The notes under the pieces: generated by a model | What the model was told of the DNA's origin: nothing | The model's database searches: none | The model's input: the letters and a program-made list of their open reading frames with translations, nothing else | Program-made: the position numbers and the translations under genes | Source: Clostridia bacterium | GTDB lineage: Bacteria; Bacillota; TC1; UBA5767 | Direction: 5' to 3' | Assembly (NCBI GenBank): GCA_030625965.1 | Contig: DAOUPV010000011.1 | Coordinates: 1-42,873 of the forward strand | DNA length: 42,873 nt | Shown here: piece after piece, positions 1-42,873 of the stretch | Layout: every line of letters starts with the position of its first letter | How positions within the stretch are numbered: position 1 is the first letter of the stretch

Positions 1-831
1 ATGAAGATCGGAATGGTCCAATTCCGCACGATAGAGGGGAATCTGGAAAAGACAACGCAAAAAGTTATGGAGCGGATGCGTGAAGCCAAGAAACAGGGCG
101 TCAGGATCCTCTGTTTTCCGGAGATGGCGCTAAGCGGCTATACCTTAAACCCGGATGGATTACTATTGAAAGAGCAGGACCACTATTTGGAGCAGATTAG
201 AATACTTGCCGAGCAGTCGGGTATGACTGTTCTCATCGGTGGTATAGAGAGAGCGGGCGATACCTACTACATTGCCCAGTACGTGATTGATAAGCAAATC
301 CGCAGCTACCGCAAGATGCATCCTGGTGAGAAGGAAGGGAAAGCTTACCGGGCAGGCATGAAGCCGGGTCTGTTCGAGGCTAGCGGTCTTCGCTTCGGCA
401 TCCTTTTATGCTACGATTCGCGTTTTCCCGAGTTGGCTCAGATGCTGGCCCTTATGGGCGCAGATCTGATCTTCGTCCCGACGGCATCACCCAACCTAGC
501 GGAGCGGCGGATCGCGATGTGGAAGAAGTACCTGGTAGCCAGGGCCTATGACAACCGGGTCACAGTGGCCGCAACCAACCTGCTCTTCGATAAGCAGGGT
601 GGCGGCATGATCGGCTATGACAAGAGCGGGGAAATCCTCTTTGAGCATCAGGGAGAAGAGGAAAGAATGCTGGTTTTCGAACCGGACGGTCGCTGCTTTG
701 ACAACAGTTCCATGACCAAGAGGGACTTTCTGGCGGAAAAACGGGAAATGCTGGCGAAAAAAACCGAGTTGGCCGGAATCGATGCTCTCTGGTTCAGGTT
801 GCTGACCGAAGGTGCGGGAAAAGGCGAATAG
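1..831 (+). CDS. Carbon-nitrogen hydrolase (nitrilase superfamily amidase)
   Basis: A 276-residue cytoplasmic hydrolase of the nitrilase superfamily, which cleaves C-N bonds in amides or N-carbamoyl compounds. The Glu-Lys-Cys triad is visible: Glu41 in FPEMALSGY, Lys105 in YRKMHP and Cys137 in LLCYDSRFPE. The length suits a single-domain family member. The ATG is the first base of the window, so the ribosome binding site cannot be seen and a slightly longer gene is possible, but MKIGMVQF is a normal start for this family. The substrate cannot be told from sequence. The next gene, an EamA transporter, lies 99 bases downstream on the same strand, so co-transcription is possible. Family assignment is secure; substrate is unknown. 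Confidence 0.88.
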   Translation: MKIGMVQFRTIEGNLEKTTQKVMERMREAKKQGVRILCFPEMALSGYTLNPDGLLLKEQDHYLEQIRILAEQSGMTVLIGGIERAGDTYYIAQYVIDKQIRSYRKMHPGEKEGKAYRAGMKPGLFEASGLRFGILLCYDSRFPELAQMLALMGADLIFVPTASPNLAERRIAMWKKYLVARAYDNRVTVAATNLLFDKQGGGMIGYDKSGEILFEHQGEEERMLVFEPDGRCFDNSSMTKRDFLAEKREMLAKKTELAGIDALWFRLLTEGAGKGE

Positions 832-930
832 CCATTAGGATCACAGAATATTGAAGCAACAGGGTTGGGTATCTGATATGATGGAGGCGGTGGTTTTCCA
901 TCAGAATATGACTTGAAGAAAAGGATCGAT

Positions 931-1806
931 ATGAAACATACAAAAATGAAAGCAACCATCTTCGTACTGTTGGCAGGAGTGCTCTGGGGCACATCCGGTA
1001 CAGCTCAAAGTTTTCTGCCAATCGGGGCGGAGCCTGCAACGGCAGGAGCGCTTCGGATGTTGGTCGGCGGTATAGCCCTCTTCATCGTGGCCTGGCTCAA
1101 GGGTTCATACAAGGAAAAAATAACTGTTGACTGGAAATTCATGCTCGTGGCTGCGGCCAGTGTCGGCTTTTTCCAGCCTCTGTTCTTTACTGGTATCTCG
1201 CTGACCGGGGTTGCTTTCGGTACGGTCATGGCCATCGGCAGTGCACCAGTTTTTTCCGGCATCATCGAGCGTTTGTCAGGTGGGAAATTGAGTCGGAAAT
1301 GGATGGTCGCAACTGCCATCTCCATCTTGGGATGCATCATGCTGTTCAGCGGACAGGACCCGGTATCGGTGAATCTGCTCGGTACGGCAGCAGCTTTGAT
1401 GGCTGGCTTTGCCTATGCACTCTATGTGCGCACTTCCCAACGTGTGTTTGAGACCATGAGCCGGGATGCGGCTAACGGACTGCTATATCTAATCGCCGGA
1501 TTGATCCTGTCTCCGATTCTAATCATGAGTGACTTGAGCTGGTTGGCTTCGCCGGCTGGTGCGCTGGGTGTACTGCATCTGGGACTTGTGGCCACGGCGC
1601 TGGCGTATGCCCTGTTCACCCGCGGTTTGATGCATATATCGGCCCCCACTGCAGTTACGCTGACTTTATCTGAACCACTGACTGCGGCCCTTTTGGGCAC
1701 GCTGCTTCTGGGTGAGCGTTTGGGATTCATATCCATCATCGGTGTAGTACTCTTGTTTTTCGGATTGCTGCTTAACGCCCTGCCCGAAAAGGAACTGAAA
1801 GAGTAG
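931..1806 (+). CDS. EamA/DMT-family membrane transporter
   Basis: A drug/metabolite transporter superfamily protein of 291 residues with about ten hydrophobic segments in two EamA repeats; the first opens with the typical LLAGVLWGTSGTAQSF. Members usually export amino acids or metabolites across the cytoplasmic membrane. The reading frame is open from a TTG at 913, but I place the start at the ATG at 931 because AAAAGGA sits at a good distance before it. The C-terminal LTLSEPLTAALLGTLLLGE is the classic end of the second EamA repeat. The substrate is unknown. Confidence 0.88.
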   Translation: MKHTKMKATIFVLLAGVLWGTSGTAQSFLPIGAEPATAGALRMLVGGIALFIVAWLKGSYKEKITVDWKFMLVAAASVGFFQPLFFTGISLTGVAFGTVMAIGSAPVFSGIIERLSGGKLSRKWMVATAISILGCIMLFSGQDPVSVNLLGTAAALMAGFAYALYVRTSQRVFETMSRDAANGLLYLIAGLILSPILIMSDLSWLASPAGALGVLHLGLVATALAYALFTRGLMHISAPTAVTLTLSEPLTAALLGTLLLGERLGFISIIGVVLLFFGLLLNALPEKELKE

Positions 1807-1900
1807 TTCGAGGGGCAGGGTTTTCTCTGACAGTGCATATATTTTGTGCAAAGATGTACAGTTGTTGGTATCATATAAGCAATAAGAGCTGGAGGAAGTC

Positions 1901-2914
1901 ATGGAAAACAGACGGAAGATCATAAAAATCATAAGCATGTTCCTGCTGGTGATGGTCGTCAGTGTATGTGGATATGCGCTGATCCTGGATATCAGCCTGA
2001 TAGATGCACTCTATATGACGGCCATCACTGTCTCCACCGTGGGTTACGGTGAAGTAGCGGAAATGACCACCTTGGCTAAGTTTTTTACCATCGGGGTCAT
2101 ATTCTCTGGCCTGAGTGTTGTGGCTTACGGCTTTACCAGCATTGTGACCACATTTTTTGAAGGAGAATTCCAAGTCGCCTGGAGGAGGAAGAAAATGCTG
2201 AAGAAGATTGAGGAACTGAAAGACCACTATATTGTCTGTGGTGCCGGTGAAGTGGGGCAGATTGTCATCAATGAGTTCCGCCAGAAAGACATGGACTTCG
2301 TAGTCATTGAGAAGAATGAAGAGAGAAGCAGCGAATTGATCGAAGAAGGTGTGCTGGTCGTCAAAGATGATGCGACCAACGAAGATACCCTGATGAAAGC
2401 CAGGATATTGGAGGCCAAGAGCATCGTCTGTACCTTGTCTAACGATGCAGAGAATGTGTTCACTGTACTGACAGCCAGACAGATCAATCCAAGGATATAT
2501 ATCATTGCCAAGGCCATCGAAAAAGGAGCTCATGGGAAACTGTTACGAGCGGGTGCCAACAATACCATCTCACCAAACGAGATCGGTGGCAGACGGATTG
2601 CAGCCATGGTCATACGGCCTACCATTAAATCCTTCCTGGACATCATCACACAGATTGATGAGGTGTCATTGGATATGGAAGAGGTGTCTATCTGCGCCGG
2701 GTCTGAGTTTGCCGGCAAGACATTGGGGGAGAACCGGATTCCGGAGAGAAGCGGATTGATCGTACTGGCCATCCGCAAGCAGGGAGAACAACGTTTGCGT
2801 TTCAATCCCACTTCTGAGACGATGCTGCATGAAGGGGATATCATGATGGTGCTGGGAAGAAGCTCCCAGGTGGACAGCCTGAGAGGCATGGCCTGTGAGG
2901 TGCTGTCCTATTAG
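1901..2914 (+). CDS. Two-TM potassium channel with RCK (TrkA-N/TrkA-C) domains
   Basis: A ligand-gated K+ channel subunit of 337 residues resembling MthK-type channels. Two transmembrane helices flank a pore loop with the selectivity filter TVGYGE at residues 46-51. From about residue 110 comes a cytoplasmic TrkA-N Rossmann domain (IVCGAGEVGQ), then a TrkA-C domain from about residue 250 to the end. GGAGGAAG precedes the ATG at 1901. In this family the RCK domains form a gating ring that binds nucleotides or Ca2+; which ligand applies here is not visible. A good intrinsic terminator follows, so the gene probably ends its transcription unit. Confidence 0.9.
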   Translation: MENRRKIIKIISMFLLVMVVSVCGYALILDISLIDALYMTAITVSTVGYGEVAEMTTLAKFFTIGVIFSGLSVVAYGFTSIVTTFFEGEFQVAWRRKKMLKKIEELKDHYIVCGAGEVGQIVINEFRQKDMDFVVIEKNEERSSELIEEGVLVVKDDATNEDTLMKARILEAKSIVCTLSNDAENVFTVLTARQINPRIYIIAKAIEKGAHGKLLRAGANNTISPNEIGGRRIAAMVIRPTIKSFLDIITQIDEVSLDMEEVSICAGSEFAGKTLGENRIPERSGLIVLAIRKQGEQRLRFNPTSETMLHEGDIMMVLGRSSQVDSLRGMACEVLSY

Positions 2915-2945
2915 CGGTAGCTGATAAGAGGATAATGGGAGATAT

Positions 2946-2968
2946 GAGGGCCTTCGGGCCCTTTTTTC
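2946..2968 (+). terminator. Rho-independent terminator after K+ channel gene
   Basis: A short GC-rich hairpin (AGGGCC TTC GGGCCCT) is followed directly by a T-run, 32 bases after the channel stop codon. Confidence 0.85.
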
Positions 2969-3057
2969 ATTTAGATTAAAGAGAATCGGTCCAGAAGATT
3001 GAAACAGTATTGGCAGGATGTTAAAGTATATATGGAATAGACAATAAGGAGAACACG

Positions 3058-4062
3058 ATGAAGAAGAGAATTGTTTTAATAATAAGTATGGTTCTGATGA
3101 TCAGCCTAATGGCAGGTTGCGACCAGATCGGTCTAAATACAGCCGAGGATAAGGATGTTAGCGAGCTTTTGGGCGTGCTGGGGCAGGACCTAGTGTCAGT
3201 AATGGAACTGGGTGAACTGCCGGATCCAGAAATCAAAGGAACCCTGTACTACTATAATAACAGCGAGACCAAGGGATACTTTAGGGGATTCCACTTGGGA
3301 TTGGAGCTGGACGAATCCATGAAAGTGCGTCGTATCTATATCCAACCCTATGGTGAACATAAGATCAGTGTGGAAGGCCTCACCATAGGAGAGAGTGTAT
3401 CCACAGCGGATGCGCTGTTCGGGGCGGGAACCTACAGTCCGGACGAAGATAGCGAGAGCATTTACCGTTATATCGTCTATGCTACGGAAGCCTATGATAT
3501 CAAGTGCACCTTGGAGGGCGAGTCCATCCGGGCGCTTAGTTTCACTGGGCCGGGCATGCAGAAAATATTCCAGGAGCCGGAGTACCGGATCAGTTCTGTT
3601 CTGACCCAGAAAGCGGTAACTGAGCTGTTGGGACCTGATTTCGAGATAGAGACCTCTGAAGACGGCAGTTATTTCGATTATTACACGGTTATGACCTATG
3701 AAGGTATAAGCCTCGAGTATGCTCACAACCGTTATCCCTTTTCAGACGTAAACGTAGCGGATGGGGTGACCATAATATCCCCCCAATTTGCACTTGTGGC
3801 CCTAGATGCTCAGGTGGGGGATTTGGCTAAACCGGTTCTGAAGTTGTGCGACCAGTCCTTTGATCTGGCATATGACCACCACAACGAAAAAGAAATCTAT
3901 GGCTCCTATCTATATTATGAAGAGGGTAAAAGTACACCGGGTGGCAGAACGACATGGATACTGAGTTTTGATTTTGACCAGCAGATCGAGCTGACCGATT
4001 ACGAGTCGATCCCCGACAACCTGCATATCACCGGAATCCGTCTGTGGACGGTGATGGATTAG
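3058..4062 (+). CDS. Hypothetical lipoprotein, DUF4309-like
   Basis: A 334-residue secreted lipoprotein. The N-terminal signal MKKRIVLIISMVLMISLMAGC ends in a lipobox with Cys21 as the lipidation site. The mature part carries two similar segments of about 100 residues. Each has a phrase like LTIGESVSTADALFGAG followed by a tyrosine-rich beta-strand pattern, resembling DUF4309/YjgB-type lipoproteins, though this match is from memory only. AAGGAGAACACG precedes the ATG. It is flanked by terminators on both sides and is probably monocistronic. Function is unknown. Confidence 0.75.
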   Translation: MKKRIVLIISMVLMISLMAGCDQIGLNTAEDKDVSELLGVLGQDLVSVMELGELPDPEIKGTLYYYNNSETKGYFRGFHLGLELDESMKVRRIYIQPYGEHKISVEGLTIGESVSTADALFGAGTYSPDEDSESIYRYIVYATEAYDIKCTLEGESIRALSFTGPGMQKIFQEPEYRISSVLTQKAVTELLGPDFEIETSEDGSYFDYYTVMTYEGISLEYAHNRYPFSDVNVADGVTIISPQFALVALDAQVGDLAKPVLKLCDQSFDLAYDHHNEKEIYGSYLYYEEGKSTPGGRTTWILSFDFDQQIELTDYESIPDNLHITGIRLWTVMD

Positions 4063-4130
4063 ATAAACATTTGATTTCGTGTGGGTATGTACTCTGATAA
4101 TATAACGAGTAAAGCAAATAAGAATAAATG

Positions 4131-4174
4131 AAAACAACGATTGCCAGCGAACATCGGGCAATCGTTGTTTTTCT
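4131..4174 (+). terminator. Rho-independent terminator after lipoprotein gene
   Basis: A 13-bp stem (AACAACGATTGCC pairing with GGCAATCGTTGTT) around an 11-base loop, running into TTTTTCT. The 220 bases that follow, up to the SDR gene, hold no clear gene. One plus-strand frame at about 4175-4310 reads like a decayed C-terminus, but it has no start and no recognisable family. Confidence 0.85.
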
Positions 4175-4397
4175 GAAGGCGATAGATTTGCTGAGTTACC
4201 ACCTTGGGATATTGTCATAATCCAGCTAGAAGGTGCGGATTTCGGTATTACGAATCTCAAAATAATTTGGGAGCCATTTGTATCGTATAGAGAACAAGAA
4301 ATACCATAATTTCGAAAAAATTCTCAAAGGTATATTTTACATCGGGTATAATACAATAGATGTAGCTAAATTATTGCACTGGTTATAGGAGGGTAAT

Positions 4398-5192
4398 ATG
4401 GGTAAACTGGATCAGAAAATCGCAATTGTTACCGGGGCAGCAATGGGAAACGGTTTCGGTGGGGCACGTGGATTGGCCAAAAATGGAGCGAAAGTATATT
4501 TGGCAGATATCTCTGATAAAGTACATGAAGCGGCGCAAAGCCTGAGGGATGAGGGATTCAATGCAGAAAGTGTCGTTTTTGACGTGCGGGATTTCGAAGG
4601 AGCGAAAAAAGCAGTCGATGATATCGTAGCTAAGGAAGGTTCAATAGATATTTTGTTCAACAATGCTGGTGTGGTTCGGGTTAAATCCTTCATGGAGATG
4701 ACCGATAAGGACCGGGACTTCCACTTCGACGTCAACATTAAAGGTGTGTGGAACTGTGCCAAGGCCGTTTATCCACACATGATGGACAAAAAGTACGGCA
4801 AGATCGTGAACATGTCCTCGGTAACGGGAACGATGGTCGTCGATGAAGGGGAAACCGCTTATGCTACGACCAAGGCGGCCATTTGGGGATTCACCAAAGC
4901 GCTGGCCTATGAGGGAGCAAAGTTTAATATCAACGTCAATGCCATCTGTCCAGGGTATATCCTTACACCGATGGCCAGGCAGATTGCTGTAGAATCGAAT
5001 CCTGACAATCCGAATGCGGTAATAGACGGCATCGCTGCAGCAGTACCCATAAGAAGACTGGGAACAGTTGATGAGATCGGAGACCTTGTGGCCTTTTTGG
5101 CGTCCGATGAGGCATCTTATCTGGTTGGCACCCAGATAGTCATTGATGGTGGCAGCACATTGCCGGAAACCTTTGAAGCGGTAGGCGTGTAG
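4398..5192 (+). CDS. SDR-family NAD(P)-dependent oxidoreductase (UcpA-like)
   Basis: A classical short-chain dehydrogenase/reductase of 264 residues. The nucleotide-binding motif TGAAMGNG begins at residue 12, NNAG is near residue 88, the catalytic serine is Ser140/141 and the YxxxK pair is Tyr155/Lys159. The overall pattern is closest to the UcpA-like group of uncertain substrate. AGGAGGG before the ATG fixes the start. It stands alone between two terminators, so context gives no hint of the pathway. Confidence 0.88.
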   Translation: MGKLDQKIAIVTGAAMGNGFGGARGLAKNGAKVYLADISDKVHEAAQSLRDEGFNAESVVFDVRDFEGAKKAVDDIVAKEGSIDILFNNAGVVRVKSFMEMTDKDRDFHFDVNIKGVWNCAKAVYPHMMDKKYGKIVNMSSVTGTMVVDEGETAYATTKAAIWGFTKALAYEGAKFNINVNAICPGYILTPMARQIAVESNPDNPNAVIDGIAAAVPIRRLGTVDEIGDLVAFLASDEASYLVGTQIVIDGGSTLPETFEAVGV

Positions 5193-5244
5193 AGCCAGGA
5201 TGTTTGTTCATCTAGTGATAGGTCCATATAGTTTGTTGCATAAT

Positions 5245-5269
5245 AAAAGGGAGCTTGCGCTCCCTTTTT
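5245..5269. terminator. Bidirectional terminator between SDR gene and typA
   Basis: The hairpin AAAAGGGAGC TTGC GCTCCCTTTTT has T-runs when read from either strand and lies between the convergent SDR and typA genes. Confidence 0.85.
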
Positions 5270-7090
5270 CTATTTGCCAGATGTGCTTTTATTGTATTTC
5301 GCCCGATCCTGCTCATTAAGAATCCTTTTCCTGAGCCGGATGGCATCAGGGGTGATTTCCACCAATTCATCATCAGCGATGAATTCCAAAGCCTCCTCTA
5401 GTGTGAAGATCTTGGGTGTCAATAGCTTAAGGGCGTCATCATTACCGGATGACCTTACGTTAGTCATTTTCTTGTTCTTACAAGGATTGACGACCATATC
5501 CTCGGGTCGGGAATTGATACCGATTAACATGCCTTCATAGACATTGGTTGCCGGTCCGACCATCATTTGGGCTCTATCACTAAGGTTGAAAAGTGAGTAA
5601 GCCATGGTAGTCCCTGTATTCAGTGAGACAAGTACTCCGTTGGCTCTCTTGGGGATGCTTCCCAAGTGAGGCTGGTAGCTATCGAATGAGCGCACCATGG
5701 TGCCTTCACCACGTGTTTCGTTGATGAATTCACTGCGGTAACCCAGCAAGCCTCGTGTAGGGACCAGATACTCCAGCATAGTGTAACCCTCTTCAGAGTG
5801 CATGGAGGCCATGCTGCCCTTACGAATATTCAACTTGTTGATGACTGTGCCGCTGTATTGGTCGGGTAAGTTTACGATGACCCGTTCGACCGGCTCGTGC
5901 AGCACACCTTCGATTTTACGGAACAGAACCTGCGGTTTGGAGACGGCAACCTCATAGGATTCGCGTCGCATGTTCTCAAGCAGGATGGATAGGTGCAGTT
6001 CTCCACGGCCGGATACCTTAAAACCGTCGGTATCTTCCAGCGGGCTGACCCGTAGTCCTACGTTTACTTCCAATTCCTTGTCCAGACGGGCTTGAAGGTG
6101 TCTGGTGGTTACGTATTTACCGGATTTTCCGGCAAAGGGTGAATTATTGATAAAGAAGTTCATGGATAGCGTCGGCTCCTCGATATCTATCATGGGAAGC
6201 GCTTCCACGAGTTCTTTATCACAGATGGTCTCTCCGATGGAGATATCGCCTAGTCCGGACACTACTACTATATCTCCGCTCAAGGCTTCATTCACTTCCA
6301 CTCGTTTCATGCCCTTGTAGATGAATGCCTTGGCGATTTTGCCGTTTTTCACTTCGCCATCTCTCTTGGTCAGAGCGATGCTCTGATTTTTGCTGATACG
6401 GCCCCTAGTGATTCGGCCGACACCCAGTCTGCCGATGTACTCGTCATAGCCGAGCGACGAGATTTGCATCTGCAAGGGTTCGTTGTCTCTGTCGGGATAG
6501 GCGGGGACATGCTTCTGAATCAAGTCGAACAGAGGATCCAAGTTCTCGCTTTCATCTTCCATATCCAGTTTGGCGATTCCTTCTCTGGCTACGCCGTAGA
6601 CGATAGGGAAGTCCAGCTGCTCTTCAGTGGCACCCAGTTCGATGAACAGGTCGAAAGTCATGTCTACGACTTCTTCCGCCCGTTGGTCTCTCTTGTCGAT
6701 CTTGTTGATGAAGAGGATGGGACGCAATCCCTGAGCCAGAGCCTTTTGCAGCACGAATCTGGTCTGGGGCATGGGACCTTCGCTGGAGTCTACCAACAGG
6801 ATGGCCGTGTCCACGGTCTTCATGATCCGTTCCACTTCGGATGAAAAATCTGCGTGTCCCGGGGTGTCTACGATATTGATCTTCAGATCATTATGTTCAA
6901 TAGAGCAATTCTTGGAATAAATGGTGATGCCACGCTCCCGTTCTAGGTCGTTGCTATCCATTACTTGCTCTTGTACTAGTTCGTTTTCTCTGAATACGCC
7001 ACTTTGAGCCAGCAATCCATCAACCAGTGTCGATTTGCCGGCATCGACGTGGGCGATGACTGCTAAATTGATTATTTTCTTCTTATTCAT
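5270..7090 (-). CDS. typA: Ribosome-associated translational GTPase TypA/BipA
   Basis: A 606-residue elongation-factor-like GTPase that binds the 70S ribosome and helps 50S assembly and stress or cold adaptation. G1 is AHVDAGKST (residues 13-21), followed by DTPGHADF and NKIDK. The EF-G-like domains III and V and the TypA-specific C-terminus (VEITPDAIRLRKRILNEQDR) are intact. The frame is open upstream to 7135, but GAAAGGG sits 6 bases before the ATG at 7088-7090, and the resulting MNKKKIINLAVIAHVD is the standard family N-terminus, so I use it. The 256 bases between this start and the MFS remnant hold its promoter region and no gene. Confidence 0.95.
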   Translation of the reverse strand: MNKKKIINLAVIAHVDAGKSTLVDGLLAQSGVFRENELVQEQVMDSNDLERERGITIYSKNCSIEHNDLKINIVDTPGHADFSSEVERIMKTVDTAILLVDSSEGPMPQTRFVLQKALAQGLRPILFINKIDKRDQRAEEVVDMTFDLFIELGATEEQLDFPIVYGVAREGIAKLDMEDESENLDPLFDLIQKHVPAYPDRDNEPLQMQISSLGYDEYIGRLGVGRITRGRISKNQSIALTKRDGEVKNGKIAKAFIYKGMKRVEVNEALSGDIVVVSGLGDISIGETICDKELVEALPMIDIEEPTLSMNFFINNSPFAGKSGKYVTTRHLQARLDKELEVNVGLRVSPLEDTDGFKVSGRGELHLSILLENMRRESYEVAVSKPQVLFRKIEGVLHEPVERVIVNLPDQYSGTVINKLNIRKGSMASMHSEEGYTMLEYLVPTRGLLGYRSEFINETRGEGTMVRSFDSYQPHLGSIPKRANGVLVSLNTGTTMAYSLFNLSDRAQMMVGPATNVYEGMLIGINSRPEDMVVNPCKNKKMTNVRSSGNDDALKLLTPKIFTLEEALEFIADDELVEITPDAIRLRKRILNEQDRAKYNKSTSGK

Positions 7091-7346
7091 GGTGTACCCT
7101 TTCATACTCGTTATTTCAACCCTCCTATCATGCACTGAAACGGACTAAAATTCAAGGGCAAACGGGGAAATAAGCAGGGTGGAGGCGGGTTATGCCTGTC
7201 ATATGTAGTAATAGGAAGATAAAGCGGGTGAGGAGGCATCGGGTATATGGCAAGAGTGGCTTGTACTTCTTAGGTAAGAAGCGGATAATATTAAGTAGCA
7301 ACAGTGTGAATTTTATTCAGCCAGAGGAAGCCTGAAAGGGATAGTA

Positions 7347-8533
7347 ATGGATATCATAAGGCAATACCGGGGTCTGAGCAGGTCCGTATACATTGTTTTT
7401 CTCGGAAAGACCATAACCAGTATGGGCGCCTTCATCTGGCCGTTGCTCATACTGATTCTCAGCCGTAAAATCGGGTATACTACAGCGGATATCGCCAAGA
7501 AGAAGATTATTGCGGTTTTCGATGTGATCAGTGCCAGCTGCTTTTTCATCTGTTCCCAGATTGAACCGGGAAATGGAATGATGTTCCTCTTCGTAGTCGC
7601 AGGTATCTTTGCTACCATGGAGGCGCCGGCCTATGACGCTTTGCTGATGGAACTGAGCAAACCGGCGGAACGGGAAAAAGCCTATTCCCTCAATTATCTT
7701 GGCCACAACCTGGGTTATGGTGGGTGCAGCTGTCGGTGGCTTACTCTTTGAGAACTATCTGCATATTGCCTTCATCATCGACGGGTTGACCACGCTCATG
7801 TCCACATTGCTGATTGTGCTGTTTGTAGAATCCGTGGACGTAGCCGAAATGAAACAGGAAGAAATAAATGTATACGAGGAAAATCGCCAGGATGATAAGA
7901 ACATCTGGGGGATTCTGGGAAGACGAAAGCCACTTTTGGTGCAGCTTATGGTATTCCTATTGGTTGCCTTCATCTATGAGCAATGGTCTTTTACGCTGCC
8001 ACTGTTCGTAGCCAATATCTATCAAGCACAGGGAGCCAAGTATTTCGGATTGTTGGCCAGTTTCAACGGTGCAGTAGTCATCACCTTCACGCCGATCTTT
8101 ACCTGGATGCTGGCCAAACTGACGGATGCAAAAAGATCGTTATGGGGGTTGCTTTTTGGCTTTCAGCTACGCTATTTTGCTCCTGCCCACATCACTAGGG
8201 TTACTGTTCCTGATGATGCTGGTATTCACTTGTGGAGAAATCGTCAATATGTTGGGTTCAGCACCTTTTATCAGTCGAAGGATACCTGCCGCATACCGGG
8301 GCCGGTATAGCGGCCTCAGAGAGGTTGCTTATATGATTGGCGCCACCGCCGGTAGACTGTTTGCCGGTTGGAGGTTGATGCGATTTTCCTATCAACATGT
8401 TTTCGGAATGGTGGTGCTGGTTGGAATCGCAGTTATCATTTTGTCAGTATTCAACACCTATCTGGACCGCAGGCACTTTCCAGACTTGTATGTGCGGAAG
8501 AGTGATATGCTATCGAAAGGATTGTTAATATGA
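7347..8533 (+). pseudogene. MFS transporter, broken by two frameshifts and an internal deletion
   Basis: A major facilitator superfamily exporter now spread over three frames (7347-7751, 7699-8310 and 8126-8533) that together give about 395 residues. Each break behaves as a +1 insertion. The first is near 7715-7735, where GHNLGYG continues in the next frame as GAAVGGLLFEN. The second is near 8150-8170, where LWGLLFGF continues as SYAILLLPTSLGLLFLM. In addition, TTADIA runs straight into KKKIIAVFDVISASCFF, so TM2 and the basic loop (about 30 residues) appear deleted in frame. Two frameshifts could be read errors, but the missing TM2 argues for real decay. The last frame ends in an ATGA overlap with the next gene, so the two were once translationally coupled. 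Confidence 0.72.
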
Positions 8534-9147
8534 AAAGGGAATGGAGAAAAGAAGAGAAGGAATTCTATTTGCCGAAGGGGAAACCGCAAATCGTACAGGT
8601 CCCATCATTCATATTCGTATCCATAAGTGGTGCAGGAAATCCCAACGGGGAGGAATTCGGACGCAATGTGGAGGCGCTGTATGCTTTTTCCTACGGGTTG
8701 CGCATGTCCCATAAGATGCCGGATCCGCCTGAGGGTTATTACGAATACACGGTCTATCCTCTGGAGGGGGTCTGGAATCTGGCACATCCCGAAAAAAAGA
8801 AGGGTGCAGTCGACAAAGACGATTTGATCTACCGGCTCATGATTAGGCAACCGGATTTCTTCACCGAGGAACTGTTCACGTTGATTCGTGAGCGAGCGGC
8901 TAAGAAGAAGGATTTGGCGGAGCTGAACAGGTTGGAGATCTGGCGGGAGGAAGAAGGACGCTGCGTACAGATACTACATAAGGGAAGCTTCGACAGCGAA
9001 CCGGAATCGTTTGCTAAGATGCAGGAATTCTGCCAAGAGCAGTTCCTGGTCCGTCACAGCATGCAGCACCGTGAGATTTATCTAAGCGATTCCCGGAAGG
9101 TTTCAGAGGACAAGCTGAAGACCGTTTTGCGTTTTAAGATCGATTAA
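8530..9147 (+). CDS. GyrI-like small-molecule-binding domain protein
   Basis: A 205-residue cytoplasmic protein of the GyrI-like/COG4832 type, recognisable from its N-terminal pattern MKREWRKEEKEFYLPKGKPQ and from FIFVSISGAGNPN followed by EALYAFSYGLRM. The family folds as a SOUL/AraC-effector-like domain that binds hydrophobic small molecules. The ATG overlaps the stop of the MFS remnant (ATGA), suggesting they once worked together, for example as a sensor or binder with its exporter. The uridine kinase gene begins 16 bases downstream. Confidence 0.78.
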   Translation: MKREWRKEEKEFYLPKGKPQIVQVPSFIFVSISGAGNPNGEEFGRNVEALYAFSYGLRMSHKMPDPPEGYYEYTVYPLEGVWNLAHPEKKKGAVDKDDLIYRLMIRQPDFFTEELFTLIRERAAKKKDLAELNRLEIWREEEGRCVQILHKGSFDSEPESFAKMQEFCQEQFLVRHSMQHREIYLSDSRKVSEDKLKTVLRFKID

Positions 9148-9163
9148 TTTTCAGGAGGAGCAA

Positions 9164-9781
9164 ATGAATCCTATTTGTATAGGCATCGCTGGAGGAACCG
9201 GATCCGGCAAGACGACACTGGTCAAGCGACTGACTGAAGAACTGGGTGATGAGGTCATCACACTCTGCCACGACTATTACTATCTGCCACATGATGATCT
9301 GACTTTGGACGAGAGGAAGAAACTGAACTACGATCATCCCAATTCCTTCGAGACCAAAAAGATGATTGAAGATATCATGTTGTTGAAACAGCGGGTGCCC
9401 ATCGAACGACCGGTCTATGATTTTATACAGCATACCAGAACCAATGACACCGTGCATGTGGAACCGAGACGGGTTGTTCTGGTGGAAGGCATATTGATTT
9501 TCGAGAACAAACCGCTGAGGGACTTGCTGGATATCAAGGTATTTATAGATACGGATGCAGATGTACGGATAATTCGAAGAATACTACGCGATGTGAAAAC
9601 TCGTGGAAGGAACATGGACTCGGTTATCGAACAGTATCTAAATACGGTTAAAGTGATGCATGAGGATTTCGTGGAGCCCTCCAAGAAGCATGCTGACATC
9701 ATTATCCCCGAGGGCGGGCATAATCAGGTGGCGGTGAATATGCTTCTGCATCAGATCAGAACATTGCTCAGATCGGAATAA
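9164..9781 (+). CDS. udk: Uridine kinase
   Basis: A 205-residue pyrimidine-salvage kinase that phosphorylates uridine and cytidine. The P-loop GGTGSGKT is at residues 10-17, and the family phrases CHDYYYLPHDDL, NYDHPNSFE and VLVEGILIFENKPLRDL follow in order. Length and order match bacterial Udk throughout. AGGAGGAG precedes the ATG. It is tightly packed between the GyrI-like gene and a small cysteine-rich gene and is probably part of one transcript with them. Confidence 0.94.
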   Translation: MNPICIGIAGGTGSGKTTLVKRLTEELGDEVITLCHDYYYLPHDDLTLDERKKLNYDHPNSFETKKMIEDIMLLKQRVPIERPVYDFIQHTRTNDTVHVEPRRVVLVEGILIFENKPLRDLLDIKVFIDTDADVRIIRRILRDVKTRGRNMDSVIEQYLNTVKVMHEDFVEPSKKHADIIIPEGGHNQVAVNMLLHQIRTLLRSE

Positions 9782-9793
9782 GGAGGACGAAAA

Positions 9794-10081
9794 ATGGAAA
9801 AGGAATTCGATGTTAAAGCGACAGTAGTATCTATCAAGGCCCCCTGCGGTGCTGGCATGCAGGTGGGAGACAGTTTCTGTATGCGTAGGAAGAACGGACT
9901 GGGACTTCGGGTAGAAGGTGCTGAAGGTTGGTGTCCGGAGATGATCATGACAGCGTTGCCGCCGATGAACATCATGGCCTTCGGTGGGGAACTATCCTGG
10001 GAGGACGAGGAAGGAAGAGCATGCTCGGCCTGTCCCGATCCCAATTGTGCGGTGGTAGTGGCTGTAGAACGGTTGAAATAA
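9794..10081 (+). CDS. Small cysteine-rich protein, TIGR04076-like
   Basis: A 95-residue protein with the spacing typical of TIGR04076: a GAGMQVGD segment, then GWCPEMIMTALPPMNIMAFGG, then a C-terminal ACSACPDPNCAVVVAVERL containing three cysteines. These proteins are common in anaerobes and have no established role; the cysteines suggest a metal or redox site. It begins 12 bases after udk with AAGGAGGAC upstream and is followed by a terminator. Confidence 0.72.
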   Translation: MEKEFDVKATVVSIKAPCGAGMQVGDSFCMRRKNGLGLRVEGAEGWCPEMIMTALPPMNIMAFGGELSWEDEEGRACSACPDPNCAVVVAVERLK

Positions 10082-10100
10082 AACAGTTTGACATACAATC

Positions 10101-10138
10101 AAAAAAGGCCCTGGCTTCTTTGGGAAGCTAGGGCCTTT
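10101..10138. terminator. Bidirectional terminator between convergent genes
   Basis: A 12-bp stem (GGCCCTGGCTTC with GAAGCTAGGGCC) around TTTGG. The minus-strand exit has a T6 run and is the stronger, serving the VOC gene; the plus-strand exit has only TTT. Confidence 0.8.
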
Positions 10139-10151
10139 CGTAGTTTCGATA

Positions 10152-10535
10152 CTAAACGTTGGCTACGATTTCATGGATGTTGCCATCCGGGTCGGCAATC
10201 AGGGCGGACCGCTGTTTCCAAGGCATGATCAGAGGCTCCTGGATGCCTCGAACTCCCTGGGCCAACAGTTTCCGGTAAGTGCTGTCTACCTCTAAGGGAT
10301 CACCACAAGGGAAAGATAGCTTGAATGCACGGCCTGTTGCCGGTAGGCTGTAGGATTCGTGGTGCATCGCGAAAACAGATCGCAGGCAGACTGCAAATTG
10401 AGTGCCTTCACAATCGAAACGGACGAATTCTCCTGTATCCTCCAGAATCTCAAAACCTAGGAGATTGTGATAGAAGTGAACCATGGGTGCAAGATCATCC
10501 GTCATGATGATAATTAAAGAAATGGCATGTTTCAT
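10152..10535 (-). CDS. VOC-family (glyoxalase/bleomycin-resistance fold) protein
   Basis: A 127-residue vicinal oxygen chelate protein with two beta-alpha-beta-beta-beta modules. It opens with the typical ISLIIIMTDDLAPMVHFYHNLLGFEI and ends with the typical ALIADPDGNIHEIVANV. Family members are metal-dependent isomerases, dioxygenases or binding/resistance proteins; the substrate here is unknown. GGGGGAG precedes the ATG. It is a stand-alone minus-strand gene, divergent from the TetR regulator. Confidence 0.82.
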   Translation of the reverse strand: MKHAISLIIIMTDDLAPMVHFYHNLLGFEILEDTGEFVRFDCEGTQFAVCLRSVFAMHHESYSLPATGRAFKLSFPCGDPLEVDSTYRKLLAQGVRGIQEPLIMPWKQRSALIADPDGNIHEIVANV

Positions 10536-10693
10536 AGCGCTCCCCCTTTCATATTTACATTATAACGGTTCTTTGCCCAATATACTATTGTCAGGGTCTT
10601 GAATTTGAAGTAGAATTTTAGCAAAGACCGCTTGACGAGTGACTGGGGCGGTGTGATAGTATGACAACAGAGACAGTGCTCCGGGAGGACAAC

Positions 10694-11344
10694 GTGACGA
10701 ATAAGGAATTGCGAGTAAGGCGGGTGCGTGGCTATTTTATCGATGCCGCCAAGGAAATAGTAGCTGAAGAAGGCATCGATGCGGTAACCATACGCAAGGT
10801 GGCTCAGCGTGCTGGGTACAACAGTGCAACATTATATAATTATTTCAAGAATATCAATCACTTGATTGCCATAACACTTTATGACCATATGGGTACGTAT
10901 GTGGAAGAGATTTTAAGGACCATTAAGGGTGACGAAACCCCTTATGAACTCTACCGGACCAACTGGTTTGTCTATGTAGAGAAGTCTTTCCATCTACCCA
11001 AGGAGTACTACTATCTGTTCTTCAAGTATCCGGAGATGGATATCTCGGAAGTTTATGATGAATATTTCGAGGAGCATCCGGATCGATTTGACAAGCTGCC
11101 TAAGCCATTCCAGAATATGTGTAAGGCGCAGAATCAATACAGCCGAGACCTGGCATTTTTGATGACTGATTTTGGAGATGTTGATCCTGTGGTTCTTAAG
11201 AAGGTTAGCGAGATGAACATCCTGCTCTACAAGGCCATGTTATCCAATCTGGCCAAAGAAGAGACCGATGAGTTGAGCCAGGAGTACATTGAGCGATTTA
11301 AGGCCTATTTTGAAGTGACGACCAAGGAAATCAGGGAACAATAG
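10694..11344 (+). CDS. TetR/AcrR-family transcriptional regulator
   Basis: A 216-residue repressor-type protein with an N-terminal TetR helix-turn-helix (IVAEEGIDAVTIRKVAQRAGYNSATLYNYF written in two parts: the helix pair, then the recognition helix YNSATLYNYF). The effector domain follows from about residue 60. The frame is open from an ATG at 10661, but I prefer the GTG at 10694 because GGGAGG stands 5 bases before it. The nearest candidate targets are the divergent VOC gene and the downstream peptidase/symporter operon; neither is proven. Confidence 0.82.
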   Translation: MTNKELRVRRVRGYFIDAAKEIVAEEGIDAVTIRKVAQRAGYNSATLYNYFKNINHLIAITLYDHMGTYVEEILRTIKGDETPYELYRTNWFVYVEKSFHLPKEYYYLFFKYPEMDISEVYDEYFEEHPDRFDKLPKPFQNMCKAQNQYSRDLAFLMTDFGDVDPVVLKKVSEMNILLYKAMLSNLAKEETDELSQEYIERFKAYFEVTTKEIREQ

Positions 11345-11358
11345 AAAATAAATCATAC

Positions 11359-11385
11359 AATCCGCCTTTGGGCGGATTTTTTTTT
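11359..11385 (+). terminator. Rho-independent terminator after tetR-type gene
   Basis: The hairpin AATCCGCC TTT GGGCGGATT is followed by an unbroken T-run. Confidence 0.88.
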
Positions 11386-11512
11386 GAAAATATCAGACCA
11401 AAAAGAAGGAGTTTGAGAAGTTTAGGAGAAATAGTAATCATGATTAAAAAATAATACCGATTAGTAAAGATGATATTATAAGGTGTTACCAGGAGACGGG
11501 GGGTTCATGTAA

Positions 11513-12679
11513 ATGAAAACAGAAGAGATTTTAAAAGAAATTAAAGCAGAAATGATTTCCTTCGCCCAAGACCTAATTCGGATCAAGAGTATTACCTGCG
11601 AAGAAGAAGAAGCTGCCCGTTTTGTGCACGGGGTTATGCAGGAACTAGGTTACGACCAGTCCTGGATCGATGATTTGGGAAACGTCGTTGGCGTGATGGG
11701 CAATGGCCCGATCACGGTCTTGTATGACTCTCATCTGGATACGGTACAAGCCGATCCGGATGCCGGCTGGACGGTTGATCCGTTCGGCGGAGAGATTAAA
11801 GCCGGAAAACTTTATGGTAGAGGTGCTGTAGATATGAAGAGCGCTGTTGCCGCTACTGTATATGCCGGATACGCCATAAAGAAACTGGGTTATGACAAAG
11901 GTAAGACCATAGTAGTCTCCATCTCCATGATGGAAGAGGATTACGATGGGGAAGCACTGGACTATCTGCTGGATGGAGATATATCTGCCGACTATGTGGT
12001 TGTCTGTGAACCGAGCTCATTGCAGTTGGCATTGGGACATCGGGGACGGGCAATGGTGAAAATCAGCACCCATGGGGTGTCTGCCCATGGCAGCACACCG
12101 GGAAAAGGAAAAAACGCTGTTTACGAGATGGCTAGCATCATCAAGAGGGTGGAGGAATTGCAGGAAAAGTTCTCAACCATTGAGGGTGATAAGGGATCTG
12201 TGGCTTTGAGCAGAATCGAGAGTACAGCGGTTTCTCTCAACGCAGTTCCCTCAAATTGCAACATTTACCTTGACCGGCGTACAATTGTAGGTGAGGATGA
12301 AGCGTTTTTGGCCCAGGAAGTTGAAAAACTGATCCAAGGTACTAGCGCCACCTGGGAAATCCTTACTGTACATGGTGAGAGTTGGACAGGAAAGAAAATC
12401 GATGCCTACTCCTTCTACCCAGCCTGGGAGATCGACGAAGATCATAAGCTGGTAGAAGCGGGAGTATTGGCTTATAGAGGTGTGCTGGGCAGGGACCCGG
12501 TTAAAATGAAATGGGACTTCTGCACCAATGGGGTCACATCAGCCGGCAAACGAGGTATACCGACCATCGGATTTGGACCGGGCGACCCGCTGCAGGCACA
12601 TAAGGTGGATGAGCATTGTCCGTTGGACGAACTGATTCAAAGTTTCTTATTCTATACAGCGTTACCGAAGAATCTATAA
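11513..12679 (+). CDS. M20-family metallohydrolase (YgeY/ArgE/DapE-like)
   Basis: A 388-residue zinc hydrolase of the M20 family, most like the YgeY group. The metal and catalytic residues are in place: His74 and Asp76 in SHLDTV, Asp107 in GRGAVDMKS, Glu141/142 in MMEEDYDGE, Glu166 in CEPS and His363 in GPGDPLQAHK. A dimerisation domain lies in the middle (SAHGSTPGKGKNA). The family cleaves amide bonds in N-acylated amino acids, dipeptides or ureido compounds. The start is uncertain by a few codons because the Shine-Dalgarno site is modest. It leads an operon with an Na+ symporter and an M24 peptidase, pointing to uptake and breakdown of an amino-acid derivative or peptide. Confidence 0.85.
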   Translation: MKTEEILKEIKAEMISFAQDLIRIKSITCEEEEAARFVHGVMQELGYDQSWIDDLGNVVGVMGNGPITVLYDSHLDTVQADPDAGWTVDPFGGEIKAGKLYGRGAVDMKSAVAATVYAGYAIKKLGYDKGKTIVVSISMMEEDYDGEALDYLLDGDISADYVVVCEPSSLQLALGHRGRAMVKISTHGVSAHGSTPGKGKNAVYEMASIIKRVEELQEKFSTIEGDKGSVALSRIESTAVSLNAVPSNCNIYLDRRTIVGEDEAFLAQEVEKLIQGTSATWEILTVHGESWTGKKIDAYSFYPAWEIDEDHKLVEAGVLAYRGVLGRDPVKMKWDFCTNGVTSAGKRGIPTIGFGPGDPLQAHKVDEHCPLDELIQSFLFYTALPKNL

Positions 12680-12787
12680 TCCCTGAAATTATGGCAGTTG
12701 AAATGGAGGTGAAATGATAGCTGTCAGACACGGAGGGGATTCAAATAGAGTTGTTCCTATACTTCTATTTTATCTAAGGAGGATACT

Positions 12788-14302
12788 ATGTCAGTCAATG
12801 AAAAAAGTGGTAAGAAATTAGGGTATTCATCACAGCTCACTCTGGTAATATCGTTGATTGCCGGTGCTGTGGGTACCGGTAATATATGGCGATTTCCCAG
12901 GGTGGCGGCAGCCAACGGCGGTGGAGCCTTTATCGTAGCCTGGGCCATCATGACCATGCTGGTTTGTCTGTCCATCATGTTGGGCGAACACGTAATGGGT
13001 CGTGCGACCAGACACGGCGCTCCCGGAGCCTTCAGGGATTTCATCGGAAGAAAATACACCTGGATGGGCACGGTCGTCGTCATCGTCATGGCGTTGGTAG
13101 CAGCCTACTATTCGGCAGTTATCGCCTGGGTAACCTATTATCTGGGATTGTCCGTAACCAAAGGATACTATGGCGCAGACAAAGTCGCCTTGTTTGATTC
13201 CGTTTCCAAGGGGAATCCAATCACCGTAGTACTTTTCGTAGCCATCTTGGCCGTTTCCGCATTTATCGCCTACAAAGGTGTTAAAGGAATCGAAAAAGCC
13301 AACAAAATTTTCTTACCAGTTTTGCTAGGTTGTATCATCATAGCAGCGATCCGTTCCTTGACCTTGCCAGGATCTAGCGCTGGACTCAATTATCTGTTTT
13401 CATTTGAATTTTCAGAACTCCTTAACTACAAAGTCTGGCTTGAAGGTCTGACACAGGCAGTATGGTCTGCCGGACCCGGATGGGGCCTGGTTATCACCTT
13501 GGCCGTATTCTCCAAAGCCAAATCTGACGTTAACTTAACTACCACCACTCAGGTTTTCGGTAATGCTTCCGTATCCCTGATTGCAGCTATGGCAGTTATT
13601 CCGGCGATTTTCGCTTTATCACCCAGCGTGGCTGCAGCAGTGGAAATCACCAAGTCCGGTAATAACGGTCTGACCTTCATCTCTATGACCCAGTTGTTCG
13701 AAGTGATGCCTGGTGGTTATCTGATCTCTATCGTATTTTTCCTGAGCTTGCTGTTTGCAGCACTCTCATCCAATATAGTGCATTTCATGATCGTATCATT
13801 ACCTATGGCCGAATCAGGATATGGCAAAAAGAAAGCAGTTATTCGTGCTTTCCTGATCATGTTGGTGCTGGGACTGCCTTCCGCCTGGAACGTGAACTTC
13901 CTGTCCAACCAGGACTGGGTAGCAGGTCAGATGATGTTGGTGGGTTCATTGTTCTCCTGCTTCGCTATCTACAAGTTTGGTGCAGCGAAAATCAGAAACA
14001 AGTACCTCAACAACAAATATACCGGTTATACCATCGGCAGATGGTGGGAAGTCGCCATCAAGACGATTGCTCCGGCTGTTGTTCTCGTCATGTTCGTTTG
14101 GTGGTCTTACCAGTCAATCAGCTGGGATCCGCAGTGGTGGAATCCTTTCGCAGTCTTCAGTCTGGGAACCTTCGTTGTGCAAGGCGCATTGATGATCATC
14201 ATCGCACTTGTCTTCAATGATAGAATGGCTGATTCGATCAAAGATAGCTACTTCGAGGGTGAGGAATTCCCAGAAGTACCTGACAACGAATACAGTGCCT
14301 AG
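12788..14302 (+). CDS. Sodium-dependent amino-acid symporter (NSS/SNF family)
   Basis: A 504-residue neurotransmitter:sodium symporter homologue, LeuT-like, with about 11-12 membrane helices. The unwound TM1 Na+/substrate site is visible as GAVGTGNIWRFP. The C-terminal tail is short and acidic. AAGGAGGATACT precedes the ATG. It lies between two peptidase genes and directly before a MetS-like small subunit gene, the arrangement known for bacterial methionine/alanine importers of this family. The probable substrate is therefore an amino acid, but its identity is inferred. Confidence 0.92.
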   Translation: MSVNEKSGKKLGYSSQLTLVISLIAGAVGTGNIWRFPRVAAANGGGAFIVAWAIMTMLVCLSIMLGEHVMGRATRHGAPGAFRDFIGRKYTWMGTVVVIVMALVAAYYSAVIAWVTYYLGLSVTKGYYGADKVALFDSVSKGNPITVVLFVAILAVSAFIAYKGVKGIEKANKIFLPVLLGCIIIAAIRSLTLPGSSAGLNYLFSFEFSELLNYKVWLEGLTQAVWSAGPGWGLVITLAVFSKAKSDVNLTTTTQVFGNASVSLIAAMAVIPAIFALSPSVAAAVEITKSGNNGLTFISMTQLFEVMPGGYLISIVFFLSLLFAALSSNIVHFMIVSLPMAESGYGKKKAVIRAFLIMLVLGLPSAWNVNFLSNQDWVAGQMMLVGSLFSCFAIYKFGAAKIRNKYLNNKYTGYTIGRWWEVAIKTIAPAVVLVMFVWWSYQSISWDPQWWNPFAVFSLGTFVVQGALMIIIALVFNDRMADSIKDSYFEGEEFPEVPDNEYSA

Positions 14303-14346
14303 GCAAGCGTTATCCGGAAAGCGGATAATATGAAGGAGGTATTATA

Positions 14347-14457
14347 ATGACTACTAGTTCAATAGTAATGATGATTATCGTTTTGTCGATCTTCTGGGGT
14401 GGATTCGCAGGTCTGATTCTGAGACTCAAGAAGGTATCGGACGATTCCGAAGAATAG
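14347..14457 (+). CDS. Small single-TM subunit of NSS transporter (MetS-like)
   Basis: A 36-codon gene starting at the ATG at 14347, with AAGGAGG a few bases upstream. The product opens MTTSSIVMMIIVLSIFWG, continues GFAGLILRLKK and ends in an acidic tail. It has one membrane helix with an extracellular N-terminus of five residues, and a conserved-looking FWGGF..L motif. This matches the small-subunit family found next to NSS symporters (MetS in Corynebacterium, needed for MetP activity). It lies 44 bases after the symporter and 20 bases before the M24 gene, so it is surely co-transcribed. Assignment rests on size, topology and position. Confidence 0.8.
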   Translation: MTTSSIVMMIIVLSIFWGGFAGLILRLKKVSDDSEE

Positions 14458-14477
14458 ACAGTGCATGAGAGGATGGT

Positions 14478-15638
14478 ATGATGGACAGAATTGAATTTAC
14501 AAAGGATGAAATTGTAACACGCATACGTGGATGTCAGAAGAATATGGAAGCGAAGGGTTATGCAGGCCTGGTTGTCAGCGCCGAGAGCAATCTGAATTAT
14601 TACTCAGATTTCTGCTCCCATGCACCATGGACCACTTTTACCAGACCGAGCTTTCTGTTCATACCTATAAAAGGAACGCCGCGTTTGCTGGTACAGACAT
14701 TCTTGGTACCGGAGGCAGAAGAGATTGCCAAAGGATGTGACGTACGTGGTTTTAACAGCTTGCTAGGACCGACACCGGAAGAACTGAAGCAGGTTATGGA
14801 AGACCTGAACATGGACCAGGGACAAATCGGATTCGAACTGGGATTCGAACAGCGTCTGGGATTCCAAGTGAACACCTATGAGGCCCTGAAGGCTCTAGCG
14901 GACAAGGCGGAATTTGTAGATGCCGCTGATCTAATCTGGAGTCAGAGACTGATTAAGTCCACCAAGGAGATAGACTGCTTGCGGAAGGCCTGCCAAGCTA
15001 CCAGTTATGCCCACGACAAGGTATTCGATGCTATACATGAAGGTATGTCCGAATTCGAGATCGCACAACTGGTGCAACAGTACATGCTTGAAGGTGGTGC
15101 CGAGTATCCCGGGTTCGTGATCATTACATCAGGTGAAGGCAACTATGGTCGTATAAGCAAAACCAATACCAATCGCAGACTCGTAAAGGGCGATTACCTG
15201 TGGCTCGATCTTGGTGCCAGATACAAGGGATACTGGTCCGACTTCTGTCGATCCGGCGAAGTGGGATCCATCACTAAGGAACGGGACGATTTGCAGAATA
15301 CCATCCACGAAGTGACCATGAGGGCTGCTGAGGTTATGAAACCTGGACTGCCGGTTGCTGATGTAGCCAGAGCTTGCGGACGCGAGTTGGAACGGGCCGG
15401 ATACGAAGCCACTTTCGACTGCGGACGTATGGGTCATGGTATGGGACTTATGAGTACCGAGCCGCCCTCTGTGACCATCTATGACGATACTATCCTGCAG
15501 GAGGGTATGATCATAAACCTGGAGCCGGGTATCGTGACCGATATCGGCGTCTTTGACCTGGAAGAGAACTTCGTCATCACTAAGGACGGTTTTGAGACTC
15601 TTTCCGGTGGTAGCAGGAAGCTTCACCTGATCAAATAG
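14478..15638 (+). CDS. M24-family metallopeptidase (Xaa-Pro peptidase-like)
   Basis: A 386-residue pita-bread metallopeptidase with an N-terminal creatinase-like domain and a C-terminal catalytic domain from about residue 155. The five metal ligands are visible: Asp244 (WLDLG), Asp255 (YWSDF), His320 (GRMGHGMGL), Glu349 (LEPGI) and Glu362 (DLEEN). Members remove N-terminal residues before proline or hydrolyse related compounds such as creatine. The start is one of two adjacent ATGs at 14478 and 14481. It is the last gene of the M20-NSS-MetS-M24 operon and is followed by a terminator. Confidence 0.88.
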   Translation: MMDRIEFTKDEIVTRIRGCQKNMEAKGYAGLVVSAESNLNYYSDFCSHAPWTTFTRPSFLFIPIKGTPRLLVQTFLVPEAEEIAKGCDVRGFNSLLGPTPEELKQVMEDLNMDQGQIGFELGFEQRLGFQVNTYEALKALADKAEFVDAADLIWSQRLIKSTKEIDCLRKACQATSYAHDKVFDAIHEGMSEFEIAQLVQQYMLEGGAEYPGFVIITSGEGNYGRISKTNTNRRLVKGDYLWLDLGARYKGYWSDFCRSGEVGSITKERDDLQNTIHEVTMRAAEVMKPGLPVADVARACGRELERAGYEATFDCGRMGHGMGLMSTEPPSVTIYDDTILQEGMIINLEPGIVTDIGVFDLEENFVITKDGFETLSGGSRKLHLIK

Positions 15639-15690
15639 GGAACACAAGGCTTGGGGTCAAAGCTGGACGTTGTGAATGAAATAAAGGTAC

Positions 15691-15731
15691 AAAAAATGGA
15701 GTGTCCATGAACTGGACACTCCATTTTTTTG
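15691..15731. terminator. Bidirectional terminator
   Basis: A 13-bp stem (AATGGAGTGTCCA with TGGACACTCCATT) with T-runs on both exits, placed between the convergent M24 and YjbR-like genes. Confidence 0.88.
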
Positions 15732-15758
15732 CTTATATTCAAGATTATTCTTCAGCAC

Positions 15759-16136
15759 TTACTCTTCTTTAACGATGTTATATCGATCCATGATTTCCTT
15801 CTGTTTCTTCTTGGTCAAGGATTCCAGTACTAGGGTGTAGGACATGTCGACCATATCTCTAAGGACATCGTCCGGCACCTTCCCGTTCATTCGGACCGAG
15901 TTCCAGTGGACCTTGTTCATGTGGTAGCCGGGTGTGATGTCCGGGTAGGTCTCCCTGAGATATTCCCCGAACAAGGGCTCACACTTCACTGTGATCAGCT
16001 CGGTACCCGTGTAATCTCCAAGCAGGCCGAACATCTTATCGCCGATGAAGTAGCGTGTCGCTTCCCAATCGGGCTGGTAGTCCTTGGTAGTGCCTGGTTT
16101 GGATAAAAAATATTCATCTAGCCAAGGGTAGCTCAT
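15759..16136 (-). CDS. MmcQ/YjbR-family protein
   Basis: A 125-residue protein of the MmcQ/YjbR (DUF1801-like, double-wing DNA-binding fold) family. Typical phrases are WLDEYFLSKPGTTKDYQPDW, RYFIGDKMFGLLG and GYHMNKVHWNSV. The frame is open to 16187, but a perfect GGAGGTGA stands just before the ATG at 16136, giving MSYPWLDEYF, the usual family start. The role of the family is not established. The GNAT gene lies about 50 bases upstream on the same strand. Confidence 0.82.
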   Translation of the reverse strand: MSYPWLDEYFLSKPGTTKDYQPDWEATRYFIGDKMFGLLGDYTGTELITVKCEPLFGEYLRETYPDITPGYHMNKVHWNSVRMNGKVPDDVLRDMVDMSYTLVLESLTKKKQKEIMDRYNIVKEE

Positions 16137-16187
16137 ACAATCACCTCCGTTACCTCTATTATATAGATTGCGGTTAAGGATTACCAA

Positions 16188-16694
16188 TCAGAGCTGTTTG
16201 TTGTAGACGTTCTTATAGAGGGTACGACGGATTTTCTCGAATTCGTCGGGTGCTAGCAGGCGTGGGTTGGACAGGAAGAGCAGGGACAGTTCCTCTTTGC
16301 CCTTGCCGTAGGAGGGCTGGAAGTACTCATAACTGTTCACCTTGAATCCCAGTCGATCATAGAAGCCGATCCGTCTCTTCGCAATCTCCTCGTCAGGCTT
16401 TTCCGATTCCAGTACAGTCAGTCTGTTCTTCTGCTTTATCAGGTCTTTCAGCATCTTTCCGCCGATGCCCCGACCGCGCATTTCCGGTTCGGTGGCCAGG
16501 TGCTCCACATAGAGGAAATCACCGAAATCCCAGTAAGCGATGTAGGCTACAGTCCTGTCATTTTCCTCATAGGTGTCCAGGTTATATAGGGGATTCGAGA
16601 GCAGTGCATACTGCTTCTCTTTGATACGCCGTTCATCTTCCGAGAAGGATTTTACGAAGATACCCCATACCACATCGAATTGATCTCTGTTCAT
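16188..16694 (-). CDS. GNAT-family N-acetyltransferase
   Basis: A 168-residue acetyl-CoA-dependent acyltransferase. The acetyl-CoA pyrophosphate-binding motif is EMRGRGIGGKML, and IGFYDRLGFKV is the usual C-terminal element. The start is set at the ATG at 16694, with GGGAGG 6-7 bases upstream, rather than the GTG at 16709. It probably shares a transcript with the downstream YjbR-like gene. The acceptor substrate is unknown. Confidence 0.85.
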   Translation of the reverse strand: MNRDQFDVVWGIFVKSFSEDERRIKEKQYALLSNPLYNLDTYEENDRTVAYIAYWDFGDFLYVEHLATEPEMRGRGIGGKMLKDLIKQKNRLTVLESEKPDEEIAKRRIGFYDRLGFKVNSYEYFQPSYGKGKEELSLLFLSNPRLLAPDEFEKIRRTLYKNVYNKQL

Positions 16695-16966
16695 TGCCCA
16701 ACCTCCCACTTATATTCTTGGATTAATGGTATCACAGGGAAGAATAATTTTGATTATCGTAACTTTTTAAAACTATGCAATTCTACCAATCTGCCAGAAC
16801 CCGTGTAATCACAAGGATTCTTAATGCTTTTTTAAGATTGTGGTCTATGCCAACATGTGGTCCCATGGCTTATTGGACCTCTTAAAAGAGTGCTACAATT
16901 CAGATGTAGATAGGAGAACGTAAGAAACAATGCTTATATGATTATAGAAAGTTGAGGAGTGAATAT

Positions 16967-17218
16967 ATGAAAGAGGAGCATTTGCAAAAATCTCTAAAAC
17001 CGGGAAATGTGGGACGGATTGTCTATGCAGGCAATATTGAGGACAAAGATAACAGGGATAAGATCGAGAGTGAGAACTACAAGATGCTTGGTATCGATTT
17101 CAAGGAAGTGTTGGCCAGTGGGGGCAAGGACATCGTGATTGACGGGCCCTATACTGACCTGGAAGAGGAATTGATGAAACGTTTTGAATGGTATACCGAT
17201 AATTACGGGGCACTTTAG
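16967..17218 (+). CDS. Small hypothetical protein
   Basis: An 83-codon gene with GAGGAG about 8 bases before the ATG at 16967 and a highly charged soluble product. A beta-alpha pattern (VGRIVYAGNIEDKD) is followed by an acidic C-terminal helix ending FEWYTDNYGAL. I recognise no family. It is unlinked to its neighbours, and the convincing ribosome site is the main reason to call it a gene. Confidence 0.55.
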   Translation: MKEEHLQKSLKPGNVGRIVYAGNIEDKDNRDKIESENYKMLGIDFKEVLASGGKDIVIDGPYTDLEEELMKRFEWYTDNYGAL

Positions 17219-17336
17219 CCAGATTCTGTTTGAATTTGGCGAAACTGAAAACGGGTGAAAGCTTGAACTTTACACGGTAGCTGCCCAATTTTATGGGGGA
17301 TTTGAGCAATCAGGCACCCTTTTTCGCCTCACAAGG

Positions 17337-17421
17337 TGAAACTAGTTGCACAATCAAAACGCAGGAGTATAATGAAGTTATAGATTTATTTTTTGGCCCC
17401 ATATGAAACTAGTTGCATATG
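17337..17421. promoter_or_regulatory. Probable LacI-type operator pair with promoter, before hydroxylase operon 1
   Basis: The same 14-mer TGAAACTAGTTGCA occurs at 17337-17350 and 17404-17417. It is a near-palindrome centred on AACTAGTT. The second copy is extended by CATA/TATG arms into an imperfect 22-bp palindrome (17400-17421) with one mismatched pair. Between them is TATAAT at 17368-17373 with a possible -35 (TTGCAC at 17346-17351) 16 bases upstream. Operator 1 therefore overlaps the -35 and operator 2 lies just downstream of the start point, a usual repression or looping geometry. The 326-base gap between 17218 and 17545 holds no gene. Confidence 0.68.
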
Positions 17422-17544
17422 GGCTGGGAGAATTGGAGGATGGTATTTATTATGGTGTGTTAATTGCACACTGTATTGCTGAGTAGGTTTGTGTAAATTG
17501 CCAATCCTGTTAAGGACCGTCATTAAGTAATTGAAAGGAGCAAA

Positions 17545-18033
17545 ATGGATAAGAAGTTAGTTACGCTAAATATCAATGGTAAGTCTGTCCAGGCAAACGT
17601 CCATAAGAAAGATACTCTGCTTTTTGTCTTGCGAGAAGAACTCGGATTGAAAGGGGCGAAATATGGTTGTGGAACCGGAGATTGTGGTGCTTGCAAGGTA
17701 ATCATAGATGGTGAAGCCAAGAATGCCTGCGTTACTCCAGCGATACGATGCGAGGGGAAAATAATTACAACCATTGAAGGCATCGGTAACACGGAGAACC
17801 CACATCCCATCCAAGAAGCATTCGTTGAAACCCATGCGGTTCAGTGTGGTTTCTGTACACCTGGGATGGTTGTTAGTGCTAAGGCGCTGTTAGATAGAAA
17901 TTCGAAACCGACCAGGGAAGAGATACGTGAAGCATTGAAAAACAACATATGCCGCTGTACAGGATATGAAAAAATTGTCGACGCGATAGAACTAGCGGCG
18001 AGTAAGGAGGTATTTGATGCTGAACAAATGTGA
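17545..18033 (+). CDS. Molybdenum hydroxylase [2Fe-2S] subunit, copy 1
   Basis: A 162-residue electron-transfer subunit of the xanthine dehydrogenase/CO dehydrogenase small-subunit type. The plant-ferredoxin-like [2Fe-2S] centre uses Cys42, Cys47, Cys50 and Cys62 (GCGTGDCGACK). The second, all-helical [2Fe-2S] domain uses CGFC at 101-104 and CRC at 136-138. AAAGGAG precedes the ATG. The last 17 bases overlap the start of the large subunit, so the two are translationally coupled. No FAD-binding medium subunit gene is found beside it, so the next electron carrier is unknown. Confidence 0.92.
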   Translation: MDKKLVTLNINGKSVQANVHKKDTLLFVLREELGLKGAKYGCGTGDCGACKVIIDGEAKNACVTPAIRCEGKIITTIEGIGNTENPHPIQEAFVETHAVQCGFCTPGMVVSAKALLDRNSKPTREEIREALKNNICRCTGYEKIVDAIELAASKEVFDAEQM

Positions 18034-20356
18034 AAATACTCCTAATGCCAGTAGCTCTACAAGTGCTACCTGCTATCAAGAGCAGTTGCTTCAAGATCTT
18101 GAAGTTAGCCCTTCTGGTGAGAAACTGGACTATGTAGGTAGAAGTCATAAAATTGATTTAGGATGGCAAAAAGCGACTGGTGAAGCGGTCTACCTGGATG
18201 ACATGGAATTCCATAATTTGTTGCATGGCAGAATACTCCGCAGCAACATCGCGCATGGAAAGATTAAATCCATTGATACCTCAGAGGCGGAGAAAATGCC
18301 AGGTGTTCATGCTGTTGTGACCTACAAGAATACAAGCCAAGTAGTATTCAACGGACTAGTACGCTCTATCGATGATGACTGGCCCGCCACGGAACAGATA
18401 TTCAGTGCTACGATCCGCCAATATGGGCAACCGATTGCCGCGGTTGCGGCCGATACTGTGAGGCAGGCGGATGAGGCCTTAAAAGCCATTACTGTAGATT
18501 ATGAACAGCTGGAGCCAATATTGGATTTAGAGGATGCCTACTCCAACAGGATAAAATTGTATCCGGAAGGAAACCGCTTGCCGGAAACTCTGAAAGAGAC
18601 AGGTGATCTGGAACAGGTTTTCTCACAAGCCGATAACATTATTGAGAGCAAGTTGGATACACCAATGATACATCACCTGAGCATGGAGACCCATGTATGC
18701 GTCGCCCACTGGGACAACGAGGACAAGCTGACTGTATGGTGTCCACATCAAGGCGTCTTCGGTGCCCAGATCGTACTCTCTAAGATTTTCCAAAAACCGT
18801 ATGCAGATATCCGGGTGATCCGCACCTTGATGGGAGGCGCTTTCGGTGTGAAGGTGGGTATCATCGCAGAACCCATCTGCGCTGAGTTATCGAGACTGAC
18901 AAAGAGACCGGTAAAGATTAGATTCGACCGTAAAGAATCCATGATTGGTTCTTGGACAAGGCACTCCGCAAGGCTCTACTTACGGGCGGCAATAAAGGAT
19001 GGTCGTATTACCGGACTGGACATCAGCGAGTATCTGAATTCAGGACCGCACTGCGGCGGCACGCATTTCATTCCTGTCGCGCAGGCGGGGAAACTGTTCA
19101 AGCTATATAAGTTTGATGCCATGCGCTTTCACGGGATGCCAGTGTTGACGAATACACCGCTGCAGGGGGCGATGAGGGGATTTGGTTCACCGCAGCTGTT
19201 TACAGCAATTGAACTACTTATTGATAAAATCGCCAGGGAGCTTAATGAGGATCCAGTTCAGATAAGGGAACAATATTTATTCAAGCCATATGATGAAAAC
19301 CCTCTCTCTCCTGAGGATGTCATGGGGAATTGTCGCTCAATCGACTGTCTCCTTGAAGGTGCAGAAGCCTTCAGTTGGCAAGATGAACTCCCTGTAGAAG
19401 GGGGATATCTTTACGGCAAAGGCGTCGGCGTAGGCCTGCATGGGAATGGTGTTGCTCCCCACGCACCTGATTTGACGGGCATGACCCTGTATTTGCATGA
19501 AGATGGCAGCTATGTTCTATCCACCGGCATTTGTGATCACGGTGGGGGATCGTACATGCTACTAGCCCAAATCGTCGGGGAAATTCTTAAAGTCAAACCG
19601 GAAAGCATTAGAATAAAAAAGCCAGATACAGAAAATACACCATATGACTTGGGTGCCTATGGAAGCAGAAACACATGGGTAGGCGGTAATTGTGCTGTTA
19701 AAGTTGCGAATAAAATGAAGGATAAGCTGTTGCAGCATGCAGCTTGGTATTTTGATACGACACCTGACCAAATAGAAATTACTCATGGTAGCTTCACCAA
19801 CAGTATAGACTCGGAAACTGTATCAATCCGTAAGCTACTGAACAAAGTACTCTATGAAAAGAAGGAACGCTTAATAGTGAGTGAGTACTTTTCTTCCCAG
19901 CAGAATGCTGGCTCCTACGGGGCGCACTTCGCCTTGGTACGCATAGAAAAGGCCAGCGGGAAGGTGGAAGTTGTGCGCTATCTGGCAGCAGCAGACGTGG
20001 GCAAGGCAATCAATCCTAAACTGGTCGAAGGACAGCTGGAAGGTGGCATTCAAATGGGCTTGGGATATGCCCTATCAGAGGAGATTCTCCTTGATGAGCA
20101 GGGTGTGCCTACAAATGCAAACTTGAAACGATACCATGTATTCACAGCGGATGAGATGCCTAAAGCAATCGAGCTGAAGCTGATAGAAAAATATGAGGAT
20201 TACGGCCCCTTCGGTGCGAAAAGTATCGGAGAGGCTGCGACGGTCCCGGTGGCCTCGGCCATCGTGAACGCCATATCAAATGCGTTGGGAGGGGAGGTTT
20301 TCGAAAAGATACCTATTCATAAGGAAGAGATATTGGAACGAATCAACAAGAGGTAG
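18017..20356 (+). CDS. Molybdopterin-binding large subunit of xanthine/aldehyde dehydrogenase family, copy 1
   Basis: A 779-residue catalytic subunit that hydroxylates an aldehyde or N-heterocycle at a molybdenum cofactor. Visible cofactor motifs are MGGAFGVK (272-279), AMRGFGSPQ (385-393) and the catalytic glutamate, Glu739, in SIGEAATVP. The CO-dehydrogenase-type cysteine loop is absent, so this is a hydroxylase of the xanthine, nicotinate or aldehyde kind. I start at the ATG at 18017, since AAGGAGG lies 6 bases before it. About 33 residues precede the usual YVGRSHKIDLGWQKATG start of the domain. Paralogous to the copy at 23470 over its whole length. The substrate cannot be read from sequence. 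Confidence 0.9.
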   Translation: MLNKCENTPNASSSTSATCYQEQLLQDLEVSPSGEKLDYVGRSHKIDLGWQKATGEAVYLDDMEFHNLLHGRILRSNIAHGKIKSIDTSEAEKMPGVHAVVTYKNTSQVVFNGLVRSIDDDWPATEQIFSATIRQYGQPIAAVAADTVRQADEALKAITVDYEQLEPILDLEDAYSNRIKLYPEGNRLPETLKETGDLEQVFSQADNIIESKLDTPMIHHLSMETHVCVAHWDNEDKLTVWCPHQGVFGAQIVLSKIFQKPYADIRVIRTLMGGAFGVKVGIIAEPICAELSRLTKRPVKIRFDRKESMIGSWTRHSARLYLRAAIKDGRITGLDISEYLNSGPHCGGTHFIPVAQAGKLFKLYKFDAMRFHGMPVLTNTPLQGAMRGFGSPQLFTAIELLIDKIARELNEDPVQIREQYLFKPYDENPLSPEDVMGNCRSIDCLLEGAEAFSWQDELPVEGGYLYGKGVGVGLHGNGVAPHAPDLTGMTLYLHEDGSYVLSTGICDHGGGSYMLLAQIVGEILKVKPESIRIKKPDTENTPYDLGAYGSRNTWVGGNCAVKVANKMKDKLLQHAAWYFDTTPDQIEITHGSFTNSIDSETVSIRKLLNKVLYEKKERLIVSEYFSSQQNAGSYGAHFALVRIEKASGKVEVVRYLAAADVGKAINPKLVEGQLEGGIQMGLGYALSEEILLDEQGVPTNANLKRYHVFTADEMPKAIELKLIEKYEDYGPFGAKSIGEAATVPVASAIVNAISNALGGEVFEKIPIHKEEILERINKR

Positions 20357-20634
20357 TGTCGGTCTCACCTCCCCGTGAGCTTGACACAGTAGTGGGAAGA
20401 ATGATATCAAAAAACCCCGTGATTGCGTTCTTCCCAACATGGTTAATTTATAATTATGTCCTCTTTCACCAAATCATCTGGTGCAGATAAAGACCTTTGA
20501 ATAAGAATTTTTCCTAGCAGTTCATTCTACTAGCATTGATTTATGTATTGGTTAAGCTCATTAGATAATCTTTAGGATGAAGAAAAATTAAAAAAAAGAA
20601 GGAGTTAATAAAATTGTGGCGAATAATTAGATAC
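20357..20634. other. Gene-free junction between hydroxylase operon 1 and the AT-rich block
   Basis: No gene is seen here. There is a small hairpin just after the stop (CTCAC/GTGAG near 20365). A wider inverted repeat pairs GGGAAGAA near 20395 with TTCTTCCC near 20430, around 22 bases that include CCCC. Base composition shifts to AT-rich from about 20440 onward. It may be the scar of an insertion or recombination, but no transposase remnant could be identified. Confidence 0.4.
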
Positions 20635-20648
20635 AGAAACTAGTTTCA
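20635..20648. promoter_or_regulatory. Probable LacI-type operator before the BMP lipoprotein gene
   Basis: AGAAACTAGTTTCA contains the perfect 12-bp palindrome GAAACTAGTTTC and matches the two operator-like 14-mers before hydroxylase operon 1 at 12 of 14 positions. It stands 78 bases before the BMP-type gene. Its likely reader is one of the two LacI proteins nearby. Confidence 0.62.
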
Positions 20649-20725
20649 ATAAAAGCGTTGCAACAACTCTCTAAACCTCCAAATATGTGGGGGATGCAAA
20701 TGAAAGTAATTTCAGAGGAGGAAAA

Positions 20726-21745
20726 ATGAAAAAAATTACTATTTATTTTATCGTGTTGCTACTTGTTTTTAATTTAGTTGGCTGTGGTGGTGCTGAAGAG
20801 CCCGCAGAAGAGCCTGTAGTTGAAGAACCAGTTGCTCTAAAAGCCGCTTTGCTAACTTCTGGACCAATTAATGATGGTGGCTGGAATACTGCTGCTTACA
20901 ATGGACTTCTTTTGCTTGAAGATAAGCATGGTTTTGAAATCTCTTATACTGAGAATATCAAGCAAGATGATCATGTAACCATGCTAAGAAATTATGCAAA
21001 AAAAGATTTCGATCTTATTATCGGGCATGGTTACGAGTATGGAGATGCTTTGCAAGAAGTTGCTGAGGAATATCCTGATATATACTTCCTAAACACAGGA
21101 GGAATGATAGGCGGAACCAAACCGAACCTTTCATCAGGTGTATTTGAAAATGGTGTTTTAGGATTCTTAGCAGGTAGATTAGCTGCAGAAGTTACTGAAA
21201 CCAATAAAATTGGTTTTGTTGGAGCAATGGAAATACCAACAGTTATAGGCGAGGTTGAAGCGCTTACTGCCGCTTCAAAATACTTTAATCCAGAAGTTAA
21301 TGTTACAGTGGCATACACGGGATCTTGGGTTGATATTGCTGCAGGTAAAGAAGCTGCACTAGCTCAAATTGCTAATGGTTGCGATTTTCTAATTGCAATT
21401 GGTGATGCATGTAACGCCGGCGTTATACAGGCAGCTGAAGAAAATGATGTGTGGGCTTTCGGTTGGTCTGGAGATATGAATGTCCTTGCTCCTGATCATG
21501 TTATCACATCTGGAGTTCAATCTGTGTCTGCTGTAATTGAATTGTATGCTATGCAAATTACTAACAATAGTTGGAAATCTGAAGCTGGTGTTTTTGGCAT
21601 CGCTGAGGGAACTCAGTTCTTAGGTGTTTGGGCTGACGGTACACCAGAAGAAGCTAAGAGTAATATACTAGCAGATTATGCGAAATTTGAATCAGGAGAA
21701 TACACTAGAGATATAGCATTAGAAATGATTGGCTTAAGTCATTAA
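20726..21745 (+). CDS. BMP-family (PnrA/BmpA-like) substrate-binding lipoprotein
   Basis: A 339-residue ABC-importer binding lipoprotein of the basic membrane protein family, whose members bind nucleosides or related purines. The lipid-anchor signal ends at Cys20 (VFNLVGC), followed by a glutamate/proline-rich linker. Family phrases include NDGGWNTAAYNGL, FLAGRLAAEVT and IGFVGAMEIPTV. AGAGGAGG stands just before the ATG at 20726, preferred over the upstream in-frame start. No ABC permease or ATPase gene is in the window, so it must work with components encoded elsewhere or act as a receptor. Codon use is clearly AT-rich, like the following three genes. Confidence 0.87.
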   Translation: MKKITIYFIVLLLVFNLVGCGGAEEPAEEPVVEEPVALKAALLTSGPINDGGWNTAAYNGLLLLEDKHGFEISYTENIKQDDHVTMLRNYAKKDFDLIIGHGYEYGDALQEVAEEYPDIYFLNTGGMIGGTKPNLSSGVFENGVLGFLAGRLAAEVTETNKIGFVGAMEIPTVIGEVEALTAASKYFNPEVNVTVAYTGSWVDIAAGKEAALAQIANGCDFLIAIGDACNAGVIQAAEENDVWAFGWSGDMNVLAPDHVITSGVQSVSAVIELYAMQITNNSWKSEAGVFGIAEGTQFLGVWADGTPEEAKSNILADYAKFESGEYTRDIALEMIGLSH

Positions 21746-21804
21746 AAAGAGGCTAACATAATTACTAAAAAAGAATAGCTAAATCAATTAAAAAGAAGGC
21801 TAAT

Positions 21805-22809
21805 ATGAACATTAAAGAGATAGCAGAATTAGCCGGAGTATCTCCGGCAACTATATCAAGAGTAATGAATACTCCAGAATTAGTAAATCAAGAAACACTA
21901 AAAAAAGTACGTGAAGTAATGGAAAAGTATAACTATTATTCTAATCCTTTTGCTAGAAATATTATTAGCAAAAAGACTATGAATATTGTTATGATGACTC
22001 CAGCATTAACAAATAATTTTTTAATTGGTTTAGCTGATAGTGGTAGAGAGTTTCTGAACGAGCAAGGGTATATGCTTAATTTGATGTGTTCATCACAAAG
22101 CTTAAATCGTCAAGCATCTATTTTGAAGTTTCTAACAGAAAAGGCACATCATATGTTTATGGATGGACTAATAATAGCGGGCTCAGCTTCTATAGAAAAA
22201 GAAGCAGTTAAGACAATACAAAGGATAGTCAAAGTACCAGTAGTAGTGATAGAACATGCTACTTCCAGTAAAAAAATAGATACTGTTTATGCTGATGAGT
22301 TAAGTGGTATACAATTAGCTGTAAATTATATTAAGAGTAAAGGCTATTCCGATTTAGGAGTTTTTACAGCTGTAAAAAAACTTGATTTCACTACTAGACG
22401 AATCAGTTACTTAAAAGAAATTGCAGCTGAAGCCGGAGTAACCATTCGTGAAGATAATATTATTGAAGGTAATTCTGGTTCCTTAGATTACTCATTGGAA
22501 GCAGCTGGAAAATTCTTTGAGAAAAAACCACCCCAAGCAGTGTACGCATTCAATGATACTACGGCCTTAGGCCTAATAGAAAGGGCGAAAGAAGAAGGAG
22601 TGAGGGTTCCTGAAGATATGGCTGTTTTCTGTGGTGAATATTCATCTTATTGCGATGTGAGCAATCCATCAATAACTAGTATAGTATGGCCAGTAAAAGA
22701 TATTGGCAAAACTGCTGCTAAACTCTTATTGAGAAGAATTGCTGCACCTAATAAACCAATAGAAAACCTAATACTTCCAGTTTCTTTGTCTATCAAGGAA
22801 TCTTGTTGA
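21805..22809 (+). CDS. LacI-family transcriptional regulator, copy 1
   Basis: A 334-residue regulator with an N-terminal LacI helix-turn-helix (IKEIAELAGVSPATISRVMN) and a periplasmic-binding-protein-like effector domain. It is colinear and of identical length with the regulator at 26044, sharing for example GYMLNLMC, FxDGLIIAGSAS and CGxYxxYCD near the C-terminus. The shared effector-domain residues suggest related ligands. It starts 59 bases after the BMP gene and is AT-rich like it. Likely targets are the AACTAGTT palindromes before the BMP gene and hydroxylase operon 1. Confidence 0.9.
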   Translation: MNIKEIAELAGVSPATISRVMNTPELVNQETLKKVREVMEKYNYYSNPFARNIISKKTMNIVMMTPALTNNFLIGLADSGREFLNEQGYMLNLMCSSQSLNRQASILKFLTEKAHHMFMDGLIIAGSASIEKEAVKTIQRIVKVPVVVIEHATSSKKIDTVYADELSGIQLAVNYIKSKGYSDLGVFTAVKKLDFTTRRISYLKEIAAEAGVTIREDNIIEGNSGSLDYSLEAAGKFFEKKPPQAVYAFNDTTALGLIERAKEEGVRVPEDMAVFCGEYSSYCDVSNPSITSIVWPVKDIGKTAAKLLLRRIAAPNKPIENLILPVSLSIKESC

Positions 22810-22819
22810 CTGACTAATG

Positions 22820-22851
22820 GCACAACTATCAATAGTTTGTGATAGTTGTGC
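22820..22851 (+). terminator. Hairpin after LacI copy 1, possible terminator
   Basis: A perfect 12-bp stem (GCACAACTATCA with TGATAGTTGTGC) around an 8-base loop. It lacks a T-run on either side, so it may be a Rho-linked or weak terminator, or an mRNA-end stabiliser. Confidence 0.45.
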
Positions 22852-23005
22852 TACCTCCCCTAAAAAACAATGTTAAGCATTAGAAGGTACCTAGTATATA
22901 TTGCTGAGTATAATAAAAGGATAATGATGAATAACAGAATAAGCGCTGAAAGTAGCTATAGAATCAGTTGAACAAATAGAAACTATTGAAAAGGAGTAGA
23001 ATATA

Positions 23006-23464
23006 GTGCTAGTGAATATAAAAATTAATGGTCATTCTTATGAATTTGATGTAACAAAAAAAGATATCGTTTTGAATGTTTTAAGAAACAGATTGGGATT
23101 AACCGGAACAAAGTTTGGTTGCGGTACTGGAGATTGTGGTGCTTGTAAGATTTTGTTAGACGGTGAAGCAGTAAATTCTTGTACTTTGCCTGCTTGGAGA
23201 TGCGATGGAAAAGAGATTGTTACTATTGAAGGGATAGGCAATGTTTCTAATCCTCACCCTATACAGGAGGCTTTTGTAGAAGGTGGTGCTATACAATGTG
23301 GATTTTGCACCCCAGGTATGATTATTACTGCTAAAGCTTTGTTGGATAAAAACTCAAATCCTACTGAAGAAGAGATTAGAGAATCATTTAAAAATAATCT
23401 ATGCCGCTGTACAGGATATGTAAAAATCATTGACAGTGTAAAAAAATGCAGCAAAGAGAGTTAG
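23006..23464 (+). CDS. Molybdenum hydroxylase [2Fe-2S] subunit, copy 2
   Basis: A 152-residue small subunit, paralogous to the product at 17545. The first cluster motif is FGCGTGDCGACK; the second is QCGFCTPGM with LCRCTGY. The start is a GTG at 23006 with AAGGAG about 10 bases upstream; a second in-frame GTG at 23012 is too far from it. It ends 5 bases before the large subunit gene. Codon use is AT-rich compared with copy 1. As with copy 1, no flavin subunit gene is present. Confidence 0.91.
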   Translation: MLVNIKINGHSYEFDVTKKDIVLNVLRNRLGLTGTKFGCGTGDCGACKILLDGEAVNSCTLPAWRCDGKEIVTIEGIGNVSNPHPIQEAFVEGGAIQCGFCTPGMIITAKALLDKNSNPTEEEIRESFKNNLCRCTGYVKIIDSVKKCSKES

Positions 23465-23469
23465 ATAAT

Positions 23470-25824
23470 ATGGAAAATTATAGTTTAGAAAAAGAAAAAA
23501 TCAAAAGACCAAATCCCATTACTTTTAAAGAAAAAGAGAAAATAGACATTGTTGTTTCTGAAAGGAAGGAAGATACTATAGAGCCTGAATATGTAGGTAA
23601 AAGAGAAATTTTAGCAGACGGTTTGTTAAAGGCTTGCGGACAACTTGATTATTTAGATGATATGAGTTTTCAGGATCTCCTTTACGGGAAGATTTTGAGA
23701 AGCACTATTGCTCACGGGAAAATTTTGAGCATAGATACGGAAGAGGCCTCTAAGGTGCCTGGTGTAAAGGCTATTGCTACTTGGGAAAACACTAGTCCTA
23801 TAAGATATAACAGTTTAGTACGTTCTATAAAAGATGATTTTGGAATGACGGAGAAAATTTTCGATAACGTAGTAAGACAATATGGAGATAGAGTAGCGGC
23901 AGTAGCAGCAGAAACCGAAGAAGCAGCCAAAGAAGCTATTAAAAAAATAAGGGTGGAATATGAGGAGTATCCCGGGGTCTATGATCCGGAAGAAGCATAT
24001 TATTCTGATATAAAGATACAGCCAGAAGGTAATAGATTGCCGGTAACTTCTAGAGAAGCTGGAGATGTAGAAAATGCTTTTAGAGAGGCAGATGATATTA
24101 TTGAGTATAATTTGAATACTCCTATGGTTCATCATTTAACTCTTGAGCCGCACGTGTGTGTGGCAAAGTGGGATCCTGGTAATGAGTTGACTGTCTGGGC
24201 TCCACAGCAAGGGGTTTTTGGTGTCCAAATAAATCTATGCAAAATATTTGAATTACCATACTCCAAAGTTAGAGCGATAAGAACACCTCTTGGGGGTGGG
24301 TTTGGCGTTAAAGTAGGTATAATTTTGGAGCCGATTTGTGCTGAGCTTTCCAGAATGGCAGGCCGGCCTGTAAAAATTCGATTAACTAGAGAAGAGTGTA
24401 TGGTATCTACCTGGACAAGACATTCTACTAAAACATATATAAGAACAGCTTTGAAGGAAGGCGAAATCACAGGAGTCGATATTAGACATTTTCTGAACGC
24501 AGGACCACATGCGAGTAATACTGCCTCTATACCATTTGCGCAGGTGGCAAAAATATATAAGCTATATAATTTCGAGAATTTAAAATTCACAGCTATACCT
24601 GTCTTGACCAACACACCTTTGCAAGGTGCGATGAGAGGATTTGGTTCTCCCCAAATCTTCGCTGCTTTAGATTCTGCAGTAGAAAATGTGGCAATAAAAT
24701 GTGGGAAAGAACCTTTGGAATTTCGTAAAAAATATACTGCGAAGTCTAATGATTATAATTATTTAGATCCAAAGGATGCTGTTGATGATTGCACTATAGA
24801 TAGATGCATAGAAAAAGGAAAAGAAGTATTTGATTGGGAAGGGAAAAAATTGCTTCCTAAGACAGAAGGTAAATATATTTATGGAAACGGTATTGGCTTA
24901 GGTGTTCATGATAATGGAATAGCCCCTAACGAGCCTGATATCACAGGGATGACGCTAAGTGTTTATGAAGATGGAAGCCTGTGTCTTTCTACTGGAATTT
25001 GTGATCATGGTGGGGGTTCATATACAATATTGAGACAGATTATAGGTGAAATATTGTTAGTACCTCCTCAAAAAATATCTGTAGAAACGCCCGATACAAA
25101 AGAGACACCATATGACTTAGGCGCATATGCAAGTAGAAATACTTGGGTAGGTGGGAATTGCGCTATAAAAGTAGCAAATCAGATTAAGGATAAACTGCTT
25201 GAGTATGCCAAAGAATATCTGGAATGTGAATATGAAGATGTAATAATGTTAGAAGATAGATTTATCGATAAGAATAATAAAAAGGAGATAAGCCGAGTAG
25301 ATCTAATATCATGGGTATTCTTTACAAAAAAAGAAAAAATTATGGTTAGCGATTATTTTTCTTCAAAGAAAAATGCAGGTTCTTATGGGGCTCATTTTGC
25401 TAGAGTTAGGCTTGATACAGAAACAGGAGAAGTGAAAATAATAGACTATGTAGCATGCTGTGATGCAGGGAATCCTATTAATCCTATGCTGCTAGAAGGG
25501 CAAGTCGAAGGCGGTATTCAAAATGGAATAGGACTAGCTTTAATGGAAGAACTACTTGTAGATAAAAGATCAGGTAGAGTGCTTAATGGAAATCTTAAAA
25601 AGTATAAAATACCTATAGCAACAGATATGCCAGAAAATTTGAGAGTAGTATTTTTGAATGTTTATGAGAAGGCCGGTCCATTTGGGGCAAAAAGCATAGG
25701 AGAAGCTGCGACAGTTCCTGTCGCTCATACTGTAGCGCATGCTATTTCTGACGCTTTGGGTGGGAAGGAGATTAATAAATATCCAATAACTCCGGAAATG
25801 ATCCTCTTGAAGCTCAAAAGCTAA
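23470..25824 (+). CDS. Molybdopterin-binding large subunit of xanthine/aldehyde dehydrogenase family, copy 2
   Basis: A 784-residue catalytic subunit with LGGGFGVKVG from residue 274, the GAMRGFGSPQ loop, and catalytic Glu745 in SIGEAATVP. It is alignable with copy 1 from YVGKREILADGLLKACGQ onward and differs mainly in its N-terminal 45 residues. I choose the ATG at 23470, after the small-subunit stop, because no ribosome site supports the in-frame ATG at 23446; GAGAG lies about 9 bases before 23470. AT-rich codon use. Substrate may differ from copy 1; this cannot be read directly. Confidence 0.9.
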   Translation: MENYSLEKEKIKRPNPITFKEKEKIDIVVSERKEDTIEPEYVGKREILADGLLKACGQLDYLDDMSFQDLLYGKILRSTIAHGKILSIDTEEASKVPGVKAIATWENTSPIRYNSLVRSIKDDFGMTEKIFDNVVRQYGDRVAAVAAETEEAAKEAIKKIRVEYEEYPGVYDPEEAYYSDIKIQPEGNRLPVTSREAGDVENAFREADDIIEYNLNTPMVHHLTLEPHVCVAKWDPGNELTVWAPQQGVFGVQINLCKIFELPYSKVRAIRTPLGGGFGVKVGIILEPICAELSRMAGRPVKIRLTREECMVSTWTRHSTKTYIRTALKEGEITGVDIRHFLNAGPHASNTASIPFAQVAKIYKLYNFENLKFTAIPVLTNTPLQGAMRGFGSPQIFAALDSAVENVAIKCGKEPLEFRKKYTAKSNDYNYLDPKDAVDDCTIDRCIEKGKEVFDWEGKKLLPKTEGKYIYGNGIGLGVHDNGIAPNEPDITGMTLSVYEDGSLCLSTGICDHGGGSYTILRQIIGEILLVPPQKISVETPDTKETPYDLGAYASRNTWVGGNCAIKVANQIKDKLLEYAKEYLECEYEDVIMLEDRFIDKNNKKEISRVDLISWVFFTKKEKIMVSDYFSSKKNAGSYGAHFARVRLDTETGEVKIIDYVACCDAGNPINPMLLEGQVEGGIQNGIGLALMEELLVDKRSGRVLNGNLKKYKIPIATDMPENLRVVFLNVYEKAGPFGAKSIGEAATVPVAHTVAHAISDALGGKEINKYPITPEMILLKLKS

Positions 25825-25916
25825 TGAATGGGTGCATAAAGGAATATGGATTCTGGTTCAAAATCATAAAGAAGCTAATGAATAATCATATACTGTTCAA
25901 CTGATATCGCAAGGGA

Positions 25917-25945
25917 AATTGATTTTGAAAAATACGAAATCAATT
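25917..25945. repeat. Inverted repeat before LacI copy 2
   Basis: Nine-base arms AATTGATTT and AAATCAATT are separated by 11 bases. It lies 98 bases before the regulator start and 92 bases after hydroxylase copy 2. It could be a weak terminator or a regulatory site; there is no T-run. Confidence 0.4.
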
Positions 25946-25985
25946 GTAACCAAATATATTATCTAGCATATGAGGTTGTAAGGTC

Positions 25986-26015
25986 TTTCAATATCCGATC
26001 AATAACTGATATAAT
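25986..26015 (+). promoter_or_regulatory. Possible promoter for LacI copy 2
   Basis: A consensus TATAAT at 26010-26015 with TTTCAA at 25986-25991, spaced 18 bases, 28 bases before the regulator start codon. The -35 is weak. Confidence 0.45.
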
Positions 26016-26043
26016 AACGTATCATGATTTGAAAGGTGAGACT

Positions 26044-27048
26044 ATGAACATCAAAAAGATAGCTGCTCTTGCAGGCGTATCCGTCACAACGGTATCTAGA
26101 GCGATGAATCATCCTGAACTGGTAAATGACAAAACCAGGGAAAAGATTGAACGTGTAATGAAGGAAAATGAATATAGGTCGAATCCTTTTGCAAAAAACA
26201 TCATGAATCCCAGGACCAAGAACATTGGCATTATCGTACCGACACTAAACAATACCTACTTCATCAAACTAGCCAACAGCTGTCGGGACTATTTACAGAG
26301 ACATGGATATATGCTGAATCTGATGTGTACAGGGAAAAGTATGCAAACCCAGAGTTGGATAGTAGATTTCTTAGCAGAAAAATCGGATCAGCTATTTTTG
26401 GATGGACTAATCATTGCGGGATCTGCATCTGTAAGTGAGAAAACTGTAGATTATATAAAGCAGCATATTTCCATTCCAATCGTAGTTATTGAAATGCCAA
26501 AGAAAGGGATGAATATCGACAGTGTCTATACGGATGATTTGAATGGGATCCGTCTTATGGTGGATTATATCAAGGGGAAATCATATCAATCCATGGGCGT
26601 ATTTTCCCCCAGCATGAAATTTGGGTTCGCGAGAAGAACACTGAAATATATTAAGAATACTGCAGAGGAAGTGGGAGTCAGTATCGATCCGAAGGCCATA
26701 GTTGAGGGAGACAACGCTTCTGTACCCATATCGATTGAAAGTGCGAAACGATTCCTAGAAGGTGCCATGCCTGATGTTATTTTTTCCTTTAGTGATGTGA
26801 TGACGGTGGCTTTGGTAAGTGTGTTGCGTGAGGCGGGAGTAAAGATTCCCGGCGATGTGGATATTGTCTGTGGCGATTATACCGACTATTGTGATTTGAT
26901 TCAACCGCCTATTACTTGTATCGTTAAGCCGATTGAGGAGATGGGTAGGATAGCCAGCGAATTGCTAATAAAAAGGATGGACAATCCAAATCGAAAAACT
27001 GAGCACGTTGTACTGCCGGTATCTCTTTCTATGTATGATCTGGATTAA
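26044..27048 (+). CDS. LacI-family transcriptional regulator, copy 2
   Basis: A 334-residue LacI-type regulator (IKKIAALAGVSVTTVSRAMN) with the same architecture and length as copy 1 but a GC content close to hydroxylase copy 1. The recognition helix differs (SVTTVSRAMN against SPATISRVMN), so the operators may differ slightly. AAAGGTGA precedes the ATG at 26044, preferred to the TTG at 26029. It follows hydroxylase copy 2 with its own likely promoter and ends at a strong terminator. Confidence 0.9.
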   Translation: MNIKKIAALAGVSVTTVSRAMNHPELVNDKTREKIERVMKENEYRSNPFAKNIMNPRTKNIGIIVPTLNNTYFIKLANSCRDYLQRHGYMLNLMCTGKSMQTQSWIVDFLAEKSDQLFLDGLIIAGSASVSEKTVDYIKQHISIPIVVIEMPKKGMNIDSVYTDDLNGIRLMVDYIKGKSYQSMGVFSPSMKFGFARRTLKYIKNTAEEVGVSIDPKAIVEGDNASVPISIESAKRFLEGAMPDVIFSFSDVMTVALVSVLREAGVKIPGDVDIVCGDYTDYCDLIQPPITCIVKPIEEMGRIASELLIKRMDNPNRKTEHVVLPVSLSMYDLD

Positions 27049-27133
27049 GAGCATCATAACACTGAAATAAGTAGCGGCACACATATTTCCGTTTGGGTCC
27101 CTGTGATTGAAACAGGGGGCTATGAATACCAAA

Positions 27134-27174
27134 TAGGGACCAGGCATAATATTATGCCTAGTCCCTTATTTTTT
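27134..27174. terminator. Bidirectional terminator
   Basis: A long near-perfect hairpin (AGGGACCAGGCATAAT with ATTATGCCTAGTCCCT) followed by TTATTTTTT, between the convergent LacI copy 2 and DHHW genes. Confidence 0.85.
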
Positions 27175-27179
27175 AGATC

Positions 27180-28262
27180 TTATTTCAGTACGGAAGCATT
27201 ATTGATGAGCAGGGTGCTGTAGAGGAAAAGCACATCCTTTCCCTTGAAATCCACATATTTATCCAGCAAATCCTTCGGCATGTAGCGTAAGTCGACGATG
27301 GTTATCGAGTCGTAGGATTCAATCAAGAGGGGAGCCAGGCTGCTACTGAATGAGTCTCCGAAGATAATCAGTTCTCTGTCAGTAGTATCCAAAGCATTCT
27401 CTATTATGATCAGGGGGGTGGCCCCTGAAAGGAAAACCTCATACGCATCAAAACCGTTCAGTTTGCTCTCAGCGTAAACCTCCCTTTGATCAGTATCTTC
27501 ATAGTTGAAGACCAATGCATTGGCTATGTACTCATTGTAAAGATATTTCAGGCTATCTGGGTTCATATTGGTGGCAACCTGGCCGTAGTAGGCACCGAAA
27601 AATGATGAGTAATCTTTCACCTTATAGGATCCGCTGCTAGCTTCAAAATCCATCGCCTGAGATAGAGCTTCAACAACGGAAACCAATTTCTCCTGCTTCC
27701 AGTGGGGATCGGTGGAATAGTAGTCTTCCAGCGATAGAGAAGGCTTGATATCTATGTAATTCAGAAAGTCCATATCCTGCAGCAGGAGCTTTTCCAGCAG
27801 TTGGTAGTCCAACTTCAATATACTGTCACCCAGAAAATAGTTCTTGTCGGGAATAATGGATAGATAGACATTGCTATCCTGAAGATGCTCGAGATAAATA
27901 TCTGAAATATACTCATTCAGATATTTTACGTTGTCTTCGTTCAGGAGATACTCCAATTTGAATATATGATCTCCCTGAATCAGATAGCCGTTGTTGTCCG
28001 TCTTATGCATCATGTTGTATTCTACGACTGACTTCAATTTTCTAAAGAACTCTCTTCCAACGAACTGATCTAGAACTGTTTCCTCGAAAGCCTCGACAAA
28101 CTCGCCGGATTCCAGATTGGTCCAGTCTAGATCCTCGAACTGCTTCAGAGACCTTCTTTCAGCCAAAGAAACGGCGACAGCCGGGCTGATGAGGTTCAAT
28201 AGCGCAACAGCTATGAGGATGGATATGAATAAGATGCTGATAACTTTATTTTTCATAATCAA
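27180..28262 (-). CDS. DHHW-family protein (AlgJ/AlgX-like acylation partner)
   Basis: A 360-residue exported protein with one N-terminal membrane anchor (ISILFISILIAVALLNLI) and an SGNH-like extracellular domain. The signature segment is YYSTDPHWKQE near residue 180, related to the DHHW motif, and IIFGDSFSSSLAPLL carries the probable catalytic serine. These proteins accept the acyl group passed through a partner MBOAT and transfer it to a surface polysaccharide. The start overlaps the MBOAT stop by 4 bases (ATGA), so the two are translationally coupled. Confidence 0.85.
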   Translation of the reverse strand: MIMKNKVISILFISILIAVALLNLISPAVAVSLAERRSLKQFEDLDWTNLESGEFVEAFEETVLDQFVGREFFRKLKSVVEYNMMHKTDNNGYLIQGDHIFKLEYLLNEDNVKYLNEYISDIYLEHLQDSNVYLSIIPDKNYFLGDSILKLDYQLLEKLLLQDMDFLNYIDIKPSLSLEDYYSTDPHWKQEKLVSVVEALSQAMDFEASSGSYKVKDYSSFFGAYYGQVATNMNPDSLKYLYNEYIANALVFNYEDTDQREVYAESKLNGFDAYEVFLSGATPLIIIENALDTTDRELIIFGDSFSSSLAPLLIESYDSITIVDLRYMPKDLLDKYVDFKGKDVLFLYSTLLINNASVLK

Positions 28263-29662
28263 AACCTAAAATACAGGAATGGGTTGAAAGAAGCATCAAC
28301 CAGATAACCTGTCACGAGTAGCAAAAGCGTGAAAATTGCGACAGTTTCTAATGCTGGTATTATTTTTTTATATTCCAGTTGTGATTGCAGCCGGTGGAAA
28401 ACCTGCTTCATCAACGGCGTTGAACCGACCACGGATACCACAAACATGACGCCATAGCTCTTCAGATAGTAGATGGCTTCCCAGCTCACCAATGGAATAT
28501 CCAAAAGTCCCATCATGCCCTGGAGGACATTGAGGCCGTTTGCGATACTGTCATGGCTGAATATCACAAAACTGAAGACTATGGTTAGAAGAACATAAGC
28601 ATGTTTCAGTGGATTCGGCGCTTTGTCTAGCAGTCGGCCAAGAAAAGCTTTCTCCATAGCGATCATAAGACCGAAGAAGAGTCCCCAGATGACGAAATTC
28701 CAACTGGCACCATGCCATAGTCCGGTCAGAAACCACACTAAGATGAGATTACGGGCCGTTTTCACTGTGTTGCATTTACTACCGCCGAGCGGGATATATA
28801 CGTAGTCCCTAAACCAGGATCCCAGTGAAATATGCCACCGGCGCCAGAATTCACTGATGGACTTGGCAATATAGGGATAGTTGAAATTCTCCAAAAAATG
28901 GAATCCAAAGATTCGGCCCAACCCGATGGCCATGTCGCTGTAGCCGGAGAAATCAAAGTAGATCTGTAAGGAGAAGGCGATTGCCCCCATCCATAGCAGG
29001 AGTACTGACTTATCTGGGACTTGGCTTACGATGGTACTCAGTTCCCCGATGGTGTTTGCCAGCAGGACCTTTTTAGAGAGTCCGATGATGAAGCGTTTCA
29101 CCCCATAAGCGAAGTTCTCGAATGAATGGACTCGGTTGTCAATTTCCTCGGCAATGGTCTTGTAACGCACAATAGGGCCGGCGACCAGTTGAGGGAACAA
29201 GCTGATATACATGCCTAGGCCCAAGATGTTTTGTTGGGCTTTGGCTTCCCCACGGTAGACGTCGATGGTGTAACTCATAGTCTGAAAGGTGAAGAAGCTT
29301 ATTCCCAAAGGTAAGGCCAGACTGAGAGTCCCAATGCTGGTTCCAAGCAACAAATTGAGATTCTCAGCCAGGAAGTCATAATATTTGAAAAAGCCGAGTA
29401 TGGATACGTTGATGATGATGGATGAAACCAAAGCGATTTTCGCATATATCCCGCCACGGAATTTTTCAATGATTAGGCTGTGGCTATAATCGACTACTGT
29501 CGAAAAGACCAAGATCGCCGTATAGACCGGCTCGCCCAAAAAGTAGAACAGAAGGCTGAAAATCAGCAGTACCACGTTCTTAAGGGAACGCGGTACTGCA
29601 AAATAAACCAGCAGGACGAGTGGCAGGAAGTAATAGATGAAGCTGACACTGGAAAATAGCAT
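28259..29662 (-). CDS. MBOAT-family O-acyltransferase (AlgI-like)
   Basis: A 467-residue polytopic membrane acyltransferase of the alginate O-acetylation AlgI/DltB type. Family motifs are SEFWRRWHISLGSWFRDYVY and the catalytic-histidine segment LTGLWHGASWNF. It moves acyl groups from cytoplasmic donors to the outside of the membrane. GGGAG before the ATG lies in the end of the upstream lipoprotein gene, 9 bases away. Together with the DUF4358 lipoprotein and the DHHW protein it forms a three-gene surface-polymer acylation operon. Confidence 0.93.
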   Translation of the reverse strand: MLFSSVSFIYYFLPLVLLVYFAVPRSLKNVVLLIFSLLFYFLGEPVYTAILVFSTVVDYSHSLIIEKFRGGIYAKIALVSSIIINVSILGFFKYYDFLAENLNLLLGTSIGTLSLALPLGISFFTFQTMSYTIDVYRGEAKAQQNILGLGMYISLFPQLVAGPIVRYKTIAEEIDNRVHSFENFAYGVKRFIIGLSKKVLLANTIGELSTIVSQVPDKSVLLLWMGAIAFSLQIYFDFSGYSDMAIGLGRIFGFHFLENFNYPYIAKSISEFWRRWHISLGSWFRDYVYIPLGGSKCNTVKTARNLILVWFLTGLWHGASWNFVIWGLFFGLMIAMEKAFLGRLLDKAPNPLKHAYVLLTIVFSFVIFSHDSIANGLNVLQGMMGLLDIPLVSWEAIYYLKSYGVMFVVSVVGSTPLMKQVFHRLQSQLEYKKIIPALETVAIFTLLLLVTGYLVDASFNPFLYFRF

Positions 29663-29671
29663 GGCTCCCTG

Positions 29672-30148
29672 TTACTCAGCCAAGCCTAGGAAATGCTCAT
29701 GAATGACTTCCGCTTCCTGGTCCATGATCAGGATGACTAGGTCTCCCACATGGTCCACGATGACCTGATCCTCTTCCACACCGACACAGATCCATTTTCT
29801 GGGATCCACGTTGGTTTTGATGGTTTCCATCAGTGCGTCAACATCTGTTTCTTCATTTACACGAAGCAGGACGACTGAGTGGGCGAATGAGGACATCATG
29901 GGTTCGGAGGCCAGCGCTCCAGTATAGGATACATCATCCGTACCCAAGAAATAGGCCACATTGCTATCGTCTAGAATGGTGGTCATCATTGCTGGGTATT
30001 CCTGGTTCACACCCAAGTAAACCTCCGCCATGATTTCATCGAGTGTTCCCGCGATGGAAGGTTCTTCAATCGCCGAATCGCTTCCGGTGCAACCTACCAT
30101 GCCTACGACTAATGCTGCAATCATCATTATTATTACTACTCTTTTCAT
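29672..30148 (-). CDS. DUF4358 lipoprotein
   Basis: A 158-residue lipoprotein with its lipobox cysteine at residue 20 (ALVVGMVGC) and a DUF4358-like domain (FAHSVVLLRVNEETDVDALMETI, then VDPRKWICVG). The frame is open to 30226, but AAGGAGAG precedes the ATG at 30148 and gives a proper signal peptide. DUF4358 genes commonly accompany MBOAT and DHHW genes in clostridia, as here. It is the first gene of the operon; the divergent leader of the surface protein starts about 350 bases away. Confidence 0.85.
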   Translation of the reverse strand: MKRVVIIMMIAALVVGMVGCTGSDSAIEEPSIAGTLDEIMAEVYLGVNQEYPAMMTTILDDSNVAYFLGTDDVSYTGALASEPMMSSFAHSVVLLRVNEETDVDALMETIKTNVDPRKWICVGVEEDQVIVDHVGDLVILIMDQEAEVIHEHFLGLAE

Positions 30149-30494
30149 ATTCTCTCCTTGTTTTGAACTGTATTTGTACTGCAGTACTGTTACTAGGACG
30201 ACTGCAAAAAGAAAAGGTTCCCACAACAGGAGTGGAAGCGGAAAGAATATGCTACCGAGGGAGAAGAAACGTATCCATGCATGCGTTCTATTGTATTAGA
30301 TTTTGCAGAATTGTTTCAGGATGCTCTTTCGGTGGTACATTTATACCGGTTTGGGAGCTCATATATGCTAACTGGTGAATGAGCTGCAGGCTCATTCTGT
30401 GTATGCTGTTATAAGGATTTAAACTCAAATAGCGGGAGATTTCCATTATTTTTCATTCCTAAGTAGCTTGATACGATTAATTAGCGTTATAAAC

Positions 30495-30523
30495 TTGACA
30501 AATGTGGATAATATTATATTATT
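30495..30523 (+). promoter_or_regulatory. Promoter of the riboswitch-controlled surface-protein gene
   Basis: A consensus TTGACA at 30495-30500 and TATTAT at 30517-30522 with a 16-base spacer in a very AT-rich tract. Transcription would start near 30530, about 20 bases before the first aptamer. The preceding 30149-30494 holds no gene. Confidence 0.7.
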
Positions 30524-30550
30524 ATAGTATATATAAAACATGATATATTG

Positions 30551-30647
30551 CTTTTCAGCGATAAGGGCAAACCCATTGAAAGGTGGGGGCGCAAAGCTTG
30601 GGCCTACGTACCGAACGGTATATGGCAGCCGGTTACCGAAGGGAAAG
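30551..30647 (+). promoter_or_regulatory. Cyclic di-GMP class I (GEMM) riboswitch, unit A
   Basis: Matches the GEMM-I core in order: AAGGGCAAAC, a P2 hairpin with a GAAA loop (CCCATTGAAAGGTGGG), GGCGCAAAGC, then a P3 arm with CCTACG opposite TATGG (a GAAA tetraloop-receptor-like pair), and GCCGGTTACCGA. P1 pairs CTTTTC (30551-30556) with GGAAAG (30642-30647). The AGGGCAAAC form keeps the G that favours c-di-GMP over cGAMP. A TTTTTT run follows P1 directly, so ligand-stabilised P1 could act as a terminator stem. The open frame across here is not a gene. Confidence 0.92.
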
Positions 30648-30674
30648 TTTTTTATTGCAGATTTGGCGGAAATG

Positions 30675-30775
30675 ACTTTTCACTGATAAGGGCAAACCCA
30701 TCGAAAGGTGGGGGCGCAAAGCTATTGGGCCTACGTACCGAACGGTATACGGCAGCCGGTTACCGAGGGGAAAGT
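30675..30775 (+). promoter_or_regulatory. Cyclic di-GMP class I (GEMM) riboswitch, unit B
   Basis: A near-identical second copy of the class I aptamer, starting 125 bases after unit A, with a 2-base insertion in the P2-P3 linker and a few substitutions that keep pairing (TATGG to TACGG in the receptor strand). P1 is one pair longer: ACTTTTC with GGAAAGT. The flanking TTTTTTATTGCAGATTT is duplicated too, showing a recent tandem duplication. Every core element is intact. Confidence 0.92.
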
Positions 30776-31001
30776 TTTTTATTGCAGATTTATCGAAAAT
30801 GATGGGCATTTATGATCTAGTACGAATGATCTTAAGTGCACATTCACTTTAGACAGAACTGGTGACACCGTTTATTTAGTTTAACGTAAGTATAGTCGCA
30901 GGATCTATTGACATCAATGATGTGTTCAATCATGTAACGATGCAACAATACTGGTTCTCTAAATGGTAGAAATTGAAAAGGGGTGAGAATGGCGATAATT
31001 T

Positions 31002-31113
31002 GGGAGGAAAACGATAGCAATTATCGTTAAAGCAGTTGATGAAGGGCATAATGAAGCATGACTCGTATGTGGGCACTTGAGTCATGTGGAGTGAGTAGTG
31101 CAACCGACCTTTC
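31002..31113 (+). promoter_or_regulatory. Cyclic di-GMP class II riboswitch, unit 1
   Basis: Carries the class II signature GGGCACTTGA ... GTAGTGCAACCGACC. P1 pairs GGGAGG (31002-31007) with CCTTTC (31108-31113). A perfect 8-bp helix pairs CATGACTC (31057-31064) with GAGTCATG (31079-31086). The pseudoknot pairs GCACT in its loop (31073-31077) with AGTGC (31097-31101). An extra short hairpin ACGATA/TATCGT lies in the 5' junction. The CAACCGA segment, which contacts the ligand in the known structure, is intact. Confidence 0.9.
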
Positions 31114-31120
31114 TTTTTTG

Positions 31121-31196
31121 AGAAAGGGAGCTATGAATTGTATCTTGTAACTGGGCACTTGAGATGCAAGGAGCTAGTAGTGCAACCGACCTTTCT
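31121..31196 (+). promoter_or_regulatory. Cyclic di-GMP class II riboswitch, unit 2
   Basis: The second class II aptamer. P1 pairs AGAAAGG (31121-31127) with CCTTTCT (31190-31196). The helix TTGTATCT (31138-31145) with AGATGCAA (31162-31169) differs from unit 1 at several pairs yet keeps pairing, which is covariation. The loop GGGCACTT again pairs with AGTGC before AACCGACC. The 5' junction is shorter than in unit 1 and lacks the AAAAC seen there, so affinity may differ. Confidence 0.88.
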
Positions 31197-31221
31197 TTAA
31201 ACTTAAGTTTAAAGAAAGGAG
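31190..31221 (+). promoter_or_regulatory. Shine-Dalgarno-sequestering hairpin (class II expression platform)
   Basis: A perfect 30-bp palindrome at 31190-31219 whose 3' arm contains the GAAAGG of the GAAAGGAG ribosome site (31214-31221), 7 bases before the surface-protein ATG. Its 5' arm is also the 3' strand of P1 of class II unit 2. Aptamer folding and ribosome-site masking therefore exclude each other, predicting translation ON with c-di-GMP. Confidence 0.85.
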
Positions 31222-31228
31222 CATTATC

Positions 31229-32134
31229 ATGAAAAAGAATACTTTTAAAAATGGATTACGAGCAAGTTTTTCAATCGTTATGTCGCTGATTTTGATTCTT
31301 GGTTTCAATATGCCTGCAATAGCAGCTAATGATTCGAGTTCAATTAAAACAACTACTTCTACAGGTGAAGCAGTAAACTCGAATCATTACGAAAGCAAGC
31401 AGGAGGTTTATATCCAGTTTGGCTCTAATTTACCGGAGGGCACATGGAGCATTATTGTTTCACAACCAGGCGGTGAAGAATTGGGTACGGGAACGCAAGT
31501 AGTAACCGTAGTGCAGAGGACGTTTAAACTTTGGGATATTACTCAGTTTTCAGACTCCACAAGTGGAGTATACAACGTTGATGCCATCATCTATGAAACC
31601 AATAACGGTGGCAACGAAACGAGGACTATGAAATCTGACAATTTCAAAGTTGATGCGGTTAATGAGGATCAGGATCCAGAAGGTGGAGACGAAGATCCAG
31701 AAGGTGGAGACGAAGATCCTGAAGGTGGAGACGAAGATCCAGAAGGTGGAGACGAAGATCCAGAAGGTGGAGACGACGATCCTGAAGGTGAAGACGACGA
31801 TCCTGAAGGTGAAGACGAAGACCCAGAAGGTGAAGACGAAGACCCAGAAGGTGAAGACGAAGATCATAGAGTGGTTAGACCCAGACGCGACAGACGGCCA
31901 CGTGAGGAAGAAGTAGTTGTAGATGAGGTTCCAGTAGAAGAAATTCCACTGAGTATTTTAGCGTATGAAGCTGAAGAAGAACTTGATCCTTCCCCAGTTG
32001 TTGAAGAAGAATTGGTGGAAGAGGCTAAAGAACCATTGGCTTTGCCGAATACAGGCGCAACCAGTGAAGGACTGATGGGATTGTCATTACTTATTTCCGC
32101 AGCTGGACTACTTATTGCAAGAAAAAAGCTATAA
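31229..32134 (+). CDS. LPxTG-type cell-wall-anchored surface protein with acidic heptad repeats
   Basis: A 301-residue exported protein. It has a signal peptide with probable cleavage after AIAA near residue 33 and a beta-rich domain of about 110 residues. Nine tandem DPEGGDE-type heptads follow (residues 149-211), then a short basic stretch (RPRRDRRPRE) and an acidic stalk. The sorting signal is LPNTG, a hydrophobic helix and RKKL. Sortase would attach it to peptidoglycan. No sortase gene is in the window. The N-terminal domain resembles no family I can name. Its leader stacks four c-di-GMP riboswitches, so it is probably an adhesin or matrix protein made in the sessile state. Confidence 0.88.
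   Translation: MKKNTFKNGLRASFSIVMSLILILGFNMPAIAANDSSSIKTTTSTGEAVNSNHYESKQEVYIQFGSNLPEGTWSIIVSQPGGEELGTGTQVVTVVQRTFKLWDITQFSDSTSGVYNVDAIIYETNNGGNETRTMKSDNFKVDAVNEDQDPEGGDEDPEGGDEDPEGGDEDPEGGDEDPEGGDDDPEGEDDDPEGEDEDPEGEDEDPEGEDEDHRVVRPRRDRRPREEEVVVDEVPVEEIPLSILAYEAEEELDPSPVVEEELVEEAKEPLALPNTGATSEGLMGLSLLISAAGLLIARKKL
31673..31861 (+). repeat. Nine tandem 21-bp repeats in the surface-protein gene
   Basis: In-frame 21-bp units encode DPEGGDE (first five, the fifth ending DD) then DPEGEDD or DPEGEDE (last four). The two sub-variants are grouped, suggesting expansion by slippage; copy number is likely to vary between strains. Confidence 0.9.
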
Positions 32135-32196
32135 TGTTGCTAAACTTAGATAACCAGTATGAATAGAAACATGTTAATTTTCAAATGAGTTAGATT

Positions 32197-32249
32197 GAAG
32201 ACAAAGGACGCTATGCAAGAAAACCATAGTGTCCATTGTCTTCTTTTTT
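32197..32249 (+). terminator. Rho-independent terminator after surface-protein gene
   Basis: A long hairpin pairing GAAGACA..GGAC.CTATG with CATAG.GTCC..TGTCTTC, followed by TTTTTT. Confidence 0.88.
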
Positions 32250-32562
32250 GCGTCTGTAAATATACAAGGTAGAAGTTCGTCTATGTAGATACATAATAAG
32301 AAGGTAGGAGTTCGAATAAGGTTGGGAGCTGGGGATTGCCATAGAAAACAGTAGCAAGACATACGGGGATGTGCTGCCTGAACGGACTTCCTTTCAGTGA
32401 AATATAACTGGAGCTGAGCGAAATGTTGGAAGCTTTGGAATGGTATCGATATCTTACCCCAGAATATTCAGATGAATAATCTGGGTTTAATATTCATTTT
32501 GCACTCTCCTTCAAATAGCAATACGACTATTTTAATCATACAACTCAAACTAGAAAAATGGC
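32250..32562. other. Gene-free spacer
   Basis: No gene seen. A hairpin at 32458-32485 (CCCAGA.TATTC with GAATA.TCTGGG) followed by TTTAATATT could be a weak terminator. The rest looks like decayed sequence leading to an IS30 end. Confidence 0.4.
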
Positions 32563-32705
32563 TGAATTGGAAAATGGATTTGAATTCAATAAAATCCATA
32601 GTAATCTAAATGTAATACAATTATTTCACTGCAAAATAACAAAATATCACAGATAGGTGCACACTATGGAATATAAAAATTATACACCATCGAAATTCAA
32701 ATCAG
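32563..32705 (+). mobile_element. 5' end fragment of an IS30-type element
   Basis: Starts with GCTGAATTGGAAAATGGATT, a copy of the terminal sequence also found at 38327 (inverted), 40769 and 40831. It continues through ATCCATAGT, a run like GTAATACAATTATTTCA, and CACTATGGAATATA, which is the transposase start (MEYKNYTPSKF here, MEYTHHKPSLH at 40938). It then stops after about 140 bases, next to the truncated gene at 32722. Confidence 0.65.
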
Positions 32706-32721
32706 TTAGGGTGGAAGAATA

Positions 32722-33036
32722 ATGTCAGAAAGTACGTTACTTTGGATTGAGATCGGTTTTGATGTTCTGTACCTTATTACAGTTTGGCCTTTAACCGGGT
32801 TCATGTATAAGAAGAGGGCGAATCTGTCAAAGGGGAATCAACGCATCGGCTGGCTATTCATGTGGTCTTTTTTTCTGCTTGTTATGGGAGATACGGGCCA
32901 CGTTGGTTTCAGAGTTTTAGCTTACGCACTGGGAGGATTTGAAGCCAACCCTGTATTGATAGGCGCTGGTGCATCGGCTAAAGCAGTTACTGTTACGTTT
33001 TTTTATTGGAAACCTAACATTACTCCAATATTGTAG
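32722..33036 (+). pseudogene. Truncated polytopic membrane protein, 5' part only
   Basis: An open frame with an N-terminal membrane segment and conserved-looking text (LLWIEIGFDVLYLITVW; GWLFMWSFFLLVMGDTGHVG; FRVLAYALGGFEANPVLIGA) that reads like the first third of a larger integral membrane protein. After VTVTFFY, near 32995-33005, the frame passes into the antisense of the feoB 3' end and soon stops. So the gene is cut at a rearrangement joint. An IS30 end fragment lies immediately upstream, replacing its promoter region. The protein family has no name I can give. Confidence 0.6.
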
Positions 33037-34811
33037 ACCATAAACGATACGAGCCATGCAATGGAAATCGTCATCAATAGTTGGAGGACAGCATACTTCC
33101 AGCTTCCGCTTTCTTGTCTGATTACGGCGATAGTCGCCAGACAAGGAACATAAAGCAATACGAAATACATAAAACTTAACGCACCTAGTGAAGTAATATG
33201 CATGGGGATAGCTGAAATTAAAGCACCTTGGCCTGACCCGTAAAGTGTCCCCAGTATACCTATAATTGTTTCTTTGGAAGCCAATCCAAAAATTAATGCA
33301 ACTGAAAAACTCCAATGACTGAATCCCAATGGTGCAAATATGGGACTTATCATATGGCCAAGACTTCCAAGAAAGCTCTCCGCTGAACCATAAGTTGTGC
33401 CTAATGGCATAGTTGCTAATATCCAAATAATCAGTACGGATCCAAAGATAATCGTTCCAGCCTTTTTTAAAAACTCTTCGGTGTGATACCATGCATGTTT
33501 CAAAATATTTCGAAGTGAAGGCTTACGGTATGGAGGAAGTTCTATAATCAGTGAGAAGTTTGTTTGTCCTTTAAACAGCTTACTAAAAATCAAGCTTGCA
33601 ACAAATGCAATTAAAATACCACTTGTATATAGAAGCATTACAACATAGACGGCATGTTTCGGGAAAAATATTCCGGTAAATAATAGATAAATCGGAAGAC
33701 GAGCTCCGCAAGATATGAAGGAATTTGTCATAATAGCAATCATGCGTTCTCGCCGATCTTTTATCGTTCTTGTTGCCATAATCGCGGGCACATTACAACC
33801 AAATCCTAAAATCATTGGAATAAAGGAGCGTCCTGTAATCCCTAGTTTTTCAAAAATAGGATCAACAAGAACGACTGTTCTTCCCAGATATCCGCTATCT
33901 TCTAGGATAGCTATCATTAAGAAGAGTATGAAAATTAGAGGTGTAAAAGTAAGCACAGATCCTACACCGCCGATTAATCCTTCAGATAAAAAAGAACTTA
34001 GCAAGCTCGGCAGTTCCAGCAAGCTAACAACCTTACCCAGCCACTCAAATGTTTTGCGGACCGCAGAAATTAATGGTTCTGACAAGGTAAAGGTAATTTG
34101 GAACATGAAAAAAATAACCACTAGGAAAATGGGAAGAGCAGTATACTTGTTTAATATAATTTCATCCATCTTTTCTGTTCTCTGGCTGGTTTTTTCAAGT
34201 GAATAATATGGTTTCAATTGTTCCTTGATAAACTTGATTGATTCTTCATGATGTATTTCATAATTTTCTTTTAACTTATCTTGCAGATAGTATGGTTTCT
34301 TAAATTCACTTTGAGCTACTTTAAGGATCTCATCAAGTAGCTCCTCCTTATTTTCTCCTTTATTGGCTTCAATCATTACTATTGGCAATTGCAGAACTTC
34401 ACGTATTTGGGGTACATCAATCTTGATCCCGCGCCTCTTAGCTTCCTTATTAAAATTGAAGGCCAAGATAATTTTCTTCCCAAGAGCGAGCAATTCCATG
34501 GTCATTAAAAGATTTCGTTCTATTGCATTGGCATCAATAGTTTGCACTACCACATCATTGGTTTGCTTCATCAGATAATCATGTGATACTTGCTCTTCTT
34601 CGCTGTATGGAATGATACTGTATGTGCCTGGCAAATCTACAATGGTAATATTCGCATTTTTATATTTAATTCTTCCTTCCTTTTTCTCCACTGTTTTTCC
34701 TGGCCAATTTCCCACATGAAGGCTCAAACCTGTTAACGCATTCAGCAAAGAAGTCTTGCCAGTATTGGGATTTCCCACAAGTACAACATTAATTTCCTCT
34801 TTGCTGTTCAT
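33003..34811 (-). CDS. feoB: Ferrous iron transporter FeoB
   Basis: A 602-residue Fe2+ transporter with an N-terminal GTPase domain and a polytopic membrane part. G1 is GNPNTGKT (13-20) and G3 is DLPGTYS. The G4 position reads NFNK (119-122) where families have NxxD, so the guanine-specificity Asp is replaced. The two Gate regions keep their cysteines (GFGCNVPAI and YVPCLATIAV). The start is the ATG at 34811, with GGAGGTG upstream, overlapping the feoA end by 23 bases. The C-terminus ends at a rearrangement joint but appears complete or nearly so. It imports Fe(II) under anaerobic conditions. Confidence 0.93.
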   Translation of the reverse strand: MNSKEEINVVLVGNPNTGKTSLLNALTGLSLHVGNWPGKTVEKKEGRIKYKNANITIVDLPGTYSIIPYSEEEQVSHDYLMKQTNDVVVQTIDANAIERNLLMTMELLALGKKIILAFNFNKEAKRRGIKIDVPQIREVLQLPIVMIEANKGENKEELLDEILKVAQSEFKKPYYLQDKLKENYEIHHEESIKFIKEQLKPYYSLEKTSQRTEKMDEIILNKYTALPIFLVVIFFMFQITFTLSEPLISAVRKTFEWLGKVVSLLELPSLLSSFLSEGLIGGVGSVLTFTPLIFILFLMIAILEDSGYLGRTVVLVDPIFEKLGITGRSFIPMILGFGCNVPAIMATRTIKDRRERMIAIMTNSFISCGARLPIYLLFTGIFFPKHAVYVVMLLYTSGILIAFVASLIFSKLFKGQTNFSLIIELPPYRKPSLRNILKHAWYHTEEFLKKAGTIIFGSVLIIWILATMPLGTTYGSAESFLGSLGHMISPIFAPLGFSHWSFSVALIFGLASKETIIGILGTLYGSGQGALISAIPMHITSLGALSFMYFVLLYVPCLATIAVIRQESGSWKYAVLQLLMTISIAWLVSFMVYNIGVMLGFQ

Positions 34812-35070
34812 TAGGCACCTCCACAACAATCTTATCTGCAATGTCATTGCGCAAGGCAATAATAGTATTCAGACACTTATAAATCCGAATACTGCCAAGA
34901 GGAGTTTTTCGTATAAAGACAATATCTACTCCGCTTATTAGGCCTAGACTTTCTATACGTTCTTTTGTAACATAGTCGGTATTAATTTTCCGTATTACAG
35001 CTGTTATCTTAGCAGGAATTTGATTTAGAGTTGTTATCATAATCCGTATCATCTTCTTTCTTTGCTTCAT
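34789..35070 (-). CDS. feoA: FeoA family protein
   Basis: A 93-residue (or slightly shorter) SH3-like FeoA domain protein, partner of FeoB, recognisable from RIESLGLISGVDIVFIRKTPLGS and IALRNDIADKIVVE. The exact start is unclear: ATGs at 35070, 35052 and 35040 are all in frame and none has a strong ribosome site. The 3' end overlaps feoB. It sits 19 bases after a ZIP-transporter fragment, so the original promoter region may have been rearranged. Confidence 0.85.
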   Translation of the reverse strand: MKQRKKMIRIMITTLNQIPAKITAVIRKINTDYVTKERIESLGLISGVDIVFIRKTPLGSIRIYKCLNTIIALRNDIADKIVVEVPNEQQRGN

Positions 35071-35089
35071 GAACTGATGTTATTAATTA

Positions 35090-35299
35090 CTAACCATTAA
35101 AAATATGGCTAGGGTGATTCAGGACAAAAAGGATAAATGTGCATGCCCTTTTCTCATGCTCTTTTACCTCAGGCAATAGGTGTGCTGCTGAAAGATAAAT
35201 CAAAACCCCAACTACAATGCCAAGAGCAAGGATCAGAATGGAATCAGTCAGATTACTTACAAATGGATAGGCTAAAAATACCCTAAGATGAGTTGTCAA
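35090..35299 (-). pseudogene. C-terminal fragment of a ZIP-family metal transporter
   Basis: A 69-codon frame whose core, LALGIVVGVLIYLSAAHLLPE followed by VKEHEKR, matches the late membrane segments of ZIP-type divalent-metal transporters, including the HLLPE motif. The N-terminal five or six helices are missing and the last helix is replaced after FILFVL. It is probably non-functional. Upstream, 35300-35571 holds no gene. Confidence 0.5.
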
Positions 35300-35571
35300 T
35301 AAGGCAACAAAAAAGCATAAACTATCGCTTTTTATCAGTTAATCCTCCTTTGTACAAAGCGGAGATAGCAATGTTTTCTTCGGTAAACTTATGAACTACT
35401 AATTCAGGTTCTGCTAAGCGCACCTGCGCTAATGGTCACGTAATAAACGATTCCATCTATGAGGGAATGAATTCCTATTAAGGCAGTTATGCCAAAAGCT
35501 AGTTCAGGTTACTTGGTCTATATTTTATGTATTTATACTCAATAAATTAGATTTGTTTCAATCATAGACTA

Positions 35572-36774
35572 TCAATTTTTAACTGGGTTGAATGTCAGCC
35601 CAAGATTTTCAAATGCCTGTTTTGGCCATTCCTCTTTGGTTACGATTACCTCAATATTAGCGTTCAAAAATACATAATACGGGCCTTTGCTTTCAAAGTC
35701 ATTTTTAACAAGCACATAATCTACCATATTTTTCACCAGAAATTCTGCAGCTAGAATCCCCTTGCCTTTTTCTATCTTTGTATTCGGATTACTAAGTATA
35801 TCGACGTTGCTGACCACTTTCGTTCCCGCTTTAAATGTGACAAACATGAATAGCGGCGCCTCACCAAAATGTGGGCTGATTGATATTTGATCAGCCATCA
35901 AAGGTAAAGCATAAATGATTTCTTCCTTCTGAAGCGGTTCGTAATGAATAATAACCTGATCAATATTCTTGATTTCATCCTTGATATGGATCTCAATATT
36001 TTCTGCTATAAAATAAGCCTTCTCCAAGTCGTGCGTTTTCAATACGATATTAGCTTCAATAAATTTGAACCGTCCGGAATTTCTCCCTTTCAGATTCTTA
36101 ATCTCAATAACCTGTGGCGTAATTAAAATTAACTTTTCAATCTTGCCAAGTGTCTCATAATCTACGGAAGCATCCAAAAGGACCCTGGCTCCATCCTTCA
36201 ATATCTGAAAGCCGGTCTTAGCAATGAACCCAGCCACAATAAGAGCGGCGATTTTATCGAATTGATAACTAATCATGTTGGAAATAATGGCGACCAGAAC
36301 GATTGCGTTGCTAAACATATCAGTACGAATGTGCGCCGCCTCGGCGAGTAACATGGGTGAATTGATTTCTTGTCCGATCTTCTTCTCATATCTGGAAAAA
36401 TAGAAGGTAATCGAAACTGCAGCTAGAAGGCTGATTACAGCAATCCCTGAATGTTTTATTCCGATTGAAGTTATATTTATGGCCTCCCACACAATTTTGT
36501 AGCTGGAATAAAGAATAATCAAAGAAATCACAACAGACATTAGATTTTCGACTTTATAAAGGCCATAGGGGAATGACTTGGTTTTACGTTTAGCAATCTT
36601 CAATCCTGCAAAAACAGTTAACGATGCGATAAAATCCGCAAAAGTGTGAAATGCTTCAGCTTTTAACGCAATGCTGCCGGAAACGGATGCGGCTGCATAT
36701 TTAATTCCAAATAGGATAAGATTCATGGCAACAGCCAACAGCACGGTTCTCTCACTCACTTCCACACATGTCAC
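35572..36774 (-). CDS. Cation diffusion facilitator with C-terminal NifX/NifB-like domain
   Basis: A 400-residue fusion. Residues 1-205 are a CDF metal exporter with metal-site motifs HTFAD in TM2 and HIRTD in TM5, and a cytoplasmic domain follows to about 290. From about residue 293 comes a dinitrogenase-cofactor-like domain (ISISPHFGEAPLFMFVTF, then KGILAAEFLVKNMVDYVLV), related to NifX/NafY, which binds iron-sulfur or iron-molybdenum precursors. AAAGGAAG precedes the ATG. It lies 33 bases after a radical SAM gene and near feoAB, suggesting export or sensing of iron. The metal is inferred. Confidence 0.85.
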   Translation of the reverse strand: MTCVEVSERTVLLAVAMNLILFGIKYAAASVSGSIALKAEAFHTFADFIASLTVFAGLKIAKRKTKSFPYGLYKVENLMSVVISLIILYSSYKIVWEAINITSIGIKHSGIAVISLLAAVSITFYFSRYEKKIGQEINSPMLLAEAAHIRTDMFSNAIVLVAIISNMISYQFDKIAALIVAGFIAKTGFQILKDGARVLLDASVDYETLGKIEKLILITPQVIEIKNLKGRNSGRFKFIEANIVLKTHDLEKAYFIAENIEIHIKDEIKNIDQVIIHYEPLQKEEIIYALPLMADQISISPHFGEAPLFMFVTFKAGTKVVSNVDILSNPNTKIEKGKGILAAEFLVKNMVDYVLVKNDFESKGPYYVFLNANIEVIVTKEEWPKQAFENLGLTFNPVKN

Positions 36775-36807
36775 TTCCTTTCTAAGGAATTATTACCTAT
36801 CTTCTAT

Positions 36808-37734
36808 TCATTTCAGCCTGTATGTCACAAAACCCTTGTATTCTATCGGAACTACTCTGTTGTCTTTGTTTAATTCTATGAAAATTGAATCAATGTCTCC
36901 GCTTCCCCTGGACTTTAAAAACCCTTCGATCTCAAACTGGTTCATAGGATGCCTCTTGATGATACTCATGATAGCCTCGTAGTCATCTTCGATTTCGCTG
37001 TGGAATCCCTCTGAACTTAGCAAATCTATTGAGATGCCTCCAAGTATATCAATTGCGTGATCGATTTTCTCATGGTTGATTGCCTTTACATAGGATTCTG
37101 CCGGTGGCCTAACAGGTGTATTGATATATACCCGATCATATTTGAGCGTTCTCAATATCTTGGCTAATTTCCCAAGTGATTCATCATCGTCATTCACATC
37201 CGCAATTAGCATGATTTCAATCCATAGTTGCCCCTGATATTCTTCTGAAAAAGTTTTTAATCCATCGTTTACCTGATCAAAATGTAGGGTGCCATGAGAC
37301 CGATTAATTTTCTTGAAAGACTCTTCATCATATGCGTCCAAAGTAGGCAAGACGATATCCGCATGGTATAGTTCTGCTTTCAAATCTGGATCGTAAAAAA
37401 GCGCTCCGTTTGTGATTACAGCAACAGGCTTGTCCGTTTTTTTCTGAATCTCAGTAATAAGTTGACCAAGTCCTAGGTACAATGTAGGTTCACCTTCACC
37501 CACTATCGTTACGACATCAAACATAATATTATTCCTTAGGACTTCATCAAATTCATCCATGATTTCTTCAACTGTGAAAAACATCTGCCTTGTGTTTGTC
37601 ATATGATCCGTTCTTCCCAGTTGACAATAGATGCAGGAATAGTTACATGTTTTCTTCGGGATTGGGCTGATTCCTAACGAAACACCAAGCCGTCTGGATG
37701 GCACAGGTCCATACACATAGTTCATTTCTTTCAT
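36808..37734 (-). CDS. Radical SAM protein (COG0731-like)
   Basis: A 308-residue radical SAM enzyme with the cluster motif CNYSCIYC (Cys30, Cys34, Cys37). It has the family N-terminus YVYGPVPSRRLGVSLGISPI, a GEGEPTLY motif for SAM binding, and a C-terminal winged-helix-like end (HPMNQFEIEGFLKSRG). This group is related to the wyosine-type Fe-S oxidoreductases but its substrate in bacteria is unknown. AGAGGTG lies about 9 bases before the ATG. It forms a likely operon with the downstream CDF fusion gene. Confidence 0.87.
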   Translation of the reverse strand: MKEMNYVYGPVPSRRLGVSLGISPIPKKTCNYSCIYCQLGRTDHMTNTRQMFFTVEEIMDEFDEVLRNNIMFDVVTIVGEGEPTLYLGLGQLITEIQKKTDKPVAVITNGALFYDPDLKAELYHADIVLPTLDAYDEESFKKINRSHGTLHFDQVNDGLKTFSEEYQGQLWIEIMLIADVNDDDESLGKLAKILRTLKYDRVYINTPVRPPAESYVKAINHEKIDHAIDILGGISIDLLSSEGFHSEIEDDYEAIMSIIKRHPMNQFEIEGFLKSRGSGDIDSIFIELNKDNRVVPIEYKGFVTYRLK

Positions 37735-38024
37735 TGGCAGTGCACCTCTTTTCTGGATTATCTGCTAAGTGAAGATAAAAGAAGGGGTAAAGACATCGCC
37801 TCTCCAATAGAAGTTTTCATATTATTAGCTTTCATAATTTGAAAATATTTTCTTCAACGTCCCAAGCTCCTTCTACATATTACTTCTCTTCGTCTGGAGC
37901 CAACTCCTTCAATGAGCTGAGAAACTCTCCCGCATGAATCGTCAGCAATTTACAATAAGTTTTCAATTGCTAATTTGTTGCCTGTCGATATAACTTTGCA
38001 TTCTACAGAAACCTTAAATCGGGC
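37735..38024. other. Gene-free spacer with a possible minus-strand gene remnant
   Basis: Contains the promoter region of the radical SAM gene. A minus-strand stretch near 37880-37950 reads THAGEF-like text ending LSSLKELAPDEEK before a stop. It has no start and may be the tail of a lost regulator. Another short frame (ARFKVSVECKVISTGNKLAI) overlaps it. Neither can be assigned. Confidence 0.3.
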
Positions 38025-38330
38025 CGCTCTGATGATCTTCCTTGCCTTAATCTGAGGAACTATACCACGTTCCAGATCATTCCTGATGGTATTAGAAGCG
38101 CATCCCAACCTCTTACCGATTGCATAGGGAGTTAATCCTTGACCGATAAGAAGCCGATTTGGCCTTGTTCATACGGACTAGAGTGTTCATTCTTACGTGA
38201 TGTTGGTGTATGATGTGGATCTTCTGAAGTGTGAATCCACCTGTAATTTTTGTTGAAATAATTATATTGCATTTGGATCTGCTATGGATTTTTTATTTAG
38301 TTGAATTTCATTTTACAATTCAGCAGTTAG
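38025..38330 (-). mobile_element. IS30-type element remnant, inverted copy
   Basis: On the minus strand this starts with the same terminal sequence as the other copies (GCTGAATTGTAAAATGAAAT near 38322), runs through ATCCATAG, and encodes a decayed IS30 transposase N-terminus. The decayed text includes HHTPTSRKNEHSSPYEQGQI, then in a shifted frame YAIGKRLGCASNTIRNDLER and IVPQIKARKII. It aligns base for base with 40960-41140. Homology stops near 38025. Confidence 0.75.
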
Positions 38331-38391
38331 TTTGATATGCTAAAAATAGAGTATTATTAGATTATAAATCAAAGCGTATGGGGGGAGTTTT

Positions 38392-38589
38392 ATGCCAAGA
38401 AGAGATGGAACAGGACCTGCTGGTGTAGTAAGAGGTACTGGAAGGGGAAGAATGGGCGGACCGCGGAGCGCGGGACCTGAAGGATTCTGTGTATGTCCTA
38501 AGTGTGGTAACAAAGTTAAACATAATCGAGCAGAGCCTTGCAGCACTATGAAGTGTCCGCAATGCGGAGAAAAAATGGTCAGAGCGTAA
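38392..38589 (+). CDS. Zinc-ribbon microprotein
   Basis: A 65-residue protein. A glycine/arginine-rich N-terminus (MPRRDGTGPAGVVRGTGRGR) is followed by a rubredoxin-like zinc ribbon CPKCGNKV...CPQCGEKM. The N-terminal phrase resembles the small DUF5320-type proteins found beside NifB/NifX-like genes in anaerobes. GGGGGAG precedes the ATG. Its neighbours to the left (CDF-NifX fusion and radical SAM) would fit that association; to the right it is followed by a palindrome and the ATP-NAD-kinase-like gene. Confidence 0.8.
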   Translation: MPRRDGTGPAGVVRGTGRGRMGGPRSAGPEGFCVCPKCGNKVKHNRAEPCSTMKCPQCGEKMVRA

Positions 38590-38622
38590 TGAAATGGATG
38601 CTTATATTGTAGAAGAAACTTT

Positions 38623-38650
38623 AAGTAACAGAGTGATCACTCTGTTACTT
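38623..38650 (+). terminator. 28-bp perfect palindrome, possible attenuator
   Basis: AAGTAACAGAGTGA and its exact complement lie back to back, between the zinc-ribbon gene and the ATP-NAD-kinase-like gene, 25 bases before the latter. There is no T-run beyond CTTCTTC, so it could be a weak terminator, an operator, or a processing site. Confidence 0.45.
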
Positions 38651-38675
38651 CTTCGATAGGTAGGAAGTGAGATAT

Positions 38676-39770
38676 ATGGTTACAGTCGGTCTAATCGTTA
38701 ATCCCGTTGCAGGCATGGGAGGAGTCGTAGGATTGAAAGGCACAGACGGAGAGATGTATAGGCGAGCGCTGGATCTTGGTGCGCAGCCAGTGACAGCCGC
38801 GCGAATCAAAGATGTGCTTTCTCTTATTACAAGAAAAGATCTTCGCTTCTTGGCTGCGAAAGGAATCATGGGCGAGGATTATTTAAAGGAATATTCCTTT
38901 GACTACGTAGCTATAGGAAGAATTGGTAACGAGACTACGGCTGAGGACACAAAAGAAATCGCGAGGCAAATGATAGCAAGAGGAATTGATCTTCTGATTT
39001 TTGTGGGTGGAGATGGCACTGCGCGAGATATTCTCGACGTAGTAGGAATGGACACACCTGTTATAGCGATTCCTTCGGGAGTAAAGATGTTCAGCTCGGT
39101 CTTCGCGCTATCCGCGCACGCTGCGGCCGAAATGATCAATACTTATGGGGACAGGTTTACGGAAAAGGAAGTACTAGATATTGATGAGGAGGCTTTCAGG
39201 GATAATCGGCTGGTTTCAAAGCTTTATGGATACGTCAAAGTTCCCGATATCGAGCATCTTTTACAGTCCAAGAAAGCTGCTTCCAATGTGAAGGCAGAAA
39301 CTGAGGAAAAGAAGCATGAGGTTGCTGAATATATTGTGAAAAACATAGAAAGCAACGTGGTTTACATCCTCGGACCGGGGACTACCATTAAGGCGATCGC
39401 GGAGTTGTTTGGTGTTGCGAAGACCCTTCTTGGGGTCGATGCTCTTTTTGATGGGAAACTGGTTGGCATTGATATTGGTGAAAAGGAAATTCTAGCGCTG
39501 ATTGAAAAATATGGACGTGCTAAGATTATCGTAACCCCTATCGGCGGAAATGGTTTCATATTCGGAAGAGGCAGCAAGCAAATTTCCGCTGAAGTGCTTC
39601 GTCTTGTTGGGAAGGAAAATATTATCGTCGTCAGTACCCTCTACAAGGTCGGTGCTCTTGAATGCCTTCGCATCGATACGGGTGATTACGAGGTCGACAA
39701 AATCCTTTGCGGAAAGATCAATGTTGTTATTGGATATAATGAGGAGATTGTAATGGAGGTTAGATATTGA
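38676..39770 (+). CDS. ATP-NAD kinase-like protein (COG3199)
   Basis: A 364-residue protein of the PpnK-like/AcoX-like family. It has NPVAGMGG near the N-terminus, the nucleotide-binding FVGGDGTARDI, and a C-terminal PpnK-type domain (GPGTTIKAI..LFG and GGNGFIFGRG). I choose the ATG at 38676 (MVTVGLIVNPVAG); a GTG at 38667 is also in frame. Its stop overlaps the TTG start of the aminotransferase gene, so the pair is coupled. True NAD kinase activity is not certain; many COG3199 proteins have unknown substrates. Confidence 0.82.
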   Translation: MVTVGLIVNPVAGMGGVVGLKGTDGEMYRRALDLGAQPVTAARIKDVLSLITRKDLRFLAAKGIMGEDYLKEYSFDYVAIGRIGNETTAEDTKEIARQMIARGIDLLIFVGGDGTARDILDVVGMDTPVIAIPSGVKMFSSVFALSAHAAAEMINTYGDRFTEKEVLDIDEEAFRDNRLVSKLYGYVKVPDIEHLLQSKKAASNVKAETEEKKHEVAEYIVKNIESNVVYILGPGTTIKAIAELFGVAKTLLGVDALFDGKLVGIDIGEKEILALIEKYGRAKIIVTPIGGNGFIFGRGSKQISAEVLRLVGKENIIVVSTLYKVGALECLRIDTGDYEVDKILCGKINVVIGYNEEIVMEVRY

Positions 39771-40726
39771 TAGATTTAAGTTCGAATGAAAATCCGTACC
39801 CTCCTTCGCCGATGGTTTACTCAGCCGTAGCCTTAGGCCTCAATCAATTAAACCGCTATATAGGAGCTGAGGAAATAGCGATGTTAAGAAAGGCGCTTGC
39901 CGATTATTGCGAGGTCAGTGAAGAGTGTATCATAGCAGGTCCTGGAACAGATTTCCTCATTGAAAAAATCGTCGGTTGTTTTGCAATGGGCAGAGATGTT
40001 ATCATATTGAATCCCTCTTTTTTTAAGGCAATTGATCGTGCAAAGCATATTGCTAGACGAATCAAAAGGCTTCAGTTAATCCCTCCTTCTTTTAGGGTTG
40101 AGTGGGATTCTGTTCTTGGTACTTCAGCATTGGTAATAATCGATCATCCTAATAATCCAACTGGGAAATGCATAATTAACAGAACGCAATTGATTGGACT
40201 TTTGGAAAGCGGGAATAGCCTTGTCATAATTGATGAAGCCTGTTTTGAGTTTTCTGGTGAGACCTTCGTGGATCTAGTAGAGGATTATCCCAATCTGGCG
40301 ATTATCAGGACTCTTGACAAGGCGTTTGCGCTTGCTGGTCTTAAAGTAAGCTATCTGATCGCTGGAAAATTCTTTCAAAATAAATTTTCATCCTTTGAAT
40401 GGCTAATTAATCGCCCGGCTTGTGCTGCAGCTGTAATCGCTCTGGAAGACAAGGCATATGCAAAGAATTCCGTTGATAGGATTGTCCATGAGAGGGAGCG
40501 AATGCGGTATAAACTTGAAGAACTAGGAATGGATGTGGCTCCAAGTCAGGCTAATTTCCTGCTTGTAAATTCAACGATTCCTGATCTGGCCTTGGAACTG
40601 AGAAAGAAAGACATTCTTATAGGAGATTTGTCAGGTATGTGGCTTTCGGATTATTATCGAATCTCTGTGGGAAACCGTGAGGAAATTAACGCGTTGATTA
40701 AGGCGATTGAGAAATTGTCCAATTGA
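39767..40726 (+). CDS. PLP-dependent aminotransferase (HisC/CobD-like)
   Basis: A 319-residue fold-type I aminotransferase of the histidinol-phosphate aminotransferase group, shorter than usual HisC (about 350). Motifs are SSNENPYPPSP at the start, DHPNNPTGK, IIDEACFEF and the PLP-lysine segment TLDKAFALAGLKVSY. The frame begins at a TTG at 39767 that overlaps the preceding stop (TTGA); TGGAGGT stands 7 bases upstream, so the rare start is credible. No other histidine or cobalamin genes are near, so a specialised substrate is likely. Confidence 0.84.
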   Translation: MIDLSSNENPYPPSPMVYSAVALGLNQLNRYIGAEEIAMLRKALADYCEVSEECIIAGPGTDFLIEKIVGCFAMGRDVIILNPSFFKAIDRAKHIARRIKRLQLIPPSFRVEWDSVLGTSALVIIDHPNNPTGKCIINRTQLIGLLESGNSLVIIDEACFEFSGETFVDLVEDYPNLAIIRTLDKAFALAGLKVSYLIAGKFFQNKFSSFEWLINRPACAAAVIALEDKAYAKNSVDRIVHERERMRYKLEELGMDVAPSQANFLLVNSTIPDLALELRKKDILIGDLSGMWLSDYYRISVGNREEINALIKAIEKLSN

Positions 40727-40768
40727 ACTGTTGAGTGAACAAAAAGTGAGAGTGTGAAAAAGATCGTA

Positions 40769-41826
40769 TGCTGAATTGTAAAATGAACTTGAACTAAATA
40801 AAAAATCCATAGTGGCTCTAACTGTAATATAATGCTGCATTGTAAAATGAAATTGAACTAAATAATAATCCATAGTGGACCTAATTGTAATATAATTATT
40901 TCACCACAAAACAAATAATTACAGGTAGATACACACTATGGAATATACACATCATAAACCATCATTACATAAGAATAAACATCTTAGCCCGTATGAATGA
41001 GGACAAATCAAGCTTCTCAGCGATTAAGGATTAACCCCCTATACAATCGGTAAAGAGCTAGGAGGCGCTTCCAATAACATTAGGAATGAGCTGGAGCATG
41101 GTCTAGTTCTCCAGATCAAGAGCAAGAAGACCATCATGGTTTATTAGCCTGATGCTGGACAGAAGGCTTATGAGCGTAATCGGAAACGGTGCTGTCCAAG
41201 GCTTAAACTTCTAGGCAGTAGTGCGTTCATCAACCATGTCGTTCTTCAGGTTCAGGATAACTAGCTTTCACTCAATGCCATAGCAGGAGCGACCAAGCTT
41301 CATGAACTATTCAACAAAACGGAGATGGTATGTACCCAAGGCGCTCTACAACTATGTGGATTAAGGATTGCTGTTTACCCGAAACATCGACTTGCCACTG
41401 AAGGTTAAATGCTCTTCCTAAAGTGCACCCAACCGTCAGCATAAGAGGGTTCTGGGGGGGCAAGCATCGCGGAGCGTTCCGAGCAGCTGGGAGACAGAAG
41501 TGAATTCGGCCAGTAATTGATACCGTCATTGTTAGAAGACTAAGGGGAGAGCCGGTCTTGCTAACATTGTGAGAACGAAAGACCAGAAAAGAAATCATCC
41601 GGAAACTCCTTGGTAAATCATCAGAGGCCGTGCTTACAGCCTTGAATCATCTGCCATCAGCATGCGGTTGCCTTCCAAAAAACCTGCCGCAATTCATTAT
41701 CCAGAAAAATTCTGGATACGAAACACTGGATGAAGCATTTGTAGCAGAAGTAAGGTGCTTTGTGAATGTCATGGTAAACAAACTATATTACAGCTACACT
41801 AGTTCAACTTTTTATTGTAATCATGG
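40769..41826 (+). mobile_element. IS30-type element remnant with duplicated left end
   Basis: Two left-end copies lie in tandem (40769 and 40831), each starting GCTG.ATTGTAAAATGAA and reaching ATCCATAGTGG, as if one element had inserted at the end of another. From 40938 an IS30 transposase can be followed through many stops and shifts: MEYTHHKPSLHKNKHLSPYE, TPYTIGKELGGASNNIRNEL, QIKSKKTIMVY, FNKTEMVC, and the DDE-domain region near 41505-41530. A degenerate right end (TAGTTCAAC near 41798) closes it at about 1 kb. It is not functional. Confidence 0.78.
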
Positions 41827-41904
41827 TAGGCAAAGATATAGGGTTTCATAGAAATCCAGCCAAAAAGTTCCCGAATATAATATGATTGATTTTGATATAG
41901 CATA

Positions 41905-41938
41905 CAAAAAAGCCCGCAACCTAATGGTTGCGGGCTTT
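41905..41938 (-). terminator. Terminator downstream of the tRNA-Pro 3' fragment
   Basis: A 13-bp stem (AAAGCCCGCAACC with GGTTGCGGGCTTT) and, reading on the minus strand, a T6 exit. It is placed just after the tRNA CCA end, as for an intact tRNA gene. Confidence 0.85.
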
Positions 41939-41942
41939 AATA

Positions 41943-41987
41943 TGGTCGGAGTGACAGGATTTGAACCTGCGGCCTCTTGACCCCCAG
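41943..41987 (-). pseudogene. 3' half of tRNA-Pro, probable attachment-site scar
   Basis: Read on the minus strand: an anticodon-loop-like TGGGGG (GGG, Pro), the 3' anticodon stem TCAAG, variable AGGCC, a T-arm GCAGG TTCAAAT CCTGT, acceptor CACTCCG, then A and an encoded CCA. The 5' half, with the D-arm and the 5' acceptor CGGAGTG, is missing: upstream sequence does not pair. An intact 3' half of about 45 bases with its terminator is the usual footprint left by a tyrosine-integrase element in a tRNA gene. Confidence 0.72.
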
Positions 41988-42176
41988 TTATACTATGACT
42001 GTGTCATGTGGTAACATTCATTGCACCGATACTACATATTGGGGCGAATCCACTTCTATAACCAATTATATGTCTAATCAATCATGCTGAATCCATACAA
42101 TGCTATCCATGAAGTTGTATTTGAGTTGTACGATGTGATTGTCAGCACGCTATGTTTTCTGCTAGTCAATCAGCAC
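41988..42176. other. Gene-free stretch beside the tRNA fragment
   Basis: No gene, promoter or repeat is recognisable. It would be the terminal region of an integrated element if the tRNA fragment is an attachment site. Confidence 0.35.
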
Positions 42177-42873
42177 TTAAGATTTGTTTTTGTGATTAGC
42201 AGCAAATCTATTAGAAAGACGTTTGTAGTATGTACGAGCATTACTATGATCATTCCTATTCCCAGTCCATTCTTCTGCAACACTTTCCCAATAGGGTTGG
42301 CTGGTCCCATATTCTGCCCTTTCTGAAGAAGGCAATCCTTTCATTGCAACAATTTCAAGCAATTTCTTATTCTTTTCACTTGGCTGTTTTTTCTTTATTG
42401 CGTTTGCGTTGCTCCTATATTGATTATAAATGAACTTTAGCTCCTTAAAAGTTAAATCTTGAACAAATATATTAATAGTAAAGAAACTTCTTGATAGCAT
42501 ACCTCCAGTCGGCAGAGTATGTGCAGTATATGAATTCGTGATATAGATTCTTCTGAACGGTGGTTTTATCCCAGCTAGTATAAGAATAGTTAGGTCGTAT
42601 TCTCTGAAACCAGTAGCTTTGCTCATCGCTTTCACTGCCTCGCACAATAGTGCGAGTTCTTTTCGTCCAGTCGTGTCTTTTCGTCCTACATATGTCTGAT
42701 TTGAATATTCGAGAGGATATGACAATGATTCTACAGAACGATTGATAGTTCCAACAAGCTTACCCTCGTTTCTAAGTTTATCGATTTTTTTAATTTCGTT
42801 AATAAATAGATCATGTTTTTCTTGCATTTCTGGAGATAGTGGCTCTTCTGATTTAGCCTCAATCCAAGTAATA
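42177..42873 (-). CDS. Hypothetical protein, 5' end beyond the window
   Basis: A minus-strand frame with no stop up to the right edge. The ATG at 42827 has no ribosome site before it, and the 15 upstream codons (ITWIEAKSEEPLSPE) are open, so the gene probably starts outside. At least 231 residues are visible: a charged N-terminal part, a middle with FREYDLTILILAGIKPPFRR and the strand-rich RIYITNSYTAHTLP, then a lysine-rich linker and a helical C-terminus. The end (WTGNRNDHSNARTYYKRLSN) resembles the tails of small phage or mobile-element proteins, but I recognise no family. Confidence 0.6.
   Translation of the reverse strand, partial: ITWIEAKSEEPLSPEMQEKHDLFINEIKKIDKLRNEGKLVGTINRSVESLSYPLEYSNQTYVGRKDTTGRKELALLCEAVKAMSKATGFREYDLTILILAGIKPPFRRIYITNSYTAHTLPTGGMLSRSFFTINIFVQDLTFKELKFIYNQYRSNANAIKKKQPSEKNKKLLEIVAMKGLPSSERAEYGTSQPYWESVAEEWTGNRNDHSNARTYYKRLSNRFAANHKNKS

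Follow-up and report, generated by a model that had tools for sequence, protein, structure and literature searches.

Which Aptamers Precede the Surface-Protein Gene?

Can a single bacterial leader carry four aptamers for cyclic di-GMP (c-di-GMP) that belong to two unrelated riboswitch classes, and if so, what response would they impose on the gene behind them? The question arose from a first-pass annotation of the 42,873-nucleotide stretch of contig DAOUPV010000011.1 analyzed here (the window), which had read two class I and two class II aptamers on one strand ahead of an LPNTG surface-protein gene. We searched the window with the Rfam covariance models for both classes, compared the leader with its relatives in other genomes, and examined the expression platforms that may follow the aptamers.

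All four aptamers exceed the Rfam gathering scores, which are 35 for RF01051 and 53.5 for RF01786. On the plus strand, the class I units a and b map to 30556-30640 (RF01051, 73.3 bits, E = 1.2e-12) and 30681-30767 (79.8 bits, E = 3e-14), and the class II units A and B to 31035-31118 (RF01786, 71.0 bits) and 31117-31200 (83.4 bits, E = 1.2e-17). The composition read at first pass, two units of each class on the same strand, is thereby confirmed, and the failure of a class II unit to score, which had been named as a possible outcome, did not occur. Alignments are full length in every case, covering model positions 1-87 for the class I units and 1-84 for the class II units. A scan of the whole window reports aptamer B without A, since the two overlap by 2 nt and only one of two overlapping matches of the same clan is kept; within a stretch ending at 31117, aptamer A still scores 66.6 bits. 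Three of the four aptamers had been delimited correctly within a few bases, while the start of class II A, placed at 31002, was approximately 33 nt too early. Neither chance nor over-reading can account for the four aptamers, given their Rfam scores and the related leaders: A second species of the genus has the same 2+2 leader on an orthologous gene, and the own genome contains a 1+2 copy. In the RF01051 alignment both class I units have a GGC core with a G that points to a pocket of the c-di-GMP type and not of the c-AMP-GMP type; we take this discriminating G to be position 20 in Vc2 numbering.

The gene behind the leader (31229-32134, plus strand) encodes a surface protein of 301 aa with a signal peptide, a 7-strand beta domain, acidic DPEGGDE repeats and an LPNTG sorting signal. 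The presence of such a gene had been claimed correctly, as the protein matches TIGR01167 LPXTG_anchor with 18.2 bits (cut-off 15.9). Its fold prediction is weak overall (mean pLDDT 54.5) and gives a 7-strand sandwich with FN3-like matches, all of them weaker than E = 0.001, so that no structure match is found at that level or better. Reading of the sequence downstream of the gene reveals a long hairpin followed by a T-run (32197-32249, plus strand), which is likely a terminator and would therefore make this a one-gene transcript.

The divergent neighbors on the minus strand (27180-30226) encode a DHHW protein, an MBOAT acyltransferase and a DUF4358-like lipoprotein; this cluster is likely a surface polysaccharide O-acetylation set adjoining the surface-protein gene. 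Ten GGDEF-domain matches occur in the own genome and thus indicate that c-di-GMP signaling is present.

Expression Platform of the Class I Pair

In both class I units the closing helix P1 runs into a U-tract. P1 of unit a pairs 30550-30556 with 30642-30648 and is followed by a U-tract at 30648-30653; P1 of unit b pairs 30675-30681 with 30769-30775, followed by a U-tract at 30775-30780. The segments 30550-30653 and 30675-30780 (plus strand) are thus candidates for terminators embedded in the aptamer. The U-tract lies directly after P1 in each of the five class I units of three composite leaders, and among the 19 class I units of the genus, 14 show a run of at least five T starting 6-8 nt past the conserved aptamer end, where the intervening bases are the 3' strand of P1. 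The helix itself is well conserved: Across 13 class I units its pairing amounts to 93.4%, compared to 42-69% with the partner slid, and changes on both sides are observed at three of the seven pairs. No strand other than the 5' strand of P1 was found that could form a stem ending at the U-tract. The same build is present in both units examined of the sister genus G003 and in one of 21 class I units examined outside the family. The P1 stems comprise 6-8 bp, rich in A/U and G.U pairs, and are weak for a terminator; P1 of unit b appears in the minimum-energy fold, while the unconstrained minimum fold of unit a is without it.

Ligand binding by class I aptamers stabilizes P1, as is known from work on Vc2. 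Since P1 meets the U-tract here, binding of c-di-GMP would be expected to terminate transcription. A P1-U-tract class I aptamer is also located before the genes flgB-flgC-fliE-fliF, both in the own genome (L024) and in G003 (L097). The flgB class I switch of Clostridium difficile is experimentally OFF (PMC3649979; PMC6366702), and an OFF sign for the present build is supported by this correspondence. From the anatomy and from the flgB analogy, we infer that the class I pair acts as a transcriptional OFF switch.

The sign of the class I half is the point at which the main alternative departs. All four aptamers could be ON, with class I acting via unrecognized antitermination or some other effect, such that an adhesin would simply be switched on very steeply. 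Stacking with the same sign has been proposed for other tandem c-di-GMP riboswitches, and c-di-GMP usually raises adhesins (PMC11477304). In Bacillus thuringiensis, moreover, one adhesin gene is controlled by a class I ON switch, a triplet of class I units is ON as well, and Bc2 to Bc5 are ON with a separate downstream terminator (PMC4933901, PMC4759541). Our spacer, however, contains neither a downstream terminator arm nor a second T-run with which P1 could compete. The abutment of U-tract and P1 in five of five units from three leaders, and the use of the same build on flgB, a gene class which c-di-GMP turns off in C. difficile, also speak against an ON sign. We therefore regard a uniform ON response as unlikely, albeit as an explanation to be kept in view. 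A usable class I match in the phage collection, sought as a control for the sign, was not found.

Class I arrays also occur on a gene for a transglutaminase-type secreted protein, as triplets in G002 and G001 and as a doublet in the own genome (loci L093, L091 and L020, respectively), and the P1-U-tract build is present in all of them.

Promoter-Like Site, Spacer and Probable Unity of the Transcript

A good promoter had been reported just upstream of the aptamers, and the site TTGACA-16-TATTAT (30495-30522, plus strand, 11/12 matches) was indeed found. It is the only good promoter-like site on the plus strand ahead of the class II pair, and the RNA is expected to start near 30529. In all three composite leaders the best sense-strand sigma-70-like site precedes the first class I unit, with 11/12, 12/12 and 11/12 matches. 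The stretch that separates the class I from the class II part is free of sigma-70-like sites in all of these leaders, which for the window includes the region 30780-31000, and neither an ORF nor a conventional terminator closes the class I part. Because the sole promoter-like site lies ahead of class I and none is located in between, co-transcription of all four aptamers is likely.

The spacer between both classes (30781-31034, plus strand) is devoid of promoter-like and terminator-like sites and, except for one box, is not conserved; its identity between the two species is 77%, compared to 74% for shuffled sequence. The box, UACYGGUUMUCU...AAGGGGUGAG, precedes the class II aptamers in each of the three leaders. 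By the three-leader alignment it maps to 30947-30996 in the window, near 4480-4522 in L017 (own genome, contig C40) and near 3505-3550 on the minus strand in L090 (the second species). The box may be a promoter of another kind, a ribosome site for a leader peptide or an RNA element. A leader peptide after the AGGGGUGAG box was considered and rejected, as the frame differs between the three leaders in an alignment judged by eye.

Two separate transcripts would be the consequence if the surface-protein mRNA started within 30781-31034 and contained class II only, leaving the class I pair on a short upstream RNA. Tandem class II leaders of other bacteria, which are without class I, do start near the class II pair, and the conserved box could be a promoter outside the kinds that were scanned for. 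Against this, the spacer has no sigma-70-like site in three of three leaders, compared to sites with 11/12, 12/12 and 11/12 matches ahead of class I, and a unit closed by an ORF or a conventional terminator at the end of the class I part is missing. We give this explanation a small chance, and one shared transcript remains the basis for what follows.

Expression Platform of the Class II Pair

At the 3' end of aptamer B, an inverted repeat without mismatches (31190-31219, plus strand) allows the 3' P1 strand of B (31190-31202) to pair with a Shine-Dalgarno arm (31207-31219), the Shine-Dalgarno motif GGAG being located at 31218-31221. In the window this hairpin has 13 bp and -15.3 kcal/mol. It keeps 13 bp and about -15 kcal/mol in all of the tandem class II leaders compared, eight in total, except for that of Proteocatella, where it is shorter. 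In the alignment, 98.9% of the cells pair, compared to 35-70% when slid. As all changes in it are one-sided, this is evidence for conserved pairing and not for double covariation. Formation of P1 on ligand binding would have to open the Shine-Dalgarno hairpin, and thus the class II pair is predicted to be a translational ON switch. Where class II units occur singly in the genus and family, they are followed by terminators in which the 3' strand of P1 serves as 5' arm, and such units are likewise ON by anatomy.

The assignment of class I to transcription and class II to translation, which had been proposed at first pass, is in agreement with the anatomy of both platforms, i.e., P1 with a U-tract on the one hand and a Shine-Dalgarno hairpin on the other.

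The two class II aptamers are also linked to each other. The 3' P1 strand of A (31108-31114) can pair with the 5' P1 strand of B (31121-31127), and this junction hairpin (31108-31127, plus strand) excludes both P1 helices. In all eight tandem class II leaders the junction pairing beats the own P1 of A, and when the class II pair is folded without ligand, the junction hairpin and the Shine-Dalgarno hairpin both appear in the minimum-energy structure (z = -3.15). When only P1 of B is forced in folding, the Shine-Dalgarno is captured by the strand of A, which suggests that both class II aptamers may need ligand before translation starts. When both P1 helices are forced (with only 4 bp for A), it is still largely paired, and the need for both ligands is thus a hypothesis. 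The Shine-Dalgarno hairpin is the sole platform after the pair; it apparently serves both aptamers, whose P1 strands appear to interlock, and cooperative ligand binding (a Hill coefficient above 1) may follow from such interlocking.

Conservation and Distribution in Related Genomes

The same order, class I-I-II-II, occurs in Peptococcaceae bacterium UBA5767 (contig DIET01000019.1, loci L085 and L090), where the leader precedes an orthologue of the surface protein with 55% identity in the N-terminal part and 49% overall. A second copy of the leader, with a single class I unit and a class II pair, is located on contig C40 of the own genome (L017). This 1+2 leader is intact and stands before a frame-broken paralogue of the surface-protein gene (positions 4740-5900 of L017). 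In the third genome of the genus, which consists of a single contig, neither a class II match nor an orthologue of the surface protein was found; this genome contains a class I triplet on a transglutaminase gene.

Between the two species, class I units are 90-92% identical and orthologous class II units 86-88%. Within one leader, in contrast, the class I copies reach 95 and 97%. As class I copies are most alike inside a leader, the class I part has apparently been added or is being renewed, while the orthology of A and B across leaders indicates that the class II pair is old. It is very improbable that the class I pair is left over, without function, from a rearrangement upstream: The C40 copy before its decayed gene indicates that leaders can persist functionless for a time, yet the second species keeps core, P1 and U-tract of both class I units at about 90% next to a spacer at shuffled level, and the high likeness of the copies in a leader implies renewed duplication or homogenization.

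On a wider scale, 84,980 species genomes were scanned for adjacent class II pairs by an exact pattern, which yielded six loci; class I is nearby only in the locus of the same genus. No class II pair was found in viral contigs. Class II is present in 107 of the 398 genomes of the phylum sample, and among the matches listed for this sample, class I near class II occurs beyond the genus only in looser or degenerate neighbors (G181, G340, G180, G380 and G341). Mixed class I/class II loci are thus not confined to this genus. Four of these loci, L098 (G180), L101 (G380), L100 (G340) and L099 (G181), are found in unrelated families and carry both classes at a short distance on the same strand, in most cases separated by an ORF. 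In G180, a class I pair stands before a transglutaminase gene and a class II pair after it, followed by genes for signal peptidase and a TasA-like protein. Two of these genomes were considered for the same arrangement as in the window and rejected: G340, with class I and class II 118 nt apart, looks like a degenerate form of the G180 order of class I, transglutaminase ORF and class II, and in G181 a small ORF separates class I from class II.

One further class II locus of the own genome, L018 (contig C128, 56-407, minus strand), carries one class II aptamer, which has a terminator of its own. A group II intron (D1-D4-3 match) follows this aptamer within approximately 100 nt and is cut off by the contig edge. 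The vicinity recalls the class II aptamer with a group I intron in C. difficile, and in L018 it is probably a chance insertion.

Proposed Mechanism

Taken as a whole, we consider it fairly probable that the leader is a composite c-di-GMP riboswitch: The mRNA would pass two checkpoints whose signs are opposite, and the output would be a middle band or a pulse. At the first checkpoint, transcription, c-di-GMP would stabilize P1 of the class I units, whereby the aptamer itself becomes the terminator, and two such terminators in series would halt the message at high c-di-GMP. At the second checkpoint, translation, the Shine-Dalgarno would be masked without c-di-GMP, as the 3' P1 strand of B forms the 13-bp hairpin with it, and the adjacent P1 strands of A and B would pair together. 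Once both class II aptamers are bound, both P1 helices would form and release the Shine-Dalgarno. The surface protein would then be made only in a middle band of c-di-GMP. Alternatively, the output may be a pulse on a rise of c-di-GMP, in which stored, untranslated mRNA is activated while new synthesis is cut. Ligand binding, both signs, the interlocking and the band-pass or pulse behavior are all deduced from the sequence.

The first-pass annotation had left the choice between a very steep and a band-pass response. Because the signs of class I and class II are opposite by anatomy, band-pass (or pulse) is favored, and plain steepness is to be expected only within each pair. A model with independent sites shows how strongly the output would depend on the two thresholds: The modeled peak amounts to 0.06 of the maximum at equal thresholds, and rises to 0.33 and 0.68 when the class I threshold is tenfold and hundredfold higher, respectively. 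With a class I threshold below that of class II, the modeled gene is hardly expressed. Co-transcriptional switches usually need ligand above their Kd. In combination with the reported Kd values, which are 1 nM in the case of class I and 0.2 nM in that of class II (PMC12564702), this renders a class I threshold above that of class II plausible.

A bolder version holds that the leader is a concentration-band filter and a pulse generator on a single mRNA, with a class II half that is truly cooperative through strand exchange between neighbors; to this version we subscribe only tentatively, as the odds are somewhat against it.

Relation to Known Riboswitches

Tandem arrangements within one c-di-GMP class are well documented. 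A 2022 survey of tandem riboswitches lists 347 doublets and 12 triplets of c-di-GMP-I, as well as 59 doublets and 9 triplets of c-di-GMP-II, the latter mostly on surface-anchor proteins; the c-di-GMP classes are in tandem with their own class, and the bi-mechanism kinds comprise SAM-II/SAM-V, SAM-II/SAM-I-IV and SAM-I-IV/SAM-II (PMC9481103). The accessible part of a 2025 survey of contiguous riboswitches describes no mixed class I and class II leader and pools both c-di-GMP classes as one family. Likewise, no leader that combines class I with class II was found described in the full texts open to searching. The statement that no leader of such make-up had been described thus holds for the searchable literature.

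In a bi-mechanism tandem, different riboswitches that sense one ligand are combined in a single leader; in our case both models match and a shared transcript is likely. Going by its sequence, the leader is a variant of this kind, the predicted opposite signs being the surprise. With SAM-II/SAM-V it shares two unrelated classes for one ligand in one leader and, as far as its anatomy predicts, control of transcription first and then of translation (PMC9481103). Both parts are OFF there, however, whereas the present leader has four aptamers, is assigned to c-di-GMP by its models, and appears to combine opposite signs.

Each half also has its own counterparts. Bc3-5 of B. thuringiensis (PMC4759541) resembles the class I pair in having complete class I units in series, but known tandems of this kind are class I only and Bc3-5 is ON with separate terminators, whereas P1 meets the U-tract here. 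An aptamer and a terminator stem as a single structure are known from the terminator-embedded HMP-PP riboswitch (PMC6478431), which has another ligand and another fold; in our leader it is the closing helix of a three-way-junction aptamer that meets the U-tract. Tandem c-di-GMP-II riboswitches (PMC9481103) correspond to the adjacent class II pair before a surface-protein gene, yet they are classified in the survey as pseudo-cooperative with separate platforms, while here one Shine-Dalgarno hairpin would serve both aptamers and a class I pair lies upstream. In C. difficile (PMC3649979, PMC6366702), class I is OFF on flgB and class II is ON on adhesins and pili; these signs agree with the ones predicted here and the target genes are similar, but the two classes reside on different mRNAs and not on one.

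Same-ligand tandems known so far, of the same class or of SAM-II with another SAM class, have been discussed as sharpening or timing a response in one direction. In the leader studied here, the direction appears to be reversed between the two halves. The RNA is short and self-contained, and therefore the prediction of a band or pulse can be tested in vitro or by a reporter; the class I platform with P1 as terminator and the shared class II platform are each testable in their own right. If the predicted signs hold, the leader would turn the level of c-di-GMP into a non-monotonic response that needs no protein regulator, and its target would be a surface-protein gene at the transition from the motile to the attached state.
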